Source: a virus. From it: a DNA stretch of 43,791 nucleotides. Every line of letters begins with the position of its first letter. The first letter of the stretch is position 1. The notes below the pieces were generated by a model. That model saw nothing but the letters and a program-made list of their open reading frames with translations, did no database searches and was not told where the DNA came from. The translations under genes and the position numbers were made by a program. This document shows, in pieces, positions 1 to 43,791 of the stretch. Location: IMG/VR virus record IMGVR_UViG_3300043470_002297, positions 1 to 43,791 of that record; one strand, given 5' to 3'.

Positions 1-127
1 AGATCAGCCCACTCGCTTAATTGGGTTATCAGCATCTGCCGGCATTCTTGATTAATTTTATAGTATCTAACTTGATCAAACTCTACTAATGTGTTTTTAA
101 CAATAGCTAATCCTACGTTTAAAACAT
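1..127. repeat. Terminal direct repeat, left copy
   Basis: These 127 bases are identical to 43665-43791. The dam reading frame stays open across the join, so the repeat marks an overlap that closes the sequence into a 43,664-bp circle. A 127-base exact overlap is what a short-read assembler with k=127 leaves on a circular or circularly permuted molecule; I infer this rather than a biological terminal repeat. Confidence 0.93.
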
Positions 128-353
128 CAACATGTTGACACATGTTACGATAACCGTCAAAGTCATTATATATAACTGTAGCTGTAGGGTATACTGTCTT
201 TATCGATTTGCTCAATACGCCAGCACCGCCGAATAAATCTATATAGACATTTGTCTCGTCAAAGTTATCTAAGATGACTTGCTGAAATAACTTTGACATC
301 TTTTTTTTGTTACCCCAAAATGGGAGGGGAGGGTTTATTGTTTTAAATTGCAT
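1..353 (-). CDS. dam: DNA adenine methyltransferase (D12/Dam type), N-terminal part
   Basis: This is the 5' part of a 279-residue gene whose rest lies at 43178-43791 across the circular join. The start is the ATG at 353-351. The N-terminus reads NPPLPFWGNKKK (residues 7-18), the substrate-side motif X of D12-class enzymes. The AdoMet motif DLFGGAG follows at 39-45, and an acidic NDYD motif at 59-62. The enzyme should methylate adenine N6 in a short duplex site, probably GATC as in Dam, though the site cannot be read from the sequence. It lies inside the late operon, between the baseplate hub and spike genes, so it is probably made late, perhaps to mark DNA before packaging or against host restriction. 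Confidence 0.9.
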   Translation of the reverse strand, partial: MQFKTINPPLPFWGNKKKMSKLFQQVILDNFDETNVYIDLFGGAGVLSKSIKTVYPTATVIYNDFDGYRNMCQHVDVLNVGLAIVKNTLVEFDQVRYYKINQECRQMLITQLSEWAD

Positions 354-375
354 ATTTTAAATGATTCATTTATAT

Positions 376-1293
376 TTATAAATATCTTAACACATTGTTT
401 GCCCGAATGTCAATTTCTGACGCTTCTTTTTTCTTTTTCGCTTTCTTTTCCTTTTTTGCGGGTATCCCCGACTCAATCTGCATGTAAAAATCATTGTCAA
501 AATTACTTAACTGATACGTTAATTTCTTGACAACCCAATCTCCATCAGTCGTCGGGTTCTCTTCGCTGGTCAGCCTAAGGGTACCACCTAATTTTAAACC
601 ACCATCAAATAAAGTTTTAACAACTACTCCATACTCATTTAAAAAAGGGACTTCAAGCATGCCAGTTTTTTTATTAACAACCTTAACAGCATTGTCTAAA
701 GCAATATTTTTATCTTGCGCTATTAAATTCCGGTTGTCTATGTATATGCTAGCATTAGTTATAATCGCTAAATTTGCTATTTGCTGAGATAAAGATCCAG
801 TAAAACTGTAATTCGAAATATCTCTATCTGTTGCTTCAAAAATCAATATTAAGCTATAGGTCTTTGCTATATCTTCTAAGATCGATTTCATGTTTATTTT
901 TTGACTATATGTTTTTGCAACAAAAAGAGTTCTTGCAGTTTGGGCTGTTTTTGCTTCAATATCCAAAGCAATATCTGGTCTTTGCCCTACCGCTGCTTTT
1001 GTTATTTCACCTCCAAATATTTTATATAGCCCCGTGCTTAAATACCCAGCATAAACCTCAATGCTTGGAGGTATTTTTTTGGGAGAGTTAGGTTTAGTAT
1101 ATAGCTCAGAAGCATTTGATAAAATATAATTGCGAGTATCTTTATTTAAGTTATAAATTTTTAGATCGCATTTATTATCTTTTATCGCTGCAACTCTAAC
1201 TATATTGCAAGTCATGTGCAGATCATTGATATTGATCTTTTTATCATCAATAGTTAATACTGCTGTAAGTAAACGAGAATCTATTTTTGTCAT
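376..1293 (-). CDS. Baseplate hub protein (T4 gp27-like)
   Basis: A 305-residue protein at the end of the hub-side tail cluster. The beta-rich sequence (for example FGGEITKAAVGQRPDIALDI and DWVVKKLTYQLSNFD) and its place after the plug and Dit-like genes fit the gp27-like hub of simple myoviruses such as the Bcep/Pam3 kind. The hub forms the ring between tail tube and spike. The C-terminus carries a very lysine-rich stretch (KKEKKAKKKKE) before RANNVLRYL, which may be a flexible tail. It overlaps the upstream gene by 4 bases (ATGA), so translation is probably coupled. Assignment rests on context and general resemblance, not on a catalytic motif. Confidence 0.65.
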   Translation of the reverse strand: MTKIDSRLLTAVLTIDDKKININDLHMTCNIVRVAAIKDNKCDLKIYNLNKDTRNYILSNASELYTKPNSPKKIPPSIEVYAGYLSTGLYKIFGGEITKAAVGQRPDIALDIEAKTAQTARTLFVAKTYSQKINMKSILEDIAKTYSLILIFEATDRDISNYSFTGSLSQQIANLAIITNASIYIDNRNLIAQDKNIALDNAVKVVNKKTGMLEVPFLNEYGVVVKTLFDGGLKLGGTLRLTSEENPTTDGDWVVKKLTYQLSNFDNDFYMQIESGIPAKKEKKAKKKKEASEIDIRANNVLRYL

Positions 1294-1604
1294 GTTTGTA
1301 CAAATTCTGCTAAATCTTCATCGCTAAGCCACCATAACTCAAAGCCATTCTCAAACGTCGGGTATACCCCATCTTCACTCAAAAAAGCAAAGTTGCCTTT
1401 TTGATTTTCCTGATGTCGCCCTAAAATTAACTCATTCGGTACAACTAACTTATTTTCTATTAATAACTCATCATTTCTGTTGATTGATATAGCTATGCGA
1501 TTAGTCGTTAAAGTTTTAATGGTAATAATATATCTGTCGCCATCTTCGCTGCTGTATTCATTTTCGATGTTTGGCTCATTTGGCGTTAGACTTATTTTAA
1601 ACAT
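1290..1604 (-). CDS. Baseplate plug-like protein
   Basis: A 104-residue acidic protein between the Dit-like protein and the hub. Length, position and the W/E-rich ending (FELWWLSDEDLAEF) resemble the small plug proteins that close the tail tube in Pam3-like and Bcep-like baseplates. It overlaps both neighbours by one to four bases, a tightly coupled late operon arrangement. No catalytic motif is visible and none is expected. The family call is inferred from synteny and size. Confidence 0.5.
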   Translation of the reverse strand: MFKISLTPNEPNIENEYSSEDGDRYIITIKTLTTNRIAISINRNDELLIENKLVVPNELILGRHQENQKGNFAFLSEDGVYPTFENGFELWWLSDEDLAEFVQT

Positions 1605-2203
1605 TACTGGATCTTTCTTTTAACAAAATCTAACAGTTTAGCTGCAGATGATTTTTGAGCGACTGTAGCTACAACTCCAGACTTTTCTCCACCTTCAACG
1701 GTTTTCTTTAATTTTGATGCTGTCGCAGGAAGTTTTTTTGGCTTAATAACTTGCTGCTCTCCGGCGACGTAACTATTAAGAACTGTTTTAATCTGTCTAA
1801 ACCCAACGTTAATAGTAACTGTATTGGCTTTTTCGGCTGAAGAAGAATACGGTAGTTTATACAGCAACATATCAGTATAATTATCTGAGTGAGTAACTAT
1901 CCTTACTAGCCTTTTATCTTCATAGATTTTTTTTAACGCAGCATAAGCAGCACTAAAATCTTGCCCTGCAAAAACCATGGTGAAAGTGACGTCTACAGGC
2001 TTATAGACTGAGTGATCAGATATTAAGTTGCCATCTTCGATTTTGTGAGATGCGACATCTGACGACATATCAACTGAGTAACCTGCAACTGCCGATGTTA
2101 TCTGTATATTACCATCAAAAATACCGATTAAATTAGGGCGATTACCAAATAACAATTGGTATATACTAATAGCTCCGGCAAGAAAATTATTAAGTATCGC
2201 CAT
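1604..2203 (-). CDS. Dit-like / baseplate protein
   Basis: A 199-residue protein. Its N-terminal half (about residues 30-145) contains the pattern AGYSVDMSSDVASHKIEDG, then ISDHSVYKPVDVTFTMVF. This is typical of the Dit-like N-terminal domain of phage tail proteins, in which a shielding element is followed by 'hxVxxPxxhxh'. Such proteins form a ring at the tube-baseplate junction. The C-terminal 50 residues are lysine- and alanine-rich and probably disordered. It sits directly after the tape measure gene, with stop and start overlapping by one base. Confidence 0.6.
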   Translation of the reverse strand: MAILNNFLAGAISIYQLLFGNRPNLIGIFDGNIQITSAVAGYSVDMSSDVASHKIEDGNLISDHSVYKPVDVTFTMVFAGQDFSAAYAALKKIYEDKRLVRIVTHSDNYTDMLLYKLPYSSSAEKANTVTINVGFRQIKTVLNSYVAGEQQVIKPKKLPATASKLKKTVEGGEKSGVVATVAQKSSAAKLLDFVKRKIQ

Positions 2204-3954
2204 TAGTTCTGCCTCCCTGACGCAAACTGACCGGCTATGCCTGAAATTTCACCTCTTAGGCTATTAGTCATTGCGCTAGAGATGCCATCTGGGCTCGTCG
2301 CCGCTGTATTAACATTAATACCACCGACATTAAACACATTGCGCTGGCTGGCTTGGCTATTATTAATTATTGGTGATGTGGTCGATACTCCTGCGATATT
2401 GCCAGCTACACCAGCTAAAGCTCCGCTAGTAGCAGTAATGCCTCCGCTTGCCTTATCAAATAACCCAGATATCGCATTAACAGCTGAGCCCACACCATTA
2501 ACTATCCCGCCTATAGCTCCTTTGATTGCATCTACTCCGCCTGTTATTTTACTGACAATAAAATCCCATATCCTCGACACCGCAGATTTTAGTGTATCAA
2601 ATACACCTATAAGAGATTTAACTCCATTTGTCAACGTCGGGAATTTTGCTAAAATCTCGTCTATTTTAATGCTGATATATTTAGATAGCGACGCAAAAGC
2701 GGCTTTAGGGTTTTTTAGAAAAGATATTAAATTTTGAAAGGCGCTGACTATAAAGTCAATAGTCTTAAAAATAATCTCTCGCAGATAAACAAAAGCCTCT
2801 GCTAACCTTGGATTATTTGTTAAAATCCTGCCGACTAAGGAGTCATAACCTTTATTAAATGCGATTATATCATCGACGATAAAAGCTATAGCCGCAGCTA
2901 AAGCGATAAAAGGCAAGACAGCCAAGGCAATAGGAGCAATAAAAGCATAGGCGGCAGCAGTAGCCGTCAAAATTGCTGGTGTAAAATAAGCCAACAAAGC
3001 CGTAGCTATCAAGCCTACCCCCACTTTAAATAGCGTGCTATTTTCAGCGACCAAAGTAAACAAAGCGTTTAAAGGCTTAATTATAAATCCTACAACAGCC
3101 TCTTTAATCGATCTAGCAATCTGGGCTATATCAGCTAAATTATCATTAAAAGTGGCTGAATCTCTAGCCGTTTCTAATGATGTTACCCCCAAAGCTTTTT
3201 GTTTTGCAATCAGCGCATCTAGGTTAGTAGATCCCATCTGCAACAGTTTAATCGTGCCTTGGTCTAATCCTATTTTTTTGCCTATGCCGACAGCTTCAGC
3301 TTTTGAGGTTTTTTCAAAAACCCTGCTAAGATCCCTTAATAAATCTAGGGCTGGTCTGGCTTTTTTCTGCGAGTCAACTAAACTTATTCCCAAGCTTTTA
3401 AAATACGGCGTTAACCTAGACTTACCCTTAATTGACACCTCTTGCGCAGCAGATGACAAAGATTCAATCGTGCCAGTTAATCCTTCTGCTGATCCGCCCG
3501 CTCTCATTGCGGCTTCTTGCCAGGCGTCCAGCTCCCCAACATCCAAACCTAAAAAATCAGCCGTTTTGCCAAGCTTGTCTATCTTTTCTGTCGTGCTAGT
3601 CACTAAATTAGACAAAGCCTGCATGCCAAAAATTGCAGCTAAAGGTTTAGCTAGTCGTAATAAAGCAGACCCTAAATTCTCTACTTCTCCGCTTGATTTT
3701 TGGCTCTCTTTGCCTATGCCTCCAACATCGTCTGCTACTGCTTTGGCTTTTTGGGTCGCTGCGTCAAAAGTTTTATTTATCGATTGCTTAAGGATGTCTG
3801 CATTTTTAGCAGAGTCAAGTAAGCTTGTGCCCAAGCTTGTCTCTATATTTTTAGCTGTTTGTTGAGATTTTTTAGATACGTCTGACAAACTAGATAATAA
3901 TTTATCAGATTTAGGTACTAGCTCGACGAGTAAAGAGCTTAATAAATTAGCCAT
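2203..3954 (-). CDS. Tail tape measure protein
   Basis: A 583-residue protein with the layout of a short tape measure. It has a helical, Ser/Lys-rich N-terminus, then a globular block (roughly residues 100-300, including ALSNLVTSTTEKIDKLGKTA and LDAWQEAAMRAGGSAEGL) of the kind found in Mu-like phages. Several hydrophobic segments follow at about residues 305-370, and the C-terminus is rich in Gly/Ala/Asn. It sets tail length and probably helps DNA cross the membrane. 583 residues imply a fairly short tail. It lies just after the tail assembly chaperone pair, as is usual. No lytic transglycosylase or peptidase motif is visible. Confidence 0.85.
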   Translation of the reverse strand: MANLLSSLLVELVPKSDKLLSSLSDVSKKSQQTAKNIETSLGTSLLDSAKNADILKQSINKTFDAATQKAKAVADDVGGIGKESQKSSGEVENLGSALLRLAKPLAAIFGMQALSNLVTSTTEKIDKLGKTADFLGLDVGELDAWQEAAMRAGGSAEGLTGTIESLSSAAQEVSIKGKSRLTPYFKSLGISLVDSQKKARPALDLLRDLSRVFEKTSKAEAVGIGKKIGLDQGTIKLLQMGSTNLDALIAKQKALGVTSLETARDSATFNDNLADIAQIARSIKEAVVGFIIKPLNALFTLVAENSTLFKVGVGLIATALLAYFTPAILTATAAAYAFIAPIALAVLPFIALAAAIAFIVDDIIAFNKGYDSLVGRILTNNPRLAEAFVYLREIIFKTIDFIVSAFQNLISFLKNPKAAFASLSKYISIKIDEILAKFPTLTNGVKSLIGVFDTLKSAVSRIWDFIVSKITGGVDAIKGAIGGIVNGVGSAVNAISGLFDKASGGITATSGALAGVAGNIAGVSTTSPIINNSQASQRNVFNVGGINVNTAATSPDGISSAMTNSLRGEISGIAGQFASGRQN

Positions 3955-3960
3955 ATTTTA

Positions 3961-4122
3961 TCACTTTCTTTTACTCTCCTGCTCCGCTTGTCTATGAGCC
4001 AAATCTTGGTTAATCAAATCGACATAATAGATCTCAAATAGATCATATAAGTCACTAATAGTTAATTTTATTTTGAGGTCATAATAGCTTGCGTAGCCTG
4101 ACTTAACGACTGCTGCAACCAT
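3961..4122 (-). CDS. Second tail-assembly-chaperone frame (frameshift product or separate small ORF)
   Basis: An open frame of 54 codons lies in the -1 frame relative to the chaperone gene and overlaps its last 55 bases. It can start at its own ATG (4122) or be entered by a -1 shift near 4071-4080. At that point frame 0 reads TCA-AAA-TAA and the shifted frame continues AAA-ATA-AAA. Its sequence (LTISDLYDLFEIYYVDLI, then a charged end EQESKRK) is what C-terminal chaperone extensions look like, with a site for binding the tape measure. The gene sits between chaperone and tape measure, exactly where a G/GT-type pair is expected. The slippery site is not a classic heptamer, so independent initiation is also possible. 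Confidence 0.55.
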   Translation of the reverse strand: MVAAVVKSGYASYYDLKIKLTISDLYDLFEIYYVDLINQDLAHRQAEQESKRK

Positions 4123-4553
4123 CCCATCAACGTTTGCACACTCTCTTGCGCCGTTGATCTTACGGCGGAACGTATATTGTCCAACGCTCCGCCGTTGAGC
4201 AAAGGGGCGAAGTTCTCTTTCAGGCTTTCGCTCACGAGCTTTAGTAACACGTCAACTGTAAAAGTATATTGATTTATGTCTTCCAACGTTGCTAGGAGCA
4301 CAGTTCTGTTAGTTTCGGGGATATACGCATCAATATATTTAAAGACATTTAACAAAATATTATCTATATCTGTGGATAACTTTAAGGGTGTAGAGTCCTT
4401 CAAAAAATCATAAACTGACACAGGCAACATCGCCATTATTTTAGCTCCGTCGATTGCAGAATATTGCCGAATCCTGAAGTGCTTAGTTAGCACTTCATCG
4501 CTTTGAAAGACAGGAATAGAAACCTCTATTGGTTTAAAATTACAAGCTAACAA
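4068..4553 (-). CDS. Tail assembly chaperone
   Basis: A 161-residue, largely helical protein between the tail tube and tape measure genes. That is the position of the chaperone that coats the tape measure while the tube polymerises (lambda gpG, Mu gp41 role). It overlaps the upstream tube gene by 14 bases and ends within an overlapping -1 frame that continues to 3961. No enzymatic motif is visible. The call is from synteny, size and the overlapping downstream frame. Confidence 0.65.
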   Translation of the reverse strand: MLACNFKPIEVSIPVFQSDEVLTKHFRIRQYSAIDGAKIMAMLPVSVYDFLKDSTPLKLSTDIDNILLNVFKYIDAYIPETNRTVLLATLEDINQYTFTVDVLLKLVSESLKENFAPLLNGGALDNIRSAVRSTAQESVQTLMGWLQQSLSQATQAIMTSK

Positions 4554-4989
4554 ATTTCAGACTCCCGAACGTCAAGACGAATCTATATGATTCTATAACA
4601 CCATCGCCACTCATGCTCATTAATTTCCCGATTTGCTGAATAGCTCCTTCTGACCCAAGGCAAATTGTGTTCCCTATCGGCCCGAAAGTGGCTGAAACAT
4701 TGCCAATTTTCCCCAGCGAATATGCCGCACGCATTGCAGAATCTATTCTTTTTGCATCATCAGTCCCTCCCCCCAAAACAAAGGTTACAGCCTCTATCGG
4801 GAATGTTAAGTTGACTAAAGTGTCCCCGTTCGACAGCCTAATTTGCTCTGAAATTTGAGTGTCTGCAAATTGAATAGCCCCTTCATCGGTAACAAATTGA
4901 GATACAACTACTGGGATCCCCGCAGAAACAGCTGGGTCGAAGATAAAAGTTCCTGTGTAATTCCTTGCTGTGCCAATCGTTTGTGCCAT
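4540..4989 (-). CDS. Tail tube protein
   Basis: A 149-residue beta-rich protein directly downstream of the sheath gene, the standard place for the tube protein of contractile tails. The sequence begins MAQTIGTARNYTGTFIFDPA and ends SYRFVLTFGSLKFVSL. It has glycine-rich turns (FVLGGGTDDAKRIDSAMRAA), in line with the DUF3277-like tube proteins of Bcep-type myoviruses. It would stack as hexameric rings inside the sheath. Ten bases separate it from the sheath gene, and a GGAGAT Shine-Dalgarno lies just upstream of the start. Confidence 0.7.
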   Translation of the reverse strand: MAQTIGTARNYTGTFIFDPAVSAGIPVVVSQFVTDEGAIQFADTQISEQIRLSNGDTLVNLTFPIEAVTFVLGGGTDDAKRIDSAMRAAYSLGKIGNVSATFGPIGNTICLGSEGAIQQIGKLMSMSGDGVIESYRFVLTFGSLKFVSL

Positions 4990-4999
4990 TTTTTATCTC

Positions 5000-6526
5000 C
5001 TAATTTTGGGTAACGACAGTATGAGTTGCTTTGATTTTCTTAACTTTATCAGCCCCCGAATACAGTAATATATAATCTATTTGATTGGGCACTGAAGTGC
5101 TGATAGTTGCTTTGACATAATATCCGTCTGATGTTAAATCTAAGTATGCGTCACTAGACTCAGAAAATACTCTTATAGTATCTTTGTCAGATTCGGTCAA
5201 TATTTTATTTTTGATGATTGTACCATTATTTATGCCCAACCCCGCGACTGTATTAATAACTGATAATACAGTAGAGACCCCTTCATCATTCAGCGGGATT
5301 GCCGCTCCGTTAACTAATCTTGTCATTAATCTGGTTTTCATTTCTCGCCTCAGCCATTCATGACCCGCATAGATCCCCATCTCCACGATTTCTGTGTCAG
5401 GGTTACCCTGCAATTTGCCCGGGGAAATGTGGTTAAAATCTTTAAAGTAACTATATTGACCAAAAAAATTAACTCTTAAATTTTCTAATCTAACTGCATC
5501 AGCTGTAGTTGTGACCGTAGGAGTCATATTTAGCAACTGCTCAAATTTAATAGTTTTTGATGTATTTCGGCGTGTATAATCTATATTATGCACAGAGCCA
5601 TGCAAGCCAGCTCTTTGATACTCGCCTGCTTTCTCTATCATGATAAAAAAGCCACGAATACCACTTACGCTAGTAACAAAAGCGGATAAATTGGCATCGT
5701 CAACTTTTGAAGTGCCAAAAAAATAGCTACGTTCGTGCGGATCTGTCGCCAAATATTGACCAACTGCGATTATGTCACTATTTAATAACCCTGCATCAGA
5801 TGTAAAATCTATGCCGAAACACGACGCATCTAACTCTAAAGATGCTGTAAGCGCATCAATTGCTGACATACCAAGTTGCCCATCGGTAAAAGTAGTACCG
5901 CTTAACAAGCCTAAGCCTGCTCCAACATCATTACTTGCGCCTGCTGTAATGACGATACTTTGAGATGTGCCAACAACACCAGTACTTATTTCAAATCTGC
6001 CAGATACTGAATTATAACTAACTGTTATAGCAGCAAGCCCTGCATTAGCTCTAATGGCAGTTTGTAAAGTGGTCGCAATATCAGAATAAGATGCGTCTGC
6101 CGAAAAATCTAAGCCAGTTATACTTGTTATTGTCACTGTGTTAGTCGTGATTTTTAGCTCACCAGATGTGAATGCTTGCAGATCTGCTAACAAAGCTAAA
6201 CTATTTGAGCCATATAAAATCCCTGCTGATCCATTTTTTTGCCATCTTTGAAACTGGATAGATGCAGGAGTTGACCCGTCTTGCTTGCTTTTTTGCCTAA
6301 AGTATGCTAAAGCAACTTTTGACTCTTCGGCATTGACCCCAAAATATTGCAAAACTGAATTATAATCGTAAAAAGTTAAAAGGCTGAGCGGGCTATTATT
6401 ATTTATAGTGCTTGTAATTTGGCTAGACTGAGTAAAAACCCGCAGCTGAAACCCTAAATTTGCAGATTGCGACGTAGGGATTAGCGAGCTATCAATTTGC
6501 ACTACTGTATTAGAGCTAATTGCCAT
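5000..6526 (-). CDS. Contractile tail sheath protein (DUF3383 type)
   Basis: A 508-residue protein of sheath size. The N-terminus and the segment ALAYFRQKSKQDGSTP, followed by SIQFQRW, are characteristic of DUF3383 sheath proteins found in Bcep1-like myoviruses. Later come a Gly/Ala-rich variable domain and a conserved C-terminal core (YAGHEWLRREMKTRLM, then GAAIPLNDEGVSTVLSVIN). It polymerises around the tube and contracts during infection. It is the strongest evidence that this phage is a myovirus. Upstream are neck genes and downstream is the tube. Confidence 0.85.
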   Translation of the reverse strand: MAISSNTVVQIDSSLIPTSQSANLGFQLRVFTQSSQITSTINNNSPLSLLTFYDYNSVLQYFGVNAEESKVALAYFRQKSKQDGSTPASIQFQRWQKNGSAGILYGSNSLALLADLQAFTSGELKITTNTVTITSITGLDFSADASYSDIATTLQTAIRANAGLAAITVSYNSVSGRFEISTGVVGTSQSIVITAGASNDVGAGLGLLSGTTFTDGQLGMSAIDALTASLELDASCFGIDFTSDAGLLNSDIIAVGQYLATDPHERSYFFGTSKVDDANLSAFVTSVSGIRGFFIMIEKAGEYQRAGLHGSVHNIDYTRRNTSKTIKFEQLLNMTPTVTTTADAVRLENLRVNFFGQYSYFKDFNHISPGKLQGNPDTEIVEMGIYAGHEWLRREMKTRLMTRLVNGAAIPLNDEGVSTVLSVINTVAGLGINNGTIIKNKILTESDKDTIRVFSESSDAYLDLTSDGYYVKATISTSVPNQIDYILLYSGADKVKKIKATHTVVTQN

Positions 6527-6538
6527 ATTATTTGTTCC

Positions 6539-7105
6539 TTAATTTAAAATTTTGTGATCTGTAAATACTCTTATATCATGATCAAAAGTAAGAGCTTTAT
6601 CAACTACATCTGTAATCTCTATATAATATGATAACACTAAATTTAAAATGTTAACATGTATATTGCTGTTTGATTCGTCTTTTTGAATTAATTTTGTTAC
6701 AAACGGCACCCCAATGATTGCCACACCAGCGTCTTTAAATGCTTGAGCAACTGATCGCTTATTAAATATCAGCTGTACTATGTCAGCTAAAGAAGAGCTA
6801 GATATACATTTTGTAGTATTATAGCCATAGCAAGATATTTGATATTTAGATTTAACCAACTGACAAGTTGTTGTTGACAACTGTGTAGGTGACGAATTAG
6901 TATAAGCTGTAGTTTGACCAACATTATAACTAGTGTCTAGTTGCTGATGTAGTACATAATTTAAAGAGCTTTTATTATGCAAATCAAATTGTCCCTCTTG
7001 TGCTACTATAATATTTCCAAACAATGGGCTTGCAACAGCCATGTCTGTAAAGTTATTAACCAAAGTTGACTGAATTAATGTTGCAATATCTCTATCTGTA
7101 GTCAT
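6539..7105 (-). CDS. Neck / tail terminator protein (gp12-like)
   Basis: A 188-residue protein between head-tail joining genes and the sheath. It begins MTTDRDIATLIQSTLVNNF and has a compact alpha/beta pattern. Size and position suit the LIC_12616/gp12-like neck terminator family that caps the tail tube before it joins the head. It overlaps the upstream gene by 4 bases. No sequence motif is decisive, so the call is from context. Confidence 0.5.
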   Translation of the reverse strand: MTTDRDIATLIQSTLVNNFTDMAVASPLFGNIIVAQEGQFDLHNKSSLNYVLHQQLDTSYNVGQTTAYTNSSPTQLSTTTCQLVKSKYQISCYGYNTTKCISSSSLADIVQLIFNKRSVAQAFKDAGVAIIGVPFVTKLIQKDESNSNIHVNILNLVLSYYIEITDVVDKALTFDHDIRVFTDHKILN

Positions 7106-7494
7106 ACTATATCATGCTCATTATCTAAAGTTGCATAAGCTTTTACCCAGCCATTTTGTGCTGACCAATCTCTCACTGCCATTACTTTAAAAAAATTGTT
7201 ATTGTATGCAATAAAGTCTCCATTGCTTATTTGTGCGTCCGACTCTAAGCCTTGGATATCTGCTGTTGTATATATAACAATATCTTTTTTGCCTGCATTC
7301 AGACCTAAATCTAACAACTCTTTAGGTTGTGCTGGTTGGATATTTCCTGATTTTATTACCGCTGGACTATAGCTATTAATATTTTCACCTGCTGAGTTAA
7401 TCACATTAGCCAAAAATTTATAGACGCCAAAGTTTTGCATTCCGATCGTCTGCATCGCTAAAAGACCTACATTCATTCGAGTAACAAAAGTCAT
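7102..7494 (-). CDS. Head-tail joining (collar/neck) protein
   Basis: A 130-residue protein with a beta-barrel-like second half (IQGLESDAQISNGDFIAYNNN and FFKVMAVRDWSAQNGW). It lies inside the run of small neck genes and overlaps both neighbours by 4 bases. Short proteins in this position in Bcep-type and Mu-like phages form the stopper or collar of the neck. Function is inferred from position only. Confidence 0.45.
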   Translation of the reverse strand: MTFVTRMNVGLLAMQTIGMQNFGVYKFLANVINSAGENINSYSPAVIKSGNIQPAQPKELLDLGLNAGKKDIVIYTTADIQGLESDAQISNGDFIAYNNNFFKVMAVRDWSAQNGWVKAYATLDNEHDIV

Positions 7495-7931
7495 TTATCT
7501 ACAACTGCATAGGTTATTGATGATAATAAGATGCCAGTATCGACCAATGGCTTGCTAGATCCTTTTTTTGCAATAGTAGCTGGAGCTAGTGCCGGAGATG
7601 TTACTGCAACTAAACTTTTTTGAATATCGCCTTGCGCTAATAGCCCAACTCGATTTAATCCTACGTTAATATCACTATCATTTCGAATGCTTTTATCTAT
7701 TTCTTTTGTCATAACAGACAGCCACTTTTGCCCGTTCTGATTAACCGCTGGTGTAAAAAATGGACGTGCTGGAATTTTTAAAGTGCCAAATTCGTTGTCA
7801 GAGGCTACTTGAGCGACTGAGTCTCCGTTTTGATACTTCGCATTTTCAAATATTCCGACCCTTAAAGCTTTTTTATTCAACTCTTTAAGTTTACGAGCAA
7901 AAGCAGATGTATTATCTTTAAGTATTTTCAC
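7491..7931 (-). CDS. Neck / tail completion protein (HK97 gp10-like)
   Basis: A 146-residue basic protein with recognisable landmarks. ALRVGIFENA comes near the N-terminus, then VAQVASDNEFGTLKIPARPFF at about residues 39-59. Late in the protein comes PLVDTGILLSSITYAV. This series (GI, then EFGT-x-x-IPARPF, then P-L-x-D-T-G-x-L-x-x-S-I-x-Y) is the pattern of the gp10-like neck/tail completion proteins of many siphoviruses and myoviruses. It joins the portal vertex to the tail. Confidence 0.7.
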   Translation of the reverse strand: MKILKDNTSAFARKLKELNKKALRVGIFENAKYQNGDSVAQVASDNEFGTLKIPARPFFTPAVNQNGQKWLSVMTKEIDKSIRNDSDINVGLNRVGLLAQGDIQKSLVAVTSPALAPATIAKKGSSKPLVDTGILLSSITYAVVDK

Positions 7932-8389
7932 AACCCAAAACCATAGTTACCTCGCAAATTTTCTTGACCTGCGACTCTTTGACTTGTAAAATAAAACTTA
8001 CTCATTGACGCACGTAACAGTCTTAAGTATCTTTTGCCGTACTCTGTCGTTGATAAGATGCTTGTTGACGACTCGCCAGCCCCAGATCCGGATTTTAAAG
8101 TGACCGAAGTCTCACCCACGCTAGCGCTTTGCACCTGAGCTGACGATTGGTCAGCTTGCATAGTGCCATTTCTTAACTTTGTGTCAATAAATAAAAAATG
8201 TGCTATCAAATAGTACATCAAATATTTTAACTGGTTATCATCAAGATTGCAGCTTGTCTGGGGTATAGGATAACTCGCTAAAGCTACATTGTACGCTAAT
8301 GTAATAAATGCATCTGTATAAATTATCGTATCTGCAAATTCTGGCAATGTCTGTCTAAACTCTGCAATATCAAAGACAAAACTAGACAT
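7928..8389 (-). CDS. Head completion / adaptor protein (DUF4054-like)
   Basis: A 153-residue protein beginning MSSFVFDIAEFRQTLPEFAD. The 'FRxxxPEFxD' opening followed by helices with LAYNVALASY and a LKYLMYYLIAHFL helix is typical of DUF4054 and gp6-like adaptors, which bind under the portal. A Gly/Ser-rich loop lies in the middle. It is the first of the neck genes after the capsid region, which fits an adaptor. Confidence 0.6.
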   Translation of the reverse strand: MSSFVFDIAEFRQTLPEFADTIIYTDAFITLAYNVALASYPIPQTSCNLDDNQLKYLMYYLIAHFLFIDTKLRNGTMQADQSSAQVQSASVGETSVTLKSGSGAGESSTSILSTTEYGKRYLRLLRASMSKFYFTSQRVAGQENLRGNYGFGL

Positions 8390-8963
8390 GAGATTTTATA
8401 CCTTCCTCGTCTCTTTCTTTCATCAGCTTCAACTCTTCAGCCTTAGTATCTGCAACTTCTTTAATTTGCTCGTCGGTTATTACAGCTTCTAAAGTAATAT
8501 CTTTAGGATTGATATTTTGCTGTTTTGCACCTACTTTAACTGCATTTTCTATCATTTCAGGTATTGATAAACTTTGATTACCTTGCATGCCTTTTAAAGC
8601 TAAATCGCACCTCAGCTCTTTTGTGTCTAATCCCGCCATATTTTCTACAGCTATTAAGTCAGATAAAGTGCCGGCTTCTTGATAAAATCTAATCGCATCT
8701 TCAAATTGTTGTTTATATACAGGCTCTAACTCGATAATTGTTTCTTCTATCTTTTTTGCAACCATTCGACTATAGTCTAAGCCTGCCTTTGCGCATCTAT
8801 ACGCATCAATATTTCGACCCCATATCGTAATGTCTTTTTGTACTATCTTATCTTTACGAGCTGGGTCATTATAAAGTTTAAAATTTAAGCTAGAGTCTGC
8901 TGTGCTAAATATATAGTAGTTATTGCTTGCACTCTCACTACTAACTTTATTCTTTTTTGCCAT
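8382..8963 (-). CDS. Hypothetical protein after capsid gene
   Basis: A 193-residue, highly charged and mostly helical protein between the major capsid gene and the head completion gene. It is rich in Lys/Glu, especially at the C-terminus (ADTKAEELKLMKERDEEG), with a short hydrophobic patch near the start. I do not recognise the family. The position suggests a head-associated or assembly protein. It follows a 93-base gap containing a hairpin and a weak promoter-like sequence, so its level may differ from that of the capsid gene. Confidence 0.7.
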   Translation of the reverse strand: MAKKNKVSSESASNNYYIFSTADSSLNFKLYNDPARKDKIVQKDITIWGRNIDAYRCAKAGLDYSRMVAKKIEETIIELEPVYKQQFEDAIRFYQEAGTLSDLIAVENMAGLDTKELRCDLALKGMQGNQSLSIPEMIENAVKVGAKQQNINPKDITLEAVITDEQIKEVADTKAEELKLMKERDEEGIKSHV

Positions 8964-8979
8964 AATTTTTAATCCTAAG

Positions 8980-9001
8980 AAGCGAGGGTTAAATCTCGCT
9001 T
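8980..9001 (-). terminator. Hairpin after the major capsid gene (possible partial terminator)
   Basis: AAGCGAG and CTCGCTT form a 7-bp stem with an 8-base loop in the gap between the capsid gene and the next gene. On the leftward transcript it is followed by CTTAGGATT, so there is no long U tract. It could be a leaky terminator or a processing/stability hairpin that keeps capsid mRNA abundant. Confidence 0.45.
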
Positions 9002-9019
9002 TGGTTTTGTAATAAAATT

Positions 9020-9049
9020 ATTATACAACTAATTAATAAAAAATAGCAA
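9020..9049 (-). promoter_or_regulatory. Possible internal late promoter
   Basis: On the minus strand TTGCTA, 18 bases, then TATAAT lies just after the capsid stop codon. The -10 is perfect and the -35 is poor. It would transcribe the head completion and tail genes. In so AT-rich a sequence this may be chance. Confidence 0.25.
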
Positions 9050-9056
9050 CAACTAT

Positions 9057-10115
9057 TTAAATGCCACTTACTCTATGTATCGCCCATGGTCTATTAACAA
9101 CCACTCCGTAGTCTGTATACATCATTCTGCCGACATGTTTTTGACCATTGTGCGTTGTATCTTCAGGCAACATTACATTTACAGACCTGTAAGCCTTAGC
9201 TGAATCTTTGTCGTCTGTTGACACATTGTCAAAAGCGGAAACATTTTTGATCATAAACACACCCATATCGACACCGGGAGAAATTCCATTTTTTAACAAG
9301 CCATCTCTCGGCACTGTGATAAATCTTAAATTAGGATATTCTTGATTCACTATTGATAGTGTTTTTTGATAAATTCCGGTTATACTTTGCATCTGCGATC
9401 TTGCTAAAGCATTATACGCAGCCAAAGGCAACAAGCAAACAACTTCTATAGACCTAATTAATTCGACATTTGAAACTCTTGTCACAAAAACATCCATAGC
9501 ATCTTGTATATCTGCCAATATTTCTTCCCCAGTCTTTGTAGACCATTGCGGTGTCCCGCCAGCGCCATTCGGTAAAGCTACAGCCGGAGCTAGCAAAGGA
9601 TTATTGTATAAACCAAAAACATCACTTCCTACCCCCGCATATCCTCTACCAAAAATCAACTCTTTTATATCTGCCAAGGCTTCTTCGCAAGCTAAAGTTT
9701 TTAAATTTCTGGGGTTAATACCCAATCCCGTTAAAGCCGCTTGACCCAGCTCCTGTTCTGTTACCATATAACCCGAGTGGAAAGAAATAGATCCGCTGAA
9801 CATTTCGCTAAAAACATAATCAGCTAAAGGGAATTGCTCTGTGGGGCCGTACAGTCCAGCTGTACCTACTAACTCTACAAACTGATTCTGGATTTGCAGA
9901 GTATATTGTGGGGGTGCTATTGCGTCCAGAATTTTTTCAAAAGTTTTTGGTGCATATAAAGTATGAATTAATCCAGCTTGTTTATATGTAAATCTATCCC
10001 CGTGCCAGTTGATTGAGTCTAAAGCCAATGCTTTTTTGCTTTTTGCTTTTTCATAAAGCTCATTTTGGTTTAAACTTTTGTTAATGTGACTTAATGTTTT
10101 ATATACTTTGTTCAT
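9057..10115 (-). CDS. Major capsid protein (DUF2184 type)
   Basis: A 352-residue protein with the features of the DUF2184 capsid family, an HK97-fold protein. These are a long N-terminal helix region, then LYGPTEQFPLADYVFSEMF and GYMVTEQELGQAALTG, the EALADIKELIFGRG helix, and a C-terminal GRMMYTDYGVVVNRPWAIHRV. It forms the icosahedral shell. It sits after the protease/scaffold and cement genes, the usual order. No cleavage site can be assigned from sequence alone, although the Lys/Ala-rich first 35 residues could be removed by the protease. Confidence 0.85.
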   Translation of the reverse strand: MNKVYKTLSHINKSLNQNELYEKAKSKKALALDSINWHGDRFTYKQAGLIHTLYAPKTFEKILDAIAPPQYTLQIQNQFVELVGTAGLYGPTEQFPLADYVFSEMFSGSISFHSGYMVTEQELGQAALTGLGINPRNLKTLACEEALADIKELIFGRGYAGVGSDVFGLYNNPLLAPAVALPNGAGGTPQWSTKTGEEILADIQDAMDVFVTRVSNVELIRSIEVVCLLPLAAYNALARSQMQSITGIYQKTLSIVNQEYPNLRFITVPRDGLLKNGISPGVDMGVFMIKNVSAFDNVSTDDKDSAKAYRSVNVMLPEDTTHNGQKHVGRMMYTDYGVVVNRPWAIHRVSGI

Positions 10116-10126
10116 AATCTTATCCC

Positions 10127-10633
10127 TTAAATTCTGCTAAAGTCAACATAAATAGCCAATAATTTTGACGTAGCGTCATAGCCTCTAAATGCAACTGTAC
10201 CTGCAGGGAATGCTATATCTCCTGCTGTCACTGATACTTGCCCTGTTGCTGCATCGAATCTTAAAGTGCTAGCAACTGTCACCGGATCATCATTTTTAAC
10301 ATTGACCAACATTTCGCCCGTGACTAATATAGCTGCATTTTGACCGATGGGCAAAGTGTTTGTGCTGTAAGGTCTAGTATAAGCCGGTAAAGCATATCTG
10401 TCGCCGTCCCATAAAATGCCAACTATCGTAGCAGCGGTTCCGCCAGCTTTTACTTTGTCTCTTTTGCCTGCAGTTTGAGCGCAATAAACATACCCAATTT
10501 CTCCCTCGGCAAAATCGCCAGCAGTATTTACAATTCTTGCAGCTTCTGAAATCAGCGGACTAGAATCAGAGGTTCTGAATAATTGACCCCTAATGCCAAA
10601 GCCGATTGTGTCACCAAAAGTTATTTGTGGCAT
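10127..10633 (-). CDS. Capsid cement / decoration protein (gp24-like)
   Basis: A 168-residue beta-rich protein directly upstream of the capsid gene. It begins MPQITFGDTIGFGIRGQL. It contains a FAEGEIGYVYCAQTAGKRDK block and a C-terminal GTVAFRGYDATSKLLAIYV. This matches the phage structural cement proteins (gp24 family) that sit on the outside of DUF2184 capsids and stabilise them. The gene order protease, cement, capsid is standard for this lineage. Confidence 0.7.
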   Translation of the reverse strand: MPQITFGDTIGFGIRGQLFRTSDSSPLISEAARIVNTAGDFAEGEIGYVYCAQTAGKRDKVKAGGTAATIVGILWDGDRYALPAYTRPYSTNTLPIGQNAAILVTGEMLVNVKNDDPVTVASTLRFDAATGQVSVTAGDIAFPAGTVAFRGYDATSKLLAIYVDFSRI

Positions 10634-10634
10634 A

Positions 10635-11198
10635 TTATACCCTTTCTCTATCTAATTTTTTTAATTCGTTTAAGAAATCACTATGATCTTCTTTGATTTC
10701 TTCTGCGCTATCCATCGCTAAAGCTGGTTTAGTTGCTTGTTGCTGTACTGATAATTTGCCTTTTATAAAAGCTTCCACTGCACTTAAGCCAGATATTCCG
10801 GCTTTTGTTGCAACATCTTTAACAACTTGAGTATAAGTTTTGCCTTGGGCAGTTACTAATATACCCACATCTTTAGCGATCTTTACTAAATTAATTTTGC
10901 GCTCTGTTTCAGCTTCAACCTGTAGAGCTATTTCTGCGGCATCTACTGCCACGGTTTTTTCTGCGACCATTTCTTTTATAGCTTCGCTTGCCTCCAAAAC
11001 ATCAGCAACTTCAGCGACTAATTCATTTTGAACTTCTGGCATCACTTCAGATTCTCCTACTGGTTCAACTTCAACTTCAACCATATCTTTAGCTAGCTCT
11101 GTCTCCGTAGCTTGATCAACAGCCGAAGAGCTTGCAAGCTGACTTTCTAATTCTGCTATGCGAGATTTTAACTCTGCAATAACTTCTTGATCTGTCAT
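10635..11198 (-). CDS. Internal-start capsid scaffold protein (in frame within the protease gene)
   Basis: Inside the protease gene an in-frame ATG at 11198 (codon 192) is preceded by AAGAGGA, with 7 bases between AGGA and ATG, an excellent Shine-Dalgarno. Translation from here would give a 187-residue protein starting MTDQEVIAELKSRIAELESQ. It is made almost entirely of helix, with heptad-like repeats and long acidic stretches, the composition of a scaffold. The arrangement copies lambda C/Nu3, where scaffold is made from an internal start in the protease gene. Start strength and composition are seen; use as scaffold is inferred. Confidence 0.65.
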   Translation of the reverse strand: MTDQEVIAELKSRIAELESQLASSSAVDQATETELAKDMVEVEVEPVGESEVMPEVQNELVAEVADVLEASEAIKEMVAEKTVAVDAAEIALQVEAETERKINLVKIAKDVGILVTAQGKTYTQVVKDVATKAGISGLSAVEAFIKGKLSVQQQATKPALAMDSAEEIKEDHSDFLNELKKLDRERV

Positions 11199-11771
11199 TC
11201 TATTTTCCTCTTGATTTAAAAAAACGTCTGCGACATCTAAAGCTATAGATTCGTAAACTTCTCCAACTTTTACTGCTTGATCTAATGCTACCTGCGAACC
11301 TGCTCGACCAACATCAACAACAGCTAAATGAAATGGCGTTAATGATTTTTGGATAAAATCATACTTTACGCCATCAAATTCCCCGGCAGCAAATTCATAC
11401 TCACAACCCATGCCTATACTTAATTGCTTTTTGCCCATCTGAATCTTGTTAATTAAATTTGGATCTGCAATAGCTAAATCAGCCCTTACTGTGCCGTCGA
11501 CATCATTATAGTATACCTTTTGTCCCGTAGATCCGCAAATATTATTTGTAAGCGCTAATTCGGAGTTAACGTGATCGTCAGATATGGGTAGTAATTTTAT
11601 CGCATCCAACACATTGATCGCCCCAATTTCTGAAGCCGGTCGGTAAACATTATAAATCTGGTAAGGGTCTAAACTACTATCTATAGACGCCCCAGAATAT
11701 TGGAAAATACCAGAGCGTGTGACTGGCACATCAGTGTAAAGAGTTCTATACTCCCCTAGTTGCTGCCTCAT
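10635..11771 (-). CDS. Prohead protease fused to scaffold (DUF2213)
   Basis: A 378-residue two-part protein. Residues 1-190 are a DUF2213 prohead protease. The segment with DDH (His67) and the KKQLSIGMGCEYE block (Ser118) supply the conserved His and Ser of this serine protease family. Residues 192-378 are a coiled-coil, acidic scaffold domain with a strong internal start. The protease matures the procapsid and is itself degraded, while the scaffold half shapes the shell. It overlaps the MuF gene upstream by 4 bases. Confidence 0.8.
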   Translation of the reverse strand: MRQQLGEYRTLYTDVPVTRSGIFQYSGASIDSSLDPYQIYNVYRPASEIGAINVLDAIKLLPISDDHVNSELALTNNICGSTGQKVYYNDVDGTVRADLAIADPNLINKIQMGKKQLSIGMGCEYEFAAGEFDGVKYDFIQKSLTPFHLAVVDVGRAGSQVALDQAVKVGEVYESIALDVADVFLNQEENRMTDQEVIAELKSRIAELESQLASSSAVDQATETELAKDMVEVEVEPVGESEVMPEVQNELVAEVADVLEASEAIKEMVAEKTVAVDAAEIALQVEAETERKINLVKIAKDVGILVTAQGKTYTQVVKDVATKAGISGLSAVEAFIKGKLSVQQQATKPALAMDSAEEIKEDHSDFLNELKKLDRERV

Positions 11772-12628
11772 TCTTCTTCCTCTTCTGGTTCGTCAAATTC
11801 GATTATCGGCACCATTACGCACCTGCAATTATAAATTGTGCCTGGCAACCCTCTTATTCCTGTTTTTTCGTCGATTATCGGTGGGTCATCTAGGCTATAG
11901 ATATTGCCGTTTAACTCGTCAATATGTAAAGGCCTTGGTACTTTTCCCCCAGCGCTATGTAACCACATAAATTTAGTTACCCCAGCCTTTTTCATCCGGT
12001 CTTCATTTATCGCCGTATTAACATACCTGCCAAAATCATTAGATGCTTTTTCAATGTCAGAAACAGCACGATTATTTATTTTTGCTATTTGTTCAGATGC
12101 GGTATCAAGATCCACCCCGTTTGCAACCGCATTTAATAAAGTATTTTTGGTGTCTGATACTATATCATCCGTTATTGATTTTGCATTATCTATTATACTA
12201 TCAACCTTAGCTTTGATTTTCAAATTTAGGTTGCCGCTTGTCTCAGAGGGTTTAATTGCTATACTCCCAGCTAATTCTTTTAAACTTTTGCTCATAGAAG
12301 TTGCGGAGTATTTTTTCGATTGCGAAACCATTCGATAAGCGGAATTTTTTATTATATCATAAGCATCGGTTAAATCAATTGCATTATATCTAATTCTTAT
12401 TTGCGATCCTAAGCTCGGTGGTATTGTTTCATCCTTCGCCAATCCTTTAAATAGATCTTTAATTATGTTATCAGATTGTTTAATGATTAGTTTAACAGCT
12501 TTTATGTTTTTTACGACATAATAATCCAAGATCCCTTCATTCGCACGCAAAGGGCTCCCCTTAAAAATGACATTCTTTCTGGCTTTTGCCCAAATCTCTC
12601 TTTTTTTAGATAACGTCAGTTTCGGCAT
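11768..12628 (-). CDS. Head morphogenesis protein (Mu gpF-like)
   Basis: A 286-residue protein whose C-terminal third is a clear MuF domain. It shows FMWLHSAGGKVPRPLHIDEL, then NGNIYSLDDPP, and closes with RGLPGTIYNCRCVMVPI, the Gly-Pro-x-x-x-x-N-C-R-C ending of the family. MuF proteins are minor head proteins near the portal and are often injected. The protein ends in a run of glutamates. The N-terminal part is helical and Lys-rich. It overlaps the portal gene by 23 bases. Confidence 0.85.
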   Translation of the reverse strand: MPKLTLSKKREIWAKARKNVIFKGSPLRANEGILDYYVVKNIKAVKLIIKQSDNIIKDLFKGLAKDETIPPSLGSQIRIRYNAIDLTDAYDIIKNSAYRMVSQSKKYSATSMSKSLKELAGSIAIKPSETSGNLNLKIKAKVDSIIDNAKSITDDIVSDTKNTLLNAVANGVDLDTASEQIAKINNRAVSDIEKASNDFGRYVNTAINEDRMKKAGVTKFMWLHSAGGKVPRPLHIDELNGNIYSLDDPPIIDEKTGIRGLPGTIYNCRCVMVPIIEFDEPEEEEE

Positions 12629-14021
12629 ATTCGACGTCAGCTAAATTAGTATATCCAGATTTTTTATCATTTTTAAGTCTATCTCGCTCTTCGTCTTGCG
12701 CAATTACACCAGACTCAACCAATATTTTCCCGACCTCGGCTTCAAGTTTATTAATCTCAGCCAACTCTTTAGCAGTATAAGAGTCAACTGGAGCAAAGGC
12801 AATTTTAGGAGTAGAGCAATTTAATTTACTAGCTATAATTTCATAAATGCGATTAAGCACGGGCAAAATTAAATGCTCTTGCATGCTTTCAAGCATTTGC
12901 GAGTAGTTTTTCATGTCGAATTCACCGGTCGAGCTAAGCCCAGCGGGGGCGACGCCTAAGAACTTTGATATAGGAATATTTACTCTTTGGGCTATAATCT
13001 CTTGATATTTAGAGATAAGCGGTGGCAAATCTGATAACATCATGTTGTGTTGCATATATTTTAAAGTACCATCATCTTCGAGAGGCATAAACATAATGCT
13101 ATGATTGTCAAAAGTTGCTCTCTCTAAAAGACTAGCCTGTCCGCAGGGGTTATTTATTAAAGTATGGAATTCATCTGCGCTTAATCCTGCAATTTGCATT
13201 CGTTTAGTTTTGCAAAGCTTTACAGTTTCACTTATAACCGATTCAGCTTGATAAACGCAATCTCTTAACTTTAAAGGTATTGAATGTACGCTATAATTTT
13301 CAGTGCCTAAATTTATTTGATTAGGCTCGGCTATTGTGCGGATAATATGACTAGCATGCACCTTTAAATTTTTATAGTAATAGTACGATGGGGCTAAATA
13401 GTCATCACCCAATGGATCATTATTATTTAAAATAACAGCTGTCATGTCTGGCACATTAACGTTAACGAACTTAACTAATTTAGCACCTTTTTCATTTAAA
13501 TAATTTAAATCACATTGAGATTCATAAATGCTTTTTTCTTCTTTGGTATCTCTAGCTATCTCTGTGCCGCCCTCGCTTTTTGTGTAAATATGATATATAG
13601 GCAAAAGATAGGCGACACCAAAAGTACGCACAGAAATCAAATGATCACGCATTAACCTTTTAAGGTTTTGTTTAGTTGTTATCGCATCAAATTTATCTTC
13701 CAAATTGTCTGACAAATCATCAAAATTCAAATCCCAGCCTTGGCGAATCGCATCGTCAGCAGGAATAGTAATAGCCTTAGTTATTTCAGGATGAGCAGCT
13801 ATGCTGGCGCATTGGTGCGGAGATATAGTCGCAGAATAAGTAGAATACCATCCATCCAAAGATTGCGGATATACGGCAGGTGAATTAAAGGCGCTATCAA
13901 GCGATATTTTTGTGTCAGATGACCTATCTCCCATACCATTATATTTAAATCGCTCGTACGAAGGCTTGGTTTCTGGCTCTTTTTGTTTTTTCGTAAATAA
14001 TCTTTTAAAATAAGCTATCAA
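12606..14021 (-). CDS. Portal protein (DUF1073 type)
   Basis: A 471-residue protein of portal size between large terminase and MuF. Landmarks are NSPAVYPQSLDGWYSTYSAT, IPADDAIRQGWDLNF, KVHASHIIRTIAEP, and ISKFLGVAPAGLSSTGEFD followed by MKNYSQMLESMQEHL. All are typical of DUF1073 portals of Mu-like and Bcep-like phages. It forms the dodecameric DNA gate at one capsid vertex. It overlaps terminase by 4 bases. Confidence 0.88.
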   Translation of the reverse strand: MIAYFKRLFTKKQKEPETKPSYERFKYNGMGDRSSDTKISLDSAFNSPAVYPQSLDGWYSTYSATISPHQCASIAAHPEITKAITIPADDAIRQGWDLNFDDLSDNLEDKFDAITTKQNLKRLMRDHLISVRTFGVAYLLPIYHIYTKSEGGTEIARDTKEEKSIYESQCDLNYLNEKGAKLVKFVNVNVPDMTAVILNNNDPLGDDYLAPSYYYYKNLKVHASHIIRTIAEPNQINLGTENYSVHSIPLKLRDCVYQAESVISETVKLCKTKRMQIAGLSADEFHTLINNPCGQASLLERATFDNHSIMFMPLEDDGTLKYMQHNMMLSDLPPLISKYQEIIAQRVNIPISKFLGVAPAGLSSTGEFDMKNYSQMLESMQEHLILPVLNRIYEIIASKLNCSTPKIAFAPVDSYTAKELAEINKLEAEVGKILVESGVIAQDEERDRLKNDKKSGYTNLADVEYAETDVI

Positions 14022-15343
14022 CTTGTAATCTCCATAGGGTTTGATAACATTTTCAACATTAAATCCCGCTTTTTGTTAGGCATTATATACTCTGTTAGGG
14101 CATATCGCAAAGCATCAGAGACGTGATCAAACCCTGAGGCTGGCTCAGTTAATATTTGCTTAGTCACTTTATTTTGCTTCCATTTTAGATTTTTAATTTC
14201 AAGCACGCTGTCTAAATCGCAGTCGTACTTATGAAAAACTATGCGATCAAACCCTCTAAGAAAATTAATGCCGTCTTTAATTGAGCCAGCATATGGTTTT
14301 GCTTTTTTAAGTTTGCTAAACCCTTTACTTTGCATGTCATTAATTAACGCCGGCGACGAAGCGTCAGCATAAGCTCTAATGGTTTTTGGTATTACATTAC
14401 CTATAAATAAATCCAGATCTTTTAATTCAACGCCTACTTTTTGCATGCAACGATTAACAAAAAGTGTATCATCTTTAATAAAACAGGTTAAAGCAACCAA
14501 CGGGTCTTGACTAAATCCCCAATCAACTCCACCATATAATTTTACATCTGCGGGGGTGTGGAATTCAGCAACATGAATCTTGTCTGCCAAAATATGTAAG
14601 TCACTATAAGATCTTGTTTTGCCCAAATAAGTATGTATATAATCTTCTTGATTCCTACGTTCCAGCCTTTGCGCCTCTTTAATTATTGTGGGAGATAAGA
14701 AGTCCAAACAATCCAAATAAGTGGTGTGGCGATGAAAGGTGACTTTTCTTGTTTCTTCATCTTCCAAGTCTTCGAGCATGCGAACATAAACAGGGTCTTC
14801 GTCCAAGTCAGGATTAAAACTATAACCAATGATAGAACCTTCTTTTCTGATAGTCGGTATTAAAGTTTCTTGGCTAGTCTTATTCAGCTTAACGGCTTCT
14901 TCAACCCATACAAAATCCACCCCTTCGATTGACTTAACGCCTCTAGCTTGGTCTTTGTTTAATCCTAAAAAAACTAAAGTTGCACCTGTACTGATGCAAG
15001 TGATGCTTCTTTCTTTTATGTCAAAAAGACCTCTATAAATTTCTTCCTCCCCGATATACAGACCTTGACCCAATAAAGAAATTACATCTAAAATTAATCT
15101 ACGGGCTGAATCTCCTGTATCTGAGAAATATTCTCTAGCAACTACAACTCTAAACCCTTTACGAGTCATCATAAGTAAAACTATCAACATAGCCATAGCC
15201 CATGATTTCCCAGACCCCCTACCGCCTGTCAGATATATAAATCGAATTTCTTTTCTGCGATTTAAAACCCAATCGAACAATTCTTTATAGACATTCGGGA
15301 TTTTTACATCAACCTTTAGTTCTACGTCTCTTTTTTTTGCCAT
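14018..15343 (-). CDS. terL: Terminase large subunit
   Basis: A 441-residue packaging motor with a complete set of motifs. Walker A is GGRGSGKS (residues 40-47). Walker B and the catalytic acid are VDFVWVEEA (142-150). The RNase H-like nuclease acids are in GGVDWGFSQD (Asp274), YADASS (Asp327) and FDHVSDALRY (Asp406/Asp410). It resembles PBSX-type terminases. It cuts concatemeric DNA and pumps it through the portal. The circular assembly suggests headful packaging, which I infer. It overlaps the portal gene and lies 4 bases after the preceding small gene. Confidence 0.92.
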   Translation of the reverse strand: MAKKRDVELKVDVKIPNVYKELFDWVLNRRKEIRFIYLTGGRGSGKSWAMAMLIVLLMMTRKGFRVVVAREYFSDTGDSARRLILDVISLLGQGLYIGEEEIYRGLFDIKERSITCISTGATLVFLGLNKDQARGVKSIEGVDFVWVEEAVKLNKTSQETLIPTIRKEGSIIGYSFNPDLDEDPVYVRMLEDLEDEETRKVTFHRHTTYLDCLDFLSPTIIKEAQRLERRNQEDYIHTYLGKTRSYSDLHILADKIHVAEFHTPADVKLYGGVDWGFSQDPLVALTCFIKDDTLFVNRCMQKVGVELKDLDLFIGNVIPKTIRAYADASSPALINDMQSKGFSKLKKAKPYAGSIKDGINFLRGFDRIVFHKYDCDLDSVLEIKNLKWKQNKVTKQILTEPASGFDHVSDALRYALTEYIMPNKKRDLMLKMLSNPMEITS

Positions 15344-15347
15344 ACCA

Positions 15348-15701
15348 TTAAATTACGTTAATAGTAACAGACATATTTGCTAATTTAGTCGCATCCATAG
15401 TATCTAGCATTTTTACTTGTGCGGCCATTAGCTTGCCTTGCTCTATTTTGTTTGCTGTGTCAGCTCTCTTATTGTCCAAAGTCGCTTTGTGTATTTGTGA
15501 TTTATAATGCTGATCAGCAACTGACAAAGCCGATCTAATAATTAAATTTAAAGATTGCGGATCAATTTCTGCTGAATCTGTAATGTCCATTTTTTCTTTA
15601 ATTAAATCATGCGCTTTATCTTGCAAAGACCTTGCGTCATTGTCCCCGTATTTTGAATAAAAATTCTTTTCAGGGATTTTTCTAGATATAATTTTAGTCA
15701 T
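15348..15701 (-). CDS. Possible terminase small subunit
   Basis: A 117-residue, helical, Lys-rich protein directly upstream of the large terminase gene, the usual place for the small subunit. It begins MTKIISRKIPEKNFYSKYGD. I cannot see a clear helix-turn-helix, and the long helices (for example HYKSQIHKATLDNKRADTAN) could instead form an oligomer core. The assignment depends on position and size alone; otherwise hypothetical. Confidence 0.4.
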   Translation of the reverse strand: MTKIISRKIPEKNFYSKYGDNDARSLQDKAHDLIKEKMDITDSAEIDPQSLNLIIRSALSVADQHYKSQIHKATLDNKRADTANKIEQGKLMAAQVKMLDTMDATKLANMSVTINVI

Positions 15702-16167
15702 TTTTTTTCTTTGCCCTTGGCTTTTTTATTTTTTTAACAGGCAGGGCTTCAGCTTCTAAAGCATCTATTTTTTGTGTTAATGTTGGTATATTTTCAACAC
15801 TAACTCGCTTGATAGCGTCGCCAATAACCGGGACTTTTTCGATTTGCAAATTATCTACTATGGTTAATGTTTTAGATTTTATTTTCCCAATTACTGACAT
15901 AATAAATTCATATCCAAAAATTGCAATTAAAGATGTAACAGCTAAATATTTGAAAAAGTCGAAACTGCCAGACAAGAATATAAAAGTTACAGCAGCAGAA
16001 AGGAATAAGCTAAAACCAACTTGCACTGCGATTTTTGCTTTTAGTGATAATTTTTCTGCTTCTGTTCTATAATTTGTCACATAGTCAATATAGTAATGAG
16101 CAGCCGCTGCCAATCCTGCAAACAAAACTGCTAAAAAAACTGCTTTTGCTTGATCTTCTTTTAACAT
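15694..16167 (-). CDS. Three-helix membrane protein, possible holin
   Basis: A 157-residue protein with three hydrophobic segments: about residues 8-30 (AVFLAVLFAGLAAAAHYYI), 45-67 (KIAVQVGFSLFLSAAVTFIF) and 72-96 (FFKYLAVTSLIAIFGYEFIM). A hydrophilic helical domain follows, ending in a Lys-rich tail (KKIKKPRAKKK). Three transmembrane segments and a basic tail are the class I holin layout, and the gene lies at the head of the late operon. The tail is longer than in most holins, so another membrane role is possible. It follows the transporter-like gene after no gap. Confidence 0.5.
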   Translation of the reverse strand: MLKEDQAKAVFLAVLFAGLAAAAHYYIDYVTNYRTEAEKLSLKAKIAVQVGFSLFLSAAVTFIFLSGSFDFFKYLAVTSLIAIFGYEFIMSVIGKIKSKTLTIVDNLQIEKVPVIGDAIKRVSVENIPTLTQKIDALEAEALPVKKIKKPRAKKKND

Positions 16168-16950
16168 TTAAAACCTATCTTCTTTGCAAATTTGAGGGGG
16201 GGTCTGCGATATATAAAATCTAACCCCACAAAATCCTATAAATACGACAGCCGGCGGTATAATTTTATAGAGTGAGCTTATTAACATATCAGTTAGCCAT
16301 AACGTTGTCTCATTTATGTTTACGCCAAAAACTCGATGGAAAAAATCTAACCAAGGAACTGCCGTCATGTCAGTCCAGACTCCGTGACTATAAGAAATAA
16401 CGAACGCAGAGCAAAAGAAAGCCACAATCGCCGCTCCGAATTTTAAATTTTTCTTATCAAGAATTATAGCAGACAATAACAAAACAGCAACAGCCGGCAA
16501 GACATAGGTTAACCCTATATGCGACTCGTCGCCCATCATTGCAAAACTAAATAAAATACTATTAAGGGCAGACGCACTAAAATTTGAAAATATAGCACAA
16601 CAGAAAAATAGTCGCTTATTAGTGTAAAAAGTGTTGAATGCGTAATAATCTATGCAAGCAGTAGCCAGATAAGTTAATGTTCCGTATGTCGCCAATTGCT
16701 TTGTCGGAGTTAATATATAAGCAAGGATTGAGCATAGGGCAATAGTTATCAAAGCAGATCTGGCACTGTACCGATGGATATAATCATGCGATATTAACAT
16801 AATGCCAATGATGACCGAATTAAAATTCGTCAACATTAAATGCTCAGGCAGATTATTAACTACATAAATTAATATCAACGATACAATTACGCCTAATGCT
16901 ATCCGTTTTTGTTGATAATTACTAATAAAAGCTTGTAAGTTTTGTCTCAT
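16168..16950 (-). CDS. VUT-like membrane transporter (queuosine-precursor transporter family)
   Basis: A 260-residue multi-pass membrane protein starting at the ATG at 16950 (an upstream TTG at 16986 lies in the -35 box and is rejected). Its N-terminal half follows the VUT/YhhQ plan. There is a membrane helix with YVVNNLPEHL, then IIGIMLISHDYIHRYSARSA, a helix, TYLATACIDYYAFNTFY, then NKRLFFCCAIFSNFSASALN. These correspond to the RD-x-x-x-x-R, D-x-x-x-F and SN-x-x-S-x-x-x-(D/N)S positions of the family. The C-terminal half adds further helices I do not recognise. If correct, it imports 7-deazaguanine precursors or a related base. It is the first gene of the late operon and is probably translated from a leaderless mRNA. 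Confidence 0.45.
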   Translation of the reverse strand: MRQNLQAFISNYQQKRIALGVIVSLILIYVVNNLPEHLMLTNFNSVIIGIMLISHDYIHRYSARSALITIALCSILAYILTPTKQLATYGTLTYLATACIDYYAFNTFYTNKRLFFCCAIFSNFSASALNSILFSFAMMGDESHIGLTYVLPAVAVLLLSAIILDKKNLKFGAAIVAFFCSAFVISYSHGVWTDMTAVPWLDFFHRVFGVNINETTLWLTDMLISSLYKIIPPAVVFIGFCGVRFYISQTPPQICKEDRF

Positions 16951-16961
16951 TGCTATATAAT
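16933..16961 (+). promoter_or_regulatory. Rightward promoter of the fibre cassette
   Basis: TTGTAA, 17 bases, then TATAAT. It drives the 17021 gene and the two fibre genes. Its -10 occupies nearly the same bases as the -10 of the leftward late promoter, so only one polymerase can sit there at a time. Confidence 0.5.
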
Positions 16962-16986
16962 ATATTACAAAATACAATTTTGTCAA
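16957..16986 (-). promoter_or_regulatory. Leftward late-operon promoter (leaderless)
   Basis: On the minus strand TTGACA, 18 bases, then TATTAT, with just 6 bases (16951-16956) before the ATG at 16950. Transcription would begin at or next to the A of the start codon, giving a leaderless mRNA. It is the only promoter I see ahead of the head genes, so it probably drives much of the late operon. Confidence 0.6.
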
Positions 16987-17020
16987 GTATTTTTTTAACT
17001 TTTTAAACAGAAAGAGTAAA

Positions 17021-17383
17021 ATGGCAAATTCATTAGTAGCATACTATGAAATCGACGGAGACGATGGTCAGCCTAACCCTCGCACTCTTTATTATCCTAA
17101 CGACCTTAAGAACATAAAATCTCAGACTCTCCCCACTCAAAATTTAGCATTAGCTGTAAGTAGCACGGGCGGAGATGCGACAATCGATATCCAGGGCGGA
17201 ACAATCAATCAAAATAAAGACTTAACTTATAGTTATAACTTTTTTGGTGACCCTATTAATATCACCAACACATCAACTGCAGCAGATACTATAGTCAAAG
17301 TATTACACCCGCATCTAAAAATAGTAGCAGATGTGCCGGCTGGATGCATCCTAAAATTAATCGTGACGAGCGGAGTAAATTAA
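17021..17383 (+). CDS. Small beta-rich virion-associated protein (hypothetical)
   Basis: A 120-residue protein with a good Shine-Dalgarno (AAAGAG) and a clear beta-strand and Asn/Thr-rich make-up (for example PINITNTSTAADTIVKVLHP). It begins MANSLVAYYEIDGDDGQPNP. It is the first gene of the rightward fibre cassette and its stop codon directly abuts the start of the next gene. I do not recognise the family. It may be a fibre adaptor or a small head/tail decoration protein. Confidence 0.65.
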   Translation: MANSLVAYYEIDGDDGQPNPRTLYYPNDLKNIKSQTLPTQNLALAVSSTGGDATIDIQGGTINQNKDLTYSYNFFGDPINITNTSTAADTIVKVLHPHLKIVADVPAGCILKLIVTSGVN

Positions 17384-18913
17384 ATGGCTGATTTTATCAT
17401 TCCAGACCAATACAAGCCCGAAACTGGTGGGGGTAGTGGGGGAGGCGCAGTAGACTCAGTAAATGGCAGGACGGGGGCTGTAACCCTCAGTAAAGGGGAC
17501 GTTTCGCTATTAAACGTGGATAATACGTCAGACCTTGATAAGCCTATCTCTTCAGCCGTTGCATCTGCACTTACTAACAAGTTATCCACAGGCTTATCCA
17601 CAGGTAAAATCTTGGTGGGCAACGCATCCAATTTAGCTGCGCAAGTCACGATGAGCGGCGATGTGACTATCGACAGCACCGGACTGACAACTATAAAATC
17701 CTCTGTAGCTTTAGCCGGCAGTCCAACAACTACAACCGCACCAGAAAATGATGACTCTACAAAAATAGCAACTACTGCTTATGCATTAAGAGCTGTCAAT
17801 TCGATAAGCGGAGTAAAAAATCCGTTTGTATGGTACATAGACCCCTTAGTCGGTGACGACGCTAACATCGGGTCAGTTTTAAAGCCTAAAAAAACATTTA
17901 ACGCTATAACCACCCTTCTTTCAAGCTCGATAATTTTTTTTGGGGCTGGAGAAATTACAAGCCCTATTGTTTTGACGAATCTTATGAGCGATATTACATT
18001 AATTGGCAACGGAGGTAACTCTTCTTTTGCAACTGTTTTTGACGCTCAAATAATCTTACTAGATCCATCATTAGTCACTATAAAATACATGTCTTTCAGG
18101 GCTACTGCTACATCAACTTACGAAGAATACATAACAGGCATAGCAAATGGCTATCTTAATGTAAGTAATTGTTTGTTTGATAATCTAAGTAGCACGACAT
18201 TATTACGCACCGCAACTTACAACCCAAATTTAACTTCAGACGAAATTATCATTAAACATGATAATTGTAGATTTGCAACAGACCCAGCCGGATCAGAAAT
18301 AAAATTGGTTGAAAGATCAGCAGGCTCCCAGCCAAAAATTATTTTTGACAATAATTTTGAATCAGAAGGTGATCTGTACGAGAATATAAACAATTCGTGG
18401 GTTATCGAAGACCATGCAAAAATTACTAGTACAGCAGATCAAATTGCGCTTACGTTTAGCAATGCTTATACAGTAAACATTGATGGCGCAACAGAAACAA
18501 ATGCTGGAGCATTAACAGCTCGCGATTATAACAAATTGTTGTACCTCGGGTCAATCGCAGACGTTGGGAACCCCGGAGCAAACATCTATGAGTTTTACTT
18601 CGACGCCAGCGGCAAGTTTATAATTCCTCCTTTCATCAGAAATATATTGATATATAGCTCAAACGCTAATCAAATTATCCAACTTCCGAACTTCGAAAAC
18701 GACCCGAGCCAAAGTTCAGCGGACCATAATGGCGACGCTATCACAATCACGATTGCAGCATCGTCGAGTTTTGGAATAAAAGTCATAACGGGCACATCAA
18801 GACAAATCATAAAATCAAACGACACAATTGTTAATGAATATCCCTTCCTTTCAGCAGAGGGATTAGTGTTAAGGTGGGATGACTCAACAAAAATCTGGGA
18901 ACAAGCAAACTAA
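17384..18913 (+). CDS. Tail fibre-like protein
   Basis: A 509-residue fibre protein. After a glycine linker (GGGSGGG, about residues 15-21) comes VDSVNGRTGAVTLSKGDVSL and a 'VDNTSDLDKPISSAV' segment, a trimeric fibre-shaft module widespread in phages. Then comes the APENDDSTKIATTAYALRAV block, typical of fibres. The middle (about residues 150-330) looks like a beta-helix or sandwich. The C-terminus is another beta-rich domain. It probably binds the host surface. No endosialidase or pectate-lyase catalytic signature is obvious. It is transcribed away from the other tail genes. Confidence 0.75.
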   Translation: MADFIIPDQYKPETGGGSGGGAVDSVNGRTGAVTLSKGDVSLLNVDNTSDLDKPISSAVASALTNKLSTGLSTGKILVGNASNLAAQVTMSGDVTIDSTGLTTIKSSVALAGSPTTTTAPENDDSTKIATTAYALRAVNSISGVKNPFVWYIDPLVGDDANIGSVLKPKKTFNAITTLLSSSIIFFGAGEITSPIVLTNLMSDITLIGNGGNSSFATVFDAQIILLDPSLVTIKYMSFRATATSTYEEYITGIANGYLNVSNCLFDNLSSTTLLRTATYNPNLTSDEIIIKHDNCRFATDPAGSEIKLVERSAGSQPKIIFDNNFESEGDLYENINNSWVIEDHAKITSTADQIALTFSNAYTVNIDGATETNAGALTARDYNKLLYLGSIADVGNPGANIYEFYFDASGKFIIPPFIRNILIYSSNANQIIQLPNFENDPSQSSADHNGDAITITIAASSSFGIKVITGTSRQIIKSNDTIVNEYPFLSAEGLVLRWDDSTKIWEQAN

Positions 18914-18928
18914 AATAAAGGGAAAAAA

Positions 18929-20410
18929 ATGGCATTAAGCCCACAAGAGAATTCTCGAATTATAGAAATCGAGAACAAATTAAATATTGCACAACTTAAA
19001 ACAGATTATATAGTAAACACTAATATAGTATTAACTAATCTTACTAGTAATTTATACAGCATTACAGAAACAGTATTAGATGATGCAACAGTAACAATGA
19101 ATTCTACTTATCTATTAGTAGCTCAAACAAACACAGCAGAAAACGGCTTATATATCTGCAGAGGCACTGCACCAACGCCCACTTTGTCTAGGCAAAGTGC
19201 TTTTATGTCTTATATAAATATAAATAATACTAAAATAAGCAAACTTAATACAGATTATTATTATTTATTTACAACTACAACACCATTCACTTTAAATACG
19301 ACAGCAATAACAGCTACAAGAATTGACGTAATCGAAACTGGTATTAGAACAATAAATAATCAAATTGAATTAAATCAAACTATAGAAATAAGCGTCTCGG
19401 GCAATACTCCGAATATTATATCAGATTCTGGTTTTCATATTATATCTTTACCTTTAGAGATTCCTACTCCAATACTTTCAGCTCATGTAAGCACGGGTTA
19501 TATCCCCTACAATTCTCCGCAACCATCGCCTTTTACTGGGATTGTCTCTTTATTCATTCAATTACCAAAAAATCATTCAAAAAGATTTTTGGATTATTCA
19601 CCTTTTATCGAACTTAGATTAAAACAATCTAATATTAAAAAATATAAGACGAATTTTAAAGATAAAGTTAAAATAACATCACCAGCGAACCCAACGGGCT
19701 GTGTGGCAGGAGTGACAAATAAATATAAAGGTGCAAATATTGGCAATACATTTTACACTCAACCAACCGAGATGATTTTAGACCAAGGTTTTATACTTTA
19801 CGATCATCAAAATCAAAATTTTGCAACAAATTCATTGCAGGGTAGTTGGGACGCGCTTAATAATGCGCCAGATTTAAATAGCATAAGCCCGACTGTCGGC
19901 AATTATTTTATTGTGTCAGTATCGGGCAATACTCAAATTGGCACGATTAATTCGTGGGAAGTTGGCGATAAAGCGTACGGAGACGGAAATAATTGGCAAA
20001 GATTAAGATCGCAATTTAACGAAAATGGAACAGATAGAATAATGAGATTTGATTTTAACCCTCATCAATTTTTTGGTGCAAGTTATAATTTACCATTGCC
20101 TTTTGAATTCCCAGTTTTGCAGCAAAGCTGGGACACCAAGTCTGAAACTTTTAGGAATAGAAGAAGTATCGGATGTAACTCAGCTTTTTATCGTCAATCT
20201 ATAAGAAATGATCAAGGTGGTATTATACCAACGAGATCCAAAAAATTAATTGTCGGTGTTAGAATATGTTGTTTAGAACCGACGACTAGTCGCAATTTAT
20301 TATTTAGCGAAGATAGTAATTTTATTGCTATAGAGCCAGTTTTATGTAAAACTCAAAACCCAAATCAAAATTTCTATTATGGTTGGACTATATCAGCGGC
20401 TTATAAATAA
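18929..20410 (+). CDS. Tail fibre / receptor-binding protein
   Basis: A 493-residue protein with a helical N-terminus, then TYLLVAQTNTAENGLYICRG at about residues 60-79. This is the 'VLVxxQTxxxENGIY' motif common in phage fibres, and it is followed by a Thr/Asn-rich beta region. A later segment (about residues 330-380, YFIVSVSGNTQIGTINSWEV, then GDKAYGDGNNWQRL) is a second fibre motif. The C-terminal domain is probably the receptor-binding tip. It has an AGGGAAA Shine-Dalgarno 15 bases after the previous stop. A ncRNA promoter starts six bases after its own stop codon. Confidence 0.7.
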   Translation: MALSPQENSRIIEIENKLNIAQLKTDYIVNTNIVLTNLTSNLYSITETVLDDATVTMNSTYLLVAQTNTAENGLYICRGTAPTPTLSRQSAFMSYININNTKISKLNTDYYYLFTTTTPFTLNTTAITATRIDVIETGIRTINNQIELNQTIEISVSGNTPNIISDSGFHIISLPLEIPTPILSAHVSTGYIPYNSPQPSPFTGIVSLFIQLPKNHSKRFLDYSPFIELRLKQSNIKKYKTNFKDKVKITSPANPTGCVAGVTNKYKGANIGNTFYTQPTEMILDQGFILYDHQNQNFATNSLQGSWDALNNAPDLNSISPTVGNYFIVSVSGNTQIGTINSWEVGDKAYGDGNNWQRLRSQFNENGTDRIMRFDFNPHQFFGASYNLPLPFEFPVLQQSWDTKSETFRNRRSIGCNSAFYRQSIRNDQGGIIPTRSKKLIVGVRICCLEPTTSRNLLFSEDSNFIAIEPVLCKTQNPNQNFYYGWTISAAYK

Positions 20411-20415
20411 AAAGC

Positions 20416-20444
20416 TTGACTTTGCGATAAATAGATATTACAAT
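20416..20444 (+). promoter_or_regulatory. Promoter of the three-hairpin RNA
   Basis: TTGACT, 17 bases, then TACAAT: one mismatch to consensus in each box and ideal spacing. The likely start point is about 20451, just before the first hairpin. No coding region follows in this direction before the terminator at 20590-20615. Confidence 0.75.
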
Positions 20445-20453
20445 AGAAATATT

Positions 20454-20546
20454 AGGCTCGTCCGTGTGAGGGGCTTATCTATTTAATCACCTCCGTGTGA
20501 GAAGGTTATCAAATTGAGCTCGTCCGTGTGAGGGGCTCATCTCACC
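20454..20546 (+). repeat. Three 31-nt tandem units with core TCCGTGTGAG
   Basis: The core starts at 20461, 20492 and 20523, exactly 31 bases apart. Each core is flanked by unit-specific stem halves and followed by a (T/C)ATC motif. The period is close to three turns of B-DNA, so a protein-binding array on DNA is the alternative to RNA hairpins. Confidence 0.9.
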
Positions 20547-20581
20547 TGCTTTTCCATGCCAACCTATATTTTTTTATTACT

Positions 20582-20673
20582 TTAAAAGTGGCAGGATTAA
20601 AGCACCCTGCCTTTTGCGCATACGAAAGAACTATAATGATACATATCAACTAGATAATCACTCTAGTCGATAT
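20582..20673 (-). ncRNA. Convergent small RNA candidate with 5' hairpin
   Basis: The expected start of the leftward promoter at 20680-20708 is 20673, six bases after its -10. That base is the first base of a hairpin with 12-bp arms (20643-20673, loop GTGATTA; one G-U pair). After about 30 single-stranded bases the RNA reaches the GGCAGG/CCTGCC hairpin, followed by ACTTTT on this strand. If that hairpin terminates, the RNA is about 90 nt; if it reads through, it becomes antisense to the three-hairpin RNA and to the end of the fibre gene. No ORF with a ribosome-binding site is visible. Confidence 0.5.
20590..20615 (+). terminator. Rho-independent terminator (possibly bidirectional)
   Basis: GGCAGG, a 10-base loop, CCTGCC, then TTTT. 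An A run precedes the stem, so the leftward RNA also meets a short broken U tract (ACTTTT). It ends the three-hairpin RNA and perhaps the convergent RNA. Confidence 0.7.
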
Positions 20674-20679
20674 ATTACT

Positions 20680-20708
20680 ATTATATCTTATCTAGAGTTA
20701 TTTGTCAA
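20680..20708 (-). promoter_or_regulatory. Perfect consensus leftward promoter
   Basis: TTGACA, exactly 17 bases, TATAAT on the minus strand: a full sigma70 consensus. No coding region lies downstream in the usual range, so its product is an RNA. It lies in the gap after the stop of the 20735 gene. Confidence 0.75.
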
Positions 20709-20734
20709 TGCCTTTAGTCAAAAATAATAATACA

Positions 20735-21301
20735 TCAGCTAAATCGACCATCTCTTGCTACAGCATCCAAAAAAAGCGCATATAGCTCTTTGTTTTTCTC
20801 AATCAAAACCGGCAGATCTCTAGTTAATTTAAACTTTTTGTTATCATACGCAAGCCAGAAATTAGCCTTGTGTTCCGTTGATTTTAAAGCAAACAGTTTA
20901 AAATTAAATCCTGTACTGCCATCTTTTTTGATGTATGATTTGTAACAATAAGCCCACTCAGTATTTAATTCCCCACCGTCTATCCAGCCCTCGCCTTCTG
21001 GCTTCTTTCCGTCAAAAAATCTAGGCTGTTTTGCCTGCCGTCTTTTGTAGTTTTTTAGCTTGTCTATATCAACTCTCCAGCCTCCGCAAATTTTCTCGAC
21101 AAACAATCCATCCCTAACCATCGCATAAACCATGCTATTTTTATTAGATAAAGCTAAAAGATTTTTAATTGTACGCTCAGCATAGCCCTTATTTTTTAAT
21201 AGCTCGTATAATTCAGATCGTCTCACGTCAGCAAATGCCCCGCAAAAGGGTCTAGAATCGCTCAGAATCAATTTTAAAACGTCAGACGAGTAATCATTCA
21301 T
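20735..21301 (-). CDS. Hypothetical protein of the leftward regulatory-region operon
   Basis: A 188-residue basic protein. I place the start at the ATG at 21301, which overlaps the stop of the upstream gene (ATGA) and has AGAGGGG just upstream; a longer frame from 21406 would run through that upstream gene. The first 85 residues are helical, with SELYELLKNKGYAERTIKNL and then LFVEKICGGWRV, which may form a winged helix. The rest is rich in aromatic and Lys residues (WAYCYKSYIKKDGSTGFNFK). I do not recognise the family. A DNA-binding role is plausible from the first half and the location, but not shown. Confidence 0.65.
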   Translation of the reverse strand: MNDYSSDVLKLILSDSRPFCGAFADVRRSELYELLKNKGYAERTIKNLLALSNKNSMVYAMVRDGLFVEKICGGWRVDIDKLKNYKRRQAKQPRFFDGKKPEGEGWIDGGELNTEWAYCYKSYIKKDGSTGFNFKLFALKSTEHKANFWLAYDNKKFKLTRDLPVLIEKNKELYALFLDAVARDGRFS

Positions 21302-21510
21302 CTCAACCCCTCTTTTTCGATTGTAGCCATCATTTCTGCTCTTAAATCTGCATCGACAACAATGAAGCCATGTTGATATCGTCTTAGTAGCCCCCATTGC
21401 GTGCAATCATCTATAAACCTATCCGCTTCGGCTTTTGCTTTTTTGTAATCTAACGACTCTTCAAAATGAGCTAAAATCGCAGATCTTGTAATATACGCAG
21501 TTGTAGTCAA
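21298..21510 (-). CDS. Small hypothetical protein (TTG start)
   Basis: A 70-residue protein starting at TTG (21510), with GGAGA about nine bases upstream. A nearby ATGATG just upstream is in another frame and soon meets a stop. The sequence is helical (YKKAKAEADRFIDDCTQWGL, then LRRYQHGFIVV) and ends in AEMMATIEKEGLR. It might be a small winged-helix-like regulator, but the evidence is thin. It is co-transcribed with the next gene through a 4-base overlap. Confidence 0.55.
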   Translation of the reverse strand: MTTTAYITRSAILAHFEESLDYKKAKAEADRFIDDCTQWGLLRRYQHGFIVVDADLRAEMMATIEKEGLR

Positions 21511-21588
21511 AATACATCATCTCCTATTTTTTAAAAGTACCTTTTCTTGATTTTGAAAATCTCGTTTGTTTAACCCATGCCAATCTGT

Positions 21589-21622
21589 TCTTTGATTTTT
21601 TTCTTAAAAAAAAAATCAAAGA
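21589..21622. repeat. AT-rich inverted repeat in the regulatory gap
   Basis: TCTTTGATTTTTTT and its exact reverse complement form 14-bp arms around a 6-base loop. It lies in the leader of the leftward 21510 operon. It could be an mRNA stem in the leader or an AT-rich unwinding element. On the leftward strand no U run follows, so a terminator is unlikely. Confidence 0.6.
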
Positions 21623-21635
21623 TTAGACAGAGGCT

Positions 21636-21688
21636 AGGGTACTAAAGTAACAAACCAGCCCGCTAATTTATGTTACTTACTGTACCCT
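21636..21688. repeat. Long interrupted inverted repeat
   Basis: AGGGTAC-TA-AAGTAAC on the left pairs with GTTACTT-ACT-GTACCCT on the right, 14 pairs in total, around a 20-base loop. It abuts the divergent promoters at 21695-21723. If the leftward promoter is used, this is a 5' leader hairpin; on DNA it could be an operator or an origin structure. Confidence 0.7.
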
Positions 21689-21694
21689 GCTTAT

Positions 21695-21723
21695 AGTATA
21701 ATAGATTCCGACCACAAAATCAA
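21695..21723 (-). promoter_or_regulatory. Overlapping divergent promoters
   Basis: Leftward: TTGATT, 17 bases, TATACT (21695-21700). Rightward: a perfect TATAAT at 21697-21702 with only a weak TTACTT 18 bases upstream (21673-21678). The two -10 boxes share bases. The leftward promoter would serve the 21510 operon with a leader of about 180 nt. The stretch 21511-21810 contains no gene. Confidence 0.45.
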
Positions 21724-21816
21724 CAATTTTACCGGCAAACGGTACAAAAAAATACCCTTATTGCTGCCACCCCACCCCCCACAGTCATATGTCTATTATG
21801 TGCGGTAGGGCATTTC

Positions 21817-21845
21817 TTGACTTTCGTTATCATTTAACATATAAT
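21817..21845 (+). promoter_or_regulatory. Promoter of the LytTR regulator gene
   Basis: TTGACT, 17 bases, TATAAT. Transcription would begin near 21852, shortly before the Shine-Dalgarno TGGAG and the ATG at 21873. This decides the start codon: upstream in-frame ATGs (21789 onward) lie before the promoter. Confidence 0.75.
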
Positions 21846-21872
21846 AATATCAACAATAAATGGAGTATAAAA

Positions 21873-22487
21873 ATGAACGAAATTAGGGTTAGAAAAAATG
21901 GCAATATAGTCAATATTAACATCTCAGAAGTAATATATTTTTGTCATGATGACTATAAAATAATAGCTGTAACAGCAGATGCCGAATATACGTTAATAGA
22001 CCCTATATCGTTATCTTTGCTTGCACAGATATACAGCGCACGCATGTTGCGCATACATCGTAGTTATTTAGTCGCTAAATTAGCTGTTAAAGCTATTAAT
22101 CGCTATGATAAAAATCACGTGATATGTACGCTTATAAACTCTAGCAAAATACTGCCAGTGGGTCGTGATCAAGTAGCTGAATTATTATTGATTTTAAACC
22201 CAATCAAACATATTCCAACCGAATACGATTTTAAACAGTTTATTAATAATAATCTTGGCTTAAAGAAATCAGAGCTAGCAAAAAAATGGGGCTGCAGTTT
22301 GTCTACGTTGCAATTAAAACTTAAAAAACATGGCTTATTAGAGCTAGTTGACGCTCCTGCGCCAATCGATCTTAAGCCGATCGTCGAAAATATAAAGCTA
22401 GATCCATATGTTAGTGATAGAGTATTATCTATAAGATATAAATTGCCTTTAAAAGCCATTCGTCAGATAAGAGAGAATAATAGTTGA
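21873..22487 (+). CDS. LytTR-domain transcription regulator with C-terminal helix-turn-helix
   Basis: A 204-residue protein. Residues 3-108 form a LytTR DNA-binding domain: VRKNGNIVNINISEVIYF, then a short 'DDYKIIAVTADAEYTL' strand pair, the hallmark LRIHRSYLVA (59-68), and ILPVGRDQVAELL (93-105), matching the PVSRRY-x-x-x-L end of the family. Residues about 132-155 (KSELAKKWGCSLSTLQLKLK) look like a helix-turn-helix, and 181-203 like a further one. LytTR domains normally follow a response-regulator receiver; here there is none, so activity is not set by phosphorylation of this protein. It stands where lysogeny or early-control regulators usually sit, divergent from the 21510 operon. Confidence 0.75.
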   Translation: MNEIRVRKNGNIVNINISEVIYFCHDDYKIIAVTADAEYTLIDPISLSLLAQIYSARMLRIHRSYLVAKLAVKAINRYDKNHVICTLINSSKILPVGRDQVAELLLILNPIKHIPTEYDFKQFINNNLGLKKSELAKKWGCSLSTLQLKLKKHGLLELVDAPAPIDLKPIVENIKLDPYVSDRVLSIRYKLPLKAIRQIRENNS

Positions 22488-22522
22488 CATTTATAACGTA
22501 GTTTAGTATAATATAAATATAG
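22484..22522 (+). promoter_or_regulatory. Early promoter P1 with conserved extension
   Basis: TTGACA, 17 bases, then TATAATATAAATATAG (22507-22522). It begins inside the end of the LytTR gene and serves the 22556-25243 operon. The same 16-base block recurs at several other promoters in this genome. Confidence 0.85.
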
Positions 22523-22555
22523 CGGTTAAATAATATAAACAAAAAGGAGAAGAAA

Positions 22556-23035
22556 ATGGATTTAATTATATGTGATGTTTGCGGTCAAACAGTTGAAGTG
22601 CCTCAAAATATGGATGTATGTTACAGTTGCGCAGGTCATAAAGAAAAAAAAGAGACAAAAAAACCAAAAAAAACTACAGTAAGATCAGCTAGCAAATTAA
22701 AGGCGCTAAAAGGTACTGCAAAGCAAAAAGCATGGGCTGAAGCTATAAGAAAAGACAAGTTTGCAGATTTTACAGAGCAGCAAAAAGAAGATTTTAATAT
22801 TGCAAATACAATTCCCACCTATGCGGCTTTTTGGATAGCAAATAGGGATATAATATCAAGTAAGTTTGACTATAATTTATTATGCACAGAAAGAGCTGAA
22901 TTAGCAGAGCTTGAAGCAAAGCATTATGATTTTTTAGCAAGAACAAATCCTACAGGCGAAAAGAACAGAAGAAAACAAGAAATTATAGATTTTATTAAAT
23001 CATGCACATTTAAACATGAAAGTGCACTAGTTTAA
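22556..23035 (+). CDS. Zinc-ribbon protein (hypothetical)
   Basis: A 159-residue protein with an N-terminal zinc ribbon: Cys6-x2-Cys9 and Cys22-x2-Cys25. A Lys/Thr-rich linker and a helical domain (TAKQKAWAEAIRKDKFADF) follow. The AKQKxWAExIRxxK segment resembles a domain seen in phage proteins that sit near primases and helicases. It has a strong Shine-Dalgarno (AAGGAG) and lies one base before the helicase gene, so it is probably an early DNA- or RNA-handling protein. Confidence 0.7.
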   Translation: MDLIICDVCGQTVEVPQNMDVCYSCAGHKEKKETKKPKKTTVRSASKLKALKGTAKQKAWAEAIRKDKFADFTEQQKEDFNIANTIPTYAAFWIANRDIISSKFDYNLLCTERAELAELEAKHYDFLARTNPTGEKNRRKQEIIDFIKSCTFKHESALV

Positions 23036-23036
23036 A

Positions 23037-24647
23037 ATGCTAAAATTAAGAGATTATCAAATTGATATAAAAAATCAATTATGTGACTATATAGATAATA
23101 CGCCAAGCCCCAACATTTGCGTGCAACTTGAAACTGGGGCTGGTAAAACTGTAATTTTTTCAGAGCTAACTAGCTTATATAGTGATAAACTCATTATGAT
23201 AGTTGCACATAGAAATATACTCATAGCTCAAGCAAGTAAAAAACTATCAGAAATAAACATTAAACACCAAGTTATAGGTGTTGCAACAACAATAAAAGCA
23301 TGTAAAATGGCGTATAAAAAGCATTGTGTTGTTGATAATAGCAATGTAAAACTTGTTAGCATAGATACATTACTATCAAGGGTCACATCAATAAATTATA
23401 AGGTTGATATTTTAATTATAGACGAAGGACATCATGTCACAGAAAAGAATAAATGGGGTAAATTATATAGCATAATAAAACCTAATTTATTAATTGGCTT
23501 CACCGCTACGCCATGCCGCAATGATGGAGTAGGCTTAGGAAGAAATAAAGGCGGTCTTTATGATAATTTAATACAAGCAAAAGATTATAAAAAGAACCAA
23601 GTTGCAAAACTTATTTTAAATGGGTATTTATCAGACTTTGAAGCTTATGGGATCCCTTCATCTTTTGATTTGTCAACAATAAAGACAAAAGGTAACGATT
23701 ACGACATGGATGATCTTGCTGATCAAATAGACAAATCTACTCTTATGTCTGATGCTGTTATTGAATATAAAAAGCTTGCAAAAGGCAGGCAAGCCCTTGT
23801 TTTTTGCGCAAGAATTAAAAATGCAATAAATCAAGCAAACAAATTTAAAGAAGCTGGCATATCTTGCGCTGTTATACACTCAAAAATGGGTGTATCTGAA
23901 ATCCAAGAAATTATGCTTGATTTTAAATATAAGGTTATTAATGTTTTATGTAGTGTTGATATGATAGGTGAGGGATATGATTGTCCCGCCGTGGAATGCG
24001 TTATTCTACAGCGTAAAACAAAATCTTTAGGTTTGCATCGACAGCAAGTTGGGAGAGGGTTACGTCCAAATTCAGACCCAAATTACAAGACTATAATAAT
24101 AGATCAATGTGGGAATTTATATGAGCATGGCTTACCTACAAGACATATCGATTGGGGTTTAAATAGTAATTACAATGGATTTAAACAAAATAATTTAATA
24201 AATTGTTTAAACTGTAATTATTTATTGGATTTAACCGAAATAATTATTTGTGCAAAATGTGGTGAAAAACATAAGCAAGATAGGTTTAGAGCTGGTATTA
24301 ATGATGAAATATCTTATAAATACATTAACAAAAGATTAATAAGGTTGCAACAATGGGAGGTTGAGAAAGAGTTAGAGATAAAGTTAAATAATAATTGCAT
24401 TGCGAAATCTAGCTCATATTCGTTTAGATCTGACCTTTTATCAAATGTCATTAATTTAATTAATACAGACTTGGATGATGAAAAGGCTTTTGAAGCAATT
24501 AAAAAAGCAAAAGATTTTTGGAATAATACAGATCCAAAATATAAACTATATTTTTTTTGCAATGTAAAATTTAATGGCGGATTTTGGTATATAAATCGAT
24601 ACAGACGAAACGATATTATTATTGACAATTATTATAAGGATAAATAA
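23037..24647 (+). CDS. SF2 DEAD/DEAH-type helicase with zinc ribbon
   Basis: A 536-residue superfamily 2 helicase. Motif I is ETGAGKT (32-38), motif II IIDEGHH (127-133; DEGH rather than DEAH), motif III FTATP (155-159) and motif VI QQVGRGLRP (336-344). A four-cysteine ribbon (Cys390, 393, 405, 408) follows. The family includes type I restriction-like and phage helicases that remodel DNA in replication and recombination. The C-terminal 120 residues are not recognised. It shares one base with the methyltransferase gene, so the two are coupled. This genome has a second helicase of the same plan at 29847. Confidence 0.88.
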   Translation: MLKLRDYQIDIKNQLCDYIDNTPSPNICVQLETGAGKTVIFSELTSLYSDKLIMIVAHRNILIAQASKKLSEINIKHQVIGVATTIKACKMAYKKHCVVDNSNVKLVSIDTLLSRVTSINYKVDILIIDEGHHVTEKNKWGKLYSIIKPNLLIGFTATPCRNDGVGLGRNKGGLYDNLIQAKDYKKNQVAKLILNGYLSDFEAYGIPSSFDLSTIKTKGNDYDMDDLADQIDKSTLMSDAVIEYKKLAKGRQALVFCARIKNAINQANKFKEAGISCAVIHSKMGVSEIQEIMLDFKYKVINVLCSVDMIGEGYDCPAVECVILQRKTKSLGLHRQQVGRGLRPNSDPNYKTIIIDQCGNLYEHGLPTRHIDWGLNSNYNGFKQNNLINCLNCNYLLDLTEIIICAKCGEKHKQDRFRAGINDEISYKYINKRLIRLQQWEVEKELEIKLNNNCIAKSSSYSFRSDLLSNVINLINTDLDDEKAFEAIKKAKDFWNNTDPKYKLYFFCNVKFNGGFWYINRYRRNDIIIDNYYKDK

Positions 24648-25243
24648 TGTATATAAAAATAATTAATGAAGATGCAATAAACTGCAATGAGCAAGCAGAT
24701 TTAATTTTTGCAGATCCACCCTACGAGATGGACGGCAAACATCTTTCAAGGATAATTGATAACATTAAAAGTAATCATCTTATTTTACTTACAACATTTA
24801 AACAAGCGTTGGAATTTAACATAAACTCTGAGTTTAAGCTTAATTTTGACTTTGTTATTAATTCAGTTATTCCCAAAAAAACAACATCCATTCGTCAGCC
24901 AAATTATACCCACATAACATGTTTATACATGACAAGAGGGCAAACAAAATCTATATTTAATCGTAAATTAAAGCAAAGATCGGATGGAGCCCATGCGGTA
25001 GGCTACTGGTCTACAATTATTCGAGGTGCGAGGGATTTAAAAAATCAATATGGCAAAAACGAACAAACAATTACAGATATTGTTGGCAGTTTTGAAGATG
25101 TCAATACTATTATTGACCCATTTGCAGGGTCGGGAGTTGTTGGCAATGTTGGGATAGAGCTTGGTATTAATGTAATTTTGATTGAGATCAATAGCGAAAA
25201 ATCCCAAACATTAAAAGAAAAGTATAAGCGGTATATAATGTAG
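24647..25243 (+). CDS. DNA methyltransferase, beta class (N6-adenine or N4-cytosine)
   Basis: A 198-residue methyltransferase in which catalytic motif IV (FADPPY, 21-26) comes before AdoMet motif I (IIDPFAGSGVVGNVGIELG, 155-173). That order and the DP-F-x-G-S-G motif mark the beta class (M.HinfI/CcrM-like N6_N4 enzymes). The target-recognition region between is short (about 120 residues). It is an early gene, so it acts before or during replication, unlike the late dam gene. Recognition site unknown. Confidence 0.85.
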   Translation: MYIKIINEDAINCNEQADLIFADPPYEMDGKHLSRIIDNIKSNHLILLTTFKQALEFNINSEFKLNFDFVINSVIPKKTTSIRQPNYTHITCLYMTRGQTKSIFNRKLKQRSDGAHAVGYWSTIIRGARDLKNQYGKNEQTITDIVGSFEDVNTIIDPFAGSGVVGNVGIELGINVILIEINSEKSQTLKEKYKRYIM

Positions 25244-25282
25244 TTGACAATTAGAATTATTTGTTATATAATATAAATATAG
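25244..25282 (+). promoter_or_regulatory. Early promoter P2 with conserved extension
   Basis: TTGACA, 17 bases, then TATAATATAAATATAG (25267-25282). It overlaps the methyltransferase stop codon region and serves the primase-helicase gene, whose start follows a GGGAGATGAAA leader. The first bases of the spacer (ATTAGA) match those of the promoter at 33335. Confidence 0.85.
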
Positions 25283-25316
25283 TGGACAGGCAATAAAAAA
25301 GGTAGGGAGATGAAAA

Positions 25317-27122
25317 ATGATATTAAAACTAACATATAACCCAGACATAGCTAACTCACAAATAGTTAGCTATGGATCAATAACAGAGCAGTTTTTAGAT
25401 GCAATATCTCAAGCTGGCATGCTTATACCAGATAATTTGCAGATAGACGGACTATTGCATAGGTTTAACACTACAAAAGGTAAAAGAGATTTGAGCGGTT
25501 GGTATGTTGCTTATGAAGACCCAATGCCGGTTATCGTTTTTGGAGATTGGAAATCTGGTGGAGAGGCTATAAAGTACACTGCAAAAACAGGTCAAGTATG
25601 GACTCAAGCAGATTATGACTTAGCAAAAATTAAGATGGAAGAAGCTAAAAAACAAAGCGAGGCACTTAAGATCGAAAAATATGCTAATGCAAAAGTTGAG
25701 GTCGAGGCAATATGGGATAATGCTGATATAGCCACTAGAGATCACCCTTATCTACAAAAAAAACAACTTAAAACTGGATATTGCGCAAAGGTTGGGCGAG
25801 ATGGCAGATTGATAATCCCACTTTACGACGAATGGCAGAACTTATGTTCGGTACAATATATCAGCGGGGATGGAGAGAAAAGATATCATTTAGGCGGCGA
25901 AGTCAAGAATAAATTTTGCGTTGTCGGCGACCTAAAGACCCATAATAAAATTTTTGTCGCTGAAGGGTTTGCAACAGCAGCTACAATATACGAGACTACT
26001 AATATTGCCTGCGTTGTTGCATTTTCAGCCAGCGGGTTAGTGGGCATAACCGAGATTTTAAAGCGCAATTTAAAAGACACTAAAGAAATTATTATAGTTG
26101 CGGATAATGACGAGAGTGGGGTAGGTCAAAAATATGCTGATCAAGCAAGCGCAAAATACGGCGCCAAAGTTATATTAATCCCGACAAAAGGCGACGCTAA
26201 TGATTATTTATTGGCTGGCAATGACCTTTTATCGCTTTTAACGGCTGAAGAACAAGAATTATCTTATCTATCAGAAGGTGTGGACTTTGTAAACGAAGAA
26301 GACGACGAGATATGGATGATAGACGGATGGTTACCGCCTCGGGGTTTGGTGATGTTGTATGGGGCAAGCGGCTCGGGGAAAACTTTTGTGGTATTGGATA
26401 TGTGCATGCACATTGCTACGTCGCAAAAATTGTGGGCAGGGCAAGAAATGACCGGTGGAGAGGTAATTTATTTAGCAGGAGAGGGGCATGCAGGGTTAAA
26501 GCGACGAATGGGGGCGTGGCTATATAAATATAATCAAGATTTGTCTAGCTTTAAAAAAAGGCTGTGGGTCTCGCGATCGGGTTGTGATTTAGACAAGCCA
26601 GAAGGTCTGTATAGGGTTGTGCAAGAGATTAGGGTTTCGCAAGCAAAACCTTCTGTCATTGTCATTGATACCCTTCATCGATTTTTAACTGGAGATGAAA
26701 ATAGTGCTAAGGATGCTGGTGTGATGCTTAAGTCTTGCGATGCGCTTATTAGAGAGTTTGATTGCTGTGTGATTTTAGTGCATCACACAGGTGTAGGCGA
26801 GTCAGCGCAGGGCAGGCTTAGGGGGAGTTCATCTTGGCGAGCGGCGGTAGATATAGAGATAATGATCACAAAACAAGATAAGCAAATTACTATTAGCCAA
26901 AAAAAATCAAAAGACGCAGATTTAATAGCAGATAAGATTGTCACTTTGTCAAGCGCTAAATATTTTGATCGTAAAAATAAAAAGGGTGAGCAGATTTATA
27001 GTGCTGTAATCGATCATAACGCTGTAATTATTGACAGCTTAAAATATGATAAAGACCTCAGAAAAAAACAAATAAAAGAGTTGTGGTGCAAGGCAGGGCG
27101 AGAAATAAGACCGTTAGTCTAA
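25317..27122 (+). CDS. Bifunctional primase-helicase (Toprim + RecA-fold/RepA-like ATPase)
   Basis: A 601-residue replication protein. The Toprim domain spans about residues 205-300, with the glutamate in FVAEGFATA (Glu216) and the DxD in VADNDESG (Asp263, Asp265). The helicase domain has Walker A YGASGSGKT (348-356), Walker B VIVIDTLHRF (447-456), VHHTG (488-492) and LRGSSSWRA (501-509), typical of RepA/AAA_25 phage helicases. It should unwind and prime the phage origin. With no phage polymerase seen, it probably recruits the host polymerase. No N-terminal CHC2 zinc motif is present. Confidence 0.88.
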   Translation: MILKLTYNPDIANSQIVSYGSITEQFLDAISQAGMLIPDNLQIDGLLHRFNTTKGKRDLSGWYVAYEDPMPVIVFGDWKSGGEAIKYTAKTGQVWTQADYDLAKIKMEEAKKQSEALKIEKYANAKVEVEAIWDNADIATRDHPYLQKKQLKTGYCAKVGRDGRLIIPLYDEWQNLCSVQYISGDGEKRYHLGGEVKNKFCVVGDLKTHNKIFVAEGFATAATIYETTNIACVVAFSASGLVGITEILKRNLKDTKEIIIVADNDESGVGQKYADQASAKYGAKVILIPTKGDANDYLLAGNDLLSLLTAEEQELSYLSEGVDFVNEEDDEIWMIDGWLPPRGLVMLYGASGSGKTFVVLDMCMHIATSQKLWAGQEMTGGEVIYLAGEGHAGLKRRMGAWLYKYNQDLSSFKKRLWVSRSGCDLDKPEGLYRVVQEIRVSQAKPSVIVIDTLHRFLTGDENSAKDAGVMLKSCDALIREFDCCVILVHHTGVGESAQGRLRGSSSWRAAVDIEIMITKQDKQITISQKKSKDADLIADKIVTLSSAKYFDRKNKKGEQIYSAVIDHNAVIIDSLKYDKDLRKKQIKELWCKAGREIRPLV

Positions 27123-27128
27123 TTTATA

Positions 27129-27166
27129 TTGATTTATTTGGTGGTTTTGATATAATATAAATATAG
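27129..27166 (+). promoter_or_regulatory. Early promoter P3 with conserved extension
   Basis: TATAATATAAATATAG at 27151-27166, with TTGATT 16 bases upstream as a weak -35. It serves the 27211 gene and the recombination genes. Confidence 0.7.
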
Positions 27167-27210
27167 CGCAAACAGAATAAGCTGACAGCGTTAATTTTGA
27201 GGAGATGAAA

Positions 27211-27399
27211 ATGTTAGATATCAGAGTCGGGGACAAAGTTAGAATATTAGGGGCTGATCATTTGAGTGATAATGAGGACGGATTTTTTAAGGTTAAAGAG
27301 ATAGATGAAAGGATAGGAGCTGTGTTATATAAATTAGATGGAATTGCAGGGCATGTGCAAGCAGGGCATATAGTCGAGGTTAAAAGATATGGAAACTAA
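27211..27399 (+). CDS. Small hypothetical protein (KOW/SH3-like)
   Basis: A 62-residue protein. GAGGAG lies directly before an ATG at 27205, too close for it; the second ATG at 27211 has normal spacing and is preferred. The sequence MLDIRVGDKVRILGADHLSD, then GFFKVKEID and a closing GHVQAGHIVEVKRY, reads as a small beta-barrel, as in KOW- or SH3-type nucleic-acid or protein-binding domains. It overlaps the Sak4-like gene by 11 bases. The function is unknown. Confidence 0.65.
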   Translation: MLDIRVGDKVRILGADHLSDNEDGFFKVKEIDERIGAVLYKLDGIAGHVQAGHIVEVKRYGN

Positions 27400-28096
27400 G
27401 AATACAAATACATTGTCATCTGAGGGGATGATCACATTAATAATGGGAGACCCAGGGGCTGGAAAGACTCAATTAATATCTACGTTAGAGTCTCCGATTG
27501 TTTTAGCGACAGAGCCGGGTCTTTTACCGCTCCGCAATCACAACATCCCTTATATCGACATAAGATCATATAAAGATATGATTAACGTTTACAACTGGCT
27601 AGCTAATGACAAAAGCGGAAATTATAAATCTATAGTAATTGATAGCATTACAGCTTTATCTAATATAATTTTCGAAGAAGAAAGATTAGTTAATTTATCA
27701 AAGCCCAATCCTAATCCTAATTCTATGGTTTTGTATAGTGAGACGCAAGAAAAAATTATGAAAATAGTTAATAATTTTGCTTTATTAAAATATAGATATC
27801 ATTTAATTTATACTGCAACGATCAAAGAATCAGAAGATATTGATAATACAACAAAGTATATGCCGGCGCTCAGGGGTAATGCTTGTCCAATTTGGGTTGC
27901 GTCGCAAGTTGACTTACTGTTAGCACTTAAAGTTGATAGCAAATATAATAGATATTTATCTTGTAAGCCCGACAATCGGTGGAAATTAAAAGACAGGACA
28001 TCAGCTCTAGCAGAAATAGAGCCTCCCCATTTAAGCAAAATATATGAAAAAATAAGGTTAAGCGCAGGGGGTAATGATGATCAACAATCTAGCTAA
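27389..28096 (+). CDS. Sak4-like RecA-fold ATPase / annealing protein (AAA_24)
   Basis: A 235-residue protein with Walker A MGDPGAGKT (19-27), an IVLATEPG segment and Walker B SIVIDSITAL (81-90). This is the AAA_24 or Sak4 group of phage RecA-like single-strand annealing proteins. Together with the DUF669-type protein just downstream and the nuclease at 29022 it would form a recombination and repair module. The C-terminal tail is acidic and Gln/Ser-rich. Confidence 0.8.
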   Translation: METKNTNTLSSEGMITLIMGDPGAGKTQLISTLESPIVLATEPGLLPLRNHNIPYIDIRSYKDMINVYNWLANDKSGNYKSIVIDSITALSNIIFEEERLVNLSKPNPNPNSMVLYSETQEKIMKIVNNFALLKYRYHLIYTATIKESEDIDNTTKYMPALRGNACPIWVASQVDLLLALKVDSKYNRYLSCKPDNRWKLKDRTSALAEIEPPHLSKIYEKIRLSAGGNDDQQSS

Positions 28097-28460
28097 GCAA
28101 TGGATTGAAGCAAAGTCTCGTGAAAAGCAAGCGACAGACGAGCGTAGGGAAATAGAAGATAAGATAATAGAGAAATTAAATTTATCAGAAGATTTAATAG
28201 AAACTAAGACCATTACTAACGATCAATTTAAAATACAAGCTGTTGGTAGGATAAATACTAGTATAGATGATGCAAAGCTTAAGCAGTTAGCTTTTGATCA
28301 TGGATTAGAGACTGAGATGAATTTGTTATTTAGATTTAAACCAGAAGTTAATAAAAAATTATGGGAGTTGACAGATGATAAGATAACTAGAGTATTAGCG
28401 CAGGCGATCACAGAAAAACCAAGTAGAATATCTTTTAAAATTTTAGAAAACGGAGAATAA
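28074..28460 (+). CDS. Hypothetical recombination-module protein (DUF7173-like)
   Basis: A 128-residue protein that overlaps the Sak4-like gene by 23 bases. It is helical at the N-terminus (LAKQWIEAKSREKQATDERR, then EIEDKIIEKL), with a conserved-looking middle and end (FKPEVNKKLWELTDDK, SFKIL). Proteins of this shape are usually found between Sak4 and DUF669 genes in phages (DUF7173). It may be a partner of the annealing system. Two adjacent ATGs (28074, 28077) make the exact start uncertain. Confidence 0.6.
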   Translation: MMINNLAKQWIEAKSREKQATDERREIEDKIIEKLNLSEDLIETKTITNDQFKIQAVGRINTSIDDAKLKQLAFDHGLETEMNLLFRFKPEVNKKLWELTDDKITRVLAQAITEKPSRISFKILENGE

Positions 28461-28461
28461 A

Positions 28462-28971
28462 ATGAATTTAGGTACAATAATTTTTGATGAAAATATAGCA
28501 ACAGCAAAAACGGGTTATGATGCAATCCCAGCCGGGATTTATACTGCAATAATCGAAGAAGCGAAGTTAGGTATAGGATACTTTGAAGAACAAAAGCCTG
28601 AGGATCAGAGAGATTATGATATAAGAGTGTTGAGGGTGGTGTGGAAAATTATTGACAGCGAATTTGCAAATCGGAAAATATTTCAAAATTTAAAGATAAA
28701 CAAAGGCAAAAGCTCTGACGAGTTAGACATAAAATCTCAAGCAATAGGTCAAATGTATCTTCATAAAATCATGGGCGCGGCAAAATTGACTGAAATAAAC
28801 AGCGAAAAAGAACTAGTTAACATTAAGCTTAAAGTAACTATTAAAATTAAGAAGAAAAAAGATGGCTCTGATGAAAATATCATCTCTGATTTTGCATCAG
28901 CAGACCCAGATTTAAGTTTTATGGCTCAATCCGTTGAGCAGCAATCAGGATCAGGCTCTATTTGGGCTTAA
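28462..28971 (+). CDS. Single-stranded DNA-binding protein (DUF669 type)
   Basis: A 169-residue protein with the DUF669 plan. It has an N-terminal FDENIATAKTGYDAIPAGIY, then YTAIIEEAKL, a KIIDSEFANRKIFQNL strand region, and QAIGQMYLHKIMGAA. It ends in a Ser/Gly-rich tail finishing SGSIWA, whereas bacterial SSB tails are acidic. It would coat ssDNA in replication and recombination. A strong hairpin follows the gene (28986-29005). Confidence 0.75.
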   Translation: MNLGTIIFDENIATAKTGYDAIPAGIYTAIIEEAKLGIGYFEEQKPEDQRDYDIRVLRVVWKIIDSEFANRKIFQNLKINKGKSSDELDIKSQAIGQMYLHKIMGAAKLTEINSEKELVNIKLKVTIKIKKKKDGSDENIISDFASADPDLSFMAQSVEQQSGSGSIWA

Positions 28972-28985
28972 TTTATATCTATAAT

Positions 28986-29005
28986 TAGCCCCTGAGCAGG
29001 GGCTA
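28986..29005 (+). terminator. Intergenic hairpin (possible attenuator)
   Basis: TAGCCCCT, loop GAGC, AGGGGCTA: an 8-bp GC-rich stem between the SSB and nuclease genes. No U tract follows; an AAAGGAGG Shine-Dalgarno comes next instead. It may act as a partial terminator, a stability hairpin for the SSB mRNA, or a translation element. Confidence 0.55.
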
Positions 29006-29021
29006 TATAAAGGAGGTGTTT

Positions 29022-29843
29022 ATGGATATTGTAAAACAAATAGACGAGTGGCATGAGGATCAAGAGGATTTACCTCGGCTGCACCTTGGCGCTAGTCTAG
29101 CTGGGCATCATTGCGAGCGTTATATTTGGCTTAACTTTAGATGGGCGATTAGAGAAAAAATAAGCGGAAGAATCAGGCGTTTATTTAGGAGAGGTCATAA
29201 TGAAGAAGCAATTTTTATTAAAGATTTAAAAAGTATTGGTTTTAAAATAAAAATTGGCGAAGAGATCAACGGTCAAGTCCAGCAGATAAAAGCAAATTTA
29301 GGCGGACATGTGGCGGGCAGTTTAGACGGTGTAGGCTATTATAAAGACGAAGTTTATGTACTTGAATTTAAAACACATAATTTAAAATCTTTTAAAGAGT
29401 TAATTGAATCTGGGGTCAAGAAGAGCAAGCTAACTCATTATATACAAGTACAGCTTTATTGCCATAGCCAAAATATAAACAAATGTTTATATCTGGCTGT
29501 ATGTAAAGATAATGACGAGCTTTATTCAGAAATCATAACTTATGATGAGTCAGTTGCATTGCAATATTTAGAGAGAGCTAAAGTTATATCTATAACATCA
29601 CACCCGCCAGCAAAGATTTCTGAAAGCCCATCTTGGTATAAATGTGTTATGTGCCCAGCTTATGACTTTTGTCATCAAAATAAATCTATAGAACAAAAAA
29701 ATTGTAGGACTTGCATGTATAGCAGACCCCAAGATGATGGGTCTTGGCACTGTCAGCGTTGGGAGCAAACTATACCTCAGGATTTGAAATTGCAGATGAA
29801 AGGTTGTCGAGAGCATGTTATGCACCCTAGCCTGGAGCCATAA
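29022..29843 (+). CDS. PD-(D/E)xK exonuclease with AddB/Cas4-like iron-sulfur cysteines
   Basis: A 273-residue nuclease; the ATG at 29022 follows a perfect AAGGAGG. The nuclease core is GGHVAGSLDGVG (His96, Asp102), VYVLEFKTHN (Glu115, Lys117) and HYIQVQLYC (Gln142, Gln144, Tyr146). Cys31 before the core plus Cys208-x2-Cys211-x5-Cys217 after it reproduce the cysteine spacing of AddB/Cas4-type Fe-S exonucleases. Four more cysteines follow (228, 231, 244, 262). It probably resects DNA ends for the Sak4-like/DUF669 recombination system. It is 3 bases upstream of the helicase gene. Confidence 0.82.
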   Translation: MDIVKQIDEWHEDQEDLPRLHLGASLAGHHCERYIWLNFRWAIREKISGRIRRLFRRGHNEEAIFIKDLKSIGFKIKIGEEINGQVQQIKANLGGHVAGSLDGVGYYKDEVYVLEFKTHNLKSFKELIESGVKKSKLTHYIQVQLYCHSQNINKCLYLAVCKDNDELYSEIITYDESVALQYLERAKVISITSHPPAKISESPSWYKCVMCPAYDFCHQNKSIEQKNCRTCMYSRPQDDGSWHCQRWEQTIPQDLKLQMKGCREHVMHPSLEP

Positions 29844-29846
29844 ATA

Positions 29847-31454
29847 ATGACTATAACCCTATATGATTATCAAGAAAAATGTATAAGTTGGATAAATGAC
29901 TATTTAAAATCCCAAGCAGGGTATCCATGCCTTAAACTGACGACCGGCGCGGGTAAATCTGTGATAATCGCTGAATTATGTAAGCAATTACTACAAAATG
30001 AGCCTGATTTGGTTATTTTAAATTTGACTCATGTAAAAAAAATAGTGCAACAAAATTATAAGGCAATGAGAGCAGCGTGGGCTAACGCCCCAATTTGTTT
30101 ATACGGGGCTAGTTTAAAAAAGAAGCAATTAAGTGAGCCAATAATTTTTGGTATGATGCAATCGCTGCGAAAAAAAGCTAATTTAATAGGTCATGTAGAC
30201 TATATATTAATAGATGAGGCTCACTTAGTATGCGCTCAAGATGTGGGGGGGTATCGTACATTAATTAATAACTTAACTGATATTAACCCAAGATTAAGAG
30301 TTATTGGGTTTACAGCTACCCCTTATCGGATGGATCATGGTTTAATTACTGACAAGCCAGCGATTTTCGATGAGATTTATTGTCCTATAACTACATTAGA
30401 GTTGATGCAGTTGGGTAGGTTGGCTTGGCTTAGATCAAAATCTACTGCAGTAAAATTATCAGCAAAAGGCGTTAAAAAAAGAGGTGGCGACTATATACAA
30501 GCAGATTTACAAACTGCCCTAAACACCAGCGATCAAAATTTAGCGGTATGTCAGGAGGTTATAGAAAAAGCTGGCGATCGCAAGCATTGGCTGTTTTTTT
30601 GCGCTGGCATTGCTCATGCAGATAGGGTCGCTGAGTGTTTGCAAAGTTTAGGCATATCAGCTAAGAGCGTCACGAGCAAAATGACAGAAGCAGATCGAGA
30701 CCAAGTCCTTTCAGATTTTGAAGCTGGAAATATTACAGCATTAACTAATGTTGATATATTAACCACCGGCTTTAATTTTCCTGCGATCGACCTTATCGTA
30801 TTTATGCGCCCTACCTTGTCAGCTGGTTTATATGAGCAAATGGCGGGTAGAGGTACTAGACTTAAACCTCATACTGACCACTGTTTAGTTTTAGATTTTG
30901 CAGGATTAGTAGAGACCCACGGGCCGATAACCAACATTATTACTCCGACAAAAGTCAAAAAAGGCGAGACAAAAGGCGAGGCGCCAGTAAAAATATGCCC
31001 TGAGTGTGATGAGTTGATACATATATCAGCAAAAAGCTGCACAAACTGTGGATATATTTTCCCTCCGCCTACTCCAAAACCAATGGAGCTTAGACAGGAT
31101 GATATATTGGGCATAGAGGGCACAAAAATGCAGGTCGAAAATTGGAGTTGGAAAAAGCATATCAGCAAGACGAGTGGCAAAGAAATGCTGAAAGTTGAGT
31201 ACCAGAAAAGCATTTTTAGTCCGCCGTTATGTGAGTATTTTGTTGTTTTGCACGATGGATTTGCGGGGCATAAATCTAGATCTACGATTAAAGAGATTGT
31301 AACCGCTGCTGGAGTCGTTGATGTTAGCAACCCAAAAAACCTTGAAACTATTGACGATTTTGTAGGTTATCTAAGTAAATTGCCACCGCCGGCGGAGATT
31401 GAGTACCTTCGGGATGGTAAATATCATAAAATTTTACAGAGAATTTGGCAATGA
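29847..31454 (+). CDS. Second SF2 DEAH-type helicase with zinc ribbon
   Basis: A 535-residue SF2 helicase with motif I TTGAGKS (32-38), motif II LIDEAHL (121-127), motif III FTATPYR (155-161) and motif VI MAGRGTRLK (332-340). Cys384-x2-Cys387 and Cys398-x2-Cys401 form a zinc ribbon after the helicase core. The C-terminal 120 residues (for example LKVEYQKSIFSPPLCEYFVV) are characteristic of phage helicases of this group. It is coupled to the nuclease before it and the VRR-NUC gene after it, so it probably unwinds recombination or replication intermediates. Confidence 0.87.
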   Translation: MTITLYDYQEKCISWINDYLKSQAGYPCLKLTTGAGKSVIIAELCKQLLQNEPDLVILNLTHVKKIVQQNYKAMRAAWANAPICLYGASLKKKQLSEPIIFGMMQSLRKKANLIGHVDYILIDEAHLVCAQDVGGYRTLINNLTDINPRLRVIGFTATPYRMDHGLITDKPAIFDEIYCPITTLELMQLGRLAWLRSKSTAVKLSAKGVKKRGGDYIQADLQTALNTSDQNLAVCQEVIEKAGDRKHWLFFCAGIAHADRVAECLQSLGISAKSVTSKMTEADRDQVLSDFEAGNITALTNVDILTTGFNFPAIDLIVFMRPTLSAGLYEQMAGRGTRLKPHTDHCLVLDFAGLVETHGPITNIITPTKVKKGETKGEAPVKICPECDELIHISAKSCTNCGYIFPPPTPKPMELRQDDILGIEGTKMQVENWSWKKHISKTSGKEMLKVEYQKSIFSPPLCEYFVVLHDGFAGHKSRSTIKEIVTAAGVVDVSNPKNLETIDDFVGYLSKLPPPAEIEYLRDGKYHKILQRIWQ

Positions 31455-31792
31455 TCTCAGAGCATGTAGAGCAGAGAGAGTTTGTGAGCTGGTTTAGACA
31501 AACTTATCGCCCCGTCAGAATTTTTGCAATACCTAATGGTGGGGCTAGATCTTTAGTAACCGCCGCACGGCTAAAAGTTGAGGGCGTTAGTGCTGGTGTT
31601 CCGGATCTTTATATTCCCGCTTGGCGGGTATGGATTGAAATAAAAACCGAAGTAGGTCGACTTAGCCCCGCTCAGCAAGATTGGATAGAGTATCTCCAAA
31701 GCATTGATGATACAGTTATTGTCGCAAGAGGCAAAGAAGATGCAGTCTACCAAATAAAAAATTATTTTATTAACATGATGAAAGGTAAATAA
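31451..31792 (+). CDS. VRR-NUC domain nuclease
   Basis: A 113-residue nuclease starting at the ATG at 31451, which overlaps the helicase stop (ATGA). The VRR-NUC core is complete: FAIPNGGARS, LKVEGVSAGVPDLYIPAW (the catalytic PD) and WIEIKTEVGRLSPAQQDWI (catalytic E-x-K). Such single-domain phage enzymes resolve branched DNA, much like Holliday junction nucleases. Pairing with a helicase in one coupled unit supports a role in recombination or in clearing junctions before packaging. Confidence 0.88.
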   Translation: MISEHVEQREFVSWFRQTYRPVRIFAIPNGGARSLVTAARLKVEGVSAGVPDLYIPAWRVWIEIKTEVGRLSPAQQDWIEYLQSIDDTVIVARGKEDAVYQIKNYFINMMKGK

Positions 31793-31794
31793 AT

Positions 31795-31938
31795 ATGGAA
31801 TTAGAAGACAAAAGTGTCAATTTATGCGGGAAATCAAATATAGAATTGGCTAAAGAAAGGCAGGAGCAAATGAATAATGCCAATAAAAGACTATTAGATA
31901 TTATTGACGAATGGTTGGAGTTAGAAGATGAACGATAG
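31795..31938 (+). CDS. Small acidic protein
   Basis: A 47-residue acidic helical protein (MELEDKSVNLCGKSN, then a charged helix ending LLDIIDEWLELEDER). It starts two bases after the VRR-NUC stop and closes the early operon. The function is unknown. Its acidic, amphipathic character would suit a small inhibitor or DNA mimic, but that is only a guess. Confidence 0.55.
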   Translation: MELEDKSVNLCGKSNIELAKERQEQMNNANKRLLDIIDEWLELEDER

Positions 31939-31963
31939 GAAACAAAAAGGTATAGAAATATTA

Positions 31964-31988
31964 GAAAAACCCTAGCAGAAGCTAGGGT
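31964..31988 (-). terminator. Leftward terminator of the 33294-32049 operon
   Basis: On the minus strand ACCCTAGC, loop TTCT, GCTAGGGT, then TTTTC. An 8-bp stem with a U tract on this strand only. Confidence 0.8.
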
Positions 31989-31996
31989 ATCAATAC

Positions 31997-32050
31997 AAAA
32001 GGAGAGTAATAACAATATGACTGTTATAAATTATATTATACTCTCTTTTT
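31997..32050 (+). terminator. Rightward terminator of the early operon
   Basis: AAAAGGAGAGTA and TACTCTCTTTTT pair over 12 positions (one G-T) and end in five T residues. An inner ATAAC/GTTAT pair strengthens the stem. It lies between convergent operons and the T tract touches the stop codon of the opposing gene. Confidence 0.65.
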
Positions 32051-32465
32051 ATAGGTTTGGCAATAGATTTTTACGGATTAATTTTGGACTTACTTCTATT
32101 TCGTCTCCGGTTTTTAATTTTATAAAATAACTAATATTAGTACTGTTATTTATATACTTTTTTGCTATTGAATCTATAAAGTTTTTATTTAAAATTAAAT
32201 CATTTTTTGCTTTAAAAAAAACGGGGTCATTCAGCTCTTGCAAAATCTTTGTTAAATTAATATTTTTATCAGCTAAGATTATATCGTAAGTTATTTTTAA
32301 ACGATTATTATTTAACATTAAATGACATTGATTGCCAATACCAATACTTTCAAAAAAAACAATATTTTTAATTGTGTAATTACAATCTGTCAAATAAGAG
32401 ACTGCAGGATTTATTTCTATTTTGCCATTTGTCGTTTTAAATAGATCGCTTTTGCTTATAAGCAT
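32049..32465 (-). CDS. Second LytTR-like regulator
   Basis: A 138-residue protein. From about residue 30 the sequence follows the LytTR strand order: IKNIVFFESIGIGNQCHLML, NNNRLKITYDI, then PVFFKAKNDLILNKNFIDSI at the place of the 'F-x-R-x-HRSYLVN-x-x-x-I' helix-strand. FIKLKTGDEIEVSPKLIRKN matches 'L-x-x-G-x-x-I-P-V-S-x-x-x-x-K'. The HRS triad is replaced by KND, so it is a divergent member. No receiver domain. It is the last gene of a leftward operon and also has its own promoter with an inverted-repeat operator, so self-regulation is likely. Confidence 0.5.
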   Translation of the reverse strand: MLISKSDLFKTTNGKIEINPAVSYLTDCNYTIKNIVFFESIGIGNQCHLMLNNNRLKITYDIILADKNINLTKILQELNDPVFFKAKNDLILNKNFIDSIAKKYINNSTNISYFIKLKTGDEIEVSPKLIRKNLLPNL

Positions 32466-32470
32466 ATTTA

Positions 32471-32507
32471 CTCCATAGTGTATTTATTAAAATTATACAC
32501 TATGGAG
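32471..32507. promoter_or_regulatory. 13-bp inverted-repeat operator
   Basis: CTCCATAGTGTAT (32471-32483) and its exact complement (32495-32507) are separated by 11 bases. One arm covers the -10 box and the adjacent part of the spacer of the leftward promoter at 32492-32520; the other lies at the expected transcription start and carries the GGAG ribosome-binding site of the LytTR-like gene. Confidence 0.8.
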
Positions 32508-32520
32508 CTGATTAAGTCAA
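32492..32520 (-). promoter_or_regulatory. Promoter of the second LytTR-like gene
   Basis: TTGACT, 17 bases, TATAAT on the minus strand. It lies inside the end of the upstream gene and is embedded in the inverted repeat. Confidence 0.75.
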
Positions 32521-32852
32521 TCCAATTCTAATAAAAATATAGATATATCTTTAGCGTATATTAGCGCGTTAAGCAATGACGGATATTTATCCGCTGTAAA
32601 TCTACGATTTTGGTTTTGTTTTTGTAAGTCATAAATGATGGTATCTAAATCTTTTATTTTTATTTGACCATTCCATTCTATGCCTTTTTGTATAAAAAAT
32701 AACTCAGTATAAGACTGAGCAAGACCAAGTGAGACGCGCTGTATCTCATGTATTTTTATTGCTTGATCTATCTCTCTCACGTCATTAGATAGCATGCTTA
32801 ATTGTAAATCTATATCTATTTTTTTTCTTAATAAATTATAAGTTAATATCAT
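32517..32852 (-). CDS. Hypothetical helical protein
   Basis: A 111-residue protein, mostly helical (LRKKIDIDLQLSMLSNDVRE, then IDQAIKIHEIQRVSLGLAQS). It has a good AAGGAG Shine-Dalgarno that lies within the last codons of the preceding gene. It is the middle gene of the leftward operon that ends with the LytTR-like regulator. I do not recognise it. It could be a partner or modulator of that regulator. Confidence 0.6.
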   Translation of the reverse strand: MILTYNLLRKKIDIDLQLSMLSNDVREIDQAIKIHEIQRVSLGLAQSYTELFFIQKGIEWNGQIKIKDLDTIIYDLQKQNQNRRFTADKYPSLLNALIYAKDISIFLLELD

Positions 32853-32856
32853 TTTA

Positions 32857-33294
32857 CTACTCCTTTTTGGTTAGTTGGAATATTCTTTGTCTTGCTGTTA
32901 CAATATCATTGTATCTAACTAAAGTACAATTGTCAAGATAATTATTTGTAATGTAATTTAGATTCTTTTTTTTATAATTAGCATAAGTTAAAAAGCTAGT
33001 GTTTTTGCAGTTGCGATTGTATATTTTGTGTTTTTGTAGATGCTCATAATATTGATGCAAGCAGATAAGATTGTAATAATTTAAGCAATCTAAAACTTTG
33101 CTGTAGGTATATCTATCTTGCAATCTTATTAAGTAATTGCAGTTGTGCAAAAATAGCAAAGTCTTATCTAATGCTGTATGTTGTCTATAGTTATAGTTGA
33201 TATCTATTATAGATGATGTTTGCGCTCTGTATATGCCTGCTAATATCTCTTTGTAATTATCACTATATATATCTAATTGTATAATCTTATCCAT
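32857..33294 (-). CDS. Hypothetical protein, probably leaderless
   Basis: A 145-residue protein rich in Tyr, Asn and Leu (for example YNYRQHTALDKTLLFLHNCN). The start is the ATG at 33294, which lies 6 bases after a TATTAT box, so the mRNA should begin at the start codon. A longer frame reaching 33411 would run back across both divergent promoters and is rejected. There is no known motif. It opens the leftward regulatory operon. Confidence 0.6.
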   Translation of the reverse strand: MDKIIQLDIYSDNYKEILAGIYRAQTSSIIDINYNYRQHTALDKTLLFLHNCNYLIRLQDRYTYSKVLDCLNYYNLICLHQYYEHLQKHKIYNRNCKNTSFLTYANYKKKNLNYITNNYLDNCTLVRYNDIVTARQRIFQLTKKE

Positions 33295-33300
33295 AGTGAC

Positions 33301-33329
33301 ATAATACCATTTATCGGATAAATCGTCAA
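33301..33329 (-). promoter_or_regulatory. Leftward promoter with spacer palindrome (leaderless)
   Basis: TTGACG, 17 bases, TATTAT, then 6 bases to ATG. The spacer holds ATTTATC-C-GATAAAT, a perfect inverted repeat that is a likely operator. Its -35 is 5 bases from the -35 of the rightward promoter at 33335, so the two are back to back. Confidence 0.65.
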
Positions 33330-33334
33330 TAGCG

Positions 33335-33373
33335 TTGACAATTAGACTTAATTTTAGTATAATATAAATATAG
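33335..33373 (+). promoter_or_regulatory. Rightward promoter P4 with conserved extension
   Basis: TTGACA, 17 bases, TATAATATAAATATAG (33358-33373). It fires towards a tiny leader ORF and then a second promoter at 33469. Confidence 0.85.
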
Positions 33374-33381
33374 AGGCAAAG

Positions 33382-33432
33382 ATGCAAGATCATTTTGTAA
33401 TGACAAAGCAAGAGGGTTGCAAAAACCTTTAG
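33382..33432 (+). CDS. Possible 16-residue leader peptide
   Basis: MQDHFVMTKQEGCKNL, with GAGG upstream of the ATG. It sits just after promoter P4. Its end overlaps GGTT-GCAAA-AACC-TTT, a weak terminator-like hairpin. It may be a leader peptide or chance; no other gene lies between 33294 and 33571. Confidence 0.3.
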   Translation: MQDHFVMTKQEGCKNL

Positions 33433-33468
33433 GGTCGTAAAGATTAAATGGTGGTTAACTAAACATAC

Positions 33469-33506
33469 TTGACATTTATAGTATGTTTTGATATAATTAA
33501 TATATA
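33469..33506 (+). promoter_or_regulatory. Rightward promoter P5
   Basis: TTGACA, 17 bases, TATAATTAATATATAG, a variant of the recurring extended promoter. The spacer begins TTTATA as in P1. It serves the 33571 gene. Confidence 0.75.
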
Positions 33507-33570
33507 GTTAGTTGAGCAACAAAACAACAAGCTACAAATAATTTTTTAAACTACATTGGAGATAAAAAAA

Positions 33571-33915
33571 ATGAATTACACAGATTATATAAACGTAGAC
33601 TTACAAAGCTACTCTAAAAGATATTGCGCTATCGACGCAGTGTTATGTGGCGTAGACAAATTATCTATTGACAACATCAAAGAGATTTTGAAATTGCAAA
33701 AAGAGTTTATTCTTAGTATAAGTACGTCATATTTTGATTATCACTCGCTTTTTTCGCTAAGAGACGCAATAGAAGATTATCTTTTATCTGATCAAGACAT
33801 AACAAAGTATAAAGAGTTTTTCGCAGATAATGTTAATTATAATTATGTCTGTGAATTAAGATCAGAACTACTAAATGACATGTTAGATTATCATAAATTC
33901 GCAATAGCAGCATAA
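33571..33915 (+). CDS. Hypothetical early accessory protein
   Basis: A 114-residue acidic helical protein. The ATG at 33571 follows TTGGAG; the in-frame TTG at 33556 would place the ribosome site inside the gene. The sequence runs MNYTDYINVDLQSYSKRYCA, with SIDNIKEILKLQKEFILSIS in the middle. No known domain. It heads the block of small accessory genes and is strongly expressed if its promoters are any guide. Its role is unknown; host take-over or anti-defence is possible from position only. Confidence 0.6.
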   Translation: MNYTDYINVDLQSYSKRYCAIDAVLCGVDKLSIDNIKEILKLQKEFILSISTSYFDYHSLFSLRDAIEDYLLSDQDITKYKEFFADNVNYNYVCELRSELLNDMLDYHKFAIAA

Positions 33916-33941
33916 TTAAATAATATTTTTGAATTAACCAT

Positions 33942-33962
33942 AGCGCACTACTTAAGTGCGCT
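33942..33962 (+). terminator. Intergenic hairpin A
   Basis: AGCGCACT, loop ACTTA, AGTGCGCT: 8-bp perfect stem just after the 33571 gene. No U tract. The full 21 bases are the exact reverse complement of hairpin B at 34173-34193. Confidence 0.6.
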
Positions 33963-33982
33963 TAACTAAAGGATAATAAAAA

Positions 33983-34156
33983 ATGCTACATAAACATATA
34001 CAAAAGGCTGGTATTAGCTTGCATTTTATGCAAGCAGAAGTTGAAGAGATGCTTGCAGGCTTAACTGACGAGCAAAGAGCTAAGAAAGCTGAATCAATAA
34101 CATTGTATGCTGATAAATGCAGAGAGCTTTATAAAATTATGTCTGATATGATGTAA
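33983..34156 (+). CDS. Small hypothetical protein
   Basis: A 57-residue helical protein (MLHKHIQKAGISLHFMQAEV, then LAGLTDEQRAKKAESITLYA) with a weak AAGGA site upstream. It is flanked by the mutually inverted hairpins A and B. The function is unknown. Confidence 0.55.
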   Translation: MLHKHIQKAGISLHFMQAEVEEMLAGLTDEQRAKKAESITLYADKCRELYKIMSDMM

Positions 34157-34172
34157 ATATTAACAGCCCCAT

Positions 34173-34193
34173 AGCGCACTTAAGTAGTGCGCT
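34173..34193 (+). terminator. Intergenic hairpin B
   Basis: AGCGCACT, loop TAAGT, AGTGCGCT, followed by TT. The surrounding CATAGCGCACT and GTGCGCTT(T)AACTAAAG are shared with hairpin A as direct repeats, while the loops are reverse complements. Confidence 0.6.
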
Positions 34194-34219
34194 TTAACTA
34201 AAGAGAAAGAGATAGAAAA

Positions 34220-34507
34220 ATGCTATCAATACTTAATACAATAATTGCACAAAAACTTTGTAAAGAGCTGGGTTTGTCTGAAAAACAGACACGTCATTAT
34301 GTTAAGATTTGCGCACGTGGCTGGGCCCATATGAGTGATTATGATGATTATGAGCGAGGACAAGCTGTAATACATTTAATAAATTTGGGCTTGATAGAAG
34401 AGGATTGGGAAAAAAGAAGAATATATCCAAAAAACATCAATTACTTTTATCTTAAAGAAAACATTGAATATGCTTTAATGTTTGAAAATATTGACAATGC
34501 TAATTAA
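34220..34507 (+). CDS. Hypothetical protein, possible DNA-binding
   Basis: A 95-residue protein. Residues 9-30 (AQKLCKELGLSEKQTRHYVK) could form a helix-turn-helix. The rest is acidic and aromatic (MSDYDDYERGQAVIHLINLG). Its last codons overlap the -35 of promoter P6. No family recognised. Confidence 0.55.
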   Translation: MLSILNTIIAQKLCKELGLSEKQTRHYVKICARGWAHMSDYDDYERGQAVIHLINLGLIEEDWEKRRIYPKNINYFYLKENIEYALMFENIDNAN

Positions 34508-34529
34508 TTATGATATACTATATTTATAG
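34491..34529 (+). promoter_or_regulatory. Promoter P6
   Basis: TTGACA, 17 bases, TATACTATATTTATAG, a divergent version of the recurring extended promoter. It serves the 34552 regulator. Confidence 0.75.
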
Positions 34530-34551
34530 CTTAAATATAAAAGGTTTCAAT

Positions 34552-34893
34552 ATGAACAAGTATAGTGTAATGACAGATCAAGAATACGCTGAGTTTATCT
34601 TAAATAACCAGCATTTGACTTTACAAAAAATAGCCTTAATCCTTGGCGTTGCTCATACAACAATAATTTTTAGAAATAAGAAATTAGGCTTAATTAAGCA
34701 AAAAGCAAAAACTAGACCTAAAGTCTTTTCAAGAAAAGTTAATTTTATGGCGTTTAAACAATATATAGAGGGCTTTGAGGGGACAGATAAAGAAGCAGCG
34801 GAGCATTTTGGGGTGTCAGTATTAACCATCTTAACATTAAGAAAAAAATTAGGTGCAAAAAGACTTAAGGGGTATGTATTAGATGCTATATAA
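34552..34893 (+). CDS. Two-HTH DNA-binding protein
   Basis: A 113-residue protein from the ATG at 34552 (an upstream ATG at 34510 lies inside the promoter). It contains two helix-turn-helix-like units: LTLQKIALILGVAHTTIIFR (about 22-41) and TDKEAAEHFGVSVLTILTLR (about 77-96). Each has the 'A-x-x-x-G-V-x-x-x-T-I' turn. It is probably a transcription regulator of the accessory region, and a candidate to bind the spacer palindromes downstream, though nothing links them directly. Confidence 0.65.
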   Translation: MNKYSVMTDQEYAEFILNNQHLTLQKIALILGVAHTTIIFRNKKLGLIKQKAKTRPKVFSRKVNFMAFKQYIEGFEGTDKEAAEHFGVSVLTILTLRKKLGAKRLKGYVLDAI

Positions 34894-35119
34894 AAAGTAT
34901 TGGGGTCTAGATGCTCAAGCATTAACCCCTAAACAATTATTAAATTTTGAAAGGGAGGTTAGAGACAATGAAAATGTAATATTAATAAGACAAACCAGCT
35001 TTGCTAGATTTAACATTATAATGTTGATGAATCAACATGACAGATGGGAAACTTTAGAAGCAAAGAATATGACAATATATACAATTATACAATTATTAAA
35101 TATACAAAATGGAGAGTAA
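34883..35119 (+). CDS. Small hypothetical protein
   Basis: A 78-residue protein overlapping the end of the HTH gene by 11 bases. It reads MLYKKYWGLDAQALTPKQLL, then NFEREVRDNENVILIRQTSF. It has no recognised motif. Confidence 0.5.
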   Translation: MLYKKYWGLDAQALTPKQLLNFEREVRDNENVILIRQTSFARFNIIMLMNQHDRWETLEAKNMTIYTIIQLLNIQNGE

Positions 35120-35120
35120 A

Positions 35121-35372
35121 ATGTTTAAAATAGGATTAAAAACTAGATCAACTAGCAAAGTATTTAAAATAGCAGTCGCTTTGATCGTAGTATACAAATT
35201 AATTATGCAAGATTTTATAGGGTACTTAGGCTATTTATTAGATTTTGGGACTAATGTAGTGCCAGAGCATTTTGTAGGGTTAGCTTACATGATTTTTAAT
35301 ATATTAATTATATTAGATTATATTGATTTAAGAATAAAAGCCAAGGATGCTATCAATGACAAATCAAAATAA
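35121..35372 (+). CDS. Small membrane protein
   Basis: An 83-residue protein; the ATG at 35121 follows TGGAG, while the ATG at 35109 is the ribosome-site region itself. Two hydrophobic segments are visible: about 14-33 (KVFKIAVALIVVYKLIMQDF) and 47-68 (FVGLAYMIFNILIILDYI). Both ends are basic or charged. It may be a superinfection-exclusion or lysis-accessory protein, judged only by its shape. Confidence 0.6.
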   Translation: MFKIGLKTRSTSKVFKIAVALIVVYKLIMQDFIGYLGYLLDFGTNVVPEHFVGLAYMIFNILIILDYIDLRIKAKDAINDKSK

Positions 35373-35529
35373 AGAATTAATTGAGACTAAACAATCTCTT
35401 AACAGAATTGAAAGCTGGATGGCTTTAATCGAGCGAGTAAGATTATATAACGACAATAAAGAGATAAATACTAATGCGAAAACTATTGATACCGAAACGT
35501 TACAGTTTAACAGATCAAATTATGGCTAG
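35356..35529 (+). CDS. Small hypothetical protein
   Basis: A 57-residue helical protein (MTNQNKELIETKQSLNRIES, then WMALIERVRLYN). An in-frame ATG three codons earlier (35347) is too close to the AAGG site. It overlaps genes on both sides, which lowers certainty. Confidence 0.4.
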   Translation: MTNQNKELIETKQSLNRIESWMALIERVRLYNDNKEINTNAKTIDTETLQFNRSNYG

Positions 35530-35890
35530 TAGCATTCATTCTTTTAGCGATAAAGAATATTTACACCATTTTTTATGGATATATCAAGCGATACAAAACA
35601 TTGAATCAAAGGGGTTAACACCGGAGTACTGGTGTCCCTTATTGTACGCCATGTCGATGATAGATGCATTGGTATTAAATAAGATATATAAAGATGATGA
35701 TAAATTAGTTAATAAATCTCTAGAGATTTTATATAAAGCTGCTGACGCAGAGGCTTTTGTCGCAGAAGCAGATTTTAACTTCATAAAAAGTATGGTGTGG
35801 TTTTATTCAGAAGCTTATAAAGCTTTGCCAGAGCGGGTTATTATTGCTGCCCACAGAAGAGCTTCTAAAAAGATATTAAAAGCTAAATGA
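35474..35890 (+). CDS. Hypothetical helical protein
   Basis: A 138-residue, almost entirely helical protein with many aromatic residues (YLHHFLWIYQAIQNIESKGL) and two repeated Ala/Glu/Lys stretches. The N-terminal 16 residues overlap the previous gene; the ATG at codon 17 (35522) is an alternative start. The last codons (KILKAK) form the left edge of a duplicated promoter segment. Confidence 0.55.
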   Translation: MRKLLIPKRYSLTDQIMASSIHSFSDKEYLHHFLWIYQAIQNIESKGLTPEYWCPLLYAMSMIDALVLNKIYKDDDKLVNKSLEILYKAADAEAFVAEADFNFIKSMVWFYSEAYKALPERVIIAAHRRASKKILKAK

Positions 35891-35908
35891 CCATTTGTCT
35901 AGATTTTA

Positions 35909-35947
35909 TTGGTTTATCCGGAGGATAAGCATATAATATAAATATAA
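35909..35947 (+). promoter_or_regulatory. Promoter P7 with spacer operator
   Basis: TTGGTT, 17 bases, then TATAATATAAATATAA. Between the boxes lies TTATCC-GGA-GGATAA (35914-35928), a perfect inverted repeat. The whole segment 35881-35947 is a near copy of 36398-36464. Confidence 0.8.
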
Positions 35948-35958
35948 GGGGTAACAAA

Positions 35959-36303
35959 ATGTTTGAATATCATCGCACGAAGAGAGGCGATCAAATATTG
36001 ATATGTACGTTAAAAGATGATCATTTAATTAATACTATTAAATATTTTTTAAATAAATTTAAAAATAATGGGTGTACAACAAAAGAAATTGCAGATAAAA
36101 TATCACCATACGTGCTAGAAGCGACTTTGAGAGGTCGTGGTCATGAGATATATGGTAGTTTAACAGAGGCGTTTGGTCGCAATCAAAAAGCTGAGCAAAA
36201 AAATCATATTGGCTATAAAGCATCTTATGACTCATGGGGATGCGAAGAAGATGACGATAGAATAGCAACTTACGTTGAACTGCAAGACATGGGGGATCAT
36301 TAA
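35959..36303 (+). CDS. Hypothetical accessory protein
   Basis: A 114-residue protein with an AAGGGG ribosome site. It reads MFEYHRTKRGDQILICTLKD, with HLINTIKYFLNKFKNNGCTT and a GHEIYGSLTEAFGRNQKA block; the end is acidic (WGCEEDDDR). It may be a small nucleic-acid or protein-binding protein. No family recognised. It has its own operator-bearing promoter. Confidence 0.6.
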   Translation: MFEYHRTKRGDQILICTLKDDHLINTIKYFLNKFKNNGCTTKEIADKISPYVLEATLRGRGHEIYGSLTEAFGRNQKAEQKNHIGYKASYDSWGCEEDDDRIATYVELQDMGDH

Positions 36304-36407
36304 TGACATTAAACTATAAACTAATAGCATTAACTATATCTTATTTAGCTGTATTCAGCTCAGGCTACTTAATTTGTGGATCTAAATATAAAGCTAAAGC
36401 TAAATGA
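36303..36407 (+). CDS. Tiny membrane protein
   Basis: A 34-residue protein (MTLNYKLIALTISYLAVFSS, then GYLICGSKYKAKAK) that is one membrane helix with a basic tail. Its ATG shares a base with the stop of the preceding gene (TAATG). Its last codons are the left edge of the duplicated promoter segment. Confidence 0.5.
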   Translation: MTLNYKLIALTISYLAVFSSGYLICGSKYKAKAK

Positions 36408-36425
36408 CCATTTGTATAGATTTTA

Positions 36426-36464
36426 TTGACTTATCAAACTGATAAGCATATAATATAAATATAA
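36426..36464 (+). promoter_or_regulatory. Promoter P8 with spacer operator
   Basis: TTGACT, 17 bases, then TATAATATAAATATAA. Between the boxes lies CTTATCA-AAC-TGATAAG (36430-36446), a perfect inverted repeat. It has the same TTATC/GATAA half-sites as P7 with a different centre. Confidence 0.8.
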
Positions 36465-36475
36465 AAGAGAATAAA

Positions 36476-36572
36476 ATGATCGAAAGCAGAGAATTACAAG
36501 CGACATTACGAAACAGTAACTCAATTAGAAAGCTTGCAAGAGTGGGTTAAAAAACAGGGAGAGGTAAAATGA
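36476..36572 (+). pseudogene. Frameshifted small gene
   Basis: The ATG at 36476 gives only 24 codons. In the +1 frame, right after it, 30 codons run SKAENYKRHYETVTQLESLQ and EWVKKQGEVK. That frame ends in a TGA overlapping the next ATG (ATGA), which is how coupled genes end in this genome. The better-looking frame has no start codon, so one base seems gained or lost just after the ATG. It is either a broken gene or a sequencing error. Confidence 0.5.
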
Positions 36573-37051
36573 CAGAGCAAGAACTGAATGAAGTCTTAAT
36601 TGAAAGCGCTAACAAGATAAAAGAAACTATAAGTTATACAAGAACTGCTATCGAAGAGTTTAAGGTGTTTAAGTATAGATATTCTATATATTCTGACTGT
36701 CAGCAAGATTATAATACAAGTTGTTTAGACGATATTGATAATGCGCTAAACAATTTAATAAAAAACAACCAGCCTATCCAAATATTAGATATTTTGATAG
36801 AAGATAACGATACAGCTTTAATATTTACCGAAAATCCAGATATTGATCTTTTGGCATTTAAAAAAGCTTATAATGATGAAGAGTATAATCTTAACATCCC
36901 GAATTATAAAATCACAAAAATAGGAGAGCAAGAGCCAAAACTTTATGATTATACATTTTTAAAGCAGCAATTTAAATGCATCTTACTCTGGTACGACTAC
37001 GAAAATCCGTTTAAAGAGGGATACATAACCAAAAAAGAGAAGGCGGTATGA
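36569..37051 (+). CDS. Hypothetical acidic protein
   Basis: A 160-residue acidic protein, helical at first (MTEQELNEVLIESANKIKET) and then mixed alpha/beta with many Asp/Glu (LDILIEDNDTALIFTENPDI). The overall charge is strongly negative, as in DNA-mimic or inhibitor proteins, but no known family fits. It starts with a 4-base overlap with the broken gene before it. Confidence 0.6.
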   Translation: MTEQELNEVLIESANKIKETISYTRTAIEEFKVFKYRYSIYSDCQQDYNTSCLDDIDNALNNLIKNNQPIQILDILIEDNDTALIFTENPDIDLLAFKKAYNDEEYNLNIPNYKITKIGEQEPKLYDYTFLKQQFKCILLWYDYENPFKEGYITKKEKAV

Positions 37052-37078
37052 TGAAGAAACCCCGTTTAAAGAGGGATA
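37007..37078 (+). repeat. 17-bp direct repeat CCGTTTAAAGAGGGATA
   Basis: Copies at 37007-37023 and 37062-37078, 55 bases apart. The first lies in the end of the 36569 gene; the second leads into the promoter at 37094. It looks like a short tandem duplication. Confidence 0.85.
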
Positions 37079-37098
37079 TATCTCTAAACATGCTATAA
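37048..37098 (+). CDS. Possible 16-residue peptide
   Basis: MMKKPRLKRDISLNML, starting in a 4-base overlap with the preceding stop. It is basic. The stop codon lies in the -10 box of the next promoter. It may be chance. Confidence 0.25.
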   Translation: MMKKPRLKRDISLNML

Positions 37099-37109
37099 TA
37101 TAAATTTAG
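37094..37109 (+). promoter_or_regulatory. Promoter P9 (-10 and extension only)
   Basis: TATAATATAAATTTAG, without a clear -35. It belongs to the recurring promoter set and serves the 37119 gene. Confidence 0.6.
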
Positions 37110-37118
37110 GAGTTTACA

Positions 37119-37502
37119 ATGAGCAAGAAAAAAGACGCAGAAAAAGCAGTGGTTTATCAAAGAATTGATCTTCCGAACGACCCAGATGATCCTATGCCCT
37201 ATCATATCTCTGAAAGTAAAAAAGCTTATGACGTTTGGAAAACGCATCACGATGGCAAAAAAATGGCTGAAGGCGATCGAGTTGCAAAAGAAAATGGGAT
37301 AAGAGCTTATTTGCCAGCTGGCGTTAAAGATCAAATAGAAATTTATGATAAAAAAGGCAAATTAATGGTACGCAGAGATTATGTGTTAAGAAAAGAAATG
37401 AACTGGACGACTCTGGGCGCTGAGTGCTTAGAAAAAGGTGTTGACTTAGACAAGCACTGGTTTTATGCTGCGCCTTTAGAGTTTGATTATTACCCCGGAT
37501 AA
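37119..37502 (+). CDS. Hypothetical accessory protein
   Basis: A 127-residue charged protein (MSKKKDAEKAVVYQRIDLPN, with WKTHHDGKKMAEGDRVAKEN and a closing WFYAAPLEFDYYPG). AGGAG lies 7 bases before the ATG. No family recognised. It is a single-gene unit between promoters P9 and P10. Confidence 0.6.
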   Translation: MSKKKDAEKAVVYQRIDLPNDPDDPMPYHISESKKAYDVWKTHHDGKKMAEGDRVAKENGIRAYLPAGVKDQIEIYDKKGKLMVRRDYVLRKEMNWTTLGAECLEKGVDLDKHWFYAAPLEFDYYPG

Positions 37503-37520
37503 CCCTTTGTCTGCGCTGTA

Positions 37521-37559
37521 TTGACTTATAGCAGATGCTATAGTATAATATAAAAATAG
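37521..37559 (+). promoter_or_regulatory. Promoter P10 with spacer operator
   Basis: TTGACT, 17 bases, then TATAATATAAAAATAG. Spacer palindrome TATAGC-AGAT-GCTATA (37527-37542), unlike the TTATC type of P7/P8. Confidence 0.75.
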
Positions 37560-37567
37560 GAGGTCGC

Positions 37568-37687
37568 ATGGATTACAGTTTTGTAGGATATACACAGCAT
37601 GAGCTAGATTTAGCATATCAAGATTATTGCGATTATGGCATAGGATATTATTATGATGAGCAAGAAAAAGATTTGGAAGATAGTTAA
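37568..37687 (+). CDS. Small Tyr/Asp-rich protein
   Basis: A 39-residue protein (MDYSFVGYTQHELDLAYQDY, then CDYGIGYYYDEQEKDLEDS) directly after an AGGAGG site. It is acidic and full of tyrosine. It overlaps the next tiny gene. Unknown function. Confidence 0.55.
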   Translation: MDYSFVGYTQHELDLAYQDYCDYGIGYYYDEQEKDLEDS

Positions 37688-37760
37688 AGTTGTATTAATT
37701 GTTGACGCTGCATTGGCTTTATATGTCATTACAGCGTTTGTGTCTAATTATTTTTACTAA
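37653..37760 (+). CDS. Tiny membrane protein
   Basis: A 35-residue protein with a basic start (MMSKKKIWK) and one membrane helix (VVLIVDAALALYVITAFV). It overlaps the preceding gene in another frame. Single-helix proteins here, close to the endolysin, could take part in lysis. Confidence 0.5.
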   Translation: MMSKKKIWKIVKVVLIVDAALALYVITAFVSNYFY

Positions 37761-37774
37761 AAAAGGAGCATATA

Positions 37775-37945
37775 ATGTTAATTTATCGACGCATAGAAAA
37801 GCAAGTTAATATAATTAATCAGTACTTTAAATCAAATGTAATAATTAAAACAGTTAAGCCCGATTTTTATGTGTATAAATTTTGTAATCAAATTAGAGTT
37901 ATAAACAAAAAAGAGCTTATGGGGATATATAACACTGTAAAATAA
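37775..37945 (+). CDS. Small basic protein
   Basis: A 56-residue basic protein (MLIYRRIEKQVNIINQYFKS, then NVIIKTVKPDFYVYKFCNQI) with an AAGGAG site. No family recognised. Confidence 0.5.
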   Translation: MLIYRRIEKQVNIINQYFKSNVIIKTVKPDFYVYKFCNQIRVINKKELMGIYNTVK

Positions 37946-37962
37946 AAATAAGGAGAGTTAAA

Positions 37963-38142
37963 ATGAAGACTAAACATCAGTATATTTTAGCAATATCTAT
38001 ATTTTCAGTAATAATTGCAACTATTTATATATCATTAATACCCGCACATTTAGAACGTAAAACTATAGCAGACAAAAGACTTGATTTATATGAGCAAGAG
38101 TATTACTCTTTTGAAACATTAAAAAAAAAGAAAAGGAATTAG
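37963..38142 (+). CDS. Small single-helix protein, possible spanin
   Basis: A 59-residue protein with a basic start, one membrane helix (ILAISIFSVIIATIYISLIP, about 8-27), then a charged helix and a very basic tail (KKKKRN). It lies 2 bases upstream of the endolysin. A short N-in anchor followed by a periplasmic helix is what an inner-membrane spanin looks like, though this is shorter than most. AGGAG lies 8 bases before the ATG. Confidence 0.45.
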   Translation: MKTKHQYILAISIFSVIIATIYISLIPAHLERKTIADKRLDLYEQEYYSFETLKKKKRN

Positions 38143-38144
38143 AG

Positions 38145-38780
38145 TTGATAAATTTACAAGCTAAATCTTTTGATCATGTTGAGAAAAGAATAAAAGCAAA
38201 GCTACATAAGCTAAGAGTAGATAATAAAATAACAGATCTTTGTGTCGTCCATGCTTTAGCTCAAATGCACCATGAAACCGGCGGATTTAAAATCTTTAAA
38301 GAAAAATGGGGTTATACTCCAGAAGGGCTATTAAAAACTTTTGGGGCAAGGGTGGGGACTTTAACACGAGCAAGAGAGCTAATAAATTCTGGGGTAAAGA
38401 ATTTGGCATGCCAAATTTATGGTGGGAGAGTTGACTTGGGAAATAGAGGCTGCCATACTGAAGACGGATTCTTGTATATCGGCAGGGGTGCGATCCAGTT
38501 AACCGGCAGATATAACTATCAAAAATTTGCAGACTATGTTAATGATCAATCAATTATGACTAACCCGGATCTTATTATAAGTAATGATGATTATTTTATG
38601 CGCACCATAGACTTTTATTTTGACAAAAATAAGGTATGGGATATTTGCAGACAAGGGTTTGATCTGCAGACTGTTAAAGCTGTAACAAAAGCTATAAACG
38701 GTGGCATTAATGGGTTAGATGACAGATACAAGCTAACCCAAACTTATTTAGCGCTATTTGAAAAAAATAAAATAGGCTAG
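38145..38780 (+). CDS. Endolysin (GH19 chitinase-like lysozyme)
   Basis: A 211-residue lysozyme of the glycoside hydrolase 19 fold. Catalytic glutamate in ALAQMHHETGGF (Glu44), and the substrate motif YIGRGAIQLTGRYNY (111-125). Such phage enzymes cut peptidoglycan glycan chains. The start is TTG (38145), with AAGGA about 9 bases upstream; no ATG lies nearby in frame. No signal peptide, so a holin is needed to release it. It converges on the late operon, with stop codons overlapping by 4 bases at a small palindrome. Confidence 0.88.
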   Translation: MINLQAKSFDHVEKRIKAKLHKLRVDNKITDLCVVHALAQMHHETGGFKIFKEKWGYTPEGLLKTFGARVGTLTRARELINSGVKNLACQIYGGRVDLGNRGCHTEDGFLYIGRGAIQLTGRYNYQKFADYVNDQSIMTNPDLIISNDDYFMRTIDFYFDKNKVWDICRQGFDLQTVKAVTKAINGGINGLDDRYKLTQTYLALFEKNKIG

Positions 38781-38786
38781 TTAGCC
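38775..38786. terminator. Weak bidirectional hairpin between convergent genes
   Basis: GGCTA-GT-TAGCC spans the overlapping stop codons of endolysin and fibre. On the rightward strand CTTTT follows after CA; the leftward strand has a T run further on. It is too small to be a strong terminator alone. Confidence 0.35.
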
Positions 38787-40201
38787 ACTTTTAAATACCA
38801 ATTTGCACCCCAAGATTTTTGCATGTTTTTGCCCGTGCCATCAACTCCGGTTGATGTTGTTGGTACGTCTGATGCTCTCCAAGTGGTTGTTGATGCGGCA
38901 TTTTGAGGCAAAAACACTCCAGCGCCTGGGTAAGATCCGGCTACATTTACCCGTCCATCAGAATTTGCTGTGCCTGCTGGGATGTTTTGTATAGTATGAG
39001 TATGAGATATTACTTGAGCGTTATTGTCGCCACCAAATCCTCCCAGAGGAATTAATCCACCGCCTTGCACGATCGCTGAATCAGTTAAATTAGGCGCTCT
39101 AGGGTCTGAGCCGTCACATTTAGCCCATAAAGCTGGGTTCGGAGCCGGATAAGACGGGTGAAATGGCATTAGCATACCGGCAGGTATATTATCTCCCATA
39201 TTGATTAAATTTTGTTTAAAATTTTGATTGGTAACAATAGTCTCGCCAAATTGCAACGTCGGCTGATAGCTATAAGATGTTATAAAATACTTCCAGCTGG
39301 TCACTTCAGGGCTAGCTCCTGTAGCATAAGATCTAAATCTTAATGTGCAATTGTCAACATAATGATGATACTCTAACTGTAATGATCCGATCGACCCTGG
39401 AGCTCCAGTGACTCCATTCACCCCCAAGTTTAGCATAGGGACAGCATAATCTGGATACTGATTGACTGCAATACATGGATGCGCATAAACCTCATTTGGG
39501 GTTCCGGTTGCCCAATTCCCGCCAGCAGTTGGCGTTAACCCAGAGGGCTGTTTGGGGTAAGTTGTAAACAAGTATTTAAAATCATCATTATAAGTAGTTG
39601 TCGCTAAATATCCTTGGCTTTTTGTCCATGCCGTTGTTGCAATTGACGTATCGTTTGAATTTAAAGCAGGGCTAGATGCAGCTTTACCGCTGAACTGTAT
39701 TGTTGGCGTTGAAAAATAGTAATCAGTGAGAGACTTAACATCAAACCAATTGGGCAGTCTGTTATTAAATACATTTGACCCAAAAGAAGAAATCCAGATG
39801 GACGGTACTGTAGGCGTCGCATTAAATGACCCGCCAATATTTAAACTTGCAAAGTCACTCGCATTAAATAAAGCCCAATTTGCTACGATATTTAACGCAG
39901 CTGCGTTCGCCCCAACTTTTGATTGATAAATTTTCCCTGTGGCTGTTTCTCTTACTAAAGCCCCTGCAGGGTAAGTTTTACCTGCAAAATACTCTGGGAT
40001 GCCGTGCGTTTGATAATCTTCTAAAGTACTAGTTATACGATAATAAGCTTCATTTATTACTTCGCGCTCGGGATAATTTAGAGCTCCAGCCCCAGAATAG
40101 CTTGCTGGAAACCCTTTGTCGTAAGAGACTAAACTTGGGTCGTTATCCGGTATTGTTGTTCTGTCGCCGTTTATCGCAAATACTTTTATTTGATCAACCA
40201 T
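38777..40201 (-). CDS. Tail fibre with collar domain
   Basis: A 474-residue fibre at the end of the late operon. It has a baseplate-binding N-terminus, FNATPTVPSIWI, and a SPALNSNDTSIATTAWTKSQ fibre motif (about 180-200). At about residues 340-400 comes a tail-collar domain (AGMLMPFHPSYPAPNPALWA, then KCDGSDPRAPNL and NAQVISHTHTI), the 'G-x-x-x-x-F...P-x-x-W-x-x-C-D-G' pattern of T4 gp12-like short fibres. It probably binds the cell surface. Two other fibre-like genes lie at 17384 and 18929. Confidence 0.8.
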   Translation of the reverse strand: MVDQIKVFAINGDRTTIPDNDPSLVSYDKGFPASYSGAGALNYPEREVINEAYYRITSTLEDYQTHGIPEYFAGKTYPAGALVRETATGKIYQSKVGANAAALNIVANWALFNASDFASLNIGGSFNATPTVPSIWISSFGSNVFNNRLPNWFDVKSLTDYYFSTPTIQFSGKAASSPALNSNDTSIATTAWTKSQGYLATTTYNDDFKYLFTTYPKQPSGLTPTAGGNWATGTPNEVYAHPCIAVNQYPDYAVPMLNLGVNGVTGAPGSIGSLQLEYHHYVDNCTLRFRSYATGASPEVTSWKYFITSYSYQPTLQFGETIVTNQNFKQNLINMGDNIPAGMLMPFHPSYPAPNPALWAKCDGSDPRAPNLTDSAIVQGGGLIPLGGFGGDNNAQVISHTHTIQNIPAGTANSDGRVNVAGSYPGAGVFLPQNAASTTTWRASDVPTTSTGVDGTGKNMQKSWGANWYLKVAN

Positions 40202-40892
40202 TTTGTTTTCCTAAGGTTTTTATAAATGGGGCTATGTCAAATGGTTTAACTCGACTTGTTGCATCGCCGTCAAATCCAAACACCTCGCCCACAATGTTAC
40301 TAAATAAATATTTTACGCCCGTCGGTGCAATCCAATATTCATCTCTGTATACGGGGTTAAACACAAAATTAAATTTTGACACATCAAAAAAGACATTAAT
40401 AGTAGCTGTCATATTTAGATTATCTGTCATGTTTATATCGCCATAATTTTTAAACAAATAGTTTAAAAAAGTGTTTGCTTGATTTACGCAAGAATTCCAA
40501 CTCAAAAAGAAATATCTTAATTGCAATGCAATTCTGCGCTCCTCTGCAGATATAAAGATTGCGCCCCCTGAGCTTGCAAAAGCAGAATTATCAAAAGTAT
40601 GATCGGCGTCTTGGTTAAAGCCAAATGCGTCAAAAGGCGTTAAACTAGTCTCATTATATCTAAATACGTCATACCCAAGTATTCTGCCCCAATTTTCTAA
40701 CCCCATCTCATTAGCAGTTGCTATACTAATATAATTTTTTGGATAGTCAGCAATAAATTTATTTATACTTTTATTATACAACATTGCATCAGCTTCAAGC
40801 AAGGCTCTAAATTTTAAAGCGTCTTCATATTGCCATAACACATGCTTATTTTGATCATAATCTTTTAAATTGTCTTGTATTTTAACAGTCAT
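40194..40892 (-). CDS. Baseplate / fibre-linking protein (DUF2612-like)
   Basis: A 232-residue protein between baseplate J and the fibre. Segments such as ATANEMGLENWGRILGYDVF and AEERRIALQLRYFFLSWNSC, then VNQANTFLNYLF, are typical of DUF2612 proteins, which link fibre to baseplate like gpI. It overlaps the fibre gene by 8 bases. Confidence 0.65.
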   Translation of the reverse strand: MTVKIQDNLKDYDQNKHVLWQYEDALKFRALLEADAMLYNKSINKFIADYPKNYISIATANEMGLENWGRILGYDVFRYNETSLTPFDAFGFNQDADHTFDNSAFASSGGAIFISAEERRIALQLRYFFLSWNSCVNQANTFLNYLFKNYGDINMTDNLNMTATINVFFDVSKFNFVFNPVYRDEYWIAPTGVKYLFSNIVGEVFGFDGDATSRVKPFDIAPFIKTLGKQNG

Positions 40893-40894
40893 TA

Positions 40895-42127
40895 TCAGCT
40901 CACTATATTAACTGTTACAGATGATCTGCTAGTTTTGCCAACTTGCCACTTTTCTAAAACTATAACATCTTGTGCAAAAGTTGGGTCTGTACTCTTTTTA
41001 ATTTCAGTTTTAAGTATGATGATATTTGGGTCAAATGCGTTAATCGTAGCACTAATTTCATGATGCAAAATAGACCCTCCTACTATCCATCCGTCGTTAT
41101 CAGTATAAGCAGTAGGGGATCCAGAAAACCGAGTGTAGACCACATCAGGTATATATTCAGTTAAATTTCTTGCGCTTCGACCTTGTTTAACAGTGACCTT
41201 TACATCAATAAAAATCTCTTCAGCGACATCATAAAGTACAGTATTACTAACGCCATAATCATCCATAATAGTCACTGACTTTGCTAGGCTTGGGCTACCT
41301 GCAGCATTATTAGTATAATTACAACCTATACTTTTAGTTGCAATAAGAGCCTTAGCAATATCAGTATCAACACCGCCTTCTGCACAGACATAGATGCTGT
41401 GCGGTAGCATGCTAATATTATTAATAACTAAAGTTCCGCTCGTCTTGTTTTCTTGCACAAAAGCAGAGCGTAAAGATGGTAGTGTAAATAATCTAGCATA
41501 TACACTCTGCAAAGTCCCTAAACTTGCCATGCCAGTCGAAGCTATCCTTCTAGCTCTTAATTGTGCATCTGTCTCCGCATCTATACCAATTATCCCAGCC
41601 GTCGGGTTGTTAACTGAGGATATTCCGGACTTGTAATCTAATAACTCTGATAGTTCGCCTGCATCACAAAGGACTTGCCCTGCGTCTTCTGCTACAAATT
41701 GCAATGTTACATGACCGGTACCATCGATGGTACCTCCGTTTATCGCAGAATATACATTCCCATCTGTCGCTCTAGCTCTAAAGCCAGCTGGCACAATCAC
41801 TCCTGCCGATCCAGATATTATTGCTGTAACTATGGTTTTAGTTGCAGATTTTCTGATAATGCCAAGGTTTGCGCAATGCGCATCCAGAACCGCTCCGCCC
41901 GCTAAATCCGGGTTAAAAGCTTGGCTAACATAAGCAGTTAAATTTAAAGCCATTTCGGTTTTTTGACCGACAAAATACTCTATTAACCTACCGGCTGTCG
42001 ATTCTGGTGCTGTATTTAGGTCGCCACCAAATACCGCTAAAAATGTATCTGTAGTATCTTGAGCTATTACATCAGCATCGGCAGTAAACGTGCCTGTCAA
42101 TTTGTTTTCAATTATTGTTACAGCCAT
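40895..42127 (-). CDS. Baseplate J-like wedge protein
   Basis: A 410-residue protein of the baseplate J family. PESTAGRLIEYFVGQKTEMA and LAGGAVLDAHCANLGIIRKS near the N-terminus, SGSAGVIVPAGFRARATDGN in the middle and GIDAETDAQLRARRIAST after it are the conserved blocks. It forms the wedge ring that triggers sheath contraction. The order spike, gp25, J, linker, fibre is the standard one. Confidence 0.88.
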   Translation of the reverse strand: MAVTIIENKLTGTFTADADVIAQDTTDTFLAVFGGDLNTAPESTAGRLIEYFVGQKTEMALNLTAYVSQAFNPDLAGGAVLDAHCANLGIIRKSATKTIVTAIISGSAGVIVPAGFRARATDGNVYSAINGGTIDGTGHVTLQFVAEDAGQVLCDAGELSELLDYKSGISSVNNPTAGIIGIDAETDAQLRARRIASTGMASLGTLQSVYARLFTLPSLRSAFVQENKTSGTLVINNISMLPHSIYVCAEGGVDTDIAKALIATKSIGCNYTNNAAGSPSLAKSVTIMDDYGVSNTVLYDVAEEIFIDVKVTVKQGRSARNLTEYIPDVVYTRFSGSPTAYTDNDGWIVGGSILHHEISATINAFDPNIIILKTEIKKSTDPTFAQDVIVLEKWQVGKTSRSSVTVNIVS

Positions 42128-42129
42128 AT

Positions 42130-42486
42130 TTAGCCTACTTTTGAGTTATTGTTTAAAATAATCTGATCAAAATCACTATTAATTACTAAATTATAACTTA
42201 GTACATTATTTTCGAATGCATTGTAAGTGATGTCAGTAGACAAAACTTCAGGGATTAAGTTCAATCTATTTTTTATAGATGACTCCCATTCGACTTTATC
42301 ACCAGACCTGAGCACAGTTTCAAAATGAGGGATTCCGCTCTCTGCGTCAAAAGGCAACTCACCAAAAAAAGTTTTTACTATTTGTTTGCTAATAGTCGTT
42401 AAAGCAAAACCATCATAATCTAATTTGATATCGCCTTTCTCCAAGATAAAATCATTGGTGTCATCATCGGCAGAAAAACATCTCAT
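42130..42486 (-). CDS. Baseplate wedge protein (gp25/gpW-like)
   Basis: A 118-residue protein (GDIKLDYDGFALTTISKQIV, then KTFFGELPFDAESGIPHFE and WESSIKNRLNLIPEVLSTDI). The order 'F-x-G-E-x-x-x-x-x-x-x-G-x-P' is typical of gp25-like wedge proteins that start sheath assembly. It overlaps the spike gene by 4 bases. Confidence 0.75.
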   Translation of the reverse strand: MRCFSADDDTNDFILEKGDIKLDYDGFALTTISKQIVKTFFGELPFDAESGIPHFETVLRSGDKVEWESSIKNRLNLIPEVLSTDITYNAFENNVLSYNLVINSDFDQIILNNNSKVG

Positions 42487-43181
42487 TGCGCGACTCCTGT
42501 CGTGTCTCCGCCTACAGTAACACCGCCATGGACGTGGCTAGCTAAAGATAATCCTCCTCCACCCGTAATCCCACCAGCTGAGGTAATCCCTCCTGTCGCA
42601 TTAATTGCACCAGTTGCTGTTATATCTCCGCCTCCTGTCAAGCTCCCATTTATTTGTACGTTGCCATCAGCTATAATGGTTGGGGCTTTAATTCTGATCT
42701 CATTTGCCGATACTTTAATCGAGCAATTATTGTTAAGGTGCTGTATAGTTAAACTATTATCAGTGCTAAAATTACCTACGCACAACGGTACAGCATACGC
42801 ATCTGAAAATTTAAACATGCGGTTAGTATCTGCTTTAACTGTTTTGGTTTTGTCGCTAGCAGTAATATAGTTAGATATATCTCTATCACAGCTTTTTAAT
42901 AACACGATATCACCTGCTGATAAGCTAAAATGTATAGAGTACGAGCTATTACCAGCAAAAAATACCGGCACATTAGGCACTACTGCTCTGTCATATTCTT
43001 GGTTCGACGTAGAGCGAATTTTGATTAAAGGCTGAACGTCTACAGTTTTAGCCGATGGATTATATGCGACAACAACCGCCGGCAGATATAGTTCAAGCTC
43101 TATTAATTTTTGGTTAATAGCGTAATCGATAGCCAAAGCCAAGTCGTTTAGCTCTATATCTTGATCTAAGTTGTCTATCAT
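42483..43181 (-). CDS. Baseplate spike (Gp138/gpV-like) with iron-binding tip
   Basis: A 232-residue cell-puncturing spike. An OB-fold region (LPAVVVAYNPSAKTVDVQPL, SLSAGDIVLLKSCDRDIS) is followed by a repetitive beta-helix (GNVQINGSLTGGGDITATGA). It ends with SHVHGG, whose His216-x-His218 pair is the iron-binding tip of gpV-type spikes. It sits between the dam gene and gp25. Confidence 0.85.
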   Translation of the reverse strand: MIDNLDQDIELNDLALAIDYAINQKLIELELYLPAVVVAYNPSAKTVDVQPLIKIRSTSNQEYDRAVVPNVPVFFAGNSSYSIHFSLSAGDIVLLKSCDRDISNYITASDKTKTVKADTNRMFKFSDAYAVPLCVGNFSTDNSLTIQHLNNNCSIKVSANEIRIKAPTIIADGNVQINGSLTGGGDITATGAINATGGITSAGGITGGGGLSLASHVHGGVTVGGDTTGVAQ

Positions 43182-43791
43182 TTGTTAACAATCATATACT
43201 CTAAACCATGAGGATTAAACGTCTGCTTGCTTTCGTACGCTATTGATCCTTCTTTAAAAAAACATTTATTAAATACATAATCAATAATTTTAGTTGTCTC
43301 ATTACAAAATATAATTGAATTTAATTCTTTGAGATCTTTATATAAAATCAAGCTATCAATTAATTTAAAACTGTTTTTATAATTCGAATCAGTACTCTCA
43401 GTATATGGCGGGTCAGCTATAAAAACAGCTTTTTGATTGTCTTTAAATTCATTTATTAAAAGTCTAAAATCAAGATTTTTTATAATTAAATCTTTGTGAT
43501 AATTCATGCAATTATCAACATCATAAATGACTTTACATAAATTATTATAAAGTATATGTGTATTTAATGCTTTTATAAATTGTTGCTTATCTTTTATATT
43601 TATTGATGTATTTCTAAAAGAAAGTTTACTTATAATCAAAGAATAATAAAGATCGGCATTATCAAGATCAGCCCACTCGCTTAATTGGGTTATCAGCATC
43701 TGCCGGCATTCTTGATTAATTTTATAGTATCTAACTTGATCAAACTCTACTAATGTGTTTTTAACAATAGCTAATCCTACGTTTAAAACAT
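43178..43791 (-). CDS. dam: DNA adenine methyltransferase, C-terminal part
   Basis: The rest of the gene that begins at 1-353; the last 127 bases repeat the first 127 of the window. It holds the catalytic motif ADPPYTES (Asp-Pro-Pro-Tyr at residues 202-205 of the full 279), as in D12 adenine methyltransferases. The stop overlaps the spike start by 4 bases (ATGA), so it is translated as part of the late operon. An in-window ATG at 43699 (codon 107) is internal, not the start. Confidence 0.9.
   Translation of the reverse strand, partial: VLNVGLAIVKNTLVEFDQVRYYKINQECRQMLITQLSEWADLDNADLYYSLIISKLSFRNTSINIKDKQQFIKALNTHILYNNLCKVIYDVDNCMNYHKDLIIKNLDFRLLINEFKDNQKAVFIADPPYTESTDSNYKNSFKLIDSLILYKDLKELNSIIFCNETTKIIDYVFNKCFFKEGSIAYESKQTFNPHGLEYMIVNK
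43665..43791. repeat. Terminal direct repeat, right copy
   Basis: Identical to 1-127; it marks the circular join of the assembly. Confidence 0.93.

Follow-up and report, generated by a model that had tools for sequence, protein, structure and literature searches.

Three tandem repeats in a myophage genome that may encode a minus-strand decoy RNA for CsrA/RsmA

Introduction

What is the role of three hairpin-forming repeats that lie in a gap between genes of a phage genome, and from which strand are they read? The window analysed here, the whole of IMG/VR virus record IMGVR_UViG_3300043470_002297 (43,791 bases), carries such a locus just after a fibre gene. An earlier note on this DNA had described it as a rightward small RNA with its own promoter and terminator, which shows one loop three times as a decoy or sponge does. 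A decoy of this kind was still the best class of explanation in our analysis, but the plus strand that the note had assigned to it was not settled. The reading that we prefer, with a probability of about 0.4, is a phage-encoded, CsrB/RsmZ-like decoy RNA for CsrA/RsmA, transcribed from the minus strand.

CsrA/RsmA controls carbon storage, motility, biofilm formation and secretion in many bacteria, and if our reading is true, phages attack this network with RNA. Some phages carry csrA genes (PMC7366521). In the literature that we searched, we met no CsrA decoy RNA encoded by a phage, and neither Csr nor Rsm is mentioned in a 2025 review of sRNAs derived from phages.

Genomic context and likely host

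The genome has the gene set of a myophage, with the sheath, baseplate, portal and terminase genes on the minus strand and the replication genes on the plus strand; the change of gene direction already lies at 17.0 kb. The primase is 44% identical to that of Salicola phage CGphi29, the sheath protein 27-29% identical to those of Shewanella phage 1/41 and Pseudomonas phage KLEP17-4, and the portal protein approximately 31% identical to those of Serratia phages. The virion and primase genes are thus nearest to those of phages of Pseudomonas, Shewanella, Serratia, Salicola and Alteromonas, although even the nearest proteins are distant, and we infer that the host is likely a gammaproteobacterium.

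The gap is bordered by the fibre gene (plus strand, ending at 20410) and by a leftward gene of unassigned family that ends at 20735. No ORF of note was found in it on either strand, in agreement with the earlier note. The leftward gene (20735-21406, minus strand) encodes a 223-aa protein without matches in Pfam, PHROGs or PADLOC, and a short ORF that overlaps it upstream (21298-21510, minus strand) had no PADLOC match. We found no defence-family genes adjoining the repeat locus, and no csrA gene in this genome or in the five phages compared with it. A LytTR-domain regulator is encoded at 21789-22487, with a weaker second LytTR match at 32049-32465; KLEP17-4 also encodes a LytTR-domain regulator. 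The cumulative GC-skew minimum lies at 21782, 1.2 kb from the repeats, and is a possible replication origin.

Repeat structure and folding

The three 31-nt direct repeats span 20451-20542 with a start-to-start spacing of exactly 31 (units 20451-20481, 20482-20512 and 20513-20543). Repeats 2 and 3 are 70% and 90% identical to repeat 1, respectively, unit 2 being the divergent copy. The core TCCGTGTGAG, reported earlier as common to all of the hairpin loops, was invariant in 3/3 copies; these 10 nt are flanked by diverged arms, and TCCGTGTGAG does not occur elsewhere in the window even when one mismatch is allowed. The plus strand of repeat 2 also holds ATCACCTCC at 20486-20494, which matches the anti-Shine-Dalgarno end of 16S rRNA exactly; the minus strand reads GGAGGTGAT there, with no start codon after it.

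All three hairpins folded on the plus strand, as claimed, with energies of -10.2, -4.0 and -12.8 kcal/mol for units 1, 2 and 3, respectively. The corresponding minus-strand folds had energies of -1.2, -8.2 and -6.9 kcal/mol, so that units 1 and 3 are more stable on the plus strand and unit 2 on the minus strand. Taken as one sequence, the 200-nt stretch folded only slightly better than shuffled sequences (z -1.64). In one register, 92.6% of the cells paired on the plus strand and 81.5% on the minus strand. The earlier observation that the stems vary yet still pair holds for two pairs that were changed on both sides, but two other pairs are broken in copy 2, and there is little covariation in all, as an equally good result was obtained in 45 of 500 shuffles. 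The argument that G-U pairs reveal the strand proved weak, since approximately four cells favour the plus strand, or three if a cell common to copies 1 and 3 was inherited from a shared ancestor, and one cell favours the minus strand, a difference that is not significant. Because only three related sequences contribute to them, the pairing counts leave the strand undecided.

Convergent promoters and a terminator-like hairpin

The promoters are more informative than the pairing counts. To score them, we trained a weight matrix on seven strong early-region sites of this phage that point rightward (plus strand, at 22484, 25244, 33335, 33469, 34491, 36426 and 37521), which share TTGACW-N17-TATAMT followed by an extended ATAAATATAG-like start region. 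The plus-strand promoter noted previously, TTGACT-N17-TACAAT, was recovered at 20416-20444 with 10/12 matching positions and ranked 11th of approximately 87,000 positions; its predicted start, at approximately 20451, is the first base of repeat 1. A leftward promoter that the earlier note had overlooked, TTGACA-N17-TATAAT at 20708-20680 (minus strand; predicted start at approximately 20673), matched 12/12 and ranked 8th of the same positions, which makes it the best site outside the training set. The genome has five 12/12 promoters in all; the remaining four lie in the early region and point rightward. Downstream of the leftward one there is no convincing ORF. Both promoters at the repeats probably work, and they face each other across approximately 235 bp; the repeats may therefore be transcribed in both directions.

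A GGCAGG/CCTGCC hairpin lies between the two promoters at 20590-20615, with a U-tract that follows immediately on the plus strand and two bases off on the minus strand. The terminator proposed earlier thus has its hairpin, but only TTTTGCGC comes after it and the site fell below the threshold of our terminator scan; we would expect modest termination from it, whichever the direction of transcription. A 14-bp hairpin, some of whose pairs are G-U (20639-20673, minus strand), begins at the predicted leftward start; it could form the 5' end of a minus-strand RNA or serve as an operator dyad there.

These features bear on three other explanations of the locus. The repeats could form a rightward small RNA (approximately 20451-20615) with three hairpins that show UCCGUGUGAG, either as a multi-copy antisense seed or as a decoy for a protein, and that ends at the 20590-20615 hairpin. 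A promoter of the phage's own type that starts at repeat 1, the greater stability of hairpins 1 and 3 and the larger number of G-U cells on the plus strand, and a rightly placed terminator hairpin with an immediate U-tract speak for this RNA. However, its loop has no recognisable partner, pairing of the loop with translation starts of the phage was no better than that of shuffled loops, Rfam gave no match, and the strand counts in its favour are not significant. With more stable hairpins and a fuller anatomy but no partner found, we regard the rightward RNA as rather doubtful, but as the main rival of the minus-strand decoy.

The repeats might also have no function as RNA and be the decaying remains of a palindrome that arose by chance and was duplicated in tandem, next to ordinary phage promoters and a bidirectional terminator. 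The modest covariation and the lack of relatives that show conservation are in keeping with such an origin, whereas an invariant 10-nt core beside diverged arms is unexpected under neutral decay, as are two good promoters aimed at the repeats; we consider it unlikely. Still less probable is that the locus acts as DNA, in the form of three 31-bp iterons or operators for a replication or regulatory protein of the phage. A spacing close to three helical turns, an invariant core with variable flanks as in a protein footprint, and the GC-skew minimum 1.2 kb away would suit such sites, but there is no DnaA box nearby and no recognised iteron-binding Rep, and such sites would not account for arms that can pair between two promoters facing each other.

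CsrA/RsmA consensus sites on the minus strand

Read leftward, the three copies contain ACACGGACGA (20467-20458), ACACGGAGGT (20498-20489) and ACACGGACGA (20529-20520), all three of which are full matches to the CsrA/RsmE consensus A/U-CANGGANG-U/A. The consensus 5'-A/UCANGGANGU/A-3' was derived from RsmE and is used for CsrA/RsmA targets (PMC6849547, PMC4353343). The copies vary solely at the N and A/U positions that are free in the consensus. A motif scan added a fourth, weaker CsrA-like site, CATGGA, at 20553-20558 on the minus strand. The statement that no named RNA family has this loop was correct for Rfam, which gave no match, but it missed that the loop, when read as its reverse complement, is a motif well known to bind protein.

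When the letters were redrawn and the pattern of identity among the three copies was kept, a match on either strand arose by chance at approximately 0.0002 (0.02% of trials). The motif was recognised post hoc, and allowing for tens of alternative motifs raises this to p of approximately 0.01; the three copies, having arisen by tandem duplication, count as one evolutionary event. The whole window has four full sites, three of them in the repeats. Four CANGGA motifs occur within 110 nt, a count reached in 0 of 200 Markov sequences, and nowhere else in 1.07 Mb, mostly of distantly related phages, did two full sites occur within 110 nt. If the locus encodes the rightward RNA, the minus-strand match would be a coincidence.

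Among bacterial RNAs that present one loop repeatedly to a protein, CsrA decoys are arguably the best known, which is why we prefer the minus-strand decoy, and they are known in the bacterial group to which the hosts of the nearest phages belong. The CsrA/RsmA site is the sole recognisable partner motif at the locus, and it is on the strand with the better promoter. We propose that a small RNA would start from the 20708-20680 promoter early in infection and that the leftward polymerase would read through the 20590-20615 hairpin. Each tandem unit would then display a CsrA/RsmA site (CACACGGA-N-G in or beside the hairpin loop), with CATGGA as the fourth, and the RNA would bind the CsrA/RsmA dimer of the host and titrate it in the manner of CsrB, RsmZ and RsmV. 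Such titration would free phage or host mRNAs from regulation by CsrA, presumably to the benefit of the phage.

Several features count against the minus-strand decoy. Its hairpins 1 and 3 are less stable than those of the plus strand. The GGA is predicted to be mostly unpaired in copy 1, to pair in part in copy 3 and to be paired in the most stable fold of copy 2, although copy 2 could form a canonical UCAC-[ACGGAG]-GUGA loop at -3.0 kcal/mol. The main structural doubt concerns the terminator-like hairpin, which lies upstream of the sites: if leftward transcripts stopped there, the repeats would be outside the RNA. Beyond the CsrA-type sites, we found no good candidate for a minus-strand terminator.

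The plus-strand loops are exactly complementary to the minus-strand CsrA sites. A leftward RNA that titrates CsrA early could thus be paired later by a convergent rightward RNA, which would end the titration; the rightward RNA may also come by read-through of the fibre operon. We give such an off switch only a small chance.

Search for related loci

Searches of Rfam, IMG/VR, and phage and plasmid records found nothing resembling the locus. In IMG/VR, no relatives were reached through the helicase or fibre proteins, the tandem core, the hairpin 18-mer or the minus-strand 5' hairpin; the single match to the 18-mer was in an unrelated contig of 67% GC and was rejected. An alignment search with the primase returned 80 loci, all only approximately 45% identical, none of which has the motif cluster, and Shewanella phage 1/41 and Pseudomonas phage KLEP17-4 are also without it. 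Pairs of TCCGTGTGAG were dropped as a family since the matches were short duplications, repeats or chance occurrences, and scans for three CACGGANG or three CACACGGA gave mostly coding repeats or exact tandem repeats among the matches listed.

A different array was seen in IMGVR_UViG_3300033886_000045, where an array of at least eight identical 30-bp units lies at 7620-7764 after a capsid-like gene and continues at the other end of the contig. The unit is a perfect hairpin with a CsrA-type loop, CCAGC-ACGGAT-GCTGG. This array is possibly a second phage CsrA decoy, though its units are identical and its GC content is high.

Comparison with known systems

The locus resembles CsrB/CsrC and RsmX/Y/Z/V/W of Gammaproteobacteria in its several CANGGANG sites, in their proposed position in loops and in the short non-coding RNA that would carry them. 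It differs in being phage-borne, in having three full sites and one partial site in tandem 31-nt units, and in its weaker hairpins. It matched none of the Csr/Rsm families of Rfam, which counts against membership in a named family and not against a decoy mode of action. RsmV acts with four such sites (PMC9308961). The TwoAYGGAY RNA (RF01731) likewise has hairpin loops with AYGGAY and is a proposed CsrA binder (PMC4333381), whereas our locus did not match the RF01731 model and has three units instead of two.

Phage-encoded tandem RNA repeats are also found in the pseudo-ToxI of PhiTE, where they act as a mimic (PMC3475682). By this precedent, the repeats could be orphan, type III antitoxin-like repeats with which the phage blocks a ToxN-type toxin of its host, and the promoter, tandem RNA repeats and terminator in a myophage, with no toxin gene, would fit. 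However, type III antitoxins are pseudoknots (PMC5086642), whereas the units here are divergent copies of simple hairpins, as far as folding computed without pseudoknots describes them, and no ToxI-type Rfam match was found. The PhiTE antitoxin has 36-nt units and no CsrA site, and type III antitoxin repeats precede a ToxN-type gene on the same strand, with a terminator in between, whereas the next gene here is on the opposite strand and matches no family. An antitoxin mimic is thus highly improbable.

The prophage anti-sRNA AgvB of E. coli O157 is comparable to the proposed minus-strand decoy as a phage RNA that diverts a host riboregulator, but it acts on the sRNA GcvB rather than on an RNA-binding protein (PMC12197685).
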